From NCBI GenBank assembly GCA_944321705.1, contig CALUMG010000001.1, positions 186,001 through 250,000 on the forward strand: a stretch of 64,000 nucleotides of DNA, read 5' to 3'. Shown one piece after another: positions 1-64,000 of the stretch. The notes under the pieces were generated by a model. That model did no database searches. It was not told the DNA's origin and worked only from the letters and a program-made list of their open reading frames with translations. The stretch comes from an uncultured Muribaculaceae bacterium. Lineage in GTDB: Bacteria > Bacteroidota > Bacteroidia > Bacteroidales > Muribaculaceae. Position numbers and translations under genes: made by a program. Positions within the stretch are counted from its first letter, which is position 1, and each line of letters begins with the position of its first letter.

Positions 1-1
1 G

Positions 2-310
2 TTTGATGCCGAAGGAGTAATCGTAGGACCTGCATCGCAATCTCTTTTAGGTGACTGCTATGTTAACTTGAAGAAATATGACGAGGCTTTGGGAGCTTAT
101 GACAAGGCAATTTCATTGTCAAATGACAATTCGCTCTACACTCCGTTGTTCATGATTAAGAAAGCTACTGTTTACAGAGAGTTGAAAAACTATGCAGCTG
201 AAGCCGATGTTTTCCAAACCATAAAGGACAAATATCCTACGTTCACTCAAAGTTACAATTTCGACCTTGACAAGTATCTTGATCGTGCCAAGGCTCTTGC
301 TGGTAAATAA
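2..310 (+). CDS. Tetratricopeptide repeat protein, C-terminal part
   Basis: The reading frame is already open at base 2 and ends with TAA at 308-310, so only the last 102 residues are inside the window. The visible part has TPR-like helices with the motifs LGDCYVNLKKYDEAL and AEADVFQTIKDKYP. It ends in a lysine-rich tail. TPR proteins are protein-interaction scaffolds, and in Bacteroidetes such ~230-residue proteins often carry a membrane anchor at the N-terminus, which cannot be checked here. A strong hairpin terminator follows 27 bases downstream, so this is the last gene of its operon. Specific function unknown. Confidence 0.75.
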   Translation, partial: FDAEGVIVGPASQSLLGDCYVNLKKYDEALGAYDKAISLSNDNSLYTPLFMIKKATVYRELKNYAAEADVFQTIKDKYPTFTQSYNFDLDKYLDRAKALAGK

Positions 311-336
311 TAAAGCATAGAAATAGAAAAAATAAG

Positions 337-370
337 AACGGGACGTGCCATGAGACACGTCTCGTTTGTT
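337..370 (+). terminator. Rho-independent terminator after the TPR gene
   Basis: An 11-bp stem (337-347 with 356-366, one G-U pair, 8-base loop) is followed by a T-rich run (TTTGTTTTT). It lies 27 bases after the stop codon of the partial TPR gene. Confidence 0.75.
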
Positions 371-501
371 TTTAATGACCATGAGGGAATCCTATGGGTA
401 AGGTTATTGCATAATTTGACTACCTGTAATGAAAGATTTTTTGAAGTTTCAATGCTTATCTTTAATTTTGACGTTGGCAAGTAATAGAATGTAAGTCGAG
501 C

Positions 502-1284
502 ATGAAACAATTGGTATTAATATTGTTTGTTTTTATCGGATTTGCGGTTTCCGGACGTGAACCGGCCGATTATGACGTGCTTTCGGAGAGAGCCGAGCGG
601 TATTTCAAGTATAAGGAATGGGGAAGCGCATTGGCCATTTATCAAATGATGATTGTTGATCGACCCGAAGCTGTCGAGCCTTATTACAAGGCAATTGCCG
701 CTGGTGCGATGTTGGGCGACGGAGAAGTGCAGATGGACATGTTTGAGCGCACGCAGCAGCATGGAGTTTCGCTTGACTCTCTTTTCAATGGTGTACGCAA
801 AGTTTCATTTACAATGGGAACCGCCAAGGCATATGAAGAATTTTTGTTGCTCGTGAAAGATCGTCAGCCATGGCTTAGTCGCAATGTGTGCATATATCTT
901 CTTGATTATTATATGTATAGGAACGATTCTCAGAATGTAAAGGAAATCACTCAAGAATTATTGGAACATACTCCCGACAATGTAGAATATTTGAAGTGCT
1001 TTGCCAATGCTTGCATGCAGCTTGGTGATTTTGAAAACATGGAGATATATTTTAAGCGAGTGCTTGAGATTGACAATCATGACGAGGATGCGCTTGTTGC
1101 ACTTGGGAATTATTATGCAGGCATGCTGCTTGGGCAGATTGAGCCTGATTCTATAAAATACAATCGGGAACAACTTGCAAGATTATCGCTTGAGACTCTT
1201 TCCAAGGCTTGCAACATGAATGCCAGTCCATACCTGACTTCGCTCATGGCGCGTGTCAATGCGGCCATCGCGTCACAACCGTAA
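502..1284 (+). CDS. Exported tetratricopeptide repeat protein
   Basis: 260 residues. An N-terminal hydrophobic segment (residues 4-17, LVLILFVFIGFAVS) looks like a signal peptide with no lipobox cysteine, so a periplasmic product is likely. The rest is helical with TPR-like units: ERYFKYKEWGSALAIYQ near residue 30, YLKCFANACMQLGDFENMEIYFKRVLE near 155-180, and DALVALGNYYAGMLLG near 190-205. No catalytic motif is visible. It probably acts as a periplasmic scaffold; the partner is unknown. It is convergent with the MATE exporter gene, and the last 12 bases of the two genes overlap. The ATG at 502 is chosen because it gives a complete signal peptide. Confidence 0.7.
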   Translation: MKQLVLILFVFIGFAVSGREPADYDVLSERAERYFKYKEWGSALAIYQMMIVDRPEAVEPYYKAIAAGAMLGDGEVQMDMFERTQQHGVSLDSLFNGVRKVSFTMGTAKAYEEFLLLVKDRQPWLSRNVCIYLLDYYMYRNDSQNVKEITQELLEHTPDNVEYLKCFANACMQLGDFENMEIYFKRVLEIDNHDEDALVALGNYYAGMLLGQIEPDSIKYNREQLARLSLETLSKACNMNASPYLTSLMARVNAAIASQP

Positions 1285-2583
1285 TATGCGTGGCAGCAAG
1301 TGGTAACGATAAACAAATGTTTGTGAAATGCCTCGCATGGCGAGATAGCTGATGAATGCAAGCCATAATTTGTTGTTTCCCATGGAGTCGGGCATAAGGT
1401 AAAACACGGCGAAGAACAATGCGCATGATACTGCAATAGTATATAACATCTGTCGAGTGGCGGTCAAGCCTATGTATACCCCGTCCCAAATGAAACCTGC
1501 AGCTCCTGCCAGTGGGATGGCTACGCTCCACAAGTGGTATTCGTGGGCAGCGGCAATGACAGTTTTGTTGTCGGTGATTATGCCGAACATCGCATCTGCC
1601 CCAAAAAGGTATATTGTCGTGAATGCGGCAGCTACTATGCCTCCCCAGCACAGTAGCCTGTTGGTGCAACGGTGAAGCATTGGCAAGTCCTTTGCTCCGG
1701 CATATCGACCCACAAGGGCTTCGCCTGCGTAAGCAAATCCGTCCATGAAATAGGAGAACAGCGTGAATAATTGCATTATCAATGCATTTACGGCAAGAGT
1801 GATGTCGCCACTGCGTGCTCCTGCCGATACAAAGAATAATGTCACTATCATTAGGCAGGTGCTGCGTAAAAATATGTCGCTGTTTACTTTGAAAAATTTT
1901 CTCATGCCTGCGGCCTTTAGAGTATTTTTCCATTTGAAAGACCGGAAATCAGAGCCGTGTTTGCGCCTTATAAGTAATATGGCATATGCGAGGCCGGAAT
2001 ATTCGGCAATTACTGTGCCTGTCGGAATCCCTTTGAATCCCATGTCAAACATGTAAACAGCTGCCAAACTCGCAATGATATTTACCACGTTTACTCCTAT
2101 TGAAATTATCATGGGACTGCGTGAGTCTTGCATTCCTATGAACCAGCCCTTGATTCCCATTGTCATTAGTATGGCAGGAGCACCCCACACGCATATGTGA
2201 AAATAAGTACGGGCAAGGTCGAGGACTTCGTCCGATGGCCCTATTGCCAGTAATGTAATCCATAGGAGGAACTGCTGGAGAATCAATATCATTATTGCCG
2301 CAGAGCCGCCTATTGACACGGCTCTCGCCAGTATTTGCAGGCATTCGGTCGTGTCTGTGCTGCCATATGCCTGTGCCGTCATTCCGGCAGTGCCCATGCG
2401 CAAGAACCCGAAATTCCAGTAAATGAGGTTGAAAATCATCGAGCCAACAGCTATTGCGCCTATGTATTCGGTGCGTCCGAGATGTCCGGCTATGCTCGTG
2501 TCGATTAGCCCGAGCAATGGAACGGTGATGTTGGCAACTATTGCCGGAAGTGCTATACCCAGTATTTTACGGTTCATGTTCAT
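1273..2583 (-). CDS. MATE family efflux transporter (DinF-like)
   Basis: 436 residues with about twelve hydrophobic segments and the start typical of MATE exporters (LGIALPAIVANITVPLLGLIDT, then GHLG). MATE proteins export cationic drugs or metabolites using Na+ or H+ gradients across the inner membrane. The start codon shares one base with the stop codon of the upstream LytTR gene (TAATG arrangement), so the two are very likely translationally coupled in one operon. The 3' end overlaps the convergent TPR gene by 12 bases. The substrate cannot be inferred from sequence. Length is normal for the family. Confidence 0.9.
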   Translation of the reverse strand: MNMNRKILGIALPAIVANITVPLLGLIDTSIAGHLGRTEYIGAIAVGSMIFNLIYWNFGFLRMGTAGMTAQAYGSTDTTECLQILARAVSIGGSAAIMILILQQFLLWITLLAIGPSDEVLDLARTYFHICVWGAPAILMTMGIKGWFIGMQDSRSPMIISIGVNVVNIIASLAAVYMFDMGFKGIPTGTVIAEYSGLAYAILLIRRKHGSDFRSFKWKNTLKAAGMRKFFKVNSDIFLRSTCLMIVTLFFVSAGARSGDITLAVNALIMQLFTLFSYFMDGFAYAGEALVGRYAGAKDLPMLHRCTNRLLCWGGIVAAAFTTIYLFGADAMFGIITDNKTVIAAAHEYHLWSVAIPLAGAAGFIWDGVYIGLTATRQMLYTIAVSCALFFAVFYLMPDSMGNNKLWLAFISYLAMRGISQTFVYRYHLLPRILRL

Positions 2584-3482
2584 TATTGCATGAGTGCTGA
2601 GTATATTGAACGCATATATGTTTCTGAGACAGGTATTTCACGGTTTGACCCTTTTAGTTTAAGTATGTATCGTTTGCCGTTGCGTCGAGTTGATTTTATC
2701 CGGTCAATGTTTATAAGGTAGTTCTTATGACATCTCATTACCGATTTGTAATTGATGAAAAACTTTTCAAGCGCGGACATTCGGCCATGATATTCAAGAA
2801 TCTTGTTTTTCAACCCCGAGCAATATGCAATCGACACAGTATTGCTACTTGTCTTTTTGGCATAAATGAAATCGCACACGGCCAAGTCGTATTTATTGTT
2901 CATGCCTGTGTCGATTCTTATGATTTGATCCATTATTATAGCTCCGGGTGTTTTGCTTTTTTCGGCTGCGTTTATGGCAATGCGGTTGTTCATTTCCTTG
3001 CATTCTGTTTCAATTTTTATAGACAAATAACGACGTTCGCTTCCCGACATGAACATGGCGGTTATGCCTGTGACGATGAACGAGTAAATGCAGTTTGCAA
3101 TTAAAGCATGCTGGAAATCATAGCCTTTAAACCACGCATGTCGCGTCCCTTCGGGTAGGGTCAGCATGTCATACAAGCTTATCATTGAACCCATCACGCT
3201 TATTGTCAATAGCAGGTTTAAAATACCCTTCCATGAAAGAAATTTGTGCTGGCTGTATCCAAATATCATGTAGCTCATAATGTCGGCAATGGCATGGGAG
3301 ATGATTGCCGTCAGGCAATAAGCTAAAACCATGAGCATGTTTATTGATTGAGCTGTCGGCAACTTGGCATTTGCGATGAGTATGAATGTTATGGCTATGG
3401 TCACAGCCGATATTATTGAATATCCAAATCTTGTTTTGGCCTCATTGCGCAGGGAGCTGATTCTATCAGAAAAAATCGACAT
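2583..3482 (-). CDS. Membrane-bound LytTR-family transcriptional regulator
   Basis: 299 residues from the ATG at 3482. The frame stays open further upstream to 3665, but that extension would run into the start of the divergent kinase gene. The N-terminal half has about four hydrophobic segments (residues ~20-150). The C-terminal ~95 residues form a LytTR DNA-binding domain: a segment ending LEKFFINYKSVMRCHKNYLIN, then RRNGKRYILKLKGS and IPVSETY. There is no receiver domain, so this is a one-component membrane regulator; such proteins usually control the neighbouring transporter. It is the first gene of an operon with the MATE exporter. The signal is unknown. Confidence 0.85.
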   Translation of the reverse strand: MSIFSDRISSLRNEAKTRFGYSIISAVTIAITFILIANAKLPTAQSINMLMVLAYCLTAIISHAIADIMSYMIFGYSQHKFLSWKGILNLLLTISVMGSMISLYDMLTLPEGTRHAWFKGYDFQHALIANCIYSFIVTGITAMFMSGSERRYLSIKIETECKEMNNRIAINAAEKSKTPGAIIMDQIIRIDTGMNNKYDLAVCDFIYAKKTSSNTVSIAYCSGLKNKILEYHGRMSALEKFFINYKSVMRCHKNYLINIDRIKSTRRNGKRYILKLKGSNREIPVSETYMRSIYSALMQ

Positions 3483-3663
3483 GATTGCAAAAAAGAAATT
3501 TCTGTTATTTGTTACAAAAGTAAGGAAAATCGAGGTAATAACCTTGAATGCCGTTAACTTAATAAAAGACAAGAAACGCGGAACAGACGTAATTTGGGAA
3601 ATAATCCGTATATTAGCCGACAAGTTACTAATAAACAGGCACAGGACATTAAATTCCACTGAC

Positions 3664-5547
3664 ATGAGTTTTTTGCGTTATATAATTATTGCTTTTTTGC
3701 TTTTTGCAGTATTGCCGTCACGGGCCGATGATGAACTACAGGCCTTGCATGATGATTTGCGTCGCGTCAGTGCGACTGGGAATCGAGACAGCATAGCGAC
3801 TGTTTACTGTCTGCTGGGTGAGTATTATGCTTATCGCTCGGTAGATACTGCGTTGATGTACAGCAACAAGGCACTTGAGACTATCCAAAATCGAAATGAT
3901 GTGATGTATAACATAATATTGTGCGACTTGGGATATGCATATTTCTCAAAAGGCGATATTGATAGGGCTTTGGATATGTATCTCAGAGCCAAGGAATCGG
4001 CTGCCGGAATGCGCGACACGACCTGTCTTTCAACGGCTCTCACAACGATAGGGTTGATATATAAGCGCAAAGGTATGCCCGATTCGACTCTTGTGTATTA
4101 TAAAGAAGCGTTACAGTTGCTCGAAAACAGTCGTTCCTATTCTGAACTGGCCGCATTGTTGTGTAATATTTCCATTTTTTATATTAACGAAGAACGTTAT
4201 GAAGAAGGTGCCGCTTATGGAGAACGAGCCATAAAAGTTGCGAAGGAAATCGAAGATGTCGACATGATGATGTATGGCGCGTATGCTTGCGGCAGTGCGC
4301 ATTTCAAGAACGACGAATACGACAAAGGTATAAATTATATCCGCATGTTGATAAATGAAGCTCGTCGGCATGACAAGCCGCAAATGATGATGAAGGGATG
4401 CGTGACGATGCTGAGAATGTTTGATCAGTACCAGCGTTATGATTCGTTGGAATATTACATGTCGCTTGCCGAAGAGTTGTCGAAGCAGTTGCCCGAAAAT
4501 TCACAAGAGGTAATTGGATATGTCGAAATGAAGGCCATTGCCGATGGCCGGGCGGGTCGTTATCGTGAAAGCCTTGCAGCATGGCAACGTTTGGAAACCT
4601 TTCTCGGCAAAGGGTTGCATACGCCTCCCGATAAATTGTATTTGTACATGGCTCGTGATTACAAAGGAATGCATGAATACCGCAACGCATCCGAGTGTTA
4701 TGAAAAAGCGATACTGTATGCCGATAGTTTGCGACATACGGGAATCGAGCGAGAACTGTCGGAATTGTCGGTTAAATATGATACAAAAGAAAAAGAACTT
4801 GAAATAGCAAAGCTTCAGAGCGAGCACATGTCCCAGCGAGTGAAGATTGTCATGTGGGCATCGGCTGCCGTGGTGGCTGTGCTGCTGCTCATAATTGTGA
4901 TGACATGGTACATGTTGCGACGTAAGCGCATGAAAAAAGAACTTGAATTGGAGTTGTCGCGCAGCCGCATTGACGGAATGGAACGTGAGCGAGCTCGTAT
5001 CGCCAAAGAATTGCATGATGGTGTGTGCAACGATTTGTTTGGCATAGGGCTGCATTTGCAAGCATCGGGTTCTGATGCATTGCCGGCTACAAAAGTTTTA
5101 GAACTTATAGAACAAGTGCGGGGCAATGTGCGGCATATATCACATGAATTAATGCCTCCCAAGTTTAATGATGTGTCATTGCAAGAAGTAATTGAAGACT
5201 ATGTAGGTCACATATCATCATCGCTGCCGGTGAATTTGAAAGTTGACATAGATTGCGACTTGCCCGAAAACATTGCGTATGAGACCTATCGCATATTGCA
5301 AGAATTGCTGGCCGATGTGATAAAATATTCAGGAGCCGACCGCATAGATATAGAGATAAATGCTAAAGATGGAATGTTCCGTCTTAAATTGTCGGCCGAC
5401 AACGGACATGGCTTGAAGCAGGATGAAAATGCAGGCATCGGTTTGAGAAGTATTCGGGAACGTGCCGATTCGATAAACGGCAATTTCAGCATGGATCAAA
5501 ATGAAGATGGACAAATATTCTTGTTGGAAGTGCCGTTGCGACAATGA
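3664..5547 (+). CDS. TPR-containing sensor histidine kinase (HisKA_3/HATPase)
   Basis: 627 residues from the ATG at 3664, chosen because it begins a clean signal peptide (FLRYIIIAFLLFAVLPSRA). Residues ~25-380 form a periplasmic TPR array. One membrane helix lies near 393-417 (WASAAVVAVLLLIIVMTWYML). It is followed by a short coiled coil and a HisKA_3 dimerisation/phosphoacceptor domain (RIAKELHDGVCNDL, His451) and a C-terminal HATPase domain with the G motif GIGLRSIRERA. The N box reads QELLADVIKY, so the usual magnesium-binding Asn is Asp551. The partner is the LuxR-type response regulator 122 bases downstream. TPR sensor kinases of this layout are common in Bacteroidetes; the stimulus is unknown. 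Confidence 0.9.
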   Translation: MSFLRYIIIAFLLFAVLPSRADDELQALHDDLRRVSATGNRDSIATVYCLLGEYYAYRSVDTALMYSNKALETIQNRNDVMYNIILCDLGYAYFSKGDIDRALDMYLRAKESAAGMRDTTCLSTALTTIGLIYKRKGMPDSTLVYYKEALQLLENSRSYSELAALLCNISIFYINEERYEEGAAYGERAIKVAKEIEDVDMMMYGAYACGSAHFKNDEYDKGINYIRMLINEARRHDKPQMMMKGCVTMLRMFDQYQRYDSLEYYMSLAEELSKQLPENSQEVIGYVEMKAIADGRAGRYRESLAAWQRLETFLGKGLHTPPDKLYLYMARDYKGMHEYRNASECYEKAILYADSLRHTGIERELSELSVKYDTKEKELEIAKLQSEHMSQRVKIVMWASAAVVAVLLLIIVMTWYMLRRKRMKKELELELSRSRIDGMERERARIAKELHDGVCNDLFGIGLHLQASGSDALPATKVLELIEQVRGNVRHISHELMPPKFNDVSLQEVIEDYVGHISSSLPVNLKVDIDCDLPENIAYETYRILQELLADVIKYSGADRIDIEINAKDGMFRLKLSADNGHGLKQDENAGIGLRSIRERADSINGNFSMDQNEDGQIFLLEVPLRQ

Positions 5548-5669
5548 GCCTGCATGTGTATTTTGGATGATTTGACTGTAAAAATCACTGTTTTCGATGA
5601 TATTCTCTTTCTATTATTTGTGTTTCTTTGCAGAAAAGTATTTAAAAACAGCAAACAAACCACAGGTTG

Positions 5670-6326
5670 ATGGAGAAGAATAACTTACGCGTCTTGTTAA
5701 TCGATGACCATGATTTGGTGCTTCAAGGGCTTAAGAGCATAATAGAAAATTCCATTCCGGAGGTTACGTCGATTTGCACGGCTTCAAGCGGGGCGGAGGC
5801 ATTGGCATGCATTGAATCGATGCGTTTCGATGTATATATGCTTGACTTGGAGTTGCCCGACATGCACGGACTTGATTTGGTTGATAAAATCAAGGAGAAA
5901 GACAAGTGCGCACGCATCATTGTAAATACCTTGCACGAGGAGATATGGGTCATCAAGAATATAATGCGTCACAATGTCAACGGTTTGCTGTTTAAATCCA
6001 TCGATTCGTCAAAAGTGGTCGAAGCCATTTGCCGCGTGCTTAATGGGGAGACTTATTATTGCAGTGAAGCAGAGCGGGTTTGCAGGATGTTGCGAAAACA
6101 TCCCGGGAAAAGCAAGTGCGTGTTGTCTCCGCGCGAATTGGATGTGCTGAAGCATATTTCGGAAGGTAAAAACACGCAAGAGATAGCAACCGAGTTGTGC
6201 GTGTCGGTCAATACGGTGGAAACACATCGCAGGCATTTGCTTGACAAACTCGGTGCACGCAATGTGGCCGATTTGGTAATGACTGCTGTGTCGGAAGGAA
6301 TTATTCCAATCCGTCGTAAAGATTGA
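5670..6326 (+). CDS. NarL/FixJ-type response regulator (LuxR HTH)
   Basis: 218 residues from the ATG at 5670 (a TTG lies directly before it). The N-terminal receiver domain has the acidic pair in LLIDDHD, a phosphoacceptor Asp59 in YMLDLELPD, and the conserved Lys in GLLFKS near 108. The C-terminal LuxR-type helix-turn-helix has LSPRELDVLKHISEGKNTQEIA followed by VNTVETHRRHLLDKL. It is the evident partner of the HisKA_3 kinase just upstream. Targets are not visible in the window. Confidence 0.9.
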   Translation: MEKNNLRVLLIDDHDLVLQGLKSIIENSIPEVTSICTASSGAEALACIESMRFDVYMLDLELPDMHGLDLVDKIKEKDKCARIIVNTLHEEIWVIKNIMRHNVNGLLFKSIDSSKVVEAICRVLNGETYYCSEAERVCRMLRKHPGKSKCVLSPRELDVLKHISEGKNTQEIATELCVSVNTVETHRRHLLDKLGARNVADLVMTAVSEGIIPIRRKD

Positions 6327-6452
6327 GAGGCAAATTGCCAAAAGGGGAACTGTAAAAGTTGAATTGTCCAGTATTTTAGGACATTTAAGCATGGCCGATT
6401 TGCAGTTTTGGCAAATGATTGTTATGTTTGTGGATAAATAATAAAAAACTGA

Positions 6453-7067
6453 ATGATTATGACGTTTGCAGAGAAGTGCAATGAGATTTTCGACAAGGCC
6501 ACTGTTGAGTATCACAAGCATGACAATATTGATTTCCAAGTGGAAAATCCATATTCTCCCGGAACCATTGAGTCGGAGTTGTTCATGAAAAACTGGATAG
6601 ATGCCGTTCAGTGGCACATGGAAGACATCATACGTGATCCTGAGATTGAGCCAAAAGAAGCATTGACATTGAAACGCCGCATTGACCGTTCCAATCAAGA
6701 ACGAACAGACCTTGTGGAGAAAATTGACAGCTACTTCAGGGAAAAGTACAAGGAGATTGTTCCCAATGCAGATGCAACTATCAACACGGAAAGTCCTGCA
6801 TGGGCAATCGATCGATTGTCTATACTTGCTTTGAAAATTTATCACATGCGTCAAGAAGTGGAGCGTGATGATGCTTCGGTCGAGCATAAGGCTAAGTGTG
6901 GCGGTAAGCTCGCAGTGCTGTTTGAACAGCGCAAGGACTTGACTACAGCGATTGACCAGCTGCTTGCCGATATCGAATCGGGTAAGAAGTACATGAAAGT
7001 GTATTGCCAGATGAAGATGTACAACGATCCGGAGACTAATCCAGTGCTTTATGGCAATAAGCAATAA
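6453..7067 (+). CDS. DUF4254 domain-containing protein
   Basis: 204 residues, entirely soluble and helix-rich, matching the Bacteroidetes-typical DUF4254 family (FMKNWIDAVQWHMEDIIRDP, LKRRIDRSNQERTDLVEKID). Its biochemical role is unknown; in this phylum it often sits beside LPS-type glycosyltransferases. Here its last 17 bases overlap the start of the glycosyltransferase-9 gene, so the two are co-translated and probably act in the same cell-surface glycan step. The start is ATG at 6453, with an in-frame ATG two codons later as the alternative. Confidence 0.85.
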   Translation: MIMTFAEKCNEIFDKATVEYHKHDNIDFQVENPYSPGTIESELFMKNWIDAVQWHMEDIIRDPEIEPKEALTLKRRIDRSNQERTDLVEKIDSYFREKYKEIVPNADATINTESPAWAIDRLSILALKIYHMRQEVERDDASVEHKAKCGGKLAVLFEQRKDLTTAIDQLLADIESGKKYMKVYCQMKMYNDPETNPVLYGNKQ

Positions 7068-8568
7068 ATGGTCTTTGTCATATAAAAATGTGCTTGTAGC
7101 GCGATTCTCGGCACTTGGCGACGTGGCCATGACGATTCCTGTTGTCTACTCGGTGTGCATTGACAATCCCGAGACACGGTTTGTCATGGTGACGCAGAAA
7201 ATGGCATCGACATTGTTCATAAATGTTCCTGCCAATCTCGTGGTGCTTGGCATCGACACGAAGAATGAATATAAAGGGCTGGCCGGCATCAGGAAGCTGA
7301 AAGACAAGTTAATCAAGGAGTACGAAATAGATCTTTTCATTGACTTGCATGACGTGTTGCGTACATGGTTGCTCGGGGTATCGTTTTTGGCTTCGGGTGT
7401 TAAAGTAATGCGTTTCGATAAAGGCCGCAGGGGCAAACATGTGTTGACAAGGCGTCACAATAAACGCATGCTTCCGTTGTTGTCGTCAAGAGCCCGTTAC
7501 CGGGAAGTGTTCCACAGGGCGGGATTTTCTTTTAGCGAGTCATTTGTTTCGATATTTGGCGATTCAAAGGCTCCTGCCGAATTGTATAGTTCCATAATAG
7601 AACCTAAACGCAAAGGGGAGACTTGGATTGCAATTGCCCCGTTTGCCAAGCACAAAGGGAAAATCTATCCTTTGGACTTGATGGAGAAGGTGGTTTATGA
7701 ATTGTCATCGTGGGAACATACGACAGTGTTTCTTTTAGGAGCTGGGAAGAACGAAGAGGAAATATTGTCGCGATGGCAGAAACATGGAGCCAACATAATC
7801 AATATGGCTGCTCATCATAGCGGTTTTGCTTGTGAGCTGTCACTTCTTAGCAATTGCGACGTGATGGTGTCGATGGATTCGGCCAACATGCATCTTGCTT
7901 CTCTCGTGAGGTTACAAGTCGTATCGGTGTGGGGTGCGACGCATCCATATTGCGGGTTCATGGGGTGGCATCAAGATGAACGCAATGCAGTGCAGCTTAA
8001 CATGTCGTGCCGGCCATGTTCGGTGTTTGGAAGCAAGCCTTGCTATCGAGGTGATTATTTTTGCATGACAGGCATACCGCCTCAATTGATTGTGTCGCAT
8101 GTAAAACAATTCCTTGAAGAACACGGAAAAAACATACAGAGAGAAGTGTTGGAGCAAAAAAAACGCAATGCTCATTTTGGAAGAGTCACTCCCGATGAAG
8201 TGAAGTCATTGAAAGACAACGAAATATTTGTTTTCGGCAGTAACATTGGCGGAATTCATGGCGGAGGCGCCGCAAAAGTCGCGAGACTGAAGTTTGGCGC
8301 GATACAAGGTCAGGGAGTAGGGTTGCAAGGTCAAAGTTATGCAATACCAACCATGCAGGGTGGTGTGGAGACAGTGGCTCCCTATGTCAATGAATTTATA
8401 AAATTTGCCGCCGCGCATGAGAATTTGCACTTCCTTGTTACACGCATAGGATGCGGAATAGCAGGATTTGAAGATAGCGAGATTGCCCCGTTGTTTGCGC
8501 GAGCTGTGTCATTGCCCAATGTGTCATTGCCTGAGTCTTTCTGGAAAGTGCTTGATGCCTGCAAGTGA
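7051..8568 (+). CDS. Glycosyltransferase family 9 protein with an extra C-terminal domain
   Basis: 505 residues. Residues ~10-360 are a GT9 (ADP-heptose:LPS heptosyltransferase-like) domain: VARFSALGDVAMTIPV at the start, WIAIAPFAKHKGKIYPLDLM in the middle, and VSMDSANMHLASL plus VSVWGATHPYCGF in the donor-binding part. After a charged linker (~365-385) comes a separate ~125-residue domain with EIFVFGSNIGGIHGGGAA, SYAIPTM and VTRIGCGIAGFEDSEIAPLF. This second signature is normally a stand-alone small protein, sometimes annotated as phage-associated and macro-domain-like. GT9 alone is ~350 residues, so this is a genuine two-domain fusion. The first domain likely adds a sugar to lipid A core; the role of the second is unknown. 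Confidence 0.85.
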   Translation: MAISNKWSLSYKNVLVARFSALGDVAMTIPVVYSVCIDNPETRFVMVTQKMASTLFINVPANLVVLGIDTKNEYKGLAGIRKLKDKLIKEYEIDLFIDLHDVLRTWLLGVSFLASGVKVMRFDKGRRGKHVLTRRHNKRMLPLLSSRARYREVFHRAGFSFSESFVSIFGDSKAPAELYSSIIEPKRKGETWIAIAPFAKHKGKIYPLDLMEKVVYELSSWEHTTVFLLGAGKNEEEILSRWQKHGANIINMAAHHSGFACELSLLSNCDVMVSMDSANMHLASLVRLQVVSVWGATHPYCGFMGWHQDERNAVQLNMSCRPCSVFGSKPCYRGDYFCMTGIPPQLIVSHVKQFLEEHGKNIQREVLEQKKRNAHFGRVTPDEVKSLKDNEIFVFGSNIGGIHGGGAAKVARLKFGAIQGQGVGLQGQSYAIPTMQGGVETVAPYVNEFIKFAAAHENLHFLVTRIGCGIAGFEDSEIAPLFARAVSLPNVSLPESFWKVLDACK

Positions 8569-8664
8569 CAGGTTTTGATGCTGAATCCATGTAAAAATCG
8601 ACGTTTTTGGCGTGATATGCTTGATTTATTATAAATTAACGGTGTAAATACGCTGTTTTTTGCC

Positions 8665-8672
8665 TAATTTTG
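8665..8672 (+). promoter_or_regulatory. Candidate -7 promoter element for topA
   Basis: TAATTTTG matches the Bacteroidetes -7 consensus TAnnTTTG, 117 bases before the topA start codon. No convincing -33 element is seen at the usual distance. Confidence 0.45.
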
Positions 8673-8700
8673 CCGACAATTTAAGAGTGTTGCTGTTTCA

Positions 8701-8751
8701 TGTCATCTAATCTCCTTGATGACAGGCTTGTTCTGAAACGTTGTAACAACG
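8701..8751 (+). promoter_or_regulatory. Two inverted repeats in the topA 5' leader
   Basis: A 7-bp perfect inverted repeat (TGTCATC 8701-8707 with GATGACA 8718-8724) is followed by a 6+1+6 palindrome (CGTTGT A ACAACG, 8739-8751). Both lie between the candidate promoter and topA. They could be RNA hairpins in the leader or an operator. Confidence 0.4.
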
Positions 8752-8788
8752 ATTGGTTTCATAATTTCATATAAGTGGGTATATTGCC

Positions 8789-11137
8789 ATGCCAAAGAAT
8801 TTAGTAATAGTCGAGTCACCTGCCAAGGCGAAAACGATAGAAAAATTTTTAGGAAAAGAGTATAAAGTAATGTCAAGTTACGGTCATATAAGGGATCTTC
8901 ACAAAAAAGATTTCAGTATTGACTTTGACCATGATTATGCTCCGATATATGAAATACCTTCCGAAAAGAAAGAATTGGTGAAGGAATTGAAAAAGGCTGC
9001 CAATGATGCCGACATGGTGTGGCTCGCTTCCGATGAAGACCGTGAAGGGGAAGCCATAGCGTGGCACTTATACGAAGTATTGGGCTTGACTCCCGAGAAA
9101 ACGCGTCGCATCGTGTTTCATGAAATTACCAAGCCTGCCATATTGCATGCAATAGCCAATCCGCGCGGCATAGATTATAATTTGGTAGACGCTCAACAAG
9201 CGCGGAGGGTACTTGACCGTATCGTGGGATTTGAATTGTCTCCTGTATTGTGGAAGAAGATAAAACCGGCTTTATCGGCCGGCCGTGTGCAAAGTGTTGC
9301 CGTCAGGCTGATTGTTGAGCGGGAAAAAGAAATCAAGGCGTTCACAAGTGAGCAATATTACCGCATCACAGCGCAGATGCACAGTGCCAATGCCGCGTCG
9401 GCTCTATTCAATGCGGAATTGAATTGCCGCATGAAGGATGCCAAGGCTGCCGAAAAGTTGCTTACCGACTGCAAGAATGCCGAGTATGTAGTGGGCGACT
9501 CGGTTGTCAAGCCGTTAAAAAAATCGCCTGCGCCGCCGTTCACCACGTCTACTTTGCAACAGGAAGCTGCACGCAAACTTGGATTCACTGTTTCGCAAAC
9601 CATGATGGTTGCCCAGAAACTTTATGAATCAGGATTTATAACCTACATGCGTACCGACTCGATGAACTTGTCGTCGCTTGCAATAAACTCGATAAGTGAA
9701 GAAATAAAAAATGAAATAGGTGCCGAATATTTAAAGGTGCGCAAGTATCACACCAATTCCAAGGGTGCACAAGAAGCTCATGAAGCAATACGCCCCACCT
9801 ACATAAGCAAGCATGAAATTTCGGGAACGGCGCAGGAAAAGAAGCTGTATGACTTGATATGGAAGCGTACCATAGCTTCGCAAATGGCCGATGCGCAAAT
9901 TGAAAAGACTACAGTAGATATTCTCATATCGGGACGTAACGAAAAATTTGTAGCTACCGGAGAGGTCGTTAAGTTTGACGGTTTCTTGAAAGTGTACATG
10001 GAAACTCGTGATGACGACAATTCTGCGGGAGAAGGTAATAATGTGGCCGACGAGCAAGTCTTGTTGCCAAAAATGAACAGCGGAGACAAGATAATTGCCG
10101 ACTGTGTGACGGCGATGCAGCGTTTCACACAGCAACCTCCTCGATACACTGAAGCTTCATTGGTGAAAAAGCTGGAAGAATTGGGTATAGGCCGTCCGTC
10201 GACCTATGCGCCAACCATTTCTACCATTCAGAACCGGGACTATGTGGAAAAAGGCGAGAAAAAAGGGTCGGAACGCAAGTATGAGGTGATGGAATTGAAG
10301 AATGGCAAGATTTCAAAGAAAGAAAAGACTGAAGTCACAGGTGCCGATAAGGGAAAACTGGTCCCAACCGACATAGGAATGGTGGTCAATGATTTCTTGC
10401 AAGAATATTTTCCGGCCATCATGGATTATAATTTCACCGCAAAGATTGAAGAGGAGTTTGACGAGATTGCTGATGGAGAGATGAAATGGAACGACGGTAT
10501 TGACAAGTTTTACCGCCAATTCCATCCGTCGGTGGAAAAAGTGTCAAAGTTGCGTCTTGAGCACAAAGTGGGAGAACGTATGCTTGGAACCGACCCTAAG
10601 ACCGGAAAACCTGTCTCGGTGAAAATAGGCCGCTTTGGTCCCCTTGTACAACTTGGCAGCACCGATGGTGATGACAAGCCGCATTTCGCGCCTTTGCAGA
10701 AGAACCAGTCGGTAGGTACTATAACCCTTGAGGAAGCTCTGAAGTTATTTGAATTGCCTCGTGCACTTGGCGATTTTGAAGGCGAGGAGGTGAGTGTCGG
10801 AGTAGGCCGTTTTGGCCCGTATGTGAAGCATGCCGGCAAGTATGTTTCAATTCCCAAGGAAATGTCGCCACAAGATATAACCCTTGAGGAAGCTGTGAAA
10901 CTGATAGAAGAGAAACGTTCCACCGAAGCAAAGAAAGTCCTCATTTCATTCCCGGAAGATCCCGAAATGGAGGTGCTTAACGGACGTTATGGTGTGTATA
11001 TTTCTTATAAGAAACAGAATTACAAGATTCCGAAAGGAACGGATACTTCTTCGCTTACATATGAAGATTGCAGGGCAATAGTAGCCGATGAGGCTAACGC
11101 TTCAAAGAAAAAAGCACGTCGGACGGCAAAGAAGTAA
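8789..11137 (+). CDS. topA: DNA topoisomerase I
   Basis: 782 residues. Type IA topoisomerase that relaxes negative supercoils by transient single-strand cleavage. The Toprim domain is at the N-terminus (LVIVESPAKAKTIEKFLG, then WLASDEDREGEAIAWHL with the acidic metal-binding residues). The catalytic tyrosine is Tyr286 in GFITYMRTDS. The C-terminal region lacks the zinc-finger cysteines of the E. coli enzyme and instead carries repeats around GRFGPLVQLGS and GRFGPYVKHAG, as is usual in Bacteroidetes. The tail is Lys/Arg-rich. Single gene preceded by a ~220-base leader with inverted repeats. Confidence 0.97.
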   Translation: MPKNLVIVESPAKAKTIEKFLGKEYKVMSSYGHIRDLHKKDFSIDFDHDYAPIYEIPSEKKELVKELKKAANDADMVWLASDEDREGEAIAWHLYEVLGLTPEKTRRIVFHEITKPAILHAIANPRGIDYNLVDAQQARRVLDRIVGFELSPVLWKKIKPALSAGRVQSVAVRLIVEREKEIKAFTSEQYYRITAQMHSANAASALFNAELNCRMKDAKAAEKLLTDCKNAEYVVGDSVVKPLKKSPAPPFTTSTLQQEAARKLGFTVSQTMMVAQKLYESGFITYMRTDSMNLSSLAINSISEEIKNEIGAEYLKVRKYHTNSKGAQEAHEAIRPTYISKHEISGTAQEKKLYDLIWKRTIASQMADAQIEKTTVDILISGRNEKFVATGEVVKFDGFLKVYMETRDDDNSAGEGNNVADEQVLLPKMNSGDKIIADCVTAMQRFTQQPPRYTEASLVKKLEELGIGRPSTYAPTISTIQNRDYVEKGEKKGSERKYEVMELKNGKISKKEKTEVTGADKGKLVPTDIGMVVNDFLQEYFPAIMDYNFTAKIEEEFDEIADGEMKWNDGIDKFYRQFHPSVEKVSKLRLEHKVGERMLGTDPKTGKPVSVKIGRFGPLVQLGSTDGDDKPHFAPLQKNQSVGTITLEEALKLFELPRALGDFEGEEVSVGVGRFGPYVKHAGKYVSIPKEMSPQDITLEEAVKLIEEKRSTEAKKVLISFPEDPEMEVLNGRYGVYISYKKQNYKIPKGTDTSSLTYEDCRAIVADEANASKKKARRTAKK

Positions 11138-11157
11138 TGTGTAATCGACATAGTCGC

Positions 11158-11430
11158 TTATATGAACCAAATGGCGATGAATGCCAACCATAACACGACG
11201 AGCAGAACGTTGGAAACAGCGGGACGCTCGTCGTATGTTTTATATGCCAGATACAAAGAAAGGACGGCATATATCGGGAATAGGAGTAGTAACAGGTTGG
11301 TTGGATTCTCGGGTTCGTCGAATGGTGCCGATGTTTGCATCATCAGAGGCCAGCTCAGTACCGTGATTATTGATATGGCGCAAATTGTTTTGAACCACAG
11401 AGGCTTGTTGTTATGTTGTTTGTCAGTCAT
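11158..11430 (-). CDS. Small three-helix membrane protein of unknown function
   Basis: 90 residues. After a polar N-terminus (MTDKQHNNKPLW) there are three hydrophobic segments: TICAISIITVLSWPLMM, LLLLLFPIYAVLSLYLAY and VLLVVLWLAFIAIWFI. No family recognised. It is convergent with topA, 20 bases away. The hydrophobic pattern and the polar positive N-terminus support a real inner-membrane protein; homologs would settle it. Confidence 0.6.
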   Translation of the reverse strand: MTDKQHNNKPLWFKTICAISIITVLSWPLMMQTSAPFDEPENPTNLLLLLFPIYAVLSLYLAYKTYDERPAVSNVLLVVLWLAFIAIWFI

Positions 11431-11524
11431 TTTGTGTCGTTTGTGATAATGGAATAAGAGCCTAATGCAAAATTACAGCATAAAAAGTTATTTTCAACCT
11501 GTCTTAGTGGTAAAAACGAAATGA

Positions 11525-11565
11525 AAAAACGTCATGAGGCGGATATCTCTCATGACGTTTTTATT
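11525..11565. terminator. Bidirectional hairpin terminator
   Basis: A perfect 13-bp stem (11526-11538 with 11549-11561, 10-base loop) is bounded by A runs on the left and T runs on the right. It sits 25 bases after the stop of the minus-strand acyl-CoA synthetase gene and probably ends that transcript. Confidence 0.8.
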
Positions 11566-11589
11566 TGATTATCTAATGTTTTCAAGTGC

Positions 11590-13254
11590 TTATTTCTGCT
11601 TGGCACTCTTGTCGCGAATTTCCACACGCCTTATTTTACCACTGATGGTTTTAGGAAGTTCATCAACAAATTCCACGACACGAGGATATTTGTAGGGAGC
11701 AGTCGTGTGCTTCACATGATCTTGAATCTCTTTGATGAGTTCAGGTCCTTCTTTGCCTTTGTATTCCTTCGATAATACGATTGTAGCTTTCACCACTTGT
11801 CCGCGTATTTCATCGGGAACGCCGGTGATGGCACATTCCACTACGGCCGGATGGGTCATTAGTGCCGATTCCACTTCGAACGGGCCTATGCGGTATCCGC
11901 TCGATTTGATTACATCATCTTTACGACCGATGAACCAGTAGTAACCGTCCTGGTCGCGCCATGCCACATCGCCTGTGTGGTATATGCCGTCATGGCATGT
12001 GGATTGCGTGAGTTGAGGATCTTTGTAATATTCTTTGAACAAGCCTATCGGACGTTCGTTGCCATGAAGTTTCACGACTATTTCGCCTTCTTCTCCGTCT
12101 TCAGCCCAACGGCCGTCGGACGTGAGCAGTGCGATGTCGTATACAGGTCCTACTTTTCCCATTGAACCCGGTTTGGGTTCGAGATATGGATATGTGCACA
12201 ATGTGACTGTCGTTTCAGTTTGTCCGTATGCTTCCATCAATTTTATGCCTGTGAGCTTATACCATTCGTCAAATACGTTTGGATTAAGGGCTTCTCCGGC
12301 AATTGTGCAATATTTCAGGGTTGAAAGGTCAAATTTGGTCAAATCCTCGCGAATTAAGAAACGGAAGACCGTCGGCGGCGCGCAGAACGATGTTATTCCG
12401 TAGTTGTGAATCATGTGCAGCACGTCGACCGGTTTGAATTTCTCGAAGTCATATACGAATATGTTTGCTCCTACGAGCCATTGTCCATAATATTTCCCCC
12501 ACACGGCTTTTCCCCAACCGGTGTCGGCAAGGGTGAAATGGAGGCTGTCCTCGTCGAGGTTGTGCCAGTATTTTGCCGTGATTATGTGACCAAGCGGATA
12601 AGTGAAAGTGTGGGCCACCATCTTTGGCTCACCGGTAGTTCCCGATGTGAAGTACATCAAAGAAATATCGTCGTTGCTGTTTACTTTCTCGGGCTTTACA
12701 AACTCGGGAGCGTTTTCGCTTCCTGCATTGAAGTCAATCCATCCTTCCGGAACCTCGGGGCCTATTGAGAACAGCTTTTTAATGGTTGGAGATTGTGGTA
12801 ATGCCTTGTTGACATGTCCGAGTACTATTTCATCGCCTACGGCTACAATGGCTTTAATGCTTGCGGCATTGGCGCGATATATGATGTCTTTTTCTGTGAG
12901 GAGGTGGGTGGCCGGAATTACTGTTGCCCCTATTTTGTGTAATGCCGTTATTGCAAACCAAAATTGATAACGGCGTTTCATTATGAGCATTACCATGTCG
13001 CCGTGTCCTATTCCGTTTTGCATGAACATAGAAGCAACTTTGTCGCTTTCACGTTTTATGTCGGCAAATGTGAATTGTATTGCTTTCCCTTCTTCATTAG
13101 TCCATAGCAGGGCTTTTTTGTCGGGATTGGTGCGTGCCCATTCATCGACCACATCATAGGCGAAATTGAAATTCTCGGGGACTTTTATATGAAAGTTATG
13201 TAAAAAGTCTTCATAAGAATCGAAAACTGTTCTATCAAGAAATTTTTCTAACAT
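11590..13254 (-). CDS. AMP-binding acyl-CoA synthetase
   Basis: 554 residues of the ANL superfamily, which activates a carboxylic acid with ATP to an acyl-adenylate and then the CoA thioester. Visible motifs: P-loop-like YFTSGTTGEPKMVAH near 204-218, EAYGQTETT near 330, the hinge TGDVAWRDQDGYYWFIGRKDDVIKSSGYRIGP-type region near 425-455, and the catalytic lysine in PKTISGKIRR near the C-terminus. It resembles the medium-chain/acetate-type synthetases common in gut Bacteroidales. The XRE-cupin regulator gene lies 37 bases upstream on the same strand, suggesting an operon and regulation by the acid substrate or a product. Substrate not determinable by eye. Confidence 0.9.
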   Translation of the reverse strand: MLEKFLDRTVFDSYEDFLHNFHIKVPENFNFAYDVVDEWARTNPDKKALLWTNEEGKAIQFTFADIKRESDKVASMFMQNGIGHGDMVMLIMKRRYQFWFAITALHKIGATVIPATHLLTEKDIIYRANAASIKAIVAVGDEIVLGHVNKALPQSPTIKKLFSIGPEVPEGWIDFNAGSENAPEFVKPEKVNSNDDISLMYFTSGTTGEPKMVAHTFTYPLGHIITAKYWHNLDEDSLHFTLADTGWGKAVWGKYYGQWLVGANIFVYDFEKFKPVDVLHMIHNYGITSFCAPPTVFRFLIREDLTKFDLSTLKYCTIAGEALNPNVFDEWYKLTGIKLMEAYGQTETTVTLCTYPYLEPKPGSMGKVGPVYDIALLTSDGRWAEDGEEGEIVVKLHGNERPIGLFKEYYKDPQLTQSTCHDGIYHTGDVAWRDQDGYYWFIGRKDDVIKSSGYRIGPFEVESALMTHPAVVECAITGVPDEIRGQVVKATIVLSKEYKGKEGPELIKEIQDHVKHTTAPYKYPRVVEFVDELPKTISGKIRRVEIRDKSAKQK

Positions 13255-13291
13255 TTTGCTTGATGTTGTATATGGTTTGTTAATTATGTGG

Positions 13292-13849
13292 TTATGAAAT
13301 AATTGCGATGAATTTCACTTGCTCGCCGTTCAGAGCTCTCATTCGATGAGGAAGTGTGGCGTTGAAAATAATGCTGTCGCCGGTTTCCAGTATTATCGTG
13401 TTGCCCGAAATCTGTATTTCCATGCGTCCTTCCACCACATAGTTGAATTCTTGCCCGCTGTGAGAATTGAATGCACCTCGTGGCTGGTCGCTGGGTTCTA
13501 CTGTTACCATGAAAGGATTTATTACCTTGTTGGCAAAACCCGCTGCGAGCGACTGGTAGCTGTAGGCTTTTGAACGTTCGACACTCAGTCCGTTCCCGTT
13601 GCGTGTAACGAAATAGCTGCTCATCTTAGGTTCTTCCCCAAATAATATTGCAGGCAATTCTACTTCAAATTTGTGGGCAAGAGTGCGAACAAAACTTACC
13701 GGAACATCTTTTTCTCCCGATTCATAAGAGAGATATGTGTCTACATCGATACCGCAAACGTTTGCAATATCTTCAGGACTCATGTCAAGAGCCTCTCGAA
13801 GCCCCTTTAAACGTGTCGCTACGTTTTCGATATTTTCTATTTTAGTCAT
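13292..13849 (-). CDS. XRE-family regulator with C-terminal cupin sensor domain
   Basis: 185 residues. Residues ~10-65 are a Cro/CI-type helix-turn-helix (LKGLREALDMSPEDIANVCGIDVDTYLSYESG). Residues ~110-180 form a cupin barrel (RGAFNSHSGQEFNYVVEGRMEIQISG, then LETGDSIIFNATLPHRMRAL) that probably binds a small ligand. Proteins of this layout usually control the adjacent metabolic gene, here the acyl-CoA synthetase directly downstream. A minus-strand -7 element (CAAATATA on the plus strand at 13920-13927) is 71 bases upstream of the ATG. Confidence 0.9.
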   Translation of the reverse strand: MTKIENIENVATRLKGLREALDMSPEDIANVCGIDVDTYLSYESGEKDVPVSFVRTLAHKFEVELPAILFGEEPKMSSYFVTRNGNGLSVERSKAYSYQSLAAGFANKVINPFMVTVEPSDQPRGAFNSHSGQEFNYVVEGRMEIQISGNTIILETGDSIIFNATLPHRMRALNGEQVKFIAIIS

Positions 13850-14238
13850 AAAAATGTTGTTTTAACATTTAAAGTGTTAATTGCCATGCAATATGCGTGG
13901 TTTTATAACCTTTCTGAAACAAATATAGGAAATCTTGATTTAAATCATAATTTATTTAAGAAAAAAGAATATTTTTTTGCTAAAAAACCGCACGAAACAT
14001 GTTTTTATGTGCATTTTTTTGCACACAAAGGATTGATATGTGCCACTTTAGTAGTCAGGTTTTATGATGTTTGCATAATTTTGTCGTGTTTTTTGTTGAC
14101 TATTTCATGTGTCATGTCAATGGGAAAAAATAAATGAATTTATTTTTCTTATTATGCTAGACTTGCACTATCTTTGTGGATATAAATACCTATGATTTTG
14201 TACCATTAACTATTATATACAATTAAAAAATTAATAAC
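13850..14238. promoter_or_regulatory. AT-rich divergent intergenic region with promoters for the XRE gene and the amylase
   Basis: 389 bases, no gene. Minus-strand -7 candidate TATATTFG-type element: TATATTTG complement at 13920-13927. Plus-strand -7 candidates: TAATTTTG at 14076-14083 and TATCTTTG at 14169-14176, the second being 63 bases before the amylase start. The AT-rich palindrome GATTTAAATC lies near 13938-13947. No RNA gene seen. Confidence 0.45.
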
Positions 14239-15645
14239 ATGAAGAAGTTGTTTTATGGATTTTTGTGCTTAATGCTCGGTTGGACGGGATTTTCGTGCAA
14301 TAATGGCAAGACGGCACAACAGGTCGAGGAAAAAGACTCGACGTTGACCGAAGTGATTCACCCTGATTGGACTCGTAACGCTGTGATTTATGAGGTAAAT
14401 TTGCGTCAGTATACCAAGGAAGGTACAATCAAGGCTTTTGAAGCTCATTTGCCGCGACTCAAGGAGCTTGGTGTGGATATATTGTGGTTCATGCCGATAC
14501 ATCCGATTTCGGAGAAGAATCGCAAAGGCGAGCTTGGTAGCTATTATGCCGTAAAAGATTACAAGGCTGTGAATCCTGAGTTTGGAACGCTTGAGGATTT
14601 CAAAGCCATGATTGACAATGCCCACAAGGCTGGTTTCAAGGTTGTGATAGACTGGGTGCCAAACCATAGTGGATGTGATAACGCTTGGGTGACAGAACAT
14701 CCCGATTGGTATGTAAAGAATGAGGAAGGTAAAATGTATGGGCCGTATGATTGGACCGATGTTTATAAATTTGACTACTCCAATAAGGAAATGCGTGCAG
14801 GAATGCTTGATGCCATGAAGTTCTGGGTTAATCTTGGAGTAGATGGGTTCCGTTGCGACGTGGCAGGAGAGGTCCCGACCGACTTCTGGGATGAAACTCG
14901 TCCGGCTTTGGATTCCATAAAGCCTGTGTTCATGCTTGCAGAGGCTTCAAAGCCTGAATTGGCAAAGAAGGCTTTTGACATGAGCTATAACTGGCCGATG
15001 AAAGACTTGTTCAACGAAATAACGGCAACTCAAGGCATCAACAAACGTGCGCGTGCCGATGTGAAATATGATAAAAATGCCGAGTCGATTGATTCTCTTC
15101 TTGCCGAGCAGGCAGTAACTTATCCGGGCGATACTTACATGATGAACATGATTACAAATCATGACCTCAATTCATGGGAAGGCACGGAATATGATCGTTA
15201 TGGCAAGGGCGTTGATGCTTTTGCGGTGTTGACCTATACATTGCCCGGGATGCCGTTGATTTACACGGGCCAGGAAGTGGGAATGGATCGTGCATTTGAA
15301 TTCTTTAAGAAGGACACTCCTCCCGACTGGGATGCAAAGAACGATTGTTTTGAATTCTATAAAAAGCTCAATGCTCTCAAGCATGGTTGCACTGCTCTCA
15401 AGGCCGGTGTGGAAGGTGCACCATTGGTACGTTATGCAACAACCAATCCCGATTTGTATATATTCTCGCGCAGCGATGCTAATGGCGGTGTGCTTGTCAT
15501 AACAAATTTGAGCAACGATGAAGCTGCAATTGAATATAGCGGAACTGCTCCGGTTGTAAAAGCTGTCAATTATTTTTCGGGAGTTGAAGAAGAAATTCCA
15601 GCTTCAATAGAAGGGTGGGGCTATCGAGTTTACACGATAAAATAG
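14239..15645 (+). CDS. Alpha-amylase family glycoside hydrolase (GH13), lipoprotein
   Basis: 468 residues. The N-terminus is a lipoprotein signal (FLCLMLGWTGFSC, Cys20), so the enzyme is membrane-anchored in the periplasm or on the surface. All four GH13 regions are visible: VVIDWVPNHSG near 135, GFRCDVAGEVP near 205 with the nucleophile Asp, MLAEASKPEL near 235 with the acid/base Glu, and MITNHDLNSW near 305. A short beta-rich C-terminal domain follows (GVLVITNLSNDEAAIEYSG). It hydrolyses alpha-glucans such as starch or maltooligosaccharides. It stands alone, with no SusC/SusD pair nearby, and ends at a strong terminator. Confidence 0.93.
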   Translation: MKKLFYGFLCLMLGWTGFSCNNGKTAQQVEEKDSTLTEVIHPDWTRNAVIYEVNLRQYTKEGTIKAFEAHLPRLKELGVDILWFMPIHPISEKNRKGELGSYYAVKDYKAVNPEFGTLEDFKAMIDNAHKAGFKVVIDWVPNHSGCDNAWVTEHPDWYVKNEEGKMYGPYDWTDVYKFDYSNKEMRAGMLDAMKFWVNLGVDGFRCDVAGEVPTDFWDETRPALDSIKPVFMLAEASKPELAKKAFDMSYNWPMKDLFNEITATQGINKRARADVKYDKNAESIDSLLAEQAVTYPGDTYMMNMITNHDLNSWEGTEYDRYGKGVDAFAVLTYTLPGMPLIYTGQEVGMDRAFEFFKKDTPPDWDAKNDCFEFYKKLNALKHGCTALKAGVEGAPLVRYATTNPDLYIFSRSDANGGVLVITNLSNDEAAIEYSGTAPVVKAVNYFSGVEEEIPASIEGWGYRVYTIK

Positions 15646-15687
15646 GAGTTTGCTGTAATTTGAAAATTTTATTTTCATGATATGATG

Positions 15688-15719
15688 ACGGCACCGTGGT
15701 AACAACGGTGCCGTTTTTT
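15688..15719 (+). terminator. Rho-independent terminator after the amylase gene
   Basis: A perfect 10-bp GC-rich stem (15688-15697 with 15705-15714, 7-base loop) runs into six Ts, 43 bases after the amylase stop codon. Confidence 0.9.
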
Positions 15720-15931
15720 CACGTTTAGAGTGTGAGATGCGGTTTTACGAAATGGATATTGATTGATGTGTTTAATTCCGCATGCCAGTGGCAGCAGTGG
15801 TGAGAAAATTAATGAGTGTGAGTGTTGTGGGGACAAGATGATTGCATGCTTGAGATTGGCATGATGTAAGTAACATGTGATTTCGGGATTGAACCCATGT
15901 AGGTTTTTAATGTGGACGATGATATAAAAAA
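15720..15931. other. Intergenic stretch without a recognisable gene
   Basis: About 210 bases lie between the amylase terminator and the gapA terminator. A minus-strand reading frame crosses it, but its composition (His- and Cys-rich, running into both terminators) argues against a gene. I see no RNA or repeat. Confidence 0.4.
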
Positions 15932-15960
15932 TTAGGGCATGCAATTTTGCATGCCCTAAA
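15925..15960 (-). terminator. Terminator of gapA
   Basis: A 13-bp self-complementary stem (15932-15944 with 15947-15959; in practice about 11 bp with a 6-base loop) is followed on the minus strand by a T run, 30 bases after the gapA stop codon. Confidence 0.85.
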
Positions 15961-15991
15961 ATCTGTATTGTTAATCTCAGAAAACTCTAAA

Positions 15992-17005
<1,014 letters not shown>

Positions 17006-17153
17006 TTATAAAAATTAGTTTGGTTAAAATTTAGTCCAATATTTTGTCTGCATCAATTTATCTGGAAAACAATTTAGGGTTTATTACCCCGGTTTGCCGC
17101 ACACATTATAGTTGTGTTTGCATGGTGTGGCCGAAGCCTTGTTTTTTCCGCTA

Positions 17154-17161
17154 CAAAATTA
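17154..17161 (-). promoter_or_regulatory. Candidate -7 promoter element for gapA
   Basis: CAAAATTA on the plus strand reads TAATTTTG on the minus strand, matching TAnnTTTG. It is 152 bases upstream of the gapA start, giving a leader of ~145 bases. Confidence 0.5.
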
Positions 17162-17215
17162 ATATTTTTTTTTGAATTATGTTATTATGACTGTGAAATA
17201 ATGGAAAAATTTCCT

Positions 17216-17223
17216 TAATTTTG
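17216..17223 (+). promoter_or_regulatory. Candidate -7 promoter element for mscL
   Basis: TAATTTTG matches the consensus exactly and lies 46 bases before the mscL start codon. Confidence 0.5.
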
Positions 17224-17268
17224 GTTGAATATTAAATGACTGATTGTGAACTCTAATTAAGAAAGTGT

Positions 17269-17727
17269 ATGGGCTTTTTGAAGGATTTCAAGGATTTTGC
17301 CATGCGAGGTAATGTGCTTGACATGGCAGTGGGTGTGATAATAGGCGGAGCATTCGGGAAAATCGTGTCATCGCTGGTAAATAATGTCATCATGCCTTTG
17401 TTGGGGAAAGTGGTGGGAGGAATAGACTTCACGTCACTGAAGTGGGTGCTTGCTCCCGAAGTTCTTGATGCCGAAGGTAATGTGGTGTCGGCTGGCGTGG
17501 ATGTGGAATATGGAATATTCTTGCAGAACACGCTCGACTTCATCATAATAGCATTTTGCGTATTCGTGATGGTGCGGGTTGTTAACAAATTGATAAATAG
17601 CAAAAAGAAAGAAAGTAAGCCTGCGGTGGTGGAAACTCCGGCCGATGTGAAGTTGCTGACTGAAATTCGCGATTTGTTGCGTGAGCAAAATAAAGCTGCA
17701 AACGGTAAAACCGATTCCAAATCGTGA
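17269..17727 (+). CDS. mscL: Large-conductance mechanosensitive channel
   Basis: 152 residues. Pentameric inner-membrane channel that opens under high membrane tension to release solutes on hypo-osmotic shock. Visible are the amphipathic N-terminus (GFLKDFKDFAMRGNVLDMAVG), TM1 with the tight GGAFGK packing motif, a periplasmic loop of ~45 residues, TM2 (FIIIAFCVFVMVRVVNKLI) and the cytoplasmic helix (LLTEIRDLLREQNKA). Length is slightly above the usual ~135 because of the loop and linker. Single gene with its own promoter. Confidence 0.96.
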   Translation: MGFLKDFKDFAMRGNVLDMAVGVIIGGAFGKIVSSLVNNVIMPLLGKVVGGIDFTSLKWVLAPEVLDAEGNVVSAGVDVEYGIFLQNTLDFIIIAFCVFVMVRVVNKLINSKKKESKPAVVETPADVKLLTEIRDLLREQNKAANGKTDSKS

Positions 17728-17758
17728 TCATGAATATGTAATCAAGCAAAATGTTTAC

Positions 17759-17797
17759 TATTTTTGCAATTGCCGCGTGTTGGATTATGCGCGGCAA
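17759..17797 (+). promoter_or_regulatory. Candidate promoter and 5' hairpin for the acyltransferase gene
   Basis: TATTTTTG (17759-17766) matches the -7 consensus. A perfect 8-bp GC-rich inverted repeat (17770-17777 with 17790-17797) begins where transcription would start. The same hairpin could instead be a weak mscL terminator, but no T run follows. Confidence 0.4.
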
Positions 17798-17841
17798 GTT
17801 GTTACTTGTGCATTGATTCAAATTGAAATATAAAAAATCTG

Positions 17842-18888
17842 ATGGTTGAGCTTGTATCCGGGAAGAGTCGCGAAATGTTGAAACGAGGTAATTGCTTCGA
17901 TGTAATACGTTATTATCTGGCATTTGTCGTGGTTTTCGCGCATTTCTCGGTATTGACGGGTGCTAATAATTTCAATTGGATTACCAATAGCGGAGAAGCC
18001 GTGTCGGGCTTCTTCACATTGAGCGGTTTTTTGGTCTTTTACAGTTTCATCCGTAATCCTTCGTTGAAAAAATATGCCCTCAAGAGGGTAAGGAGGATTT
18101 TTCCTCCATATTTCTTCATAGTGGCCTTGTGTGTGATTGCTGGTGCTTTTCTCACGATTCTTTCACCGGGGGAGTATTTCTCTTCCACGATGTTGTACAA
18201 GTATATTGTTGCCAATTGCAGTTTTCTAAACTTTATTGAACCAAATTTGCCGGGAGTGTTTGTCGACAATGTGATGAGTGCGGTCAATGGCTCTTTGTGG
18301 ACGATGAAAGTAGAATTGATGTTATATGCGTCAGTTCCGATAGTTTATTTCTTTTTCAAGCGTTTCAACAAGCTTGCGGTATTGGTCGTTATTTTCGCGT
18401 TGTCGATAGGATACAGGGAAATTTTCTTGTATTTGTATGAAGTCAAAGGCAACACAGCGTATGAAATGCTGGCAAGACAAGTTGGGGCGCAGCTTGTGTA
18501 TTTCTATTCGGGGACTGCTATATTGTTGTATTTTGAGCATTTTCAGCGTTATGTCAAGTATTTGTTGCCTGCTGCCTTGATTTTATATGTAGGAAGATAT
18601 TATGTGGATTCATTGCAATTTGTCGCGCCTTTTTCTTTCGCAATATTGATAATAGGCATAGCTTACAATGTCAAGTTCTTGAATATTTTTTCTCGATTCG
18701 ACAATGTGTCGTATGGAGTTTATCTATTCCATTTCCCTGTAATCCAAACGATAGTTCATTTTCAATTACATGAATATAGCTATGCGTTGGCTCTTCTCAC
18801 AGCGATTTTCGGAACGGTGGCACTTGCATGCCTATCGTGGAAGTTCATCGAGAAGCCGATATTGAACCGGGGGAAAGTCCGTCCATGA
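17842..18888 (+). CDS. Acyltransferase family 3 (OafA/YrhL-like) membrane protein
   Basis: 348 residues with about ten hydrophobic segments. The family motif is at the N-terminus: CFDVIRYYLAFVVVFAHFSVL with the conserved His in the first membrane segment, followed by GFFTLSGFLVFYSF and the Arg-rich loop LKRVRRIFPPYFF. These enzymes transfer acyl groups, often acetyl, to cell-surface polysaccharide or lipid across the inner membrane. The acceptor is not known. The start may be the ATG at 17842 or the in-frame ATG at 17875, which lies closer to the family start. Confidence 0.88.
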   Translation: MVELVSGKSREMLKRGNCFDVIRYYLAFVVVFAHFSVLTGANNFNWITNSGEAVSGFFTLSGFLVFYSFIRNPSLKKYALKRVRRIFPPYFFIVALCVIAGAFLTILSPGEYFSSTMLYKYIVANCSFLNFIEPNLPGVFVDNVMSAVNGSLWTMKVELMLYASVPIVYFFFKRFNKLAVLVVIFALSIGYREIFLYLYEVKGNTAYEMLARQVGAQLVYFYSGTAILLYFEHFQRYVKYLLPAALILYVGRYYVDSLQFVAPFSFAILIIGIAYNVKFLNIFSRFDNVSYGVYLFHFPVIQTIVHFQLHEYSYALALLTAIFGTVALACLSWKFIEKPILNRGKVRP

Positions 18889-19035
18889 GACATGGGAACT
18901 TGCGTTACATGGGCTATTGGATGGATTTTGAATGAAATGTGATTAGATATTGGGATTCTATTGCTAATTTTGTGATGCAAAGGTTGAAAGTGCATGAGGT
19001 TGTGCCACTTGATATTTGGAGCGGTTATCTTGATC

Positions 19036-19932
19036 ATGAAACATTTGAAAATCATACGAGTCATCTTGTCGGTCGTGCTGGCGATATTGGTCACGGCAGC
19101 CATATTTTGTCGCGAGTCGGAATGCAGTTGGCTCGGTTGGTTTCAGAAGTTTCAACTTATGCCGGCCTTAATCTCATTTTCGATGGGGGTATGTGCGTTC
19201 TGGCTCGCGGTTTCGTTGTTGGTGGGACGAGTTTATTGTTCCACGATATGTCCTCTCGGCACTTTGCAGGATGCGGTTGCTTATTTTGGAAAGAAGCTAA
19301 GGCGCAGCAAAATAGGAGACTATTGGTATTCAAGACCTGAAAACAGGTTGCGTTATGTGGTGCTTGGCGTCATAATTGTGTGCATAGTCGCGGGACAGAT
19401 GTTTTTGCCTGAAATTACCGACCCTTATATGATTTATGAAAAATTCATCGATAATTTGTTTTCTCCGGCTGTTGCTGCCATTGCAGGGGAATGGATAGTT
19501 CCCTCGCTGTTTGGCATGGCTTTGTCGCTGGTTACGTTGGTTGCTATAGTGACGTTGTCGATAAAGAACGGTAGGACTTTCTGCAACACTATTTGCCCTG
19601 TGGGGTCGGCTTTGAGTGTTGTGAGTCGCTATTCTTTATTGCAATTGGAAATAGATCCTGACATATGTACCAATTGCGGAAAATGCGAAATGGCTTGCAA
19701 GGCCTCGTGCGTTAATGCCAAGGCCCACACGATAGATTACAGTCGTTGCGTACTGTGCCTGAATTGCGGTGCTGTGTGCGATGACAACGCCATAAGGTTT
19801 ACTACCGTGCGCAAGCGATTGTCAACGCCACTGATGCAGCAGGTGAAAGGCAAAGTGCCGCAAATGACAATCGATGCTCCCGGTGGAGATTTCAATTCTA
19901 TGATAAAAATGAAAACTGACAATAAAAAATGA
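19036..19932 (+). CDS. Polytopic membrane 4Fe-4S binding protein (NapH/CcoG-like)
   Basis: 298 residues from the ATG at 19036; an in-frame ATG at 18994 is the alternative. About four to five membrane segments carry two CxxxCP motifs ([13 protein letters not shown] and [13 protein letters not shown]). A ferredoxin-like C-terminal domain has [11 protein letters not shown] and [11 protein letters not shown], enough cysteines for two [4Fe-4S] clusters. The layout is that of NapH/NosR-type electron-transfer proteins at the cytoplasmic membrane. Its stop codon overlaps the thyA start (ATGA), so it is translationally coupled to thyA and folA. Whether there is a functional link is unknown. Confidence 0.85.
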
Positions 19933-20723
19933 AACAATATCTTGACTTGTTGCGCCATGTGCGCGACAATGGCACAATCAAGACCGACCGCACGGGAACA
20001 GGCACAAAAAGCGTGTTCGGATATCAGATGCGGTTCAATCTTGCCGACGGCTTCCCGTTGCTTACGACTAAGAAGCTGCACTTGAAGTCCATAATATATG
20101 AGCTGTTATGGTTCTTGAACGGGGATACTAATGTGAAGTATTTGCAAGAACATGGTGTGAGGATATGGAATGAATGGGCTGATGCTGATGGCAGTCTCGG
20201 TCATATATATGGCTACCAGTGGCGTTCATGGCCTGATTACAAAGGCGGACATATCGACCAGATTTCGCGTGTGATTGACGACATAAAACATACACCTGAT
20301 TCACGTCGCTTAATGGTGAGCGCATGGAATGTGGCCGATCTTGACAACATGAACTTGCCTCCATGCCACACGTTGTTCCAGTTTTATGTGGCCGATGGTC
20401 GCTTGAGCTTGCAGTTGTACCAGCGTAGTGCCGATATTTTCCTTGGCGTTCCGTTCAATATAGCGTCTTACGCCTTGCTACTCATGATGGTGGCTCAAGT
20501 CACAGGACTTGAAGCTGGTGATTTTGTTCACACGCTTGGCGATGCCCACATTTATACCAACCATTTTGAGCAGGTTGAAGAGCAGCTTTCGCGCACTCCG
20601 AGGAAATTGCCGCGAATGTTGATAAATCCCGACGTTAAAGATATTTTCGGCTTCAAGTACGAGGACTTTACGTTGGAGGGTTATGATCCGTGGCCGCACA
20701 TAAAGGCGCAAGTTTCTGTGTAA
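19929..20723 (+). CDS. thyA: Thymidylate synthase
   Basis: 264 residues, the same length as the E. coli enzyme, with the catalytic cysteine at the same position (Cys146 in [13 protein letters not shown]). It methylates dUMP to dTMP using methylene-tetrahydrofolate in the cytoplasm. Other conserved parts: [47 protein letters not shown] and the C-terminal [13 protein letters not shown]. It overlaps the preceding Fe-S protein gene by four bases, and folA follows 9 bases later. This fits, because dihydrofolate made by ThyA is recycled by dihydrofolate reductase. Confidence 0.98.
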
Positions 20724-20732
20724 TCATAATGG

Positions 20733-21248
20733 ATGGGCAAAAGTATGAAGGTTTCGGCGATAGTGGCTGTTGATGAACACGGCGCAATAGGCAAGGACGG
20801 CCAATTAATGTGGCACATTCCTGCCGACATGAAGCGTTTCAAGTCGGTTACCATGGGGCATCCGATAATTATGGGACGCAAGACATTTGAGAGTTTTCCG
20901 AAAGGTCCGCTTCCGGGGCGGTTGAACATTGTACTTACGCGCGATGACAAGTACAATGTTGAAGGTGTTGAGATTTGTCATACGGTTGAGGAAGCCTTGT
21001 CAGTGGCATTCGACAGTGGTGCAAGTGAATGTTTCGTAATAGGTGGAGAGCAGGTGTACAAGCTCATGCTTGATTTGGTCGATACGATATATCTTACAAT
21101 TGTTCATGCGTCTTTCCCCGATGCCGATGCGTTTTTCCCATCGATTGCCAGTCTTGGGTGGAAGGTTAACGTGATTTCGCGTGAAGATTTTGAGGCCGAC
21201 GAACGGAATAAATATCCATATAGCTTCATGGTGCTCGACAGGATATGA
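20733..21248 (+). CDS. folA: Dihydrofolate reductase
   Basis: 171 residues. NADPH-dependent reduction of dihydrofolate to tetrahydrofolate. Family motifs: AIVAVDEHGAIGKDGQLMWHIPADMKRFK with the substrate-binding Asp, then HPIIMGRKTFESFP and GRLNIVLTRDD, and FVIGGEQVYKLML. It follows thyA by 9 bases in the same operon. The start may be 20733 or the ATG at 20745, which gives the usual MKVSAIVAVD beginning. A terminator follows. Confidence 0.97.
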   Translation: MGKSMKVSAIVAVDEHGAIGKDGQLMWHIPADMKRFKSVTMGHPIIMGRKTFESFPKGPLPGRLNIVLTRDDKYNVEGVEICHTVEEALSVAFDSGASECFVIGGEQVYKLMLDLVDTIYLTIVHASFPDADAFFPSIASLGWKVNVISREDFEADERNKYPYSFMVLDRI

Positions 21249-21278
21249 TGAGGTAATATCGCCGAAAAAAGAAAATGA

Positions 21279-21314
21279 GAAAAGGATGCGTCACTGAGGG
21301 GCGCATCCTTTTCT
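21279..21314. terminator. Terminator after folA
   Basis: A perfect 12-bp stem (21279-21290 with 21302-21313, 11-base loop) whose right arm ends in TTTTCT. It can also serve the converging pseudouridine synthase transcript, since A runs precede it. Confidence 0.8.
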
Positions 21315-21342
21315 GTGGGAAGATATTTGCTTGTTTATCTAA

Positions 21343-22251
21343 TCATGACAATTTTCGGAATGCAGCCGGGATGGGTGTTGAGAAATTCATCTCTTTTCGA
21401 GTTATCGGATGTACGAACCTCAGTGTCATGGCGTGCAGGGCAAGACGGTGGATGGGACTTACCGAAGCTCCATATTTCCTGTCGCCTGCAATTGGGTGTC
21501 CCATTTCCTTGGCATGCACGCGAATTTGATTCTTACGGCCTGTGTCGAGTTCAAATTCCACCAGTGAATATTTTGTGCCTGCGTGAAGGGTCTTGTATCG
21601 TGTGACGGCCAATTGACCTTTTTCGGGGTCATCGGTGGAATATACCTCAAACATGGAATTTTCGGCGAGATAACTTTTTATTACGCCTTCTTCTTGTTCC
21701 ATCTTGCCTTCTACCACGGCTACATATTTTCGGTTGATTACCATGTTGTTCCAGTTATGCTGCATCACGTCTTTGGCTTCTCGAGTTTTTGCCAGCATCA
21801 TCAGCCCAGATGTGTTGCGGTCGAGACGATGGACGATGAATACATGAGCCGTAGGGTTGTTGGCTTTGACGTATTCACGCATGATGCTATAAGCTGTTCC
21901 GGTCTTGACTTTGTCGGTTCCCATCGACAATACTCCATATCCTTTGTTTATCACAAGAATATGCTCGTCTTCATATATGAGCTCTATGCGCTTGTTGTAA
22001 AACACGGCAAACGACTGGTCGAAATTGACCGAAAACGTGTCGCCTGCTGTTACCGGAAAATCATATTGCGAATGTGGCACATGATTTACGGCAAACTGCA
22101 TGTGCTTCATCATCGACTTGACTTTAGTCAATGTGTGGTCTTTAAGTATTTTTTTTGCCGTTTCAAGCAGGGTTCCGTCTTCGGTTACTGTCCAATTACG
22201 GATGTTGTCTGGCTTGTTGAAACGATGGTTTTGGCCGGCTTGTTGTTTCAT
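21343..22251 (-). CDS. RluA-family RNA pseudouridine synthase
   Basis: 302 residues from the ATG at 22251 (a TTG lies two codons upstream). An S4-like N-terminal region is followed by the RluA catalytic domain. The catalytic aspartate is in VHRLDRNTSGLMMLAKT near residue 144. Also visible: DEHILVINKGYGVLS and the motif ELDTGRKNQIRVHAKEMGHPIAGD. These enzymes isomerise specific uridines in rRNA or tRNA. The exact target (RluC, RluD or TruC type) cannot be set by eye. A minus-strand -7 element (CAAAGATA at 22277-22284) lies 26 bases upstream. Confidence 0.93.
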   Translation of the reverse strand: MKQQAGQNHRFNKPDNIRNWTVTEDGTLLETAKKILKDHTLTKVKSMMKHMQFAVNHVPHSQYDFPVTAGDTFSVNFDQSFAVFYNKRIELIYEDEHILVINKGYGVLSMGTDKVKTGTAYSIMREYVKANNPTAHVFIVHRLDRNTSGLMMLAKTREAKDVMQHNWNNMVINRKYVAVVEGKMEQEEGVIKSYLAENSMFEVYSTDDPEKGQLAVTRYKTLHAGTKYSLVEFELDTGRKNQIRVHAKEMGHPIAGDRKYGASVSPIHRLALHAMTLRFVHPITRKEMNFSTPIPAAFRKLS

Positions 22252-22506
22252 TGTCAATAAATTTCAATTCAGTGTGCAAAGATAGTGCAAGGAGAATGCA
22301 GAGACAAGCAAAAACGATGTTTTTGTGCTTGACTCTGCTGAATCGAAGCCTATTTTAGGAATAACAATTTGAAAAATGACAAGTTGACGGGATGGCATTG
22401 AAACTTTTCTTATTTTTACAAAAAGAATAAAATGACTGAAGTTATAATGATGTGTGTCATTGCACAGATGGCATGAATTTGAATATTAAGAACGAAAAGC
22501 AAAAAG

Positions 22507-23691
22507 ATGAGAACGATATTGTATTGTATGTTGATTATGACATGCTTGTTGTCAGGTTCCTGTAACAAGAACAAGGTTGCTGGTCATCAAGTTGTCCCAA
22601 AACTCGTATCAATGCCCGATGACACTGCTGAGCTTTTCGGTGCATTGGGTTTCTCTTATTCGACAATTAGTGAAGCTGAGAAAAAACTGGTAGCAAAATT
22701 GGATTCAATTCATGGAACTTATAGGGATTATATGCCTAATAACGAGCTACGCGACTTGGTGGCACATGATCCTGCTTCGTTAACTCACGATTTTTCATTG
22801 ATGCAAGGAAAAGGTTATGTGGATGTCGTGACATCCGATGACGGAAAACTACGGCTATATTATTGGGATACAGGACAAGGCGGAACAATGATCGATTGGG
22901 GTAATTTGTGCCAATTCCGTGCTGCAAACGGGGATGTGTATTTATACGAATGCAGTGTTGCCGATTTGGAGCGGACTGATGAATATACGTTTGGATGTGC
23001 AATTTTAGGGCTATGGACAGTCCGGGCCGATAATGGTGATGTGTATTATCTTGTGCATACATATGTGCGAGAGATGAGCAATTTGGGATATGCCGAAATA
23101 GTTCCGGTAAAGATACAGGACAGCCGTCTTGTTTCGGCGCCATTATTTGATGCAAGTCCCGACGGATATGGAAACAATTGCACTTTCAGGGAATATAGGT
23201 TTGCCAATTGGTATTTTAAGACAAATGCCGGTGAAGGTTGGGATTGGCCATATCGTTATGATTTAGCAACGCGAACACTGTATGTGCCTGAAGTTATAGA
23301 TGAGGAAATGACCGACCGCTACAATCTATATACATTCAATGGGGAAAAATTTATCTATACAGGTGATGATGGAGGATATTGGTTGCATCCGAGCATTCGC
23401 GAATTTAAGCAACTTGAGTTGTTGTTTTGTACCAAAGATTACAGAATCCGGGTTGATATGATGGATGACGGTACATATAGGTATGCGTCTTGGAGTAAAA
23501 ATGTATCGATGGAAGATATTCCCGATATCGTAATCTGCAATGGTGCTTATGATGAGGGTAGCAGAACATACTCGTTTGAGAACGATGGATTTCAATACAA
23601 TGTTGTCTGTGAAGGTGATAATCAAAGCAAGTTGGTTGTAATCCACGACGGTGAACAGATGTTGCAACAGGGTCAAATCATTGAAGAATAA
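22507..23691 (+). CDS. Lipoprotein of unknown function
   Basis: 394 residues. Lipoprotein signal peptide with lipobox LLSGSC (Cys19). The mature part is rich in Tyr, Asp and Trp and looks beta-rich (DGKLRLYYWDTGQGGTMIDW, VYYLVHTYVREMSNLGYAEI). No family is recognised and no catalytic motif stands out. It has no operon partners: the preceding gene is divergent, and the fic gene starts after a promoter-containing gap. It belongs to the accessory stretch 22.5-26.3 kb. Confidence 0.7.
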   Translation: MRTILYCMLIMTCLLSGSCNKNKVAGHQVVPKLVSMPDDTAELFGALGFSYSTISEAEKKLVAKLDSIHGTYRDYMPNNELRDLVAHDPASLTHDFSLMQGKGYVDVVTSDDGKLRLYYWDTGQGGTMIDWGNLCQFRAANGDVYLYECSVADLERTDEYTFGCAILGLWTVRADNGDVYYLVHTYVREMSNLGYAEIVPVKIQDSRLVSAPLFDASPDGYGNNCTFREYRFANWYFKTNAGEGWDWPYRYDLATRTLYVPEVIDEEMTDRYNLYTFNGEKFIYTGDDGGYWLHPSIREFKQLELLFCTKDYRIRVDMMDDGTYRYASWSKNVSMEDIPDIVICNGAYDEGSRTYSFENDGFQYNVVCEGDNQSKLVVIHDGEQMLQQGQIIEE

Positions 23692-23778
23692 CTTGTTGAG
23701 GACAAAATGCCGCTTATGCCTATGCTGCTCGAAGATATGAATGAAATATAATGTGAATATCGGTTCAGACAGGGAGCA

Positions 23779-23807
23779 ATTGTCATGAATTTTTATTAAA
23801 TTTGTGA
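23779..23807 (+). repeat. 29-bp direct repeat, copy 1 (contains a -7 element)
   Basis: Matches 25064-25092 with one mismatch (28 of 29). It contains TAAATTTG (23797-23804), a Bacteroidetes -7 match. A small hairpin (GGAG GATA CTCC, 23814-23825) lies where the transcript would start. Confidence 0.8.
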
Positions 23808-23877
23808 CTGGGCGGAGGATACTCCTATGGTTATGATTGAAGTTATGGGATATGGAAATAACGTTTGAAGGTGGCCT

Positions 23878-24975
23878 GTGGCTACCTTTGGACTTGATAA
23901 GTGGGTTATGGAAAAAATAGATCTCTTGTATAAAGAGTGGCAGGAATTACAGCCGCTACCCGAACGGAAACGATACTTATTGAACCAACGTTTTACTGTT
24001 GAATACAATTTTAACAGTAACCATATAGAGGGGAATACGTTGACATACGGTCAAACAGAATTGTTATTGCTTTTTGACAAAGTGAGTGGGGAAGGCAATT
24101 TGAAAGATTTTGTCGAGATGAAAGCAAGTCAAGTCGGTTTGTTAATGATGCTTGATGAGGTGTATGAAAATAAGCATGTTCTCACTCAAAGTTTCATACG
24201 TCAACTGCATAAAACATTGTTGCGCGAGGACTATACAGTATATTATCAATTGCCTAATGGAGAACAATCAAGTTATACTATACATGCAGGGCGATATAAG
24301 ACGAGGTCTAACAGTGTTATTACACGATATGGAGATAGATTTGAATATGCTTCGCCGGAGGAAACACCGGCACTTATGACCGACCTTGTTGATTGGTATA
24401 ATGAGGCAGAACAATCAGGTGCTTATTCTCCTGTAGAATTGGCAGCATTGTTCCATTATAGATATATCCGTATCCATCCTTTTGAGGACGGCAATGGTCG
24501 CATTGCTCGCCTTATGGTAAATTATATTTTAGCCCGGCATGGATGGCCTATGATTGTAGTAAGGAGCCGCATGAAGAATGAATATCTGGAAGCGTTGCAT
24601 CAATCAGATCTTGAAATTGGACCAGACGCTTCAGTTGGAGCGCATGCCTCGATACTGCAAATCAGGCATTTCTTGAGATATTTCAAGTCTTTGGTTGCTA
24701 TGGAATTGAAATACAATATTGATTTTGCCAAAGAAAAATCTCCAAATGTTTGGTGGTATGACGGACAGCGTATCGTGTTTCGTAGTCCATCGACAAGTAA
24801 GATGCTGAATGCAATGCGACTGAATCCTGATATTACTATTGAAGCATTGAGCAAAGAAGTTGGAATAGTGACTGCTGCAGTCAAAAAACAGTTGCATAAT
24901 ATGCAAAATAAAGGTTACATCCAAAGGCAAAATAAAGATAGGAGTTGGTACATATTGGCAACGCCATCAATTTGA
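23878..24975 (+). CDS. Fic family protein (class II) with C-terminal winged helix
   Basis: 365 residues from a GTG start; the ATG at 23908 (MEKIDLLYKEW) is an equally likely start. Near residue 43-50 the motif SNHIEGN fits the inhibitory (S/T)xxxE(G/N) helix of self-inhibited Fic enzymes. The active-site loop is complete: HPFEDGNGRIAR with His200. The last ~65 residues look like a winged helix (LSKEVGIVTAAVKKQLHNMQNKGYI). Fic enzymes transfer AMP from ATP to protein hydroxyls; targets are unknown. The gene lies exactly between two 29-bp direct repeats that each carry a promoter element, suggesting an exchangeable cassette. Confidence 0.9.
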   Translation: MATFGLDKWVMEKIDLLYKEWQELQPLPERKRYLLNQRFTVEYNFNSNHIEGNTLTYGQTELLLLFDKVSGEGNLKDFVEMKASQVGLLMMLDEVYENKHVLTQSFIRQLHKTLLREDYTVYYQLPNGEQSSYTIHAGRYKTRSNSVITRYGDRFEYASPEETPALMTDLVDWYNEAEQSGAYSPVELAALFHYRYIRIHPFEDGNGRIARLMVNYILARHGWPMIVVRSRMKNEYLEALHQSDLEIGPDASVGAHASILQIRHFLRYFKSLVAMELKYNIDFAKEKSPNVWWYDGQRIVFRSPSTSKMLNAMRLNPDITIEALSKEVGIVTAAVKKQLHNMQNKGYIQRQNKDRSWYILATPSI

Positions 24976-25049
24976 TGGTTATGGCTTGATGCCTGTTTAA
25001 GCTTTTATTATATGGCTGACGAGTTAAGTTGTCGCCAAATTAAATGTGG

Positions 25050-25079
25050 TTTCATGACATAAGATTGTCATGAAATTTT
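25050..25079 (+). terminator. Terminator-like hairpin after fic
   Basis: A perfect 10-bp inverted repeat (25050-25059 with 25066-25075, 6-base loop) is followed by TTTTATT, 74 bases after the fic stop. Its right arm is part of direct repeat copy 2; copy 1 lacks the left arm. Confidence 0.65.
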
Positions 25080-25092
25080 ATTAAATTTGTGA
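25064..25092 (+). repeat. 29-bp direct repeat, copy 2 (contains a -7 element)
   Basis: Second copy of the repeat at 23779-23807, 1285 bases apart. Contains TAAATTTG (25082-25089), the likely promoter element for the structured leader that follows. Confidence 0.8.
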
Positions 25093-25094
25093 TT

Positions 25095-25360
25095 GGATGA
25101 AGCAGGCTTCGTCCGAGACATGTTAGAAATAAGAGGCGTTATGTCTTTATCTTGTATGTGAAAAGCCTAGGAAACTTACTCACAATGGAAACAAGAGATG
25201 ATATGACGGTCTTCACGCATACGCGTGGGGCTGTTATTCCCACATCTGTTTCCAAAGGTTTTCCTAGCACCTTCACATTAAGACGTGGCATTGCAGTTCC
25301 ACGCTTCGTGTATCAATAATAGTCCTTGTGGCAGCTGGAGGGCAGAAAATTATACCAGTT
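25095..25360 (+). ncRNA. Long structured 5' leader RNA, candidate cis-regulatory element
   Basis: Starts ~6 bases after the -7 element, at the expected transcription start, and ends at the ATG of the next gene. Elements in order: a 9-bp hairpin (25095-25103 with 25106-25114, one G-U pair); a long nested arm made of ATGTGAA/TTCACAT, CTAGGAAA/TTTCCTAG and TGGAAACA/TGTTTCCA (roughly 25151-25282); inside it the overlapping hairpins CACGC/GCGTG and GTGGG/CCCAC; then CGTGG/CCACG (25283-25303); and finally AGCTGG (25333-25338) with CCAGTT (25355-25360), whose last base touches the start codon. So much nested complementarity without coding potential indicates a folded RNA. The class is not recognised. 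Confidence 0.6.
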
Positions 25361-26023
25361 ATGAAAAAGCTACTATTACTTGCGTCAGTGCTGATGCTAT
25401 CATTCGCCATGAATGCACAAGAGGATGTAACCAAGTTCCTCGGTATCCCTGTTGACGGTACTAAGTCGGAAATGATTAACAAACTCCTCGCCAAAGGTTT
25501 TACTCGCACCGAATATGACCGAGAAGTTTTGGAAGGAGAATTCAACGGAATGTCTGTAGTTGTAAATGTTCAAACTAACAATAATAAGGTATGGAGAATT
25601 ATGGTGTTTCATGATGCTGGTTATGATGAAGCGAATGTTAGAATACTGTTTAACAATCTCGTGCATCAGTTTGCTGATAATTCAAGATATATGCCTTATG
25701 ATGCATGGGAGAATTTTATAATTCCCGATGATGAAGATTTTGGTTATGAGATAAGTGTGCATAATAAACGTTACGAAGCAACTTTTTTACAATATGATTA
25801 TTCAACAGCTCAGGAGAAAATTCAAGAAATGTTGCAGTCTAAATACACGCCTGAAGAATTAGAGAGTCAGACTGAAGAGATGAGAACAGAGAAACTGGAA
25901 TTGGCGCAAGATTTATTAATGAAAAAAGTTGTATGGTTTATGATAGGAGAGCAATACGGAAGATATTCCATTGTGATGTTCTACGAGAATGGATATAACA
26001 AAGCCGACGGTTCAGATTTGTAG
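25361..26023 (+). CDS. Small secreted protein of unknown function (GIPVDGTK motif)
   Basis: 220 residues from the ATG at 25361, chosen for the clean signal peptide (KKLLLLASVLMLSFAMNAQ). The mature N-terminus VTKFLGIPVDGTKSEMINKLLAKGF resembles a recurrent group of Bacteroidales exported proteins without known function. The rest is mixed, with a charged helical segment (ELESQTEEMRTEKLELAQDLL) near 165-190. It is expressed from a ~265-base structured leader. An 80-residue gene follows 17 bases later and is probably co-transcribed. Confidence 0.75.
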   Translation: MKKLLLLASVLMLSFAMNAQEDVTKFLGIPVDGTKSEMINKLLAKGFTRTEYDREVLEGEFNGMSVVVNVQTNNNKVWRIMVFHDAGYDEANVRILFNNLVHQFADNSRYMPYDAWENFIIPDDEDFGYEISVHNKRYEATFLQYDYSTAQEKIQEMLQSKYTPEELESQTEEMRTEKLELAQDLLMKKVVWFMIGEQYGRYSIVMFYENGYNKADGSDL

Positions 26024-26040
26024 TTAATAATTGAAATAAG

Positions 26041-26283
26041 ATGGAAACAAAAGAAATGAATGTGAAATGCGGTGAATCTACCGATAGTTTCGAAAAGTTG
26101 GAAACATTATGTGAAAAAGAAGCCCAAAAATTGGCAGGGACTTTGGAAATCCCGGAGCAAACGACTATCTCCGTGGCTTTTTGGACTAATGGCCGTTCAG
26201 AATTAATCGGCACGGCTGATTTTTATAAGGATGGGACAGGAAATGTTTGTTATGATTTAGACTTTTCGGAAACGACATTGTAA
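26041..26283 (+). CDS. Small protein of unknown function
   Basis: 80 residues, acidic and soluble, with a pattern of helix (DSFEKLETLCEKEAQKLAGTL) followed by beta strands (TTISVAFWTNG, GTADFYKDGTGNVCYDLDF). It follows the secreted GIPVDGTK protein by 17 bases and shares its strand, so it is probably the second gene of that operon. No family recognised. Confidence 0.6.
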   Translation: METKEMNVKCGESTDSFEKLETLCEKEAQKLAGTLEIPEQTTISVAFWTNGRSELIGTADFYKDGTGNVCYDLDFSETTL

Positions 26284-26308
26284 AATGTTCAAGAAGTGAT
26301 AATAGTAA

Positions 26309-26347
26309 TCCGGCCAAGCTCGCATTTATGGTGGAGGCTTAGCCGGA
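26309..26347. terminator. Hairpin between the 80-residue gene and neuB
   Basis: A 12-bp stem with one mismatch (26309-26320 with 26336-26347) lies between converging genes. It has no good T run on either strand, so terminator function is only likely. Confidence 0.4.
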
Positions 26348-26367
26348 CTCTTATGGATATGGAAAGT

Positions 26368-27381
26368 TTATTCGAGGGTTATGAGAGTGTCTTTGGGGAA
26401 GTCTTTTACGGCACGGGTGCCTATTACCGAGTCCCATAGCATAGGAGATATTCCGTTACCCGGGCGTTTGACGGTAATATTTTCTTCTGAAAGTATTTCA
26501 CCGGCTTTAATGTCGACTGCGGCCACGATACTTTTTCGGGCGACGACAATGTTTGGTTTTTCACTTGTCGTCACATGCTTTTCGCCTGTTCCTATGGCTT
26601 TTTCGATGTTCCTTATCGAGTCGACCATCTTTTTCAGTTCATCGGGTTCAAGCGAAGCCTTGTGGTCGGGTCCCGGCAGGTTGCAATCGAGTGTGAAGTG
26701 CTTTTCTATGACGGTTGCGCCCAAGGCAACGGCAGCGATAGGCACTTCAATGCCACGAGTGTGGTCGCTATAGCCCACAGCCACACCGAATCGGTCGCGT
26801 AAAGTCTGCATGGCTTTGAGGTTCACATCCTCGTAAGGAGTAGGGTATTGAGTGTTGCAATGCAGCAGGATGATGTCGTTTTTCTGCAAACCTCCGTCAT
26901 AAAGCACATTGAGTGCAGCATCGACCTCGTCAAGTTCACACATCCCTGTTGACATAATTACCTTGCGCCCTTTGGATGCTATTTTGCGTAGGTAAGGCAG
27001 GTTGGTAATTTCTCCCGATGGTATTTTATAGTAGTCCATATCGAGCGGCTCGAGAGTATCGATCGATACAAGGTCGAATGGCGTGCTCATGAACCCTATG
27101 CCTTCGGCGTCGCATATCTCTTTCAGTCGAGCATATGCCGACAGAGGCAAGTGTATGGCCTTGCACATTTCAAGCTGGCTCTGCTCGCTGCCGGTTGTTT
27201 CCTTTTGGTATTCGGCTTTTGGAGCAATGCTTGATATGACAAGCTCGGGCACGGCCGTTTGGAATTTCACATAATCGGCACCCGCCAACTTGGCTTCATG
27301 TATCATTTTTACCGCAAGGTCGAAGTTCCCGTTATGGTTCACTCCGGCTTCGGCAATTATAGTGACATGGTTATTGTTCAT
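26368..27381 (-). CDS. neuB: NeuB-family nonulosonic acid synthase
   Basis: 337 residues from the ATG at 27381; the open frame continues upstream, but that part is antisense to the preceding gene. The N-terminal TIM barrel (TIIAEAGVNHNGNFDLAVKMI, DYVKFQTA, GYSDHTRGIEVPIAAVALGATVIEKHFTL) condenses a hexosamine with phosphoenolpyruvate. The C-terminal ~60 residues are an SAF antifreeze-like domain (ARKSIVAAVDIKAGEIL). The product could be N-acetylneuraminic or legionaminic acid; the legB neighbour favours the latter. The start overlaps the ATP-grasp stop (ATGA), so this is the third gene of the operon. Confidence 0.92.
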   Translation of the reverse strand: MNNNHVTIIAEAGVNHNGNFDLAVKMIHEAKLAGADYVKFQTAVPELVISSIAPKAEYQKETTGSEQSQLEMCKAIHLPLSAYARLKEICDAEGIGFMSTPFDLVSIDTLEPLDMDYYKIPSGEITNLPYLRKIASKGRKVIMSTGMCELDEVDAALNVLYDGGLQKNDIILLHCNTQYPTPYEDVNLKAMQTLRDRFGVAVGYSDHTRGIEVPIAAVALGATVIEKHFTLDCNLPGPDHKASLEPDELKKMVDSIRNIEKAIGTGEKHVTTSEKPNIVVARKSIVAAVDIKAGEILSEENITVKRPGNGISPMLWDSVIGTRAVKDFPKDTLITLE

Positions 27382-28352
27382 TGCAATTCGTTGTTTTTGA
27401 AAATCACCTCTTTCATGTATCTTGTCATCAGCACACCATCTTGCCAATCTTTCACGGGCATGGCATTGATTCCGATGCTTTCCGAAATTATCATTTTTGC
27501 GATATTCGCACCTGCGCAAATGGAGCAAATCACGCCTCCGCCCAGTCGAGGATTCACTTCCATGAGCAAGAATCTTCCTGTTTCGAGGTCGTGCAGGAAT
27601 TGCAGCGTCACAGCTCCCTCAAGATGCAATTTCTTTAGTACCTCGTCCGATAGCGATTCCAAAGCTTGAATGCGTCGAGTTTCGGTGCGAATTACTTCAC
27701 CGCCGGCTGTTGCGAGCCTTATTCTCGAAACGGCACATTTCACTTCCTTGTCTTGCGTCCCCACATAACAATCGACGGTGTATTCTTCGCGGTCGGAAAT
27801 GTATTCTTGGATGAGGTAGCCTTCGGGGTCGGTAGCGGCATTGAGGTCGTCGGCGTTTCGGGCTATGATTATTCCCTTGGATGCCGAGCCTTTGCGAGGC
27901 TTCAGTATAGCAGGGAATGTGAAGGAGTCGTTATAAGTCGTAGGGATTGGGATACCGGCATTTTCGAAAGCTTGGGCCGACAACATTTTGTCAAACATCG
28001 TCTTGGCTACTTCCTCACTTGATACAGGAACGAATACCTCAGGATGTCGTTCTTTGCATCGTGCAGCTACTTCTATGGCCGGGTCGATGAAAGGGAGCAG
28101 GATGTGGATGTCGTGATTGGCTATTATCTCATCAAGCTCTGTATCTATTTCAGGCGACAGGTATTTGCTGCCGGTTATGATTGTTCCTATCGATGCTATC
28201 GGTTCGCAAGGAGACAGTTCATGGCTGAATATTTTCACTTCTATGCCAAAACCGGCACCGGCCTTGATGAGTTGTTCGGCCATTGATACACGTTTGGCAC
28301 CTCCAAGGAAAAGAATGTTTATATTGCGTCGGCTACGGAAATACTCGCTCAT
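27378..28352 (-). CDS. ATP-grasp domain protein of a nonulosonate cluster
   Basis: 324 residues. A Rossmann-like pre-ATP-grasp start (NILFLGGAKRVSMAEQLIKAG) is followed by the ATP-grasp fold: PAILKPRKGSASKGIIIA near 155, LIQEYISDREEYTVDCYVG near 190, and LLMEVNPRLGGGVICSICAGANIA near 270 with the metal-binding Glu and Asn. Such carbamoyl-phosphate-synthase-like enzymes ligate a carboxylate to an amine or other nucleophile. In surface-glycan clusters they are thought to decorate sugars with an amino or acyl group; that is inference. It sits between legB (11-base gap) and neuB (4-base overlap). Confidence 0.85.
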   Translation of the reverse strand: MSEYFRSRRNINILFLGGAKRVSMAEQLIKAGAGFGIEVKIFSHELSPCEPIASIGTIITGSKYLSPEIDTELDEIIANHDIHILLPFIDPAIEVAARCKERHPEVFVPVSSEEVAKTMFDKMLSAQAFENAGIPIPTTYNDSFTFPAILKPRKGSASKGIIIARNADDLNAATDPEGYLIQEYISDREEYTVDCYVGTQDKEVKCAVSRIRLATAGGEVIRTETRRIQALESLSDEVLKKLHLEGAVTLQFLHDLETGRFLLMEVNPRLGGGVICSICAGANIAKMIISESIGINAMPVKDWQDGVLMTRYMKEVIFKNNELQ

Positions 28353-28363
28353 TATATTAAAAT

Positions 28364-29341
28364 CTATCGATTGTATATTCCTGATTTGTATTTTTCAAGA
28401 TTTTTCTTGTCGCAGAACCATTCGATGGTTTCAGCCAATCCGTCACGCAGCGAATAGGTGGGTCGCCAATCGGTGAGCGTAGTTATTTTTGTGTTGTCGC
28501 CATGCAACCTGAACACTTCGCTGCCGCGTGGTCTGATTCTTTCGGGGTCTTGCACCCATTTCACGTCTTTGCCCATTATCTCGGCAATAGTTTTCAGGGT
28601 GTCGGCCATCGAAATTTCGGTATTTGTGCAAATGTTCACCTCTTCGCCTTCTATGCCCGAAGTCTTTGCCAGCGCAAGAAAACCACGGCAAGTGTCTTTC
28701 ACATAGTTGAAGTCGCGAGTAGGGGTGAGGTCGCCAACTTTGATTTCCGTTGCACCGTTAGCTATCTGAGTGATTATGGTCGGTATTATGGCTCGTGCAC
28801 TCTGGCGCGGGCCGTAGGTGTTGAACGGGCGGGCAATCACGACAGGCAGGTTGAAAGCGTTGTGGAAGCTCAATGCAATCGCGTCGGCACCGATTTTCGT
28901 TGCCGAGTAAGGCGACTGCGGCTGCTTGGGATGCTTTTCGTCAATTGGAACATACAAGGCTGTCCCGTACACTTCGCTTGTCGAGGTGACAATGAGTTTT
29001 TCGACATTTGCGTTGCGGGCAGCTTGGCAGATGTTGAGCGTACCTCGAATGTTGGTGTCAACATAGCTGTCGGGAGCGACATAGCTGTAGGGTATGGCAA
29101 TCAAGGCCGCGAGGTGGAATATAGTGTCGCATCCACGGGCTATTTCCATGCAGAAGTTGGGGTCGCGCACATCGCCGCACACCACTTCAAGCCGTTCATG
29201 ATTCATGCCTTCAAGCCATCCCCAATAATTGAAAGAATTGTATACGCTGAGGGCTCTTACGTTATACCCCTCGGAAAGCAGCAATTCCACAAGATGGGAG
29301 CCAATAAAACCGTCGGCTCCGGTGACAAGAACATTCTTCAT
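28364..29341 (-). CDS. legB: NAD-dependent 4,6-dehydratase, LegB-like
   Basis: 325 residues of the extended short-chain dehydrogenase/epimerase family. Nucleotide-binding motif GADGFIGSHLVE at the N-terminus, catalytic SxEVYGTA (near 123) and YSATK. The stretch YNSFNYWGWLEGM after the first strand is characteristic of LegB, which dehydrates nucleotide-linked N-acetylglucosamine in legionaminic acid synthesis. It is the first gene of a three-gene operon with the ATP-grasp protein and NeuB. A minus-strand -7 element (CAAAAGTA, 29363-29370) is ~22 bases upstream. Confidence 0.85.
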   Translation of the reverse strand: MKNVLVTGADGFIGSHLVELLLSEGYNVRALSVYNSFNYWGWLEGMNHERLEVVCGDVRDPNFCMEIARGCDTIFHLAALIAIPYSYVAPDSYVDTNIRGTLNICQAARNANVEKLIVTSTSEVYGTALYVPIDEKHPKQPQSPYSATKIGADAIALSFHNAFNLPVVIARPFNTYGPRQSARAIIPTIITQIANGATEIKVGDLTPTRDFNYVKDTCRGFLALAKTSGIEGEEVNICTNTEISMADTLKTIAEIMGKDVKWVQDPERIRPRGSEVFRLHGDNTKITTLTDWRPTYSLRDGLAETIEWFCDKKNLEKYKSGIYNR

Positions 29342-29362
29342 AATTATGAATCTTTTCTATCA

Positions 29363-29370
29363 CAAAAGTA
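29363..29370 (-). promoter_or_regulatory. Candidate -7 element for the legB operon
   Basis: CAAAAGTA on the plus strand reads TACTTTTG on the minus strand, matching TAnnTTTG, 22 bases upstream of the legB ATG. Confidence 0.4.
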
Positions 29371-29579
29371 ATGAAAGTTGGGCGCAATGAGAAAAATGTG
29401 CTTGCTTATTTTTCTCATCGCCGATGTCGTGGTCAGTAAGTTGCTTGGAAATGTGCATAATTTAGGGAATTGATAGTGTTATATTTCGGTATATGTTTCC
29501 TATTTGGCATGTTGATTTTATCATGTAGGAATTTTGAACTAATTTCGCAGTGTGAATTGCTTTATTCGTATTGCGATAA

Positions 29580-30560
29580 ATGAAAATAGGAAATATAGAC
29601 TTAGGCGAACGTCCTGTGCTGCTTGCTCCCATGGAGGATGTTACCGACCGTTCGTTCAGATTGATGTGTCGCGAGCAGGGAGCCGACATGGTCTACACTG
29701 AATTTGTGTCGGCCGATGCTTTGATTAGAAATATAAACAGTACGACACGCAAATTGGTCATCAACGATGCCGAACGTCCTGCAGCGATACAGATTTACGG
29801 CAAGGATGTGGACTCGATGGTTGAGGCCGCTCGGATGGCCGAAGCTGCATCGCCCGACGTGCTTGACATAAACTTCGGCTGCCCTGTGAAGAAGGTCGCT
29901 TCCAAGGGAGCCGGTAGCGGCATGTTACGCAATATTCCGTTGTTACTTGAGATAACGAGAGCCGTGGTTAATGCCGTTAAGATTCCCGTGACGGTGAAAA
30001 CCCGTCTTGGCTGGGATTGCGAGAATAAGATAATAACCACCCTTGCCGAGCAGCTTCAAGATTGTGGCATCCAGGCCTTAACCATACATGGCCGTACTCG
30101 AAGCCAGATGTATACCGGTGAAGCCGACTGGACATTGATAGGCGAGGTGAAGAGGAATCAGAGAATCAAGATTCCAATAATTGGTAACGGTGACATAACT
30201 ACTCCGCAGAAACTTGTGGAGTATTACGACCGATACGGTGTGGACGGGATAATGGTGGGTAGAGCCTCGATAGGTGCGCCGTGGATATTCAAGGAGATGA
30301 AACATTACATGCTTCATGGAGAAATCCCAAAGATACCGGCGAGCGAGAAGATGCAGCTCATACGCAGGCAGATAAGGGAGAGCATTGGCAACATTGATGA
30401 ATATCGAGGTATTTTGCACATTAGGAGGCACTTGGCTGCCACTCCGTTGTTTAAAGGAATTCCTAACTTCAGAGAAACACGCATCGCCATGTTGCAGGCC
30501 AACACGTTTGCCGAGCTTGATGCCATTCTGAATTTTATTGAAGAGAAGTATTTACAATAA
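29580..30560 (+). CDS. dusB: tRNA-dihydrouridine synthase
   Basis: 326 residues. FMN enzyme that reduces specific uridines in tRNA D-loops. Motifs: LLAPMEDVTDRSFRLMC, EFVSADALIRN, the catalytic Cys101 in INFGCPVKKVASKGAGSGML, HGRTRSQMYTGEADW, and the flavin-phosphate site IIGNGDI followed by GVDGIMVGRASIGAPWIF. The small C-terminal helical domain is complete. The DUF2807 gene follows 23 bases later and may be co-transcribed. Confidence 0.95.
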   Translation: MKIGNIDLGERPVLLAPMEDVTDRSFRLMCREQGADMVYTEFVSADALIRNINSTTRKLVINDAERPAAIQIYGKDVDSMVEAARMAEAASPDVLDINFGCPVKKVASKGAGSGMLRNIPLLLEITRAVVNAVKIPVTVKTRLGWDCENKIITTLAEQLQDCGIQALTIHGRTRSQMYTGEADWTLIGEVKRNQRIKIPIIGNGDITTPQKLVEYYDRYGVDGIMVGRASIGAPWIFKEMKHYMLHGEIPKIPASEKMQLIRRQIRESIGNIDEYRGILHIRRHLAATPLFKGIPNFRETRIAMLQANTFAELDAILNFIEEKYLQ

Positions 30561-30583
30561 CATATATATTTTTGCAGAAAATT

Positions 30584-31354
30584 ATGAACAGGTTTTTGAT
30601 GTTGTTTGCCATGCTTGTGATTCCGGTTGCATTCATGTCGGCTCAAGATGAAACTGGCAGATATGAGGTTGAAGGGGTGCACAGGTATGAAGTGTCGGTC
30701 GGAGATTTTAGCAAATTGAAGATAACCAATGATTTAAATGTGGAATATGTGCTAAATCCTGATTCAGCCGGAATAGCTGTGTTTCACACAACGCGCGATA
30801 AAGTTAATTCTATCTTGTTCAGCAATAAAAAGTCGAGGCTGGTTATAGAAGTTTCTACCGAGGATGCCAACAAGCCAAGCAATTTACCGGTCGTAAGGGT
30901 ATATTCAAGTTCAATCGAGGAGCTTGAGAACGACGCCGACAGCACTTTGCGCGTTATTAATGTCATTCAACCGGGCAAGAAGGTGAAATTGAGATTATCG
31001 GACAATGGCAAAATCGTTTCGCGCGGAATGGATGTGGAGGAAGTCGAAGCAGCTATTGTCACAGGCAAAGGACTTGTGATACTGGAAGGGAAATGCAATA
31101 AGGCTAATTTGCGTTGTACCGGAACGGGGGAGATTCAAGCCGATGAACTTGAAGCAGTTGATGTCAGCTGCATGATAATTGGAACGGGGACAATAGGTTG
31201 TTGGCCCAATGGTGGTAAATTGACGATAAAGGGAAGTGGTACAGGCAAAGTATATTATAAAGGAATGCCGTCCGAAATAAAGTCTTATCAACTTGGGAAG
31301 ATAAAAGCCATACCGTTGCGAAATGCAGAATTTAACGGGAAGGATGCCGAGTGA
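30584..31354 (+). CDS. Exported DUF2807 (GIN domain) protein
   Basis: 256 residues from the ATG at 30584; a TTG four codons upstream is less likely. Signal peptide FLMLFAMLVIPVAFMSAQ. The mature protein is a right-handed beta-helix-like GIN/DUF2807 domain with the start YEVSVGDFSKLKITNDLNVEYVL and repeated short strands (IVTGKGLVILEGKCNKANLRCTG-type pattern). The family is common in Bacteroidetes; its role is unknown, possibly adhesion or envelope stress. It follows dusB by 23 bases and ends at a clear terminator. Confidence 0.85.
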   Translation: MNRFLMLFAMLVIPVAFMSAQDETGRYEVEGVHRYEVSVGDFSKLKITNDLNVEYVLNPDSAGIAVFHTTRDKVNSILFSNKKSRLVIEVSTEDANKPSNLPVVRVYSSSIEELENDADSTLRVINVIQPGKKVKLRLSDNGKIVSRGMDVEEVEAAIVTGKGLVILEGKCNKANLRCTGTGEIQADELEAVDVSCMIIGTGTIGCWPNGGKLTIKGSGTGKVYYKGMPSEIKSYQLGKIKAIPLRNAEFNGKDAE

Positions 31355-31372
31355 TGGCATTATAAAAAATTG

Positions 31373-31409
31373 AGCCATGATGCATAGAATAGGTGCATCA
31401 TGGCTTTTT
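31373..31409 (+). terminator. Terminator after the DUF2807 gene
   Basis: A perfect 12-bp stem (31373-31384 with 31394-31405, 9-base loop) runs into five Ts; A runs on the left allow use from the other strand for the converging DUF418 gene. Confidence 0.88.
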
Positions 31410-31431
31410 ATGGTTGAGGTTGAACGCAAGG

Positions 31432-32616
31432 TCAATCTCTTTTTTTACTTATCCAAGTGAGCTTATGCCAAATTGTCTCGAGCGGTCCGCGCTTGAAATG
31501 CCTGAACCACCAATGTGCAAATGCTACCTGTGCGATAAAAAATGCGATGCCTACGAGTAAACTGTAGGTTGTGCCGCATGTATCATGCAATTCAAGTCCA
31601 TAGCCGTAGTATAAGAAGCTGCCGATTATTGATTGCATGATGTAATCGGTGAGGCTCATGCGCCCGTAAGGAGCAAGGAAGCGCATCACAAGCCCTTTGC
31701 CGTTCCAGCATGCGAGTAGGAATGCTCCGGTCATTGCCAGCATGAACGCAAGGTTGTACCATGAATTCAAAATAGTTTCCATTGATGCCAGCAAGAAAGG
31801 ATTATCTATTTGGCCAAAAATGAATTGCTTGAAGAAATACAGCAATATTGCCATGGGAAGAGCCGAATAGAGCATTTTTTGCCAAAATTTTACGGAACGA
31901 CCGAGAGATTGTGTGTCATTGGAAAGGAAATAACCGAGGCGTCCGAGTAAAAGCCCAAAAATGAACAGTGCGGCAGTTTGAAACACCCGTCCATAACACC
32001 AAGCCCAGTTCAAGCTGGCCAATTGTCCGGTAATGAAATTGGCTTTTGCCATTTCAATCCATGAATGCCCGTTAAGTTGAGGATATACATCGGCAAGCGA
32101 GAAAATCATTTGTTGCGGATTGGCCAATGGATTTATTGCGGCATAAGCGACTTTTGCCCATTCGACGGGTTGTAGCATCAATATGGTTGCGATAATGAAC
32201 AATGTCTTGTTGCCCATATTCCTCACCGGTACTAAGACAAAACCTATGATTGCGTATAAAACAAGAATTTCGCCCGGAAAGAAAATGGCATTTACAAAAC
32301 CAAAGCATAAAAGCAACACGAGTCGCCACATGTATCTATTTTTGAAATCTTCGCCACGTTTCTTTGCGCTATTGCTTTGCAAGTAGAAAGTGAATCCGAA
32401 CAATAAAGCGAAAATAGCGTAAGCTTTTCCTGAAAATATGAAAAACAGCATGTCCCATATTGTTTTGTCGAGGGCTGCAAGTGTTCCAGTCGTTTGAGGA
32501 AATGAGTAGAAATTAAAATGTTCTATGTTGTGCAGCAAGATTATGCCCATTACGGCAAATCCCCGCAATGCGTCAATGGCAAGGATACGGCTTGTAGATG
32601 GATTATTAGTTGTCAT
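31432..32616 (-). CDS. DUF418 family membrane protein
   Basis: 394 residues with about nine to ten membrane segments. The DUF418 signature is at the N-terminus (ILAIDALRGFAVMGIILLHNIEHF), and the C-terminal family core has MRFLAPYGRMSLTDYIMQSI and FAHWWFRHFKRGPLETIWHKLTW. The family is distantly related to membrane acyltransferases, but its reaction is not established. Convergent with the DUF2807 gene. The POT transporter gene lies upstream on the same strand, but a hairpin separates them, so this gene probably has its own promoter. Confidence 0.88.
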   Translation of the reverse strand: MTTNNPSTSRILAIDALRGFAVMGIILLHNIEHFNFYSFPQTTGTLAALDKTIWDMLFFIFSGKAYAIFALLFGFTFYLQSNSAKKRGEDFKNRYMWRLVLLLCFGFVNAIFFPGEILVLYAIIGFVLVPVRNMGNKTLFIIATILMLQPVEWAKVAYAAINPLANPQQMIFSLADVYPQLNGHSWIEMAKANFITGQLASLNWAWCYGRVFQTAALFIFGLLLGRLGYFLSNDTQSLGRSVKFWQKMLYSALPMAILLYFFKQFIFGQIDNPFLLASMETILNSWYNLAFMLAMTGAFLLACWNGKGLVMRFLAPYGRMSLTDYIMQSIIGSFLYYGYGLELHDTCGTTYSLLVGIAFFIAQVAFAHWWFRHFKRGPLETIWHKLTWISKKRD

Positions 32617-32633
32617 TTTTTTGGAAAATTAAA

Positions 32634-32672
32634 AGCCCGACGCAAGGACATTCCATGCCAATGCGTCGGGCT
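32634..32672 (-). terminator. Hairpin after the POT transporter gene
   Basis: A perfect 11-bp GC-rich stem (32634-32644 with 32662-32672, 17-base loop), 18 bases after the POT stop codon, with a T-rich stretch following on the minus strand. Confidence 0.65.
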
Positions 32673-32690
32673 ATATGTCAAAAGGAATTA

Positions 32691-34253
32691 TTATTTACCG
32701 GCAACTATTCTTTCAAGCCATTTTACCATTCCGAGCATAACGCCCATCGAAATGATGCAGACGATGAAGAATACCGTCCAGCATTGCCACAAAGGCAGGT
32801 TCTTATACATTAACGGGCCAATCCATAACAATAGGTTGCCGACGGCCGTCGTGCCAAGCCACAGGCCTTGGCACAAGCCAAGCATGTTCTTTGGCGCAAC
32901 TTTCGACACGAACGACAAACCAAGCGGAGAAATGAACAATTCGGCCACAGTAAGGAAGAAGTAAGTGACAATTAGTACCCACCATCCGGCTTTAACTTTG
33001 GCATCATCGGCAAGGCTTGTGAATGTTTCGGCCGACGGATATCCCATGCATGCCGAATATATGGCAAGGAACAAGTATGCCATTCCGGCTATTGCCATAC
33101 CGTAGGCAATCTTGCGAGGAGTCGAGATTTCTTTCCCACGACGAGACAGTGCTCCGAATACAAACATGATTACTGGTGTAAGGACAATAACGAAGAATGG
33201 ATTCACTGCTTGCCATATTTCGGGCGGAATGACTGTCGTGTTGACAAAATCTCGCGCGAAATAAGATAGGGACACTCCATTTTGGTGGAATGAGAACCAG
33301 AAGAAAATCACTACACCGAGGATTGCAAACAATGCATACATGCGTTGTTTGATTTCTTTGGCCATTGCCAATTTTTCTTCGGCGGTGTATTCAGCGGCAA
33401 CCGTTTCATTCTTCTTTCCCGGAGTGGGATATATTTTCTTTGTTGCGATGAATATCGCAAGTGAAATGAGCATTGCCACAACCGACGCGATGAATGAGTA
33501 GTGGATACCTGTGTTGAACACGTCGAGATATTCGGTGCAGAATGCAGTCATGTCGTTTACCGTTGAGCCGGTGACTGCTGTCGAAAGATCTTGGAGATTT
33601 GAAAGTTCGGTAGCTGTCATGTTTTCAGCTCCGTCGAGGAACGAATGGCATAGGTCTGGAAGGTCGGCGTTATAAAGGAAATTATGGGCGTTGAGCCACC
33701 AGCTGCGTAGCAACGGTGCCACGAACGGAGCAATGAGGCCTCCAATGTTGATGAACACATAGAAAATCTGGAATCCTGAGTCGCGTTTCTTTTGTGCCGT
33801 AGCAAGTGCTTCAGGTCCTTTTTGGGCTTCTTCGGCTTCATAGTTGTCGTAGATCTGACCTACGATTGCTTGCAAGTTGCCTTTGAACAAACCGTTACCG
33901 AACGCAATCAAGAACAGCGCGAAGCATGTGAGAGGTAAAAGCCAGTTGATGTTTGAATCTGTCGCAAGAATTGGAATTGCGAGGATGGCATATCCAAACG
34001 ACATAATCACAAGGCCATTGATGATGGTGCCTTTGTAGTTTTGAGTCCGGTCGGCAATGATGCCACCTACAAGGCTGAGCACATATATGCCAGCATAGAA
34101 GAAAGAATAAATCAATCCTCCCATTTCTTCACTCAGGTCGAACTTTGAGCACAAGAACAGCGCCAATACCGCGTTCATGATGTAGTAACCAAAGCGTTCG
34201 CCCATGTTTGACAGAGCCGCGGGGATTAATCCTTTGGGTTGGTTGAACAACAT
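32691..34253 (-). CDS. POT/PTR2 family oligopeptide:H+ symporter
   Basis: 520 residues, about fourteen membrane segments. Family motifs at the N-terminus: LSNMGERFGYYIMNAVLALFL and, after it, YAGIYVLSLVGGIIADRTQNYKGTI; FGNGLFKGNLQAIVGQIY also fits. The middle has a long periplasmic insertion (~residues 190-270) with Cys/Asn-rich sequence, as in several Bacteroidetes members. It probably imports di- and tripeptides with protons across the inner membrane. sufE lies 28 bases upstream on the same strand. Confidence 0.93.
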   Translation of the reverse strand: MLFNQPKGLIPAALSNMGERFGYYIMNAVLALFLCSKFDLSEEMGGLIYSFFYAGIYVLSLVGGIIADRTQNYKGTIINGLVIMSFGYAILAIPILATDSNINWLLPLTCFALFLIAFGNGLFKGNLQAIVGQIYDNYEAEEAQKGPEALATAQKKRDSGFQIFYVFINIGGLIAPFVAPLLRSWWLNAHNFLYNADLPDLCHSFLDGAENMTATELSNLQDLSTAVTGSTVNDMTAFCTEYLDVFNTGIHYSFIASVVAMLISLAIFIATKKIYPTPGKKNETVAAEYTAEEKLAMAKEIKQRMYALFAILGVVIFFWFSFHQNGVSLSYFARDFVNTTVIPPEIWQAVNPFFVIVLTPVIMFVFGALSRRGKEISTPRKIAYGMAIAGMAYLFLAIYSACMGYPSAETFTSLADDAKVKAGWWVLIVTYFFLTVAELFISPLGLSFVSKVAPKNMLGLCQGLWLGTTAVGNLLLWIGPLMYKNLPLWQCWTVFFIVCIISMGVMLGMVKWLERIVAGK

Positions 34254-34280
34254 AAGTTTAAGGTGTTATTGAGGTTAATA

Positions 34281-34712
34281 TTACTTATTGTTTTCTTTTG
34301 CTTGAAAAGCAAGTGCATACATTCTCATTTGTTTTACCATTGCCACGAGACCGTTGCTGCGTGTTGGCGACAAATGTTCCTGCAATCCTACTTTTTGGAT
34401 GAAATAAAGGTCGCTGTCGAGTATTTCTTGCGGAGAGTGTCCCGATAATACTCTTATTAAGAGCGAAATAATGCCTTTGACGATTATCGCATCGCTGTCG
34501 GCATTGAAGTTTACCAGGCCGTCTTTCATGTCGGCAATAATCCACACGCGACTTTGGCAACCTTCTATCAGATTGTCGGGTGTTTTGTATTTTTCTTCCA
34601 GTTGAGGAAGGGAATTCCCGAGTTCAATGATGTACCCGTATCGGTCCATCCATTCGGAAAGTCCTTCAAATTCTTCAATGATTTCGTCTTGTATTTCGTT
34701 GATTGATTGCAT
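34281..34712 (-). CDS. sufE: SufE-like cysteine desulfurase partner protein
   Basis: 143 residues from the ATG at 34712; an ATG 12 codons earlier gives a non-conserved extension. SufE accepts sulfur from the cysteine desulfurase SufS for iron-sulfur cluster assembly. The acceptor cysteine is Cys52 in LIEGCQSRVWI, and the helical C-terminal part has LIRVLSGHSPQEIL and GLQEHLSPTRSNGL. No other suf genes are in the window. It is followed closely by the POT gene. Confidence 0.93.
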   Translation of the reverse strand: MQSINEIQDEIIEEFEGLSEWMDRYGYIIELGNSLPQLEEKYKTPDNLIEGCQSRVWIIADMKDGLVNFNADSDAIIVKGIISLLIRVLSGHSPQEILDSDLYFIQKVGLQEHLSPTRSNGLVAMVKQMRMYALAFQAKENNK

Positions 34713-34854
34713 AATCGTAAATCGATTAGGGAATGGGCAAATTGTCAAGACTTGGAGTTTTGCTTTAATGCTTTGACAAGGAAAAATTGTTTAAAAGTCG
34801 TAACAAGTTCCAAATTCCCATATTTAGGGCCAAAAATAAGGAAAATTCCATAAA

Positions 34855-34898
34855 AAAGCAACAATGGGCATTGCCAATGTTGGCGATGCCCATTGTTT
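34855..34898 (-). terminator. Terminator of the PpiD-like gene
   Basis: A 17-bp stem (34861-34877 with 34880-34896, one G-U pair) is followed on the minus strand by a run of Ts, just after the stop codon at 34920. Confidence 0.85.
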
Positions 34899-34919
34899 TG
34901 CAAATATCTTGATTCTAAA

Positions 34920-36980
34920 TCAATAGAATTTAATCATCAAGTTTTCGACATCGGTAGCGTTGTGCAAGATGTTCAATGCTTGACGCATTACAGCTTGGTT
35001 GCCTCGGGTTGAAGCAAATTGACGCTCGGTTTCCATGTCGGTCGGTTTGCGTTTGGAAGTTTCTTGTTTTACAATTTCAAATACGACTACCGAGTTGTTG
35101 GCTTTTACCGGTCCCACCAAAGTATTTGGTTCTGCTGTCGACACTGCGGCTGTGAGTTCCGATTCTCCTGCTCCTATTTTCGATATGTAGAGCTGTCCGA
35201 ATGTAACTTGAGTTGAGTCGATTGATGTGTTCATCAATTGAGCATATCCTGCAAGATCGGTAGCTTTGCCTTTGTATTGTTCTACAAGAGCGTCACCTTT
35301 CTTTTCGTTGCGTATTTGTGTCGTCAATGTCATGCTGACCTCTTCGGAATTAACCGGCATGTATCCTTCTTCAAATATTTGATCCAATGCGGCAACAATC
35401 ATTTTGTCGTTGTTTTGCTTGTCGAAGATGGTAGATACGCTACCTTCATTGGCTTCAAACAACCATTTAACCACTTCTCGTGAGTTTTCAATGCCGTTGA
35501 TTTGCGGAGTTTCGGCAGTCACTCTTGCCGGAAGTGCGTTATAGCCGGCTTTTGCTGCGTTGGCTAAGAACAGTTCAGCAGTGTTGTTGGTATTGATGAA
35601 TGCCTGTAAGCTGTCGCGCAAGTCGTTGATTGTTTTTGTGCTCGGATATACGGTATAGGTGATTTGTGCTATGTCGTATAATTGCTTTGGAGCTTTCTTC
35701 TCATTTACCTTGAAGAAGAATGCGCCATCAGTGCCTTGGTTCAATGCAAAATAATTCTTTCCTGCGTTGAGGAACTTGGCTTGAGTTGAATCGGGAATTC
35801 CAATCATGGATTGCCAGATGTTTTCTTGGCCTTGTGTTCCAGGAATCTTTTGAATGTCGGCATAGCTTGCGCCTGAGTTAAGCATGTTCAATACGGAGTC
35901 TTGAAGGTTCTTGTCACCTTGTACTGCCATCATGCTGACGTTGATTGAATCAACTCCCATTTCCTTGCCGATGAGTTTTGTCAATGTGTAGGTGTTTGAT
36001 TGGAATTTAGGAGTAGTTACGTCGCCTACCGATGCTCTACCAAGGAATTCGCGTATGTCGTTTTGGCGAATGTCGCTTAGTCGCACGGTCATTTCATTGA
36101 TTACCAAGTCGCTGTTGTTGCGAACATCGTCCACACCTTCGGCCGATACAAGAGTCGTGTATACGCCATTGATGTTGTTTTGGGCTGTGTTCAAGTCGGT
36201 TGTTGATGGAACTACGTTTACTGCGATGATATGTGCTGCACGCATTTCTTCGTTCAGTTTGTATAATTCCTTATCTTTGTTGTAAGCTGCTTGGATATCT
36301 TGTGCAGTAACAGGATAATCTTCGTTCTTGAGTGTAGAATAATCTTTTTTGACAAATTGGATGTAATTGGTTACAGCGTTAGCTTCGCCCATTTCCTTTT
36401 TGTCAAGTTCGTTGGCTTGGATTGAACCCATGATAAGATATTGAAGTTTTTCCAATTTCAAGTTCCTTACCATTTCATTCTCCATTTCAATCCACGCGTC
36501 TTGTTGTTGCTTTACGGCTTCTACCGACATTCCGTATTTTGTCGGGTTGAACAACATGTCGTGCAAAGCAGCAGGAGACTCTATTCCGAATTGTTGAGCG
36601 AACTGAATCATTTGCGGACGGGCATTTGCTCCAATCATAGCTTCGGTGAGCTCTTCGTCGGTAACATAGATGTCGAGTGCGTCAAGTTCTTCGTCAAGAA
36701 GAATCTCGCTAATCATTTGGTTTAGCACTTGGTTTTGTACGATTGCGGCGTCACCTGCGTTTTGCCCACTTGCTTGCAATTGCGAGTTGAATTTCTCATA
36801 ACGTCTCTGGAATGCCATTGCGTCGATTTTAGTTCCACCGACTTTTGCAATGGTGTTTGTGTCGCCAAAGAAAGTCCTTCCTGAGTTGAGAAAGTCGGTC
36901 AAGATGAATGCCAGCAAGGCCACGCCAATCACAACTGTCAGTAAGACTGCTTTGCTTCTAATTTTCTCTAAAGCTGCCAT
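34920..36980 (-). CDS. Membrane-anchored SurA/PpiD-like peptidyl-prolyl isomerase chaperone
   Basis: 686 residues. Short cytoplasmic N-terminus, one membrane helix (AVLLTVVIGVALLAFILTDFL, residues 11-31), then a SurA-N-like chaperone domain (IDAMAFQRRYEKFNSQLQ, QNQVLNQMISEILLDEELDALDI) and two divergent parvulin-like segments. This is the PpiD layout: a periplasmic folding factor anchored in the inner membrane that helps outer-membrane protein biogenesis. The parvulin active site is not clearly recognisable, so activity may be chaperone only. A minus-strand promoter (TTTG-21-TATCTTTG at 37097-37065) fits. Confidence 0.88.
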   Translation of the reverse strand: MAALEKIRSKAVLLTVVIGVALLAFILTDFLNSGRTFFGDTNTIAKVGGTKIDAMAFQRRYEKFNSQLQASGQNAGDAAIVQNQVLNQMISEILLDEELDALDIYVTDEELTEAMIGANARPQMIQFAQQFGIESPAALHDMLFNPTKYGMSVEAVKQQQDAWIEMENEMVRNLKLEKLQYLIMGSIQANELDKKEMGEANAVTNYIQFVKKDYSTLKNEDYPVTAQDIQAAYNKDKELYKLNEEMRAAHIIAVNVVPSTTDLNTAQNNINGVYTTLVSAEGVDDVRNNSDLVINEMTVRLSDIRQNDIREFLGRASVGDVTTPKFQSNTYTLTKLIGKEMGVDSINVSMMAVQGDKNLQDSVLNMLNSGASYADIQKIPGTQGQENIWQSMIGIPDSTQAKFLNAGKNYFALNQGTDGAFFFKVNEKKAPKQLYDIAQITYTVYPSTKTINDLRDSLQAFINTNNTAELFLANAAKAGYNALPARVTAETPQINGIENSREVVKWLFEANEGSVSTIFDKQNNDKMIVAALDQIFEEGYMPVNSEEVSMTLTTQIRNEKKGDALVEQYKGKATDLAGYAQLMNTSIDSTQVTFGQLYISKIGAGESELTAAVSTAEPNTLVGPVKANNSVVVFEIVKQETSKRKPTDMETERQFASTRGNQAVMRQALNILHNATDVENLMIKFY

Positions 36981-37064
36981 TTAATTATTTAATTTTTGTT
37001 TTTATTATTCGTTGGTTAGTTACAAATGTTGCCTATTATCAATAGTTTGTGCAATAAAAGCACG

Positions 37065-37097
37065 CAAAGATACCAATTTTTTGTGTTTTTGCACAAA
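37065..37097 (-). promoter_or_regulatory. Promoter of the PpiD-like gene
   Basis: On the minus strand TTTG (37097-37094) is followed after 21 bases by TATCTTTG (37072-37065), matching both Bacteroidetes elements, 85 bases before the start codon. Confidence 0.65.
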
Positions 37098-37243
37098 TAG
37101 TTGAAATAAATTTGCGTTAATGCCTTGTTTTGATGGATTGAAGTGAGGAACAAAGGCTTGTTTCCCGGCTATTGATAGCCGATTTTGTCGCATGAATGAG
37201 ATTCAAACTTGATGATACTCGAAAACTTTGGATGTGGATGTGG

Positions 37244-37273
37244 TTGATTTTCCACTTTATTGTAGTATCTTTG
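37244..37273 (+). promoter_or_regulatory. Promoter of metK
   Basis: TTG (37244-37246), a 19-base spacer, and TATCTTTG (37266-37273). Transcription would start near 37280, giving a ~163-base leader that contains the riboswitch candidate. Confidence 0.65.
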
Positions 37274-37300
37274 CAGGCGAAAAAGATTATGGTTAAACAC

Positions 37301-37352
37301 ATGTGGAAAAATTTGGCTGCTTGCAACCACACAAAAAAATGCTAAAACTGCG
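37301..37352 (+). promoter_or_regulatory. SAM-II-like riboswitch aptamer upstream of metK
   Basis: P1 is UGUGG (37302-37306) with CCACA (37327-37331). The loop carries AUUU (37311-37314) and UUGCAA (37321-37326) directly before the P1 3' arm, and the 3' segment is GCUAAAA (37341-37347). These landmarks and their spacing match the SAM-II (metA) class pseudoknot. A pseudoknot is possible either as UUUGGC with GCUAAA or in a register shared with known SAM-II RNAs (GC-G-UU with AA-C-GC). SAM-II binds S-adenosylmethionine, and the downstream gene makes that compound. A covariance-model search is needed for proof. Confidence 0.7.
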
Positions 37353-37431
37353 ATTCTCAATTTCATGTAATCCTGTGAAATTTACGGAAATATAGTAGTT
37401 CAGTCGTTTAGCATTTTTCCACTAAAAAATG
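37335..37431 (+). promoter_or_regulatory. Probable expression platform of the metK riboswitch
   Basis: AAAAATGCTAAA (37335-37346), which includes the aptamer's 3' pseudoknot strand, is perfectly complementary over 12 bp to TTTAGCATTTTT (37407-37418). An inner hairpin AATTTCA/TGAAATT (37359-37382) lies between. The right arm can alternatively form a 7-bp hairpin with AAAAATG (37425-37431), 11 bases before the metK ATG. The two pairings exclude each other. Confidence 0.55.
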
Positions 37432-37442
37432 TAATTGGAAAA

Positions 37443-38732
37443 ATGAATTATTTATTCACGTCCGAGTCGGTCTCGGAAGGCCATCCCGACAAGGTGGCCG
37501 ATCAAATCAGCGATGCTGTCCTCGATCAATTCTTAGCGTATGATCCTTCTTCAAAAGTGGCATGTGAGACACTTGTCACAACCGGACAGGTGGTGATAGC
37601 CGGAGAAGTGAAATCAAATGCTTATATCGACTTGATGGATGTTACACGCAATGTGATAAGCCGAATAGGTTATAATCGCAGCGAGTACAAGTTTGATGCA
37701 GATGCCTGTGGCGTGCTTTCGGCTCTTCATGAGCAATCGCAAGACATCAACCGTGGAGTGGAAAGGGAGAATATTGAAGATCAAGGAGCCGGAGACCAAG
37801 GCATGATGTTCGGGTATGCTTGTAATGAAACTGACAATTACATGCCGCTTACGCTTGACTTGTCTCACTTGATTCTTCATGAATTGGCCAATATCAGAAG
37901 GGAAGGCACGCTGATGCCATATTTGCGTCCCGATGCCAAGAGCCAAGTCACGGTGGAATATGATGAAAATCGCAAGCCTGTGAGGATTCATACCATTGTA
38001 GTCAGCACGCAACATGATGAATTCATAAAGCCTGTTGATGATAGCAAGGAAGCTCAAGATGCTGCTGACAAAGCCATGCTCGACAAGATATATGCCGACG
38101 TGCATGATATTTTGCTTGAAAGGGTAAAGGCTCGTATGCCTGAACGAATCAAGGCTATGATTGACGACAAGTTGATTCTTTTGGTCAACCCTACGGGCAA
38201 ATTCGTGATTGGAGGTCCTCATGGAGATACCGGGTTGACAGGACGTAAGATTATCGTGGACACTTACGGAGGTCGCGGAGCACACGGGGGAGGAGCATTC
38301 TCGGGCAAAGACCCGTCGAAAGTTGATCGTTCGGCAGCTTATGCTGTTCGCCACATAGCCAAAAATGCCGTTGCGGCCGGAATTGCAGATGAAATGCTGG
38401 TACAAGTGTCTTATGCCATAGGTGTGGCTCGTCCAGTAAGTTTGTTTGTCAGCACGTTTGGCACGAAGCATGTCAAGGAATCGGATGCAGAGATAGCTGA
38501 AAAGCTCGGACAAATATTTGACTTGCGTCCAAGTGCGATAGAAAGGGAATTGAAGTTGCGTGCTCCGATTTATGAAGAAACTGCCGCCTATGGTCATGTA
38601 GGTCGTGTTCCCAAGGTTGTTACCAAGCATTTTAAATCTAAATATGAAGGTGACAAGGTAATGGAAGTGGAATTGTTTACTTGGGAAAAACTTGATTATG
38701 TAGACAAGCTTAAAGAAGCGTTCGGATTATAA
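37443..38732 (+). CDS. metK: S-adenosylmethionine synthase
   Basis: 429 residues. Makes S-adenosylmethionine from methionine and ATP. Motifs: [19 protein letters not shown] at the N-terminus, the ATP-binding [12 protein letters not shown] near 120, and the P-loop-like [20 protein letters not shown] near 280. Slightly longer than the E. coli enzyme (384), with a ~30-residue insertion around [21 protein letters not shown], common in Bacteroidetes. Likely controlled by the SAM-II-like RNA in its leader, which would be direct product feedback. Monocistronic, with a strong terminator. Confidence 0.97.
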
Positions 38733-38756
38733 TATAAATCGGAGACCATAATAATG

Positions 38757-38800
38757 AGACCGGGAATAGATGCAAGATGCGCTATTCCCGGTCTTGCTTT
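38757..38800. terminator. Terminator after metK
   Basis: A perfect 13-bp stem (38757-38769 with 38782-38794, 12-base loop) ending in TTGCTTT, 24 bases after the metK stop; it also faces the end of the converging AraC gene. Confidence 0.8.
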
Positions 38801-38826
38801 ATCAAGTTGTTATGTCATATTGTGTT

Positions 38827-39723
38827 TTAATCAAACATTTTCTTGCGGTATCTTGACGGTGATTCCCCAAGATGAGCTTTTACATATTTGCCGAAGAACG
38901 ACATGTTTGGGAAATCCAGCTCAAGGGCAATTTCCTTAATGGACTTTGAGGAATGTTTCAACATCTTTTTTATGTCTTTTATCACAAATTCGTTAATCCA
39001 TTCCGATGCAGTTTTGCCGCTTATGCGTTTACACACGACCGACAGATACTTGGGCGTTATATACAGCTTCTCGGCATAGTATCCTACAGAACGTTGCTTT
39101 ACAGTGCTGGCCGAAATCAAGTTTATGAATTTACCGAATATTATTTCACTTTGATTCATCTTGCCTGTGCCGTTGCTGCCTATATGCTTGTCGATATAAT
39201 ACATCACTTTGTATACGGTTGCAATAGCGAGCGACAAGATTATTTCCTTGTGGTAGCGTAACCCGTCTTGTTGCATGGTTTCGGCGGTGAGCAGGTTGCA
39301 AAATTGCCTTATGCCTGCAGCGTCTTCGTCATTACTTATGTGGACTACCGGAAATTTTATGAAATGCAACGGACCGTTGAAATAAGCATCGCTTAATGGA
39401 ATTATATTCAAGAGCAATTGTTGTGAAATGCTTATTATCGTGCATTTGAAATCGGGGCTTGTCTTTATTTTGCTTATGAGCTTGTTAGGACGGCATACGA
39501 GCAAGTCGTTGGCACTTAGTTTATATTGGACCGAATCCATTTCGCCCTCAATTTCACCATCAAGGCATATAAGGAACAGGAATGTATTCATTTTGATGGG
39601 GCGACTTGTGTTCAAGTCTTTTATGTCGGAACATATCGACAAGTCTCCATCAGTGTAGTCTCCTGTGAAGTATTCGTGAAAATCGTTTATGCTTATTTTG
39701 GATTGTTTTTCGTTATGGTCCAT
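38827..39723 (-). CDS. AraC-family transcriptional regulator (downstream of the RND operon)
   Basis: 298 residues. The N-terminal ~160 residues form a cupin-like sensing domain (FLFLICLDGEIEGEMDS, LSANDLLVCRPNKLISKI). The C-terminal ~100 residues hold two helix-turn-helix units: SVGYYAEKLYITPKYLSVVCKRISG and SIKEIALELDFPNMSFFGKYVKAHLGESPSRYR. The layout and sequence parallel the AraC regulator at 45687-46610 on the other side of the efflux operon. It has its own minus-strand -7 element at 39755-39762 and probably responds to a small ligand. Confidence 0.92.
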   Translation of the reverse strand: MDHNEKQSKISINDFHEYFTGDYTDGDLSICSDIKDLNTSRPIKMNTFLFLICLDGEIEGEMDSVQYKLSANDLLVCRPNKLISKIKTSPDFKCTIISISQQLLLNIIPLSDAYFNGPLHFIKFPVVHISNDEDAAGIRQFCNLLTAETMQQDGLRYHKEIILSLAIATVYKVMYYIDKHIGSNGTGKMNQSEIIFGKFINLISASTVKQRSVGYYAEKLYITPKYLSVVCKRISGKTASEWINEFVIKDIKKMLKHSSKSIKEIALELDFPNMSFFGKYVKAHLGESPSRYRKKMFD

Positions 39724-39754
39724 GTTTCCGTGCCAAGTTGGTTTTGTGACATTG

Positions 39755-39762
39755 CAAAATTA
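39755..39762 (-). promoter_or_regulatory. Candidate -7 element for the AraC gene
   Basis: CAAAATTA on the plus strand reads TAATTTTG on the minus strand, 32 bases upstream of the start codon. Confidence 0.5.
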
Positions 39763-39935
39763 GATATTATCGTTCATTTAAAAGATACCTGTTTGGGTAT
39801 AAGATTGTTCTAAATGCCTACAATAACTCATTGAGTATGTTAAAAATAATACTAATTTGCATTTGCATGTGTCTTTGTGGCACTGACATGGATAAGCGTT
39901 AAGGAAAGTTTGGTTATGGGGGGGGATGACAATCT

Positions 39936-41261
39936 TTATTCGAGCCGACCTGTTGTTCTTAGGTATTCGGTTTCGTATATTTTATATTGAGTCAAAGCCT
40001 CGATATGGTTGCTTTGTGCTTGCTGCCATTGTGATTGGGCATCGAGTAAGTCGGTCAGGGAGCACATTGACGCGTCATATCTGTTTTTCATTACTCTGAG
40101 GTTCTCGTCGGCTTGTCGGCATCCTATTTTTGCTGTTTGGACGAGATTGTAGCCATCGGTTAGATTCTGCACGGCCTGGCGGGCTTCGATGCTTAGAAGG
40201 CGCGTATTGCGTTCAAGGTCGAGACGGTAGTTTTGCAATTCAATCTTGGCTTTTTTTACTTTTTTTGCACCTTCTCCCCAGTGGAAAAGAGGAATGTTTA
40301 CCGAGGCCATGATTAATCCTAAGCCTTCATCGTATTTTTGAGTGAAAGGTACATAGTTTCCTTGAGCATCTACGTTCATGCCGTTGATTTTTACGTTGCC
40401 AAAGTAGGTGTATCCTCCGCTTAGGGCGACTGTAGGCAAGAAATCGGCACGCGCCATTTTAATTTGCTGTTCGCCTACTTCTACTTGTTTACGAAGCAAT
40501 GCCAATTCGGGGCGCAATGAAATGTCCTCGTCGAGCATTGTTGGTTCGGTGACTGAAATTGAACTGTCGGCAGGAGTTATTTCGGTATCGAGGGGCAGTC
40601 CTGTCATGTCGCATAATGCAAGCCGGCACAAGTAAGCCCCGTTTTTTGCCTTTTGCAATTGATATGTTATCTCGCTGCGTTTGGCGGTGATTCTCAGCAT
40701 GTCGTTTTCGGTGCTCATCCCTGCGTCAAGGCTTGTTTGTGCCTGATGGAAAAGCGTGTCCATCTGCTGCATATAAGTTTCAAGCATTTTTACTTTGTCG
40801 AGCACGGCTATGTAGTTCCAATAGGCATGGTCGGTATCGGCTAATATTTGCATGCGCGTCTTGCGCAAATTTTCGGCAGCACAGTCTATGCCAATGCTTG
40901 CAAGTTTGTTGCCTGCCATGATTTTCCCACCGGTGTATAATGGTTGAGTTACCATTATTCCTGCCATGTACATTCCTTTCATCTGGAGTTCCATGCCCAT
41001 CATGTCAAGGTCGGGCAGCATGTATACTGCCGAAGCCGAGCCACTGAATTTTGGCAGATAGGATGTGAATGCGATTTCCTTGTCGAGCTTGGCCTTTGTC
41101 AAGTCGTTTTCGGCATGTTGCATGGTTTCATTGTTGGCGAGGGCGAGAGTCCTGCACTCGGCTTGCGACAAAGTGCGGCTCTCTTGTGCGGCGGCCTTGT
41201 TTGTGACAGTCGCACCGATTACCATGCACGCGATTATTAAAATGTCAGATATGTATTTCAT
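39936..41261 (-). CDS. TolC-family outer membrane efflux protein
   Basis: 441 residues. Signal peptide near residues 5-24, then two OEP repeats rich in heptad helices (ALANNETMQHAENDLTKAKLDKEIAFTSYLPKFSG, and MARADFLPTVALSGGYTYFG in the second half). The trimer forms the outer-membrane exit duct. It is the last gene of the operon MFP-RND-TolC, 28 bases after the RND gene. Length and motifs are normal. Confidence 0.93.
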   Translation of the reverse strand: MKYISDILIIACMVIGATVTNKAAAQESRTLSQAECRTLALANNETMQHAENDLTKAKLDKEIAFTSYLPKFSGSASAVYMLPDLDMMGMELQMKGMYMAGIMVTQPLYTGGKIMAGNKLASIGIDCAAENLRKTRMQILADTDHAYWNYIAVLDKVKMLETYMQQMDTLFHQAQTSLDAGMSTENDMLRITAKRSEITYQLQKAKNGAYLCRLALCDMTGLPLDTEITPADSSISVTEPTMLDEDISLRPELALLRKQVEVGEQQIKMARADFLPTVALSGGYTYFGNVKINGMNVDAQGNYVPFTQKYDEGLGLIMASVNIPLFHWGEGAKKVKKAKIELQNYRLDLERNTRLLSIEARQAVQNLTDGYNLVQTAKIGCRQADENLRVMKNRYDASMCSLTDLLDAQSQWQQAQSNHIEALTQYKIYETEYLRTTGRLE

Positions 41262-41289
41262 ATAAGTTTATTGGTCAATGTTTGTGTTA

Positions 41290-44200
41290 TTATTTGTCAG
41301 AATCGCTTTCGGGCTCGCGAATTTTGAAGAATGTGGTGTAGAAAAGCGGCAACAGGAGCAGGGTAATGACAGTGCCTATCGTAAGACCTCCCATTATGGT
41401 TACCGCCATTGAGCCATACATTGGATCGTTGACGAGCGGTATCATGCCAACTATCGTCGTCAAGGATGCCATTGTGACAGGCCTTACGCGAGAAACTGTG
41501 GCTTCAATAACAGCATGGTAGGGATGCATGTGTTCTTCGTTTTGAAGCCTGTTTACTTCGTCGACAAGGACAATTGCATTCTTGACCATCATGCCTATCA
41601 AGCCCATCATTCCTATTATTGCCATGAATGTGAACGGTTGGCGGAACAGTAGCAGCGATGGTGTTATACCACAGAACACAAATGGGAAGCAGATAATGAT
41701 GAGGAAGACTTTCTTCCAGTTGTTGAAAAGCAATAGCAGTATGCCCAAAATGGCAAACAACGTCAGTGGCAAATATCTGAACACGTTTGTCGTGGCTTCG
41801 GCTTGTAATTCGATTTCTCCCACCCATCGCATGTTATATCCGTTGGGCAATTTGATGGCTTCAATCTCATCCTTTATTTCGGATAATACTTTTGCCGGAG
41901 TGGCGTCAAACATGTCGGTGTTAGGGTCGCATTCGGCTTCAATGGCCCGTTGCCCGTTGATGCGATACACCGATTCTTCTTCCCATTCGAGACTGATGCT
42001 GTCGGTGACATTGCTTAACGGGACGCTTTTGAACAGGTTGTCTTGCAGATCTTCCGAGTTCTTGCTCCCGGTAGCCAGGCCGGCAAGGTCTTCGTCACTG
42101 AAGTGCAAGTTCATCATGCTCCAAACGGGTACTTCTCCAAGGTCGGTTATCCGGCTGCCGTCGGCGTTTCTTATCATAAGGTTTATTGGAACCATGCGTT
42201 CCTGGTCATTAATTACGCCTATCGGTATTCCGTCGGTTGCAGCGAGCAGTGCGTTGCCTATGTCACCGCGTTCGATTCCTGAACGCAAAGCGTCATCTCT
42301 TGAATATTCGGCGATGATGGCTTTACTTTTTGGTCTCCAGTTGTTTTGAACCGAATAAGGGTCAACATATTTGCAACGGCGCATTATATCTTCGGCTTGC
42401 CGGCTCAAATCACGCAAGATTGCAGGATCGGGTCCTGTAAATTCCACTTCGACCGTGTGGGAAGATGCGATTGAGAAGTTGTATTTTCTTATGCGGATGT
42501 ATGCTTCGGGATAACGTTCACGCAGCATGTTGCGTATGCCCGGTATTTGCTCGACAACGGTATTGTAGTCTTTACAGTCAACCATCAATTCCCCATAGCA
42601 ATCTCCTCCCGAAGTCATCGGCCTTACGAGACAGTAATGTGCCGGAGCATTTCCCATGCTTGCAGCCACACGTTCTATTGCAGGGTTTTGTTTTAGCAGT
42701 TCGGTCATTTCAAGCAGGTCGTGCCTTACTTTGTCGGGGCTTGATTGTGCCGGCAAGTAATATTCAACTATGAATTGCTTGTAATCAAAGTCGGGGAAGA
42801 ACAAGTTTTTTACTTTAGTCATTCCGAACACTGAAGCAAGTAATACGACTACGGCCACTGCGATGGTCAATTTCTTGTGTGCTATGAGCGTGGCAATGCA
42901 ACGTCTCACGAACTTGTGTATAGGAGAGTTCATGACTTTCCCATCGGTTTCTTTCTTGTTGTCGACAGCCGGCATCCATGCGCGTGCACACACCGGGACT
43001 TGCGTCAGAGCAAGGAACCAACTTGCAAGCAGGCTGACGCATAGTACCAAGAACAAGTCTCGGGCATATTCGCCGGCCGAGTCGGGCGACAGATATACGC
43101 AGATGAATGTTGAGGCGGCAATCACTGTAGCCCCGAGCAGAGGCAACGCGGTGTTTTTCCCTATTCTATATAAATATATTTCTTGTGGCAGGCCGCGTTT
43201 CCTGTCAATCAGTATTCCGTCCATAATCACTATGGCGTTATCCACGAGCATGCCCATGGCCACGATGAACGCGCCGAGCGAGATGCGTTGCAGCGTGGTG
43301 TCGCAGCATAAAAGGATGGGAAATGAAACTGCGATTGTCAGAATCAAGCCGAACCCTATAATCAGTCCGCTTCTCAGTCCCATTGTGAACACAAGTACCA
43401 ATATGACGATTACGACCGATTCGACAAGGTTGAGCATGAATGAATCAATGGCTTCGGATACTTTGTCGGGCTGGAAGAATATTTTTTCGGTTTGCATTCC
43501 GGTCGGGACATCGTTCATGACGTGGGACAATTGCGAGTCCACTGCTTTGCCCACATCGGGGACTATCGCGTCGGCTTCCATTGCGATACATATTGCTATT
43601 GCCGGCTTGCCGTCGACGAAGAAACCGTTGCGTTGAGGCTCGGAGTAGGCGCGTTCTATGGCAGCTACGTCGCCGAGTCTTATCTGTCGACCATTTATGG
43701 TGCTTATTAATAAATCGGCAATATCCTTTTCATCGGTCACGGCATCCGATACATGCATTTGCAGGCGGTCGCCGTTGGTCAAATAATCGCCGGCATTGAC
43801 TTTCTTCCCGGCATTTTGCAGCGACATCATTATTTGAGTCGGGATGATTCCGTTGCGTGATATTTTCTCTTTTGGCAGAATTATGTTTATCACTTCATCG
43901 CGGTTGCCGACGATGTTGATTCTTTTTACTCCGTCCACCTTCAGTAATTCACGCCTTATCAGCTTGGCATATTTATAAAGCTCGGAGTAATCATATCCAT
44001 CGCCAGTCAAGGCATAAAATATTCCGTACACATCCATCATGTCATCAATGACGATGGGAGCATAGCATCCTTGAGGGAGACGGGACGCTGAATCGCTCAC
44101 CTTGCGTCGCAGCAAATCGAAGTGTTGCTCAAGGTCTTCAAGCAGCACAGTCATTTCAAACTCGACTGTGAATGTCGCCATTCCGTTCTGGCAATCGCTT

Positions 44201-44442
44201 TTTACTTTCTTCACATCGGGAAGCTTTCGCAATTCTTCTTCAAGAGTTTGAGCCACTTCAAGTTCCACTTCGTGGGCTGTCGCTCCGGGATAAGGTACAA
44301 CCACCATTGCTTGCTTGGTGGCCACTGCCGGGTCTTCGAGTTTCGGCATTCGCATGAAAGACAGAATTCCAGCGATTATGATGGCAGCCATGAACGACCA
44401 AAACAAAGTTGGCCTGTCCATGAAAAAACGTGTAAGTTTCAT
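41290..44442 (-). CDS. RND-family efflux transporter (AcrB-like)
   Basis: 1050 residues with the RND layout: TM1 near 13-30, a large periplasmic loop, TM2-6, a second loop, and TM8-12. Motifs include GAFIVAMGMLVDNAIVIMDGI in TM4, where the second Asp of the AcrB pair is Asn as in many Gram-positive and Bacteroidetes relatives, and GLIGMMVKNAIVLVDEVNRL in the second half. Proton-driven export of drugs, bile salts or lipophilic compounds. It follows the membrane-fusion gene by 7 bases. Confidence 0.95.
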   Translation of the reverse strand: MKLTRFFMDRPTLFWSFMAAIIIAGILSFMRMPKLEDPAVATKQAMVVVPYPGATAHEVELEVAQTLEEELRKLPDVKKVKSDCQNGMATFTVEFEMTVLLEDLEQHFDLLRRKVSDSASRLPQGCYAPIVIDDMMDVYGIFYALTGDGYDYSELYKYAKLIRRELLKVDGVKRINIVGNRDEVINIILPKEKISRNGIIPTQIMMSLQNAGKKVNAGDYLTNGDRLQMHVSDAVTDEKDIADLLISTINGRQIRLGDVAAIERAYSEPQRNGFFVDGKPAIAICIAMEADAIVPDVGKAVDSQLSHVMNDVPTGMQTEKIFFQPDKVSEAIDSFMLNLVESVVIVILVLVFTMGLRSGLIIGFGLILTIAVSFPILLCCDTTLQRISLGAFIVAMGMLVDNAIVIMDGILIDRKRGLPQEIYLYRIGKNTALPLLGATVIAASTFICVYLSPDSAGEYARDLFLVLCVSLLASWFLALTQVPVCARAWMPAVDNKKETDGKVMNSPIHKFVRRCIATLIAHKKLTIAVAVVVLLASVFGMTKVKNLFFPDFDYKQFIVEYYLPAQSSPDKVRHDLLEMTELLKQNPAIERVAASMGNAPAHYCLVRPMTSGGDCYGELMVDCKDYNTVVEQIPGIRNMLRERYPEAYIRIRKYNFSIASSHTVEVEFTGPDPAILRDLSRQAEDIMRRCKYVDPYSVQNNWRPKSKAIIAEYSRDDALRSGIERGDIGNALLAATDGIPIGVINDQERMVPINLMIRNADGSRITDLGEVPVWSMMNLHFSDEDLAGLATGSKNSEDLQDNLFKSVPLSNVTDSISLEWEEESVYRINGQRAIEAECDPNTDMFDATPAKVLSEIKDEIEAIKLPNGYNMRWVGEIELQAEATTNVFRYLPLTLFAILGILLLLFNNWKKVFLIIICFPFVFCGITPSLLLFRQPFTFMAIIGMMGLIGMMVKNAIVLVDEVNRLQNEEHMHPYHAVIEATVSRVRPVTMASLTTIVGMIPLVNDPMYGSMAVTIMGGLTIGTVITLLLLPLFYTTFFKIREPESDSDK

Positions 44443-44449
44443 GATTCGG

Positions 44450-45502
44450 TCAGAGTATGTTGCCTATGTTGGTTTCGGAAGTACGGTTTACTATTTTCAC
44501 TTTGTCATTGTCTTGCAGGTATTCCACACCGGCTTTTACCACGATTTCATTGCCGGAGAGTCCGGCCGACACAATGGCATTTCCGTCTGAATCCATTCCG
44601 GCCAAGGTCACTGCGGTTTTGTGGACAGTAGTGTCGGTCTCGACAGTCCAGACATAATCTTTACCATTGTCATTGAATATGGAATGTAACGGCAGCGTAA
44701 ATTCCGTGCCGGTCGTGTCTTTATCGGCAATGGTTATGATGGTTTCTATGTTCATGCCAGCCGTTACACCTGAGGGAATCGACCTGAATGTGGCACGCAT
44801 GCGGTATAATTGGTTGCCATCGGCTTTCGGCGTAATGCTTGACAATTGCATGTCATATATTGCCCCGTCTCCTGTTTGACATCTTATGCTTTTGAAATTA
44901 TTTCGCTTGGAGTATATTTCAGCCGGAATGTCGGTTGTAACTTCCATGCCGTTCATGTCGAGCAAAGTTATCACCGGAGTGCCGGCATCTACCATTTCGG
45001 CTGGTTCGAAATTCACAGCTTGCACATATCCATCAACCGGAGATGTGAGGCGCGTATATTCGAGTTTGTTTTTGTTTGATTGCAGTTGTATTTGCAATTG
45101 CTTCAAGCCGGCCAATGCTTTTTCATAGTCGTTTTGAGAGATGCTTTTCTCTCCATATAGTTTAGAGATGCGGGAGAATTCGTTATTGAGTTGGTCAAAT
45201 TGTATTTGTAACGCATCTACTGCGAGTTTATAATCTTTGTCGTCAAGTTTGGCCACAAGTTGGCCTGCTTTGATGAAATTACCTTCGTTCACATATATCT
45301 GTTCTATTTGTCCCGGAGTCTTGAATCCAAGATTTATTTCGCCGCCCTCTTTTACTATCCCCGATAAATGTTTTTCTGTTTCGTGTCTCAGCATTTCGGG
45401 CATCACTGTGATTACGGAGTGATCTTGTACGGCTGGCTTGTCGTTGTTGCAACTTGCAAGGAAACAAGCCAGTGCGATAAAAGTGAATATTGTTTTTTTC
45501 AT
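44450..45502 (-). CDS. RND efflux periplasmic adaptor (membrane fusion) lipoprotein
   Basis: 350 residues with lipobox LASC (Cys18). The order is typical: a biotinyl-lipoyl half (GQIEQIYVNEGNFIKAGQLVAKLDD), a coiled coil (LDQFDQLNNEFSRISKLYGEKSISQNDYEKALAGLKQL-type region, ~100-150), the second lipoyl half (TRLTSPVDGYVQAVN), a beta barrel and a membrane-proximal domain. It links the RND pump to TolC. First gene of the operon and divergent from the AraC regulator at 45687, with 184 bases between start codons. Confidence 0.94.
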   Translation of the reverse strand: MKKTIFTFIALACFLASCNNDKPAVQDHSVITVMPEMLRHETEKHLSGIVKEGGEINLGFKTPGQIEQIYVNEGNFIKAGQLVAKLDDKDYKLAVDALQIQFDQLNNEFSRISKLYGEKSISQNDYEKALAGLKQLQIQLQSNKNKLEYTRLTSPVDGYVQAVNFEPAEMVDAGTPVITLLDMNGMEVTTDIPAEIYSKRNNFKSIRCQTGDGAIYDMQLSSITPKADGNQLYRMRATFRSIPSGVTAGMNIETIITIADKDTTGTEFTLPLHSIFNDNGKDYVWTVETDTTVHKTAVTLAGMDSDGNAIVSAGLSGNEIVVKAGVEYLQDNDKVKIVNRTSETNIGNIL

Positions 45503-45686
45503 AATTATGTTTTAGGCATGTTTATTTTTTTCACAAAGTTCATGCTTTTCTTGGACACTTGTACGGTCATTAGAGCCGTTAAAATGGTCAAAAGGATTGG
45601 TAATAACCTTTATTAGGGATTTTAATGCCTATTTTTTAGGTCTAAAAGTTAAATTTGTGACGGTGTAGTACAAATTAATATTTGAA

Positions 45687-46610
45687 ATGCATAACAGAGA
45701 AAATTCAGCATTTTTGAAATTGGACCTTCCGATGATTCCAGTCACCGGCAATGCGAGGATGCTTGGTGATGAATTCTTTTTGGGAGATAATCTTGAGGAA
45801 GGGATTATAGAGGAAGTAGATATTTCACGTTTTTTAAAATCTCCGGTTCCATTCAAAATGGATTTCTTGGCGATTATCGTATGTCTTGATGGAATGATGC
45901 GCATCAAGTTGAATCTACAAGAGTATGTTTTAGGAAAAAATGATGTCTTGGTCGTTACTCCGGGGTCGGTGGGAGAGTGTATTGATTACGGATATGGCAA
46001 CGAATGCAAGATTGTAAGCATAATGAGCGCGTCGGCTAATAATGGCGATAAGGAGAGTTTTTCATCGATGATGAGAATGCGTCGATTCTTGTTGAAGCAT
46101 GCAGTGTTTCATGTTTCGGACAGCGTAATGAGTGACTTGGTGCAGGTATATGGCTTGATGCGCCGTGAAATAGAACACAACGACAGTGAATATACAAGCA
46201 ATATATTGAGGAGTTACATGCAAGTGTTGATATATAATATTGCCCAATGGGTTGCAGATGCGTCGAAAAGCATGTCGAGGCCGGTTCAAAACAGAGCGCA
46301 ACAGTTGTTTGACCGTTTCATGGAACTTGTTCAAGACAATTATTCACGTCACAGGGAAATTTCTTATTATGCAGGACTGCTGTGTGTTTCTCCAAAATAC
46401 ATGTCGCAAGTGATATTGCAAGTGAGTGGCCGTTATGCAGGCGAGTGGATAAAGGATTATGTGATCCTTGAGGCTAAGGCATTGCTCAAAAGCGGCAGGT
46501 ACACGGTGCAACAGGTGAGTATCGAGTTGAATTTCTCGAATGCGTCGTTTTTCGGCAAATACTTTAAGAAGGCGGTAGGAATGTCACCACGCAAATACAT
46601 GGAGGAATGA
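45687..46610 (+). CDS. AraC-family transcriptional regulator (divergent from the RND operon)
   Basis: 307 residues. N-terminal cupin-like domain (FLAIIVCLDGMMRIKLNLQ, GKNDVLVVTPGSVGE) and C-terminal double helix-turn-helix (EISYYAGLLCVSPKYMSQVILQVSG, VQQVSIELNFSNASFFGKYFKKAVGMSPRKY). The divergent position, sharing a 184-base region with the adaptor gene, makes it the likely regulator of the efflux operon. It is clearly related to the AraC protein at 38827-39723. Confidence 0.92.
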   Translation: MHNRENSAFLKLDLPMIPVTGNARMLGDEFFLGDNLEEGIIEEVDISRFLKSPVPFKMDFLAIIVCLDGMMRIKLNLQEYVLGKNDVLVVTPGSVGECIDYGYGNECKIVSIMSASANNGDKESFSSMMRMRRFLLKHAVFHVSDSVMSDLVQVYGLMRREIEHNDSEYTSNILRSYMQVLIYNIAQWVADASKSMSRPVQNRAQQLFDRFMELVQDNYSRHREISYYAGLLCVSPKYMSQVILQVSGRYAGEWIKDYVILEAKALLKSGRYTVQQVSIELNFSNASFFGKYFKKAVGMSPRKYMEE

Positions 46611-46635
46611 TATTTCCGCATGCTATGTTATAAGC

Positions 46636-46678
46636 AAATGAGAAACGGCCACTTGATAAGATACGCCGTTTCTCATTT
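46636..46678. terminator. Bidirectional terminator
   Basis: A perfect 14-bp stem (46636-46649 with 46665-46678) lies between the converging AraC and nuclease genes. Confidence 0.8.
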
Positions 46679-46706
46679 CTGTCAATATTTGCGTTGTAAG
46701 AAAGAG

Positions 46707-47750
46707 TTATTTTTTCTTTATTTCCTTTACGAGGAATATTTCGGTGGGGAAGTGGTCGCTATATCCGTTGAGATACACTCCCGATGCATGGGTGCGTAGC
46801 GGATACCCTCTCCTGTCTCCCTCTTTTGTTTTCAAGAAGTCGAAATTCAGCACTTCGTTTTTCAAGAATGTAAGGTTTGTACGGTCACCGAGGAAATATT
46901 TTGAAATGATGATTTGGTCAAACATGTTCCAAGAACCGCGATAAGCAAGAGAGCCTATCCCTTTGTCGAGAGTCTCCCACCATGGATTATACAAATCGCC
47001 AATTTCCTTTACATCATCCTTGTCTTTTTTAGCTCCAAGCACTTCGGCACAGCTGCTGTTGTAAGGGTCGTCGTTCAAGTCTCCCATTATTATGATACCT
47101 TGGTTAGGGTCATCGACAAGGAGTGAATCAACCGTGTGTCTCACAGTCGCTGCTGCAGCTTCGCGCAAATAATTAGATGCTTCGGCTCCTCCCGAGCGCG
47201 ATGGCCAGTGGTTTACGATCACGCTTACTTTCTCGCCTGCGAGCAATCCCGTTACGCACATTTGGTCGCGAGTGCGGAATTCAGGGTATCCTTCAACAAT
47301 TAAAGGTGTATTTACCACATTCAACACCCTAAAGAAGCGAGGATTGTACAAGAGAGCCACATCGATGCCTCGAAGGTCGGGTGAATCGTGATGCACGATT
47401 TGCAATCGCCATTTCTTTATCGACTCTGATTTCACAAGGTCTTTAAGCACCGATATGTTTTCCACCTCCGATACTCCGATTATTGCCGGGCCCATCGGTG
47501 TCGTGGCAGTTGTCATTTGGCTTATCGCATAGGCGATGTTCTTGATTTTCGACTTATATTTTTTTCCGTCCCATTGCTTTGCGCCTTCGGGAGAATACTC
47601 GAAATCATATTTGCCGTTATTGTTTATGGAATCGAAGAGATTTTCCAAGTTGTAAAAGCATACGCCGAAAACCTGATAACGCTTGTCGCTGCTACTGCTT
47701 GTGAATACGATTATGGCCGCGACAAAGATGAGAGTCAGTAATTTCTTCAT
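46707..47750 (-). CDS. Exported endonuclease/exonuclease/phosphatase family protein
   Basis: 347 residues. Signal peptide LLTLIFVAAIIVFTSSS. The complete EEP catalytic set is visible: YNLENLFDS (Asn), GVSEVENISVL (metal-binding Glu), NHWPSRSGG, GDLNDDPYN (Asp, Asn) and the final SDHFPTEIF (Asp-His pair). The family cleaves phosphodiester bonds, in DNA, RNA or phospholipid headgroups. Secretion plus the divergent TonB receptor and DUF5689 lipoprotein suggest use on extracellular nucleic acid or another phosphodiester. A minus-strand -7 element lies at 47789-47796. Confidence 0.9.
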   Translation of the reverse strand: MKKLLTLIFVAAIIVFTSSSSDKRYQVFGVCFYNLENLFDSINNNGKYDFEYSPEGAKQWDGKKYKSKIKNIAYAISQMTTATTPMGPAIIGVSEVENISVLKDLVKSESIKKWRLQIVHHDSPDLRGIDVALLYNPRFFRVLNVVNTPLIVEGYPEFRTRDQMCVTGLLAGEKVSVIVNHWPSRSGGAEASNYLREAAAATVRHTVDSLLVDDPNQGIIIMGDLNDDPYNSSCAEVLGAKKDKDDVKEIGDLYNPWWETLDKGIGSLAYRGSWNMFDQIIISKYFLGDRTNLTFLKNEVLNFDFLKTKEGDRRGYPLRTHASGVYLNGYSDHFPTEIFLVKEIKKK

Positions 47751-48158
47751 AAGTATATATAAAAAAGGTGTTACAGTTGTTCAAAAATCAAAATTATGAA
47801 ATATTTGTCATAAAAGTCGGGAATAAGTCGAAAAATGTTGTTTTGTCATTAAAATGTTACTTCATGAGTTTTTTATTCATGCAGCGAAAGAAAAAATTAT
47901 CGCATGTCATATTGCTGTAATAATAAAAACGGAATTTTACGTTCGATTTCCAAAAAGTTAAATAAGGACGACAGAATTAGAATTTTTTTGCATTAAGTGG
48001 GGATATGTCAGAATATTATTTATATATTTGTTATTGGCTTTTATAAGAAAACACGGGCATATTAACAAAATTAAGATATATTTTGTTAATTGAAAATGAC
48101 GTTGGTTAAAGAAAAGAACCATAGTGGTTGAAATAATAATAAATCCTTTTTTAAATTT
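47751..48158. promoter_or_regulatory. Divergent AT-rich regulatory region
   Basis: 408 bases, no gene. Minus-strand -7 element TAATTTTG (CAAAATTA at 47789-47796) serves the nuclease gene; TATATTTG (48023-48030) is a plus-strand candidate for the receptor gene with a ~120-base leader. No clear palindromic operator seen. Confidence 0.5.
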
Positions 48159-50906
48159 ATGAGAATCAGACTCTTTTTGCTTCTGACGCTGTTTACATGT
48201 TTTACGGCATTTGCCCAAAGCACCGGAGTACAAGGTGTCGTGGTTGATGCGCAGAGCGGACAGCCTGTGTCGGGGGCTACAGTTATTCTGGAAGGCCAGG
48301 ACTTGACTGTGGTGACGGGGCCAAATGGCGATTTTTCAATTTCCAATGCCACTCCGGGTTCCGACAATCTGTTGATCATGTGTGCCGGGTATAATGATTG
48401 GACTTTGGAAGTGTCAATCATAAACGGCATGTCGGACAATCTCGGTGAAATCTCGTTGAAGCCTGATGCTTTTTCTTTTTCCAATTTTGGGGGAGATGAA
48501 GACTTGATGATTGACGAAGCACAACTTGAAGATGAAGAAGGCAACAGCCAGTCGATTGGGTTGTTGTCGGGTTCGTCAGATGATGTGTTTTATCAAGCTG
48601 CCAGTTGGGATTTCAGTATCATGCGTTTCCGTTTGCGTGGTTATGACCCGGATTATTCCGAGACTTACATCAACGGAGTGAATTTCAATGAACCGGCGCG
48701 AGGCCGATTCAATTACAGCATGCTTGGTGGATTGAATCAAGCATTTAAAAACAAGACTGTCGGCATCGGTCTTGAATCGACGAGCTTTGCTTTCGGCCAG
48801 ATAGGAGGAGCAACCAACATAAACACGTTTGCGCGTGATTATGCTCCGGGATTCAGGGGAAGCGTGGCTTATACCAACGGTAATTATTACACCCGTGGCA
48901 TGGTGACATATTCGACCGGTCTAAACAAGCATGGGTGGGCGTTGACAGCATCGGCAGTGGGCCGTTATTCCGATGAAGGTATCTATCCGGGTACGTTCTA
49001 TCATTCGGGAGGTTATTTCTTGTCTTTGCAGAAGGTGTTCAATGACCAGCACAGCGTGTCGTTGACTACGTTCGGAGCTCCGACGCAACGTTCAAACAAC
49101 TCGGCAACTTATGAAGAAGCATATGAGCTTGCGGGAAGTTACCGTTATAATCCGAACTGGGGTTATCAAAATGGAGAAAAACGCACTGCGCGTGTGGTTG
49201 AATGTTTCGACCCGACCGCAATACTTAACTGGATTTGGACTCCAAAGAGCAACGTGACGTTGAATACAGGAGTCGGGGTTAGGAAGTCATTCTATTCTTC
49301 ATCGGCGTTGAACTGGAATGATGCGGCCGACCCTCGCCCTGATTATTACAGATATTTGCCTTCTTATTATGAAGATGAGGCTACAAAGGATTTATATACC
49401 GACTTGTGGCAAAACGATGAAAACTTCAGGCAAGTAAACTGGACACAACTGTACCAGACCAACTACATGAACAATTATCTTGCCGACCAGTCGGGAACGG
49501 AACGCGGCTCGACATACATACTCGAAAAACGCCATAGCAATCAATTCAACGTGCAATTCAACTCTACGCTGAACATGCGAATCAATGACGTGTTGACATT
49601 GCAAGGAGGTGTCGGGTTCAATTACACAAGGGCTTCCTATTACAAGACAATCAAGGATTTGCTTGGAGGTCGTTATTGGCTCGATGTAGACCAGTTTGCC
49701 GAGCGTGATTTCCCCGAGAACGAAATGATGCTGCAAAACGACTTGAACAATCCGAGCCGCCATGTAGTGGCCGGAGACCGTTTTGGCTATGATTACAATA
49801 TAAACTCCATTTCGGCCAATGCTTGGTTGCAAAATGTAATCAACCTTCGCCAATGGGATATAAATTACGGATTCAAACTCAGTTACCTTCAATTCCAGCG
49901 TGATGGTAACATGCGTAACGGACGTTCGCCTTATAATTCATATGGAAAAGGCGTGATGCACAAGTTTGACAATGGAATGTTCAAGGTGGGTGTCACCTAT
50001 AAGCTCGACGGCCGTAACAGTTTCACGTTCCACGGCTCGTATGGCACAAAGGCTCCGACATTTGACCAGGCCTATATTTCTCCTCGCATCAAGGATGATG
50101 TGATTACCGGTCTTGACAATGCGCGAATCCTTTCGGGCGACATTTCCTATTCGTTCAATTACCGCAATTTCAAGGGAACGGTGACCGGGTTCTGGACCAA
50201 CATCTATAATGACACTGAGCGCACGGCGTTCTACGACGACCAGTTCAAGACATTCATGAACTATGTGCTTACCAATGTCAACAAGACATACAAAGGTGTT
50301 GAAGTGGGGTTGGCATTTAAGGTGACTCCGTCGTTGACATTGTCGGCTGCCGGCACATTCTCGCGTTACCAGTACAAGAACAGGCCTACCGGTACTCGCA
50401 GTTACGAAAATGGGACTATGGCCGATACCACACAGGTCGTTTACTTGAAAAATTTCTATGTCAGCGGCACTCCGCAACAGGCTTATAGTTTCGGCATAGA
50501 TTATGTGGCTCCGGGAATGTGGTTCTTCAATGTGAGCGCAGTGTGGATGGGTGATTCTTATGTGGACTTGTCTCCGATAAGACATGAAGCAATGCCCGAA
50601 CTGTGGACTATATGCTCATCGGAAGAAGAAATGAGGCAAAAAATTGAGAACATCACACATCAAGAAAAATTGAACAATGCATTTGTGTTGAATGCGAGCA
50701 TAGGCAAATTGATTTATCTGAATCGCAATGCTTCGCTCAACTTCAATCTGAGTGTGGACAATATTCTCAATAACAAAGAGATTCAGACGGGCGGATTCCA
50801 ACAAGGTCGTTTTGACTATACAAATTATACCACTACCCGTTATCCTAACAAATATTACTACGCGCAAGGTATCAAGATATATTTCACCATGGGCGTAAGG
50901 TTTTAA
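48159..50906 (+). CDS. TonB-dependent receptor with carboxypeptidase-like N-terminal domain
   Basis: 915 residues. Signal peptide FLLLTLFTCFTAFAQ, then a carboxypeptidase-regulatory-like domain (residues ~23-105: GVQGVVVDAQSGQPVSGATVIL). The plug includes IMRFRLRGYDPDYSETYINGV. The long beta barrel ends in the aromatic C-terminal residue (YFTMGVRF), the signal for outer-membrane assembly. It imports a ligand across the outer membrane with TonB energy. There is no SusD partner; the DUF5689 lipoprotein 44 bases downstream probably takes that role. Confidence 0.93.
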   Translation: MRIRLFLLLTLFTCFTAFAQSTGVQGVVVDAQSGQPVSGATVILEGQDLTVVTGPNGDFSISNATPGSDNLLIMCAGYNDWTLEVSIINGMSDNLGEISLKPDAFSFSNFGGDEDLMIDEAQLEDEEGNSQSIGLLSGSSDDVFYQAASWDFSIMRFRLRGYDPDYSETYINGVNFNEPARGRFNYSMLGGLNQAFKNKTVGIGLESTSFAFGQIGGATNINTFARDYAPGFRGSVAYTNGNYYTRGMVTYSTGLNKHGWALTASAVGRYSDEGIYPGTFYHSGGYFLSLQKVFNDQHSVSLTTFGAPTQRSNNSATYEEAYELAGSYRYNPNWGYQNGEKRTARVVECFDPTAILNWIWTPKSNVTLNTGVGVRKSFYSSSALNWNDAADPRPDYYRYLPSYYEDEATKDLYTDLWQNDENFRQVNWTQLYQTNYMNNYLADQSGTERGSTYILEKRHSNQFNVQFNSTLNMRINDVLTLQGGVGFNYTRASYYKTIKDLLGGRYWLDVDQFAERDFPENEMMLQNDLNNPSRHVVAGDRFGYDYNINSISANAWLQNVINLRQWDINYGFKLSYLQFQRDGNMRNGRSPYNSYGKGVMHKFDNGMFKVGVTYKLDGRNSFTFHGSYGTKAPTFDQAYISPRIKDDVITGLDNARILSGDISYSFNYRNFKGTVTGFWTNIYNDTERTAFYDDQFKTFMNYVLTNVNKTYKGVEVGLAFKVTPSLTLSAAGTFSRYQYKNRPTGTRSYENGTMADTTQVVYLKNFYVSGTPQQAYSFGIDYVAPGMWFFNVSAVWMGDSYVDLSPIRHEAMPELWTICSSEEEMRQKIENITHQEKLNNAFVLNASIGKLIYLNRNASLNFNLSVDNILNNKEIQTGGFQQGRFDYTNYTTTRYPNKYYYAQGIKIYFTMGVRF

Positions 50907-50950
50907 ACGAATAATAAGCAAACATACACTTAGATAATAACGAAAATATT

Positions 50951-53275
50951 ATGATACGTTCCAAGTTATATCTCGCATTCGTGTTGCTGATGGCTGCCGT
51001 CGGCTTTGCAAGCTGCTCCGATAATTTCGACGCACCGCCCATGGTGATACCATCGACCTCTCTTGATGGCAATATTTCCATCTATGAGTTGAAGAAACAG
51101 TACTATAACAGTGCAACCAATTATATTGACACGATAGGTTTCCTTAACGATGACAATGTAAAACGTGACAGCTTGTATATCAAGGGGCGCGTTGTCAGCT
51201 CGGATGAGTCGGGCAATATTTACAAGAACCTTGTGATTCAAGACGAGTCGGCAGCAATAACCCTTTCGATAAACGCCAACAGCTTGTACAACAACTACCG
51301 CATAGGGCAGGAAATAGTTCTTTCGGTTTCGGAATTGTACATGGGTAAATACAACGGATTGCAACAATTGGGATATCCCGATTATGACGACCGTTATGGC
51401 TGGCAGGCAACGTTCATGCCACTTGAATTGTTTGAATCGCGCGTGCATCTCAACGGACTTCCCGATGTGTCGAAGATCGACACGCTTGTCACCACTTTGG
51501 CGGCAGTGCAAGAAATGAAAAGCTCGACCGACGAGGTGATACGCATGCAGAGCCGCCTTGTACGTTTCAATAACGTGCGTTTTGTCGAAGCCGATGGCGA
51601 AACGACATTCTCGGAATCGGAAAGCAGCACAAGCCGTCACATTGAAGATGAAAGTGGTAACCAAATCATCGTGCGCAACAGCAATTATGCTTCATTCAAG
51701 AGCGACATCCTTCCTCTTGGCTATGGTAGCATAGTCGGAATTTTGAGCTGGTATGGCAATGACGGCTGGCAGCTCATGCTTCGCGACGCGGACGATTGCA
51801 TAGGATTCCGCACCGGAAACGAGGGCACTGCAAGCAATCCTTATACAGTAGAACAGGCAATCGAGTTGCAAGGCACGGGCAACGGTTGGGTTACCGGTTA
51901 TGTTGTCGGAGCCGTTGGTCCTAACGTTACAACAGTTGGTGGCAATGATGATATAGAATGGCAAGCTCCGACGACGCTTGGCAATACACTCGTCATAGGT
52001 GCGACTGCCGATACACGCGACATTTCACAATGTTTGGTCATTTCATTGCCGCAAAATTCGGCAATGCGCCAAAACGCCAATCTCGTTGACAATCCTCAAG
52101 TGTGGGGAACTCAAATCTGGGTTTCGGGAACATTTGCTTCTTACATGGGCACATACGGCATAGTCGACAACAGTGGGTCGGCAAGCGAATATAAGTTGTC
52201 GGTTGCATCGTCGGGTGTTTCTTCTTTGGAAGAAGGCTTTGAAAATTCGGGCAGTGATATTCCTGAAGGCTGGCAGAATGTTGTAGTGAGTGGTGACAAG
52301 GATTGGTATGTCACCGACTTCAATGACAACCACTATGCTGCCATGACAGGTTACAAAGGTACTCAGCCTCCGTTTGAATCATGGCTCATAACTCCGGCGT
52401 TGAACATAGACGATGCCGAAAGCAAGGTGTTCTCATTCAGGACTCAAGTTGCAGGTTACGGTACAACCACTACCGAAATGGAATTGTATGTCTTGAGTTC
52501 GACCGACCTTGCAATAGTCACAAAGACTGAAATCACCGATCGTGCAAAATGGCCTGACACAAATGCCGGATCTCCTTATACCGACTGGGTTGAGTCGGGT
52601 GACGTTGACTTGAGCGACTTCTCGGGCTCGGTATATGTCGCATTCCGCTATGTTACAGGCACCGAAGCAAATTATGCTACTTGGTGTGTTGATGACGTGA
52701 AATTTGGTGTTGAAGGCAGCGGTGGAGGAGGTGACACTCCGAGCGAGGCCATCACTGCTACCCGTGCCGACTTTGAGACGCTTAATGACGGCAGTGCGGT
52801 AGGGTTCTACGGATCTTATACTTCAGCCGACGGATGGACTGCTGCAGGTTGCAATGTACTGAAGGGTGCAGCGACCACCAGCAATCCTGAATTTGAGTTC
52901 ATTGGTTTTATAACCGGCAGCACCAGCGAGTATGCAATGGCTCCGTGCATGAACGGTCGTACATCTCAAGTAGGGTCAATCGTGTCGCCAACCATCGCCA
53001 ACGGTTGCGGAACACTTTCGTTCAACTATGGCAAGCCATATACCGACAATACTCTGTCGTTCAGGGTTGATATTGTTCAAAATGGCTCGGTAGTCAAGAC
53101 ATTCACGGTTACCGACGATTGTGAAAAGACTACGGCTTATTCGCACAGCGAAGATATAAACGTCAGTGGCGAATTCTCGATAGAATTCCATAACTTGTCT
53201 CCGTCGAACGACGGCAGTCGCAATTGCGACCGCGTTTGCATTTGGAACGTAAGTTGGACTAATTATCAGAATTGA
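50951..53275 (+). CDS. DUF5689 surface lipoprotein with jelly-roll domains
   Basis: 774 residues. Lipobox GFASC (Cys22). Residues ~45-260 are a DUF5689 domain with an OB-fold-like core (DSLYIKGRVVSSDESGNIYKNL). Residues ~300-420 are a second OB-like domain (GWVTGYVVGAVG, LVIGATADTRDISQCLVISLP). Residues ~425-595 fit a choice-of-anchor-J jelly roll (LEEGFENSGSDIPEGWQ, FESWLITPALNID, ATWCVDDVKFG). After a Gly-rich linker a further beta-rich domain follows. It is likely surface-exposed and ligand-binding, working with the TonB receptor just upstream. Confidence 0.88.
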   Translation: MIRSKLYLAFVLLMAAVGFASCSDNFDAPPMVIPSTSLDGNISIYELKKQYYNSATNYIDTIGFLNDDNVKRDSLYIKGRVVSSDESGNIYKNLVIQDESAAITLSINANSLYNNYRIGQEIVLSVSELYMGKYNGLQQLGYPDYDDRYGWQATFMPLELFESRVHLNGLPDVSKIDTLVTTLAAVQEMKSSTDEVIRMQSRLVRFNNVRFVEADGETTFSESESSTSRHIEDESGNQIIVRNSNYASFKSDILPLGYGSIVGILSWYGNDGWQLMLRDADDCIGFRTGNEGTASNPYTVEQAIELQGTGNGWVTGYVVGAVGPNVTTVGGNDDIEWQAPTTLGNTLVIGATADTRDISQCLVISLPQNSAMRQNANLVDNPQVWGTQIWVSGTFASYMGTYGIVDNSGSASEYKLSVASSGVSSLEEGFENSGSDIPEGWQNVVVSGDKDWYVTDFNDNHYAAMTGYKGTQPPFESWLITPALNIDDAESKVFSFRTQVAGYGTTTTEMELYVLSSTDLAIVTKTEITDRAKWPDTNAGSPYTDWVESGDVDLSDFSGSVYVAFRYVTGTEANYATWCVDDVKFGVEGSGGGGDTPSEAITATRADFETLNDGSAVGFYGSYTSADGWTAAGCNVLKGAATTSNPEFEFIGFITGSTSEYAMAPCMNGRTSQVGSIVSPTIANGCGTLSFNYGKPYTDNTLSFRVDIVQNGSVVKTFTVTDDCEKTTAYSHSEDINVSGEFSIEFHNLSPSNDGSRNCDRVCIWNVSWTNYQN

Positions 53276-53282
53276 AAATTCG

Positions 53283-53343
53283 CTTGACCGGCGGTCAAGA
53301 TAGCGCATGGGGAGATTGTCATATTTTCGACAGTCTCCCCATG
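53283..53343 (+). terminator. Double hairpin terminator after the DUF5689 gene
   Basis: First a 7-bp perfect hairpin (53283-53289 with 53293-53299), then a 15-bp stem (53306-53320 with 53329-53343, one G-U pair). The second is followed by TTGTTTAT. Confidence 0.7.
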
Positions 53344-53639
53344 TTGTTTATAAGCGGTGGAATTCTGTTTCTACGAGCATATGCTATCTTATGGCTGCAA
53401 TTGTTTATTTGTGTTGCAATTTGTTCTTTTTTGTGATTAAAAGTGTTCGGATTATTTGTTTTGGAGAGAGGCAAGTGTTACTTTTGTAATTGAAGCATGC
53501 GAGGAATACCTTGTGTGGGAATATGCTTCTCGTTAAAAAGTGTGATGCCTTACCGACCCGAAAATGCCGGCGACCATGATGCTTGTAAATATTAATTGGG
53601 CCATGAATTCCCTCGTGGCGATTTAAAAAAAATTTTGTT
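53344..53639 (+). promoter_or_regulatory. Leader region with promoter of the DUF805 gene
   Basis: TTTG (53455-53458), a 20-base spacer and TACTTTTG (53479-53486) make a full Bacteroidetes promoter match. This leaves a ~147-base leader before the ATG at 53640. No other gene or strong structure seen. Confidence 0.6.
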
Positions 53640-54104
53640 ATGTCAGAAATGAGATGTCCGAGGTGCGGAAATGTTGTTCCGCCAATGACCGACAGGTGTC
53701 CCATGTGCGGAACGCCGTTGTCCAATGGTGTTTTGCCGCAACTCCAGTTTGTTGATGCCGTGAAAATGGTTTTCCAGAAGTATGCCGATTTTTCGGGACG
53801 TTCGCGCCGCTCCGAGTTTTGGTGGTTTTATTTGTTTGGACTAATAGTAGGAGTGGCTATTAACATAATCTCTTTGGTTTCCGGCACTTTGGGCTATATC
53901 TTGGCCGGACTGTACTGGGTTGCCACGATAGTGCCCAATTTGGCAGTCAGCGTGCGTCGTCTGCACGACATAGGCAAGAGCGGATTCAATCTGCTTTGGA
54001 TGTTATTGCCTATTGTCGGAGTAATATTGCTGATTGTGTGGTGGGTCAAGGATTCCGATCCACGTCCTAACGAATATGGCTCGTCGCCAAAGTACATGAT
54101 GTGA
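53640..54104 (+). CDS. Zinc-ribbon DUF805 membrane protein
   Basis: 154 residues. N-terminal zinc ribbon with two CxxC pairs (CPRCGNVVPP and CPMCGTPL, residues 6-25). Then a DUF805 domain with three to four membrane segments: FSGRSRRSEFWWFYLFGLIVGV, LAGLYWVATIVPNLAVSVRRLHD and LLWMLLPIVGVILLIVWWV. The family is widespread, of unknown function. It lies between the DUF5689 gene and the two-repeat secreted protein, but both flanks have terminators, so it is transcribed alone. Confidence 0.88.
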   Translation: MSEMRCPRCGNVVPPMTDRCPMCGTPLSNGVLPQLQFVDAVKMVFQKYADFSGRSRRSEFWWFYLFGLIVGVAINIISLVSGTLGYILAGLYWVATIVPNLAVSVRRLHDIGKSGFNLLWMLLPIVGVILLIVWWVKDSDPRPNEYGSSPKYMM

Positions 54105-54153
54105 TTTTGCGGATGGCAAATGTCAGATGACAGATGCTGATTTTCAACAATAA

Positions 54154-54197
54154 AACGGGAGATTGCTTCATCATCGCTATTGAAGCAGCCTCCCGTT
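54154..54197 (+). terminator. Terminator after the DUF805 gene
   Basis: A 17-bp stem with one mismatch (54154-54170 with 54181-54197, 10-base loop), followed by GAGTTTGTT, 49 bases after the stop codon. Confidence 0.7.
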
Positions 54198-54284
54198 GAG
54201 TTTGTTAACAGAATTTATATCCGCAGGCTTGCAAAATGAGGATAATTTTACCTGAATGTAATGTGCTTCCTTGAAGAAAATCAT

Positions 54285-54292
54285 TATCTTTG
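54285..54292 (+). promoter_or_regulatory. Candidate -7 element for the two-repeat secreted protein
   Basis: TATCTTTG matches the consensus, 33 bases before the start codon. Confidence 0.5.
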
Positions 54293-54324
54293 TAAACATT
54301 CAATAACTTAAAAACTTATTTGTT

Positions 54325-56622
54325 ATGAAGAAATTATTACTTGCATTAATGACACTGTTGGCCACCTCCACAGTCGCCATGGCCGACCAAGTGGAATTGA
54401 ACTTTGTAGGTTGGGGCTTTGACGGTGCCGACAGTTGGACGTCAAGGTATGAGGAACATTCTGTTGGCTTCGATGTTGCCACTGTTGTTTTTGAATCTGC
54501 CAATAAACAATCTGGGACTATTACTGATTGCCCGGTTACCAAAGGACAGCCTATAACTGTCACACTCAATGACCAGAGCAACGACATCACAGCCGTTACA
54601 TTCAATTTGAAACAATGGAACACGAAAGCTCAAACGGCAACGTTGTTTTACAGCACAGATGGCTCTTATTTCAGCGAAGCCGGAGTGTCGAGCGACAATT
54701 TCACTCTTACCGGTGATGCGCTTCCTGCCGGAACAAAAGCCGTAAGGGTAGAGTTCAGCAGCAGTAGCAACCAAGTAGGACTCGCTTCAATATTGCTGAC
54801 AACGAGCGGAGGTACAGGCGAAGTGGTGGTTTCTGCTCCACGCTTCTCTGTTTCGGGCGGAACATATTACTCTGCACAGACAGTGGAAATAACAGCTACC
54901 GAGGGTGCTGCAATCTATTACACTGTTGACGGCTCAGAACCTACCGAAAGCTCAACTGCTTACACTGCACCGATTGAAATCACTGAAACTACTACATTGA
55001 AGGCAATCGCAGTGCTTGACGGGAAATCAAGCTCGGTAACTGAGGCTACTTACACAATTGCGACTTTGCCGTCGGTTAATTCGGTTGCCGAATTCCTTGC
55101 CCTTGAAGTGGGCGAAGTGGCCATGATGAACAATCCTGTAACTTTGATTTATCAAAGCGGCAACTACAACTATGCAATGGATGACAGTGGCATATTGCTT
55201 ATCTACGGCAGCATCCCGTCTTATGAACAAGGTGATGTGATTCCGGGCGGATTCTATGGACGCAAGGATAATTACAGAGGAACACCGCAGCTCAACACGC
55301 AGCTCGCCGAAGGTTCTTACTCTTCCGACTCTTTCAAGGAATCAACCGAGAACACAGGTGCAATCTATCCTGAGACTGCAAGCATTGCCGACATATCTGC
55401 CGCCGACGTTAACCGCTACGTTACATTCTACAGCGTGAACTGGAGCAGTGAAGACAAGACAATCAGCGACGGAACAAACACGCTTGACATTTATTATCGT
55501 TTCAGCGAAGTTGAAGCTCCTGAAAGCGGTACATATAACGTGAGCGGTTTTGTGAGCGTATTCAACGACGCTCTCCAATTGTTCCCGACAGAATATGCAG
55601 CTCCGACCAACCCTGATGAAATCGCGGCTCCTACATTCTCGCTTGCCGAAGGTACTTATACCGCACAGGCAACCGTGGAACTCGCATGCGCAACACCTGA
55701 AGCTCAAATCTATTACACTCTTGACGGAAGCGAGCCAGATGCAACCAAGACCCTTTACAGCGAGGCCATCGTGATTACCGAGACAACGACCATCAAGGCT
55801 GTTGCCATCAAGGATGGTGAGTCGAGTGCCGTTGCTACTGCGACTTATACCATCGAAGCTCCGACACAAGTTGAAAACATAGCAGCATTCCTTGCCCTTG
55901 AAGATGACGTGATAGCACAATTCACCAATCCTGTTACCGTTGTTTACCAAGGCGGCATGTACATGTATGTTGAAGATGCAACAGGCATAGTGCTTGTTTA
56001 CGGTCGCATGAACTATACCTACAATAGCGGTGACGTGATTCCGGCAGGCTTCTACGGCCGTCGCGACACATTCCACGAAGGTGCTCAATTGAACACTCAG
56101 CTTGCTGAGAATGTATATTCGTCCGATTCATTCCTTGCGGCTTCGGGAACGGCTACCGTTTCGGTTCCTAAGGAAGTTAGCATAGGCGAATTGTCGGTTG
56201 ACATGGTTAACCAATATGTGGAAATCAAAAGCGTGACTATCGATGTCAACGGAGACGAATACATATTGAACGACGGTGAAGACATGTTGCCGTTGTATTT
56301 CAGGTTTGACGCTGTTCAAGCAGACGACATACCGATGCTTGACACTTACACCGTTAGGGGATTTGTGGCTTATTACAACAACTTGCAATTGTATCCGATC
56401 GAGTTTACCGATGGTTCTGGCGTTGAAAATGCAGTTAATGACGGAATCGCTGTTATCGGTGGCAACGGGGAAATCCGTGTAATCGGCAACGCGACCGACA
56501 TTGAAGTCTACACCGTGGGCGGCGCGCTTATAAGCAAGGGCGAAAACAACGTAAATTGCGCAAGTGGCATTTATGTTGTCAGAGTCAACGGAGGCAACGT
56601 TTATAAAGTTATCGTAAGATAA
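54325..56622 (+). CDS. Secreted protein with two chitobiase-C-terminal/OB-like repeats and a sorting tail
   Basis: 765 residues. Signal peptide LLLALMTLLATSTVAMA. A beta-rich N-terminal domain (~20-165) is followed by two copies of a ~250-residue unit. Each unit starts with a chitobiase/hexosaminidase C-terminal-type strand set (AAIYYTVDGSEPTESS; AQIYYTLDGSEPDATK). Each continues with an OB-like domain (NPVTLIYQSGNYNYAMDDSG; NPVTVVYQGGMYMYVEDATG) and the shared QLNTQLAE motif. The last ~65 residues (IEVYTVGGALISKG, ASGIYVVRVNGG, VYKVIVR) look like a type-IX-secretion type A sorting domain. Binding or adhesive role is inferred; no catalytic site seen. Confidence 0.85.
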   Translation: MKKLLLALMTLLATSTVAMADQVELNFVGWGFDGADSWTSRYEEHSVGFDVATVVFESANKQSGTITDCPVTKGQPITVTLNDQSNDITAVTFNLKQWNTKAQTATLFYSTDGSYFSEAGVSSDNFTLTGDALPAGTKAVRVEFSSSSNQVGLASILLTTSGGTGEVVVSAPRFSVSGGTYYSAQTVEITATEGAAIYYTVDGSEPTESSTAYTAPIEITETTTLKAIAVLDGKSSSVTEATYTIATLPSVNSVAEFLALEVGEVAMMNNPVTLIYQSGNYNYAMDDSGILLIYGSIPSYEQGDVIPGGFYGRKDNYRGTPQLNTQLAEGSYSSDSFKESTENTGAIYPETASIADISAADVNRYVTFYSVNWSSEDKTISDGTNTLDIYYRFSEVEAPESGTYNVSGFVSVFNDALQLFPTEYAAPTNPDEIAAPTFSLAEGTYTAQATVELACATPEAQIYYTLDGSEPDATKTLYSEAIVITETTTIKAVAIKDGESSAVATATYTIEAPTQVENIAAFLALEDDVIAQFTNPVTVVYQGGMYMYVEDATGIVLVYGRMNYTYNSGDVIPAGFYGRRDTFHEGAQLNTQLAENVYSSDSFLAASGTATVSVPKEVSIGELSVDMVNQYVEIKSVTIDVNGDEYILNDGEDMLPLYFRFDAVQADDIPMLDTYTVRGFVAYYNNLQLYPIEFTDGSGVENAVNDGIAVIGGNGEIRVIGNATDIEVYTVGGALISKGENNVNCASGIYVVRVNGGNVYKVIVR

Positions 56623-56653
56623 GATTTTTCATAATATTTGAATTTTTAATCAG

Positions 56654-56681
56654 GCAGCCTTCGTGATGGAGGCTGCTTTTT
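56654..56681 (+). terminator. Terminator after the two-repeat secreted protein gene
   Basis: A 9-bp stem (56654-56662 with 56668-56676, 5-base loop) followed by five Ts. Confidence 0.85.
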
Positions 56682-56770
56682 GTATGATTGGAAACGGATA
56701 GTCGGGCTTAGTCGACAAAAAGTAGGATGAAATCTTTGCAAGGCTGATTTTAATAACTGAGGAAAAGAGG

Positions 56771-56807
56771 CAATAATAAAAAACAGGGACTTAATAAAAG
56801 CCCCTGT
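56771..56807 (-). terminator. Terminator after the small membrane protein gene
   Basis: Stem ACAGGG/CCCTGT (56783-56788 with 56802-56807) extended by CTT/AAG inside; on the minus strand a T run follows. It lies 29 bases after the stop codon at 56836. Confidence 0.75.
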
Positions 56808-56835
56808 CGTTCAAGTATTTCTTTGAAAAATTGGA

Positions 56836-57336
56836 TTATTGCAACTTGTATCCTGTTATGATTTTGTTTGAGCTTCCTCTCCAAGGCAAGGTTCCACGAT
56901 ATTCCTTGTAGGTGAGGGTAACTCGTCTCCCTGTTGCTTGCAATTCCATCAGGTCTTTGGCTATCGAGTCGTTTTCTATCGAGAAGATGAAATCGCGTTG
57001 ATAAATCTTTGAAGTGTCGGCAATGTATTCTTCAGTCACCATTTGGCCTTCGTAGGTCTTGAACAAAAAACCTTCGAGTCTTACTTGCGTTATTGCACCG
57101 CGTTGCTGGGCTTCACTCACGAAGGGCACCCAAAATATCACGGCTATCCACGAAGCCAGTCCAATGACAATCAGCACGACAATTGTCATCATTGCAGTTT
57201 TCAGCTTGTTGTGTCGCCGTTCAATGGTGACTTCGGCCACTTCTTTAGCTTCCTTTTGTTGGGGAGTTATCTCTTCGGTTTTCTCTTCTTCAGGGATGTG
57301 GTCTCCGTCGAAATAATCTTCATAATCTTTTCCCAT
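56836..57336 (-). CDS. Single-pass membrane protein of unknown function
   Basis: 166 residues. An acidic, Glu-rich cytoplasmic N-terminus (~1-45) is followed by one membrane helix (MMTIVVLIVIGLASWIAVIFWVPFV, ~49-73). The ~90-residue C-terminal domain is probably periplasmic, with GAITQVRLEGFLFKTYEGQM and YRGTLPWRGSSNKIITG. No family recognised. It follows the flippase-like gene by 33 bases on the same strand and is probably in the same operon. Confidence 0.75.
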   Translation of the reverse strand: MGKDYEDYFDGDHIPEEEKTEEITPQQKEAKEVAEVTIERRHNKLKTAMMTIVVLIVIGLASWIAVIFWVPFVSEAQQRGAITQVRLEGFLFKTYEGQMVTEEYIADTSKIYQRDFIFSIENDSIAKDLMELQATGRRVTLTYKEYRGTLPWRGSSNKIITGYKLQ

Positions 57337-57369
57337 ATTGCAATTTCAAATAAAGTTTCTGGATAAAAT

Positions 57370-58422
57370 TCACAATTTCATTCCTGTGCCTGATGTGTGT
57401 ACTATGGTTTTGCCATTTTTTATGCGAACACGGTCTATTGCCATGTAGGTAAATGCATATATTCCCAATGCGATGAGCAGGATGGTCTGTATTCCCCAAA
57501 CGAGCATGGCAAAAGCCGAAGCCTGCGGATCGAAATTTTGCGGATTGAATGTGCCTATTCCGTATAGCGACAATCCGAATATTATGGCAATGTGCCAAGA
57601 ACCGAGCCCTCCGTTAGTGGGGATGCCCATGCCTATGCTGCTTAGGACAAACAGGACAAGTGTTGCTTTAACTCCTATGTCATGCGTGAAGCTGAAGGCG
57701 AATGTGGCAATATATAATTGAAGGAAGTAGCACCCCCAAATGAGGATTGTATAGGCCAAGAACCACCACTTGCCTTCCATTTTGCCTATTGCCGAGAACC
57801 CTTCCCACAGATTGCGTGCAGCCTCTTTGGTTTTCATTACCAGCTTGTTTTGAGTCTTGCTTGTGAACAACCAAATTACCAATATTATGCATGCGGCCAC
57901 TGCGCACCACACGAGCGGAGATGTCAGTATGTTCCACAAACCGTCTTTTATTTGCGGATAAGTGTACAGGAATGAATAGAATGCGTCTTGAGCCAAGAAG
58001 AATGTGAATATGGTCAACAATAGTACGGTGACGGTGTCGCATAGCCGGTCGGCCACCATCGAGCCGAGCACGGCCGAGAAAGATGCTTTCTGCCGGTTGG
58101 CAATGTAGCCTGTTCGCCACACTTCCCCGAGTCGAGGGAAAATCAAGTTTACTGCGTATGTGCCGAAGATGGAGTTGACTAGTGCGCTTATGGGGGCATC
58201 TACTCCTATGGCTCGTAATTGCAGTCTCCAACGAAATGCCCTGAACACATGGCTGAATATGCTTACGATTATTACTGGTATGAACCATAGGTATTCCACA
58301 TTTTCCGACAGGATGTTGCGGATTTGGTTCATGTCGACATTTGAATACAAGAAATAAAACAACCCTACGCCGATGGCGATGAATAGGACATATTTCAGAA
58401 TGTTGGATATAATTTTCTTCAC
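57370..58422 (-). CDS. Lysylphosphatidylglycerol-synthase-like (flippase-like) membrane protein
   Basis: 350 residues from the GTG at 58422, which gives the usual KKIISNILKYVLF beginning; an ATG at 58473 is possible. About eight membrane segments with UPF0104/LPG-synthase TM-domain landmarks: FRAFRWRLQLRAIGV, the strong NLIFPRLGEVWRTGYIANRQ, VVADRL-type MVADRLCDTV, and GLGSWHIAIIFGL near the end. There is no C-terminal synthase domain, so it probably moves or senses a lipid rather than aminoacylating it. Divergent from rsmA, with overlapping promoters. Confidence 0.85.
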   Translation of the reverse strand: MKKIISNILKYVLFIAIGVGLFYFLYSNVDMNQIRNILSENVEYLWFIPVIIVSIFSHVFRAFRWRLQLRAIGVDAPISALVNSIFGTYAVNLIFPRLGEVWRTGYIANRQKASFSAVLGSMVADRLCDTVTVLLLTIFTFFLAQDAFYSFLYTYPQIKDGLWNILTSPLVWCAVAACIILVIWLFTSKTQNKLVMKTKEAARNLWEGFSAIGKMEGKWWFLAYTILIWGCYFLQLYIATFAFSFTHDIGVKATLVLFVLSSIGMGIPTNGGLGSWHIAIIFGLSLYGIGTFNPQNFDPQASAFAMLVWGIQTILLIALGIYAFTYMAIDRVRIKNGKTIVHTSGTGMKL

Positions 58423-58490
58423 TGTCTGTTTTTTGATGATATTAAAATAGTGTGTGCCGCCGATACTTTGCATGAGCAGGGCGAAAAAGG

Positions 58491-58522
58491 TTTGTTTTTC
58501 TCTCGTTTATGCATTATCTTTG
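58491..58522 (+). promoter_or_regulatory. Promoter of rsmA
   Basis: TTTG (58491-58494), a 20-base spacer and TATCTTTG (58515-58522). The start codon is ~115 bases downstream. Confidence 0.65.
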
Positions 58523-58532
58523 TACAACTTTG

Positions 58533-58566
58533 CAAAGATACGCGAAATAATTTGTATCGTAGCAAA
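58533..58566 (-). promoter_or_regulatory. Minus-strand promoter of the flippase-like gene
   Basis: CAAAGATA (58533-58540) reads TATCTTTG on the minus strand; a TTTG (complement at 58563-58566) lies 22 bases upstream of it. Together with the rsmA -7 element it forms a near palindrome. Confidence 0.5.
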
Positions 58567-58636
58567 ATTATATCCATTTTCACATGGACTGAAAGGGGAA
58601 GGAATTATTTTTCACAAATCGTGTAATGTCGTGACT

Positions 58637-59410
58637 ATGCAACAGGTTAAAGCAAAAAAATACCTCGGGCAGCATTTTCTCACCGATTTGTCGGTGGCAA
58701 GCCGCATTGCAGGTACGATGGACAATTACAAAGGTGTACCTCTTTTGGAAATAGGACCCGGGATGGGCGTTTTGACACAATTCTTGCTCAAGAATGGTCA
58801 TGACTTGAAAGTTGTGGAGCTCGACGATGAATCGGTGGTTTATCTTAAAGACCGATTTGATGAGCTTGATGGTCGAATTATCGCAGCCGATTTCCTTAAG
58901 CTCGATTTGAAGAGCGTGTATGGCGACGGCATGTTCAACGTGATAGGGAATTATCCTTATAACATATCTTCCCAGATATTTTTCAAGATTCTTGAATATA
59001 AAGATCAAGTACAGTGTTGCAGCGGAATGTTGCAGCGAGAAGTTGCGCAGCGCATTGCGGCGCCACCGGGTTCCAAGACTTATGGGATATTGTCGGTGTT
59101 GTTGCAGGCATGGTACGATATAGAATATTTGTTTACAGTTGATGAAAATGTGTTCGACCCTCCGCCCAAGGTCAAATCGGGAGTGATAAGGCTCGTTCGA
59201 AACAATGTGACCGAACTTGGATGCGACGAGGCAATGTTCAAGACTGTGGTCAAGACGGCATTCGGGCAGCGACGCAAAACTTTGCGTAATTCCTTGAAAG
59301 GAATGTTGCCTGCCGATGTGGGTGATTCAGCGTCGCTTTTATCACTAAGACCGGAACAATTAAGCGTGGCTCAATTTGTCAAGTTGACAAATCTTGTGAC
59401 GGCGCGTTGA
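58637..59410 (+). CDS. rsmA: 16S rRNA (adenine1518/1519-N6) dimethyltransferase
   Basis: 257 residues from the ATG at 58637, because the KAKKYLGQHFLTD start is the conserved N-terminus; the longer open frame upstream crosses the promoter. RsmA (KsgA) dimethylates two adenines near the 3' end of 16S rRNA during 30S maturation. SAM site LLEIGPGMGVLTQFLL, catalytic NVIGNYPYNISSQIF (NPPY-like motif), and the C-terminal FGQRRKTLRNSLKGML. Followed by mgtE after 92 bases. Confidence 0.96.
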   Translation: MQQVKAKKYLGQHFLTDLSVASRIAGTMDNYKGVPLLEIGPGMGVLTQFLLKNGHDLKVVELDDESVVYLKDRFDELDGRIIAADFLKLDLKSVYGDGMFNVIGNYPYNISSQIFFKILEYKDQVQCCSGMLQREVAQRIAAPPGSKTYGILSVLLQAWYDIEYLFTVDENVFDPPPKVKSGVIRLVRNNVTELGCDEAMFKTVVKTAFGQRRKTLRNSLKGMLPADVGDSASLLSLRPEQLSVAQFVKLTNLVTAR

Positions 59411-59502
59411 CGCGCATGTCAAAAAAAGAAAGGGAAATAAAAGTTATCATTCATCTTAAATAACCTGCCATTCACGGGTGTGGCGGGAATATGTAAAAAC
59501 TC

Positions 59503-60864
59503 ATGAAGGAATTTACCGATGAATATTTGTTGCAAGTAAAAGAACTCATAGCCGCCAATGATGAGAAAGGCGCAAAGGAGTTGCTTGCCAATTTGCACCC
59601 TGCCGACATAGCCGACTTGTATCATGACCTTGATACGGAAGAGGCCGAATTCCTGAACAAGCTGCTTGACGACGAAACTGCCGCCGAGGTCCTCATGGAA
59701 CTTGACGAGGACGACCGTAAGGAACTCCTTTCGCAAATGCCTAAGGAAGATATTGCCAAGCAACTTGAGCACCTTGATTCGGATGATGCGGTAGACCTTA
59801 TACAGGAACTTGACGAGGACGACCGTGACGAGGTTATCTCGCACATCGACGACGTGGAGCAGGCTGGGGACATCATTGACTTGTTGAAGTATGACGATGA
59901 CACGGCGGGCGGGCTCATGGGTACCGAAATGATTGTGGTGAATGAGAACTGGAGCATGCCCGAGTGCATGAAACAGATGCGCATGCAAGCAGAGGACATG
60001 GATGAAATATATTATGTCTATGTGGTGGATGATGAAAACCGTCTCAAGGGTGTCTTCCCGTTGAAGAAGATGATAACGCACCCGTCGGTATCCAAGATAA
60101 AGCATGTCATGGTGACTGACCCGATAGCCGTCAAAGCCGACACGCCGATAGAAGAAGTTGCCCTTGATTTTGAAAAATACAATCTTGTCGCAATGCCGGT
60201 TATTGACTCGATAGGACGGCTCGTGGGACGCATAACGGTCGACGACATCATGGATCAGGTGCGTGAGCAAAGTGAGCGTGACTATCAGTTGGCATCAGGT
60301 ATCTCGGCCGACGTGGAAACCAACGATAACTTGTGGACGCAGACCAAGGCACGACTGCCGTGGCTGCTGATAGGCATGATAGGAGGTCTGGCCAACTCGG
60401 TGATTCTCGGGAACTTTGAAAATGGGTTTGCAACCAATCCGGCAATGGCGTTGTTCATTCCGTTGATTGGTGGAACAGGAGGAAACGTGGGCATTCAGTC
60501 CTCGGCTATCATAGTGCAGGGCCTTGCCAATGGCAGCCTTGACATAAAGCATTCAGCCAAGCAATTGCTTAAAGAGCTTGGTGTGGGATTGATAAATGCC
60601 AGCATAATATCGGCACTGGTGTTCATATATAACTGCTTCTTCCTTGATGACCCGACACGGGTCACCACTGTGGCAGTGTCGGTATCATTGTTTTCCGTGG
60701 TGATATTTGCTTCCATATTTGGGACTTTTGTGCCATTGACGCTTGAGAAATTGAAAATAGACCCGGCTCTTGCGACAGGGCCGTTCATCAGTATCACAAA
60801 CGATATCATAGGCATGGTGATATACACCACTGTAAGTTCGCTGCTCATGTGCGCGCTGATGTGA
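59503..60864 (+). CDS. mgtE: Magnesium transporter MgtE
   Basis: 453 residues. An acidic N-terminal MgtE_N superhelix (residues ~20-130: LHPADIADLYHDLDTEEAEFL, LDEDDRKELLSQMP, with many Asp/Glu) is followed by a CBS pair (~135-260: VVDDENRLKGVFPLKKM, IDSIGRLVGRITVDDIM). Five membrane helices carry the family motif PLIGGTGGNVGIQSSAIIVQGLA. A Mg2+-gated channel in the inner membrane that closes when cytoplasmic Mg2+ is high. Length is normal. Confidence 0.96.
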   Translation: MKEFTDEYLLQVKELIAANDEKGAKELLANLHPADIADLYHDLDTEEAEFLNKLLDDETAAEVLMELDEDDRKELLSQMPKEDIAKQLEHLDSDDAVDLIQELDEDDRDEVISHIDDVEQAGDIIDLLKYDDDTAGGLMGTEMIVVNENWSMPECMKQMRMQAEDMDEIYYVYVVDDENRLKGVFPLKKMITHPSVSKIKHVMVTDPIAVKADTPIEEVALDFEKYNLVAMPVIDSIGRLVGRITVDDIMDQVREQSERDYQLASGISADVETNDNLWTQTKARLPWLLIGMIGGLANSVILGNFENGFATNPAMALFIPLIGGTGGNVGIQSSAIIVQGLANGSLDIKHSAKQLLKELGVGLINASIISALVFIYNCFFLDDPTRVTTVAVSVSLFSVVIFASIFGTFVPLTLEKLKIDPALATGPFISITNDIIGMVIYTTVSSLLMCALM

Positions 60865-60971
60865 TAAGTTTGGAATAATCAATAAATTCGCTATATTTGA
60901 ATAATTTAGGCAGTGTTTCGGCAATGTTGAAAATAAACAGGTTCATTTTTTTCATTGCGCTCAACTTGCAT

Positions 60972-60979
60972 TATATTTG
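60972..60979 (+). promoter_or_regulatory. Candidate -7 element for the saccharopine-dehydrogenase-family gene
   Basis: TATATTTG, 27 bases before the start codon; a second match (TATATTTG at 60892-60899) lies further upstream. Confidence 0.45.
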
Positions 60980-61005
60980 CATAACATTTTTAATCAATAA
61001 ATAGA

Positions 61006-62202
61006 ATGAGCAAGGTATTGATAATCGGAGCCGGCGGTGTGGGAACGGTAGTAGCCCACAAGTGTGCCCAAAACCCTGATGTGTTCAACGAGATTGTAAT
61101 TGCGTCGCGCACCAAGAGCAAATGTGATGCGGTGGCCAAGGCAATCGGCAAAGACAATATCGTCACCGACAGCGTCGATGCCGATAATGTCGGAGAACTT
61201 GTCGCTTTGTTTAAGAAACATAATCCCGACATCGTGATTAATGTGGCATTGCCATATCAGGACCTTACCATCATGGATGCGTGCCTCGAATGTGGCGTCA
61301 ATTATCTTGACACGGCCAATTATGAGCCTAAAGATGAGGCTCATTTTGAATACAGTTGGCAATGGGCTTATCGTGACCGTTTTGAAAAAGCAGGTTTGAC
61401 TGCCATCCTCGGTTGTGGATTTGACCCGGGAGTGTCGGGTGTTTACACGGCTTATGCAGCAAAACATCATTTCAAGGAAATTCACTACCTCGACATAGTG
61501 GATTGCAATGCCGGTAATCACGGAAAGGCTTTCGCCACAAATTTCAATCCAGAAATCAATATCCGCGAGATAACTCAAAAAGGTAAATACTATGAAGATG
61601 GCAAATGGATTGAAACCGAGCCTCAAGAGATACACAAGACGTTGAATTATCCAAATATAGGCCCGCGTGAATCCTACTTGTTGTATCATGAAGAATTGGA
61701 ATCGCTTGTGGCCAATTTCCCGACAATCAAGCGTGCTCGTTTCTGGATGACATTCGGACAAGAATACCTTACACATTTGAGAGTCATTCAAGATATCGGC
61801 ATGGCAAGCATTGAGCCTATCATGTATGAGGGTCGCGAAATCGTTCCATTGCAATTCTTGAAGGCTGTTTTGCCAAATCCCAAGGAACTTGGGGTTAATT
61901 ATCATGGAGAAACTTCCATCGGATGCCGCATAAGGGGTATTGACAAAGAAGGTAAACCGTTGACTTACTATATATACAATAATTGCAGCCATGAAGATGC
62001 ATACAAGGAAACTGGAATGCAGGCTGTCAGCTACACGACAGGTGTACCTGCCATGACGGGGGCAATGATGTTCTTGAAAGGCTTGTGGAACAAGCCGGGC
62101 GTGCACAACGTTGAAGAATTTGACCCGGACCCGTTCCTCGACGTGCTTAACAAGCAAGGTTTGCCATGGCATGAAATATTCAATGGGGATCTTGAACTTT
62201 GA
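61006..62202 (+). CDS. Saccharopine dehydrogenase family protein, probable carboxynorspermidine/carboxyspermidine dehydrogenase
   Basis: 398 residues. Rossmann start KVLIIGAGGVGTVVAHKCAQ, then IVIASRTKSKCDAVAKAIG, NVALPYQDLTIMDACLECGVNYLDTANYEP and GCGFDPGVSGVYTAYAAKH. This matches the group that reductively condenses a diamine with aspartate semialdehyde to give carboxy-(nor)spermidine, the polyamine route used by many gut Bacteroidales. The partner decarboxylase is not in the window. Own promoter and strong terminator. Confidence 0.85.
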   Translation: MSKVLIIGAGGVGTVVAHKCAQNPDVFNEIVIASRTKSKCDAVAKAIGKDNIVTDSVDADNVGELVALFKKHNPDIVINVALPYQDLTIMDACLECGVNYLDTANYEPKDEAHFEYSWQWAYRDRFEKAGLTAILGCGFDPGVSGVYTAYAAKHHFKEIHYLDIVDCNAGNHGKAFATNFNPEINIREITQKGKYYEDGKWIETEPQEIHKTLNYPNIGPRESYLLYHEELESLVANFPTIKRARFWMTFGQEYLTHLRVIQDIGMASIEPIMYEGREIVPLQFLKAVLPNPKELGVNYHGETSIGCRIRGIDKEGKPLTYYIYNNCSHEDAYKETGMQAVSYTTGVPAMTGAMMFLKGLWNKPGVHNVEEFDPDPFLDVLNKQGLPWHEIFNGDLEL

Positions 62203-62249
62203 TATGGTTCAGTCATAATTTTGTTCAAGACAGCATTATGATATATGAG

Positions 62250-62290
62250 GCCTGCGCTGCAAAAAAACTTGCAAGGCGCAGGCTTTTTTG
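62250..62290 (+). terminator. Terminator after the carboxynorspermidine dehydrogenase-like gene
   Basis: GC-rich 8-bp stem (62250-62257 with 62276-62283) extended inside by TGCAA/TTGCA, followed by six Ts. Confidence 0.9.
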
Positions 62291-62360
62291 TGTCATTCAG
62301 TGAAATAAGAGCCAAGATTATTATTTTTGCGGCAGAAGTCTGATAATTTGAATCAGCAGA

Positions 62361-63284
62361 ATGAGAGAAATAAACGACATAGAGAATGTCAAGCAACGAT
62401 TTTGTACATATCTGACAGTAGAGAAAGGCCTTTCCAAAAATACGGCCGAGGGCTATATCGATGATGTGAACAAGCTGTTGTTATATACAGGTTCAGGCGG
62501 CATCACTTTGTGTGATGTGAAAGAAGAGAATCTGCACGAATTTTTGTGCGGACTTAATGACATAGGCATTGTTCCGCGTTCGCAAGCCCGTATTCTTTCG
62601 GGAGTGAAAGCGTTTTTTAAGTTTTTGAAAATAGAGGGCTATATTGATGAAAATCCTTCTTTGCTGCTTGAATCTCCTAATTTCGGGCGGAAATTGCCCG
62701 ATGTGTTGTCGGTTGAGGAAATAGATGCCATGATTGCTGCCATAGATATTGGCAAGGCCGACGGGCAGCGTAACAAGGCCATCGTTGAAACATTGTATGG
62801 ATGCGGACTGCGTGTCAGCGAACTCGTTAATTTGCGCATCTCGCAAATTTATGCTCGTGAGGAGTATGTTATCATAGAAGGGAAGGGAGGCAAGCAACGG
62901 TTGGTGCCTATATCGCAAGTTGCGCTCAAGGAAATACAGAAGTATATAAATAGCCGCCGTTCACGGCTGAAAATAGCTCGAGGATGCGATGACATCGTGT
63001 TCTTAAGCAATCGTGGAGGTAGGTTGTCGCGAGTGATGGTTTTTTATATTATAAAGCAACTGTGCGAATTGGCCGGAATATATAAAAATATCAGTCCGCA
63101 CACGTTAAGACATTCATTTGCCACGCATTTGCTTGAGGGTGGAGCTAATCTTAGGGCAATACAGCAAATGCTCGGGCACGAAAGCATAACGACAACCGAA
63201 GTATATGTGCATATCGACCGCTCGATGTTGCGAAGGGAGATTCTTGAGCATCATCCACGAAATATGCGTAATGTGAAACGATGA
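62361..63284 (+). CDS. xerD: Tyrosine recombinase XerD
   Basis: 307 residues. An N-terminal SAM-like core-binding domain (~10-100, LTVEKGLSKNTAEGYIDDVNKLL) and a catalytic domain with the full set Arg151 (GCGLRVSEL), Lys175 (IIEGKGGKQR), His247 and Arg250 (SPHTLRHSF), His273 (LGHESI) and Tyr282 (TTEVYVH). The start, length and sequence fit the chromosomal dimer-resolution recombinase rather than a mobile-element integrase. No att-like repeats or mobility genes are next to it. Ends 3 bases from the converging porin gene. Confidence 0.92.
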   Translation: MREINDIENVKQRFCTYLTVEKGLSKNTAEGYIDDVNKLLLYTGSGGITLCDVKEENLHEFLCGLNDIGIVPRSQARILSGVKAFFKFLKIEGYIDENPSLLLESPNFGRKLPDVLSVEEIDAMIAAIDIGKADGQRNKAIVETLYGCGLRVSELVNLRISQIYAREEYVIIEGKGGKQRLVPISQVALKEIQKYINSRRSRLKIARGCDDIVFLSNRGGRLSRVMVFYIIKQLCELAGIYKNISPHTLRHSFATHLLEGGANLRAIQQMLGHESITTTEVYVHIDRSMLRREILEHHPRNMRNVKR

Positions 63285-63287
63285 CAA

Positions 63288-64000
63288 TCAGAATCTAACC
63301 ATCACTTCGGCAACGATTTTGTCTTGTTCAGACACCTGTATCTCAGCACCTTCGTTGTAAAAGTAATTTTCGTAGTTAAGGCGCAAGTCGGCAATGAATG
63401 GCTTGGTTATGCTGAAAGTAAAACCAGCCGTCACGCGCTTGCGGGCATAATCGGTAATGTATAGCTTGCCTTGATCGTTGAACGTTCCGTCGCTGTGGTC
63501 GCCCATGTAATCGAAACGGGCAAGGACTGAAATCTTGTGCAGCAACTTTTTCTTAATCATTATGTCATAACAACCGAAGATGTCTATAGCCTGTACCGAC
63601 TTGAATGAATTGTCGCAGTAGTGCTTGTGCAGGAATTCCCCTTCAAGCATCCAGTTGTTCCATTTCCATGTCAAACCGGCATTATACATATAAATGTCAA
63701 TGCTTTCGGGTCTTATTTTTTGCACGCTTAAGACCAGATTCAATTCATCGACAAGCCGGAATTGCGCTTTTGCCGAGAAATTAATGAAATTGCTCCAAAA
63801 GTCTTTTTGGTTTGTAAGTCCCGATCCGTTGAATACGCCTGCTTCAAGGGTTATTGGGATGAAAGGATTGAAAGTGTATCCAAGTGTGGCTCCCACATCG
63901 CGCACATTACCAACTTGCTTGGCTATGAAAGAGCGGTTGGCGAAATATTGTTGGTGAGGAGAGCGATGAGCATCGATGGTAAATGGCACGCGCATTTGTC
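63288..64000 (-). CDS. Phosphate-selective porin O/P family protein, C-terminal part
   Basis: The frame is open to the right edge, so the N-terminus is outside the window; about 237 residues are visible. They form alternating amphipathic strands of a beta barrel (YNAGLTWKWNNWMLEGEFLHK, LLHKISVLARFDYMGDHSDG, ITKPFIADLRLNYENYFY) and end in a terminal Phe (VAEVMVRF). The visible start, QMRVPFTIDAHRSPHQQYF, fits the OprO/OprP porin group, which pass anions such as phosphate through the outer membrane. Convergent with xerD. Confidence 0.85.
   Translation of the reverse strand, partial: QMRVPFTIDAHRSPHQQYFANRSFIAKQVGNVRDVGATLGYTFNPFIPITLEAGVFNGSGLTNQKDFWSNFINFSAKAQFRLVDELNLVLSVQKIRPESIDIYMYNAGLTWKWNNWMLEGEFLHKHYCDNSFKSVQAIDIFGCYDIMIKKKLLHKISVLARFDYMGDHSDGTFNDQGKLYITDYARKRVTAGFTFSITKPFIADLRLNYENYFYNEGAEIQVSEQDKIVAEVMVRF

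What the first reader, a model, noticed from the sequence alone, without database searches (positions are those of the whole stretch)
25095..25360. Long, multi-stem 5' leader RNA of no recognised class
Seen: after a -7 element at 25082-25089 there are ~265 non-coding bases packed with nested complementarity. There is a 9-bp hairpin at the expected transcript start, a three-segment arm (ATGTGAA/TTCACAT, CTAGGAAA/TTTCCTAG, TGGAAACA/TGTTTCCA) spanning ~25156-25278, two overlapping inner hairpins that share bases, a CGTGG/CCACG hairpin, and a last stem whose 3' arm abuts the start codon. Overlapping alternatives (CACGC/GCGTG versus GTGGG/CCCAC; CGTGG/CCACG versus CACG/CGTG) look like a switch. Inference: a new cis-regulatory RNA, or a small RNA with its own promoter, controlling a small exported protein.
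Basis: partly seen in the sequence, partly recalled or inferred. Interest (0 to 1): 0.75.

Follow-up and report, generated by a model that had tools for sequence, protein, structure and literature searches.

The report
New switch-like leader RNA across Bacteroidota
The stretch in front of this small gene belongs to a large family of folded RNA leaders that matches nothing in the Rfam catalogue and recurs in many Bacteroidota before very different genes, and it likely works as a switch that would hide or free the point where protein synthesis starts.

Summary
Window 25095-25360 is one copy of a structured 5' leader RNA family without a match in Rfam 15. The own genome holds 5 copies. A covariance model hits 283 of 397 same-family genomes (Muribaculaceae, inferred), a better one 63 of 395 genomes of the class, 58 of them above antisense noise. 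Compensatory changes support the fold: 37 of 45 modelled pairs, covariation score 0.439 against 0.165 in shuffles. A structure-free scan recovers the main helices in three groups, with a loop-loop contact between P5 and a last hairpin, P6, that ends about 11 nt before the AUG. A TAnnTTTG promoter lies upstream in 135 of 152 distinct copies; the AUG starts 40-59 nt after the core in 121 of 159 placements. In the distant group one strand covaries with two exclusive partners. Downstream genes are diverse: exported proteins, RiPP genes, DarT, a beta-lactamase, restriction-modification enzymes. Best reading: a new class of cis-acting, riboswitch-like leader controlling translation start. The signal is unknown; nothing was tested at the bench.

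The parts
25082..25089 (+). -7 promoter element TAAATTTG (TAnnTTTG type)
   Evidence: Sequence; TAnnTTTG within 90 nt upstream in 135 of 152 distinct copies, mostly 45-55 nt before the core; control windows 5 of 151, 5 of 148 and 7 of 147.
25095..25114 (+). H0, variable hairpin at the expected transcript start
   Evidence: 8 bp; covaries: z 5.5 (type B), z 8.6 (type A); not among the top pairs in the distant group.
25131..25307 (+). Core of the RNA family (model R1 match, 186.7 bits)
   Evidence: window 25131-25307 = G000:C1:211131-211307. The window copy is in the training set of R1.
25133..25307 (+). P1 closing helix GAGGCG 25133-25138 / CGCTTC 25302-25307
   Evidence: 96.9% of cells paired, 4 of 6 pairs with compensatory change; z 12.1 distant, 3.2 type B, 1.2 type A.
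25150..25196 (+). P0 TCTTGT 25150-25155 / ACAAGA 25191-25196, crosses P2 and overlaps the P3 5' strand
   Evidence: z 7.8 type B, 4.7 distant; not recovered in type A, the window's own type.
25156..25278 (+). P2a ATGTGAA / TTCACAT (25272-25278)
   Evidence: z 23.0, 15.3, 6.7 in types B, A and distant; 8 of 8 pairs with compensatory change.
25167..25267 (+). P2b CTAGGAAA / TTTCCTAG (25260-25267)
   Evidence: z 7.7, 10.2, 6.8; 8 of 9 pairs with compensatory change.
25186..25254 (+). P3 TGGAAACA / TGTTTCCA (25247-25254)
   Evidence: z 20.4, 13.3, 7.3; its variable length aligns poorly, 63.2 and 78.6% of cells paired in the two modelled pieces.
25203..25237 (+). P4 ATGACGG/CTGTTAT and CACGC/GCGTG, strongly conserved hairpin
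   Evidence: z 5.8 (B), 5.3 (A), 3.9 (distant, base of the hairpin); 94.2 and 99.0% of cells paired.
25256..25272 (+). AGGT/ACCT bracket around the P2b 3' strand (possible pseudoknot)
   Evidence: z 4.0 in type A; otherwise only read in the alignments.
25284..25303 (+). P5 hairpin CGTGG/CCACG; its loop side (CAGTT, 25294-25298) is one half of the loop-loop contact
   Evidence: the P5 pairs in the model are 91.7 and 94.7% paired.
25322..25343 (+). P6, last conserved hairpin before the start codon; its loop GTGGCAGCTG carries the other half of the contact with P5
   Evidence: P6 z 7.0, 7.8, 4.3 and P5-P6 contact z 7.5, 5.7, 4.3; targeted test of the contact z 4.7 (A, n 34), 7.5 (B, n 67), 7.0 (distant, n 40), 0 of 1000 permutations each.
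25361..26023 (+). Regulated gene: 220-aa protein with an export-signal-like start, no Pfam or NCBIfam family
   Evidence: 4156 homologues. R1 finds the leader at 7 of 14 homologue loci, among them the four full-length same-genus homologues of 51-52% identity; the other 7 are weak short matches, contig-edge pieces or lack it.

Best explanation
The region 25095-25360 is one copy of a family of structured 5' leader RNAs without an Rfam match, and it likely acts in cis as a riboswitch-like switch that would decide whether ribosomes can start at the AUG at 25361. Supported by sequence comparison: a promoter-driven leader with helices P1 to P6, a P0 pairing that overlaps P3 (types B and distant), and a loop-loop contact between P5 and P6, with P6 ending a median of about 11 nt (17 nt in the window) before the AUG. 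Inferred: when the core folds and P5 holds P6, the start region is blocked and the gene is off; when the core opens, P6 is released and translation starts. In distant members a T-run after P1, and two competing partners for the P1 5' strand, suggest that the same switch may also act by transcription termination. What is sensed (metabolite, protein or physical signal) is unknown; a small ligand is my first guess because many bases outside the helices are conserved.
For: Family and fold. Promoter. AUG 40-59 nt after the core in 121 of 159 placements. P5-P6 contact in three groups, 0 of 1000 permutations each; a tail hairpin in 34 of 34, 64 of 67 and 39 of 40, last paired base a median of 12, 11 and 10 nt before the AUG (only copies with the AUG 38-66 nt away). 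Competing partners of the P1 5' strand in the distant group (n 69): local z 4.5, distal z 12.1, control z 0.0. T-run of 5 or more after P1 in 43 of 71 distant copies, 107 of 3820 random windows. Not coding: the 25152 frame stays open in 6 of 41 type A copies.
Against: No transcript, probing or reporter data. The genes behind it share no function, unusual for a metabolite riboswitch. The local P1 competitor is not supported in type A (z -0.7) or B (z 1.5), and P1 itself is weak there (z 1.2, 3.2). P0 was not recovered in type A. P6 does not cover the AUG in most copies. Tail hairpins were not compared with shuffled tails. Permutations do not remove relatedness (99th percentile of all window pairs 4.5, 4.0 and 3.5). 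Some scan pairs that rank above accepted helices have no place in my model: type A GAGGCG x CGGTCTCC z 6.3 (possibly a two-clade split), type B CGTTATGC x ATAGCATA z 4.7, distant TTATTTTC x AAAGTCCC z 4.4.
Confidence: 0.72

Rival explanations
1. The leader binds a protein (or the ribosome) rather than a metabolite, and this protein likely represses or activates many unrelated accessory genes.
For: Very mixed downstream genes fit a global regulator; P4 is strongly conserved, as protein sites often are; Bacteroides has global RNA binders such as RbpB (PMC11697453, passages).
Against: No protein partner is known; the size of the conserved core and, in the distant group, two competing pairings are more than a simple protein site needs.
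Confidence: 0.3
2. It is a free-standing trans-acting small RNA of about 210-250 nt whose gene happens to lie before other genes.
For: Own promoter and independent fold; distant copies have a T-run after P1 in 43 of 71, as a terminator would.
Against: Fixed AUG distance in 121 of 159 placements; P6 and its contact with P5 lie beyond any such end yet covary; Bacteroidales copies mostly lack a T-run (present in 9 of 41 and 10 of 79); close homologues of the window gene keep the leader. The known multicopy FopS sRNAs are about 65-70 nt.
Confidence: 0.12
3. It is a mobile or recombination DNA element (MITE- or attC-like) that spreads with a promoter and only looks like an RNA.
For: Dispersed, several copies per genome, different genes behind each, found on plasmid records and on one phage record.
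Against: Frequent G-U pairs that DNA would not favour (helix 6: UG in 49 and GU in 56 of 81 rows); copies in one genome belong to different subtypes (L001 type A; L003, L004, L069 type B); the usual place is between a promoter and an AUG. End repeats and target duplications were not tested.
Confidence: 0.07
4. It is a constitutive translation or mRNA-stability leader with no switching.
For: A start hairpin (H0) is typical of stabilised 5' ends (recalled); diverse genes use the leader; competing pairings are supported in the distant group only.
Against: The kept P5-P6 contact and, in the distant group, mutually exclusive pairings that both covary are costly for a passive leader.
Confidence: 0.15

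Closest known systems
Adenosylcobalamin (AdoCbl) riboswitches
   Same: Multi-helix core joined to a start-proximal hairpin by a loop-loop contact (their architecture is recalled, not from a call).
   Different: No cobalamin family in the Rfam results; downstream genes are not cobalamin genes as far as annotated.
Flavo-1, Bacteroidales-1, Bacteroides-1 and other Bacteroidota RNA motifs (PMC2864571, passages)
   Same: Candidate structured RNAs of Bacteroidota without known function.
   Different: Those with Rfam numbers gave no match at gathering score. Bacteroides-2 and GUCCY-hairpin show no Rfam number in that table and could not be compared.
FopS/GibS multicopy sRNAs of Bacteroides (PMC11697453, passages)
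   Same: Several copies per genome; FopS have sigma-ABfr promoters; act near start codons.
   Different: FopS are about 65-70 nt and act in trans; here a leader of about 265 nt runs up to the gene.
skipping-rope RNA (RF02924)
   Same: Weak full-length match, 17.3 bits.
   Different: On the opposite strand, far under the gathering score of 36.7. In the larger search (limit E 10) it was not listed, not even for the same element, so that call says nothing about the other copies.

Membership tests
Any Rfam 15 family | Match at or above the gathering score | tested here: not met
   Window and 15 other loci, no match over the element; the only sub-threshold match in the window stretch is skipping-rope, antisense, 17.3 of 36.7 bits.
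Cis-regulatory leader RNA | Conserved structure with compensatory changes | tested here: met
   37 of 45 pairs, covariation 0.439 against 0.165, 0 of 500 shuffles, slid versions at most 0.079, on an alignment fitted to the structure; structure-free scan in three groups.
Cis-regulatory leader RNA | Own promoter upstream and a start codon at fixed distance downstream | tested here: met
   135 of 152 distinct copies; 121 of 159 placements.
Riboswitch | Mutually exclusive structures linked to an expression platform | tested here: inconclusive
   Competing partners of P1 in the distant group only; P5-P6 contact in three groups; link to expression untested.
Riboswitch | Direct binding of a small ligand | not testable with these tools
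   Needs probing with purified RNA.
Riboswitch | Regulated genes point to one pathway | tested here: not met
   73 Pfam families over 103 downstream proteins, the commonest in 3 members.
AdoCbl riboswitch | Match to a cobalamin riboswitch model | tested here: not met
   None listed.
FopS/GibS sRNA | Free RNA of about 65-70 nt (FopS) with the R1 seed | tested here: not met
   Core 151-182 nt, mostly 40-59 nt before an AUG; FopS length. The seed itself was not compared.
Mobile element | End repeats and target-site duplication | not tested
   No empty-site comparison made.

The most novel reading that the evidence does not exclude
A riboswitch-like RNA class spanning the class Bacteroidia that reads one common cellular signal and holds accessory, costly or risky genes (restriction-modification enzymes, ADP-ribosylating toxin, RiPP factors, beta-lactamase, exported proteins) silent until that signal changes, with a subfamily devoted to phage-defence methyltransferases.
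Probability: 0.35. Interest if true: 0.9.

Novelty: new variant of a known kind. Interest (0 to 1): 0.78.

Why it matters
It would be a widespread leader RNA of gut Bacteroidota that Rfam lacks, present in 283 of 397 genomes of the window's family. Ribosomes of Bacteroidia fail to recognise Shine-Dalgarno sequences (PMC9976891, start of the abstract in a listing), so how they control start-codon access is an open question that this leader makes testable. Its link to restriction-modification, DarT and RiPP genes would point to a shared signal for releasing accessory genes.

Tried and rejected
Small protein encoded by the element: the frame of the 55-aa ORF at 25152 is open in only 6 of 41 type A copies. 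Known RNA family: none at gathering score (sub-threshold scans). Core strings in papers: 0 papers. Other literature searches, of which I saw listings, showed no title or abstract that describes this RNA. Two genome-wide ncRNA surveys (PMC11109978, PMC8632094; term search of the main text) do not contain Bacteroid-. Its HMP2_1881 (108 bp, Bacteroidetes, near radical SAM domains) is a possible overlap that I could not test. Phage element: one exact pattern found 10 viral contigs, one blastn query 1 phage record, so not phage-borne as a rule. A first P2a pairing was out of register between types A and B and was replaced by model R2 built on type B. A local alternative for the P2a 5' strand gave z 6.2 in type B but a small effect (9.4 against 9.1), was not in the listed pairs of the other groups and is not claimed. 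The P4 3' strand with the CCCACGC end of the core: z 5.1 distant (n 59), -0.2 type A, -1.4 type B. L054 and L060 stayed near 29-33 bits with R2 and are treated as unproven. Rows dropped: L002, L034, L043 from A1; L043, L060, L071, L073 from A4 and from the type B tests; the loop-contact test used only copies with the AUG 38-66 nt away (34 of 41, 67 of 79, 40 of 71), so the short-spacer subfamily is not in it; 103 of the 132 downstream proteins went into A3; one search counts placements (166, of which 159 gave an ORF) and 154 of these are distinct sequences.

Full report
What is there. The stretch folds better than shuffles (z -3.3). The gene behind it starts at 25361 and encodes a 220-aa protein with an export-signal-like start and no Pfam or NCBIfam family but 4156 homologues, one of them named as Bacteroides thetaiotaomicron.

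It is a family. A DNA search of the own genome found the window copy and three others at E 5e-18 or better; a covariance model (R1, 29 sequences) found 5 (one is cut by a contig end). In the same family a DNA search hit 28 of 59 genomes and R1 283 of 397 (own genome included). Contigs of the same length among named records (L144, labelled Muribaculaceae; L121, Heminiphilus faecis) place this family as Muribaculaceae (inferred; another such contig, L124, is labelled Porphyromonadaceae). A second model (R2, 46 sequences with a structure that I set) hit 63 of 395 genomes of the class in 30 families, own genome included. Antisense matches reach 36 bits, so I trust genomes with a hit above 37 bits: 58 of 395. 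In a sample drawn for the phylum 13 of 247 matched, two of them under 37 bits, all 13 of the same class; the output does not show how many genomes of other classes were in the sample. Eleven distant copies scored 28.7-51.1 bits with R1 and 51.9-77.5 with R2, as homologues should, though one of them (L049) is in the training set of R2; two others (L054, L060) did not rise.

The fold is real. On the R2 alignment of 81 rows (three antisense matches and one weak extra place among them) 92.9% of cells pair, 37 of 45 pairs have changes on both sides, and the covariation score is 0.439 against 0.165 in shuffles (0 of 500) and at most 0.079 when partners are slid. This alignment was fitted to the structure, so I also ran a scan that assumes none: for every pair of 8-base windows over the leader with flanks, pairing within a sequence was compared with pairing across sequences. 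In type B (46 sequences, 8778 window pairs) the top distinct pairs are P2a (z 23.0), P3 (20.4), P0 (7.8), P2b (7.7), the P5-P6 loop contact (7.5), P6 (7.0), a local P2a alternative (6.2), P4 (5.8) and H0 (5.5); P1 has 4.0. Type A (43 sequences) gives P2a 15.3, P3 13.3, P2b 10.2, H0 8.6, P6 7.8, the contact 5.7 and P4 5.3; distant copies (11) give P3 7.3, P2b 6.8, P2a 6.7, the local hairpin H1 4.8, P0 4.7, P6 4.3, the contact 4.3, P1 4.1 and the base of P4 3.9. The 99th percentiles of all pairs are 4.5, 4.0 and 3.5. Pairs outside my model also rank high: type A GAGGCG x CGGTCTCC (6.3), type B CGTTATGC x ATAGCATA (4.7), distant TTATTTTC x AAAGTCCC (4.4). The first is largely a split between GAGGCG/GGTCTCC (18 of 28) and GAAGCG forms and may be a clade effect or one more alternative. 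Permutations do not remove relatedness; replication in three groups is the main safeguard.

How it sits on the gene. A TAnnTTTG promoter element lies within 90 nt upstream in 135 of 152 distinct copies against 5 of 151, 5 of 148 and 7 of 147 in control windows. The AUG lies 40-59 nt after the core in 121 of 159 placements. Between them is a hairpin in 34 of 34 (A), 64 of 67 (B) and 39 of 40 (distant) tails with the AUG 38-66 nt away, the last paired base a median of 12, 11 and 10 nt before the AUG; the tail pairs with the P5 loop side better within than across sequences in all three groups (z 4.7, 7.5, 7.0; 0 of 1000 permutations each). I did not compare tail hairpins with shuffled tails. In the window the contact is CAGTT/AGCTG plus CCAC/GTGG with one base between the two pieces. 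A 6-bp stem directly abutting the AUG is enriched only in the distant group (9 of 40 against 2.8 expected; A 4 of 34 against 4.0; B 5 of 67 against 7.1). Homologues of the window gene keep the leader at 7 of 14 loci, including the four full-length same-genus homologues of 51-52% identity; of the other seven some are cut by contig ends, some are weak short matches and some lack it.

Signs of a switch. In the distant group (69 copies) the 5' strand of P1 covaries with its distal partner (z 12.1) and with a local hairpin partner (z 4.5) while the two 3' strands do not covary (z 0.0); type A shows neither clearly (local -0.7, distal 1.2), type B the distal one (local 1.5, distal 3.2). In the distant group the P4 3' strand also covaries with the CCCACGC end (z 5.1; A -0.2, B -1.4), and a T-run of 5 or more follows P1 in 43 of 71 copies, against 9 of 41 (A), 10 of 79 (B) and 107 of 3820 random windows. 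P0 overlaps the P3 5' strand. From this I infer a two-state leader, acting on translation start and perhaps, in distant members, also on termination. The direction (folded = off) is a guess.

What it regulates. 103 downstream proteins match 73 Pfam families, the commonest in 3 members; the largest sequence cluster is the window gene's family (20 of 159 placements). Export-signal-like starts are commoner by a simple rule of my own: 79 of 124 against 107 of 401 ORFs of 100 aa or more on the same contigs; distant set 24 of 48. In the own genome the other copies precede HxsD (TIGR03976, 1.8e-27), a zinc-ribbon/PNPOx protein, a lipoprotein-like protein (by its start), and a 45-aa Cys-containing peptide followed by a radical-SAM-like protein. 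One downstream protein matches DarT. On plasmids the leader lies directly before a DUF4433 protein in Parabacteroides distasonis (DUF4433 = DarT is recalled) and 50 nt before blaMUN-1 in Bacteroides uniformis. Ten distant copies, picked by eye, share a short T-rich hairpin and an AUG 25-32 nt away; seven of them precede type III or IIG methyltransferase genes (L052, L055, L059, L260, L284, L287, L302), L264 precedes an RT-associated PDDEXK-like protein, L265 has no match and L274 has an exported-looking protein.

Compared with the known. No Rfam 15 family fits. The layout recalls AdoCbl riboswitches (recalled knowledge), but membership is not met. Of papers I saw passages only: FopS, the 104-motif table, the human-microbiome survey and the flavobacterial transcriptome, whose passages report 64 structured 5' regions and do not describe this one. 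Bacteroides-2 and GUCCY-hairpin have no Rfam number in the table and could not be compared.

Verdict. Cis-acting control is well supported, switching is supported in part, the signal is unknown.

Noticed in passing
window 37297-37355 (+): SAM-II riboswitch (RF01726, 64.8 bits), the only Rfam match at gathering score in the window.
   Followed up: no
L313 3001-3210 and 3261-4169 (B. uniformis plasmid pBUN1): A copy of the leader lies 50 nt before the extended-spectrum beta-lactamase gene blaMUN-1.
   Followed up: partly
L052, L055, L059, L260, L264, L265, L274, L284, L287, L302: A distant subfamily with a T-rich hairpin 25-32 nt before the AUG, in seven of ten upstream of type III/IIG restriction-modification genes.
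   Followed up: partly
L002 215-1663 (+) and L004 1140-1466 (-): Own-genome copies precede a 45-aa Cys-containing peptide plus a radical-SAM-like protein, and an HxsD gene: possible RiPP loci.
   Followed up: partly
window 25333-25338 / 25355-25360: AGCTGG/CCAGTT pairing in the window that would compete with P6 and its contact with P5 and abuts the AUG; such stems are not enriched in type A (4 of 34, 4.0 expected).
   Followed up: partly
window 25133-25138 and about 25208-25215; A1 type A rows: The P1 5' strand (GAGGCG or GAAGCG) also covaries with GGTCTCC/GGTTYCC inside P4 in type A (z 6.3); outside my model, possibly a clade split.
   Followed up: partly
L127 4674-4847 and 4876-5044 (-): Two leader matches in tandem before one zinc-ribbon gene (73.1 and 32.5 bits, the second within antisense noise); L080 also holds two copies.
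   Followed up: no
window 23878-24975 (+): Fic-domain protein with a winged-helix match just upstream of the leader.
   Followed up: no
L244: A same-genus homologue of the window gene (28% identity) carries stop codons inside but still has a well-scoring leader (157.9 bits).
   Followed up: no
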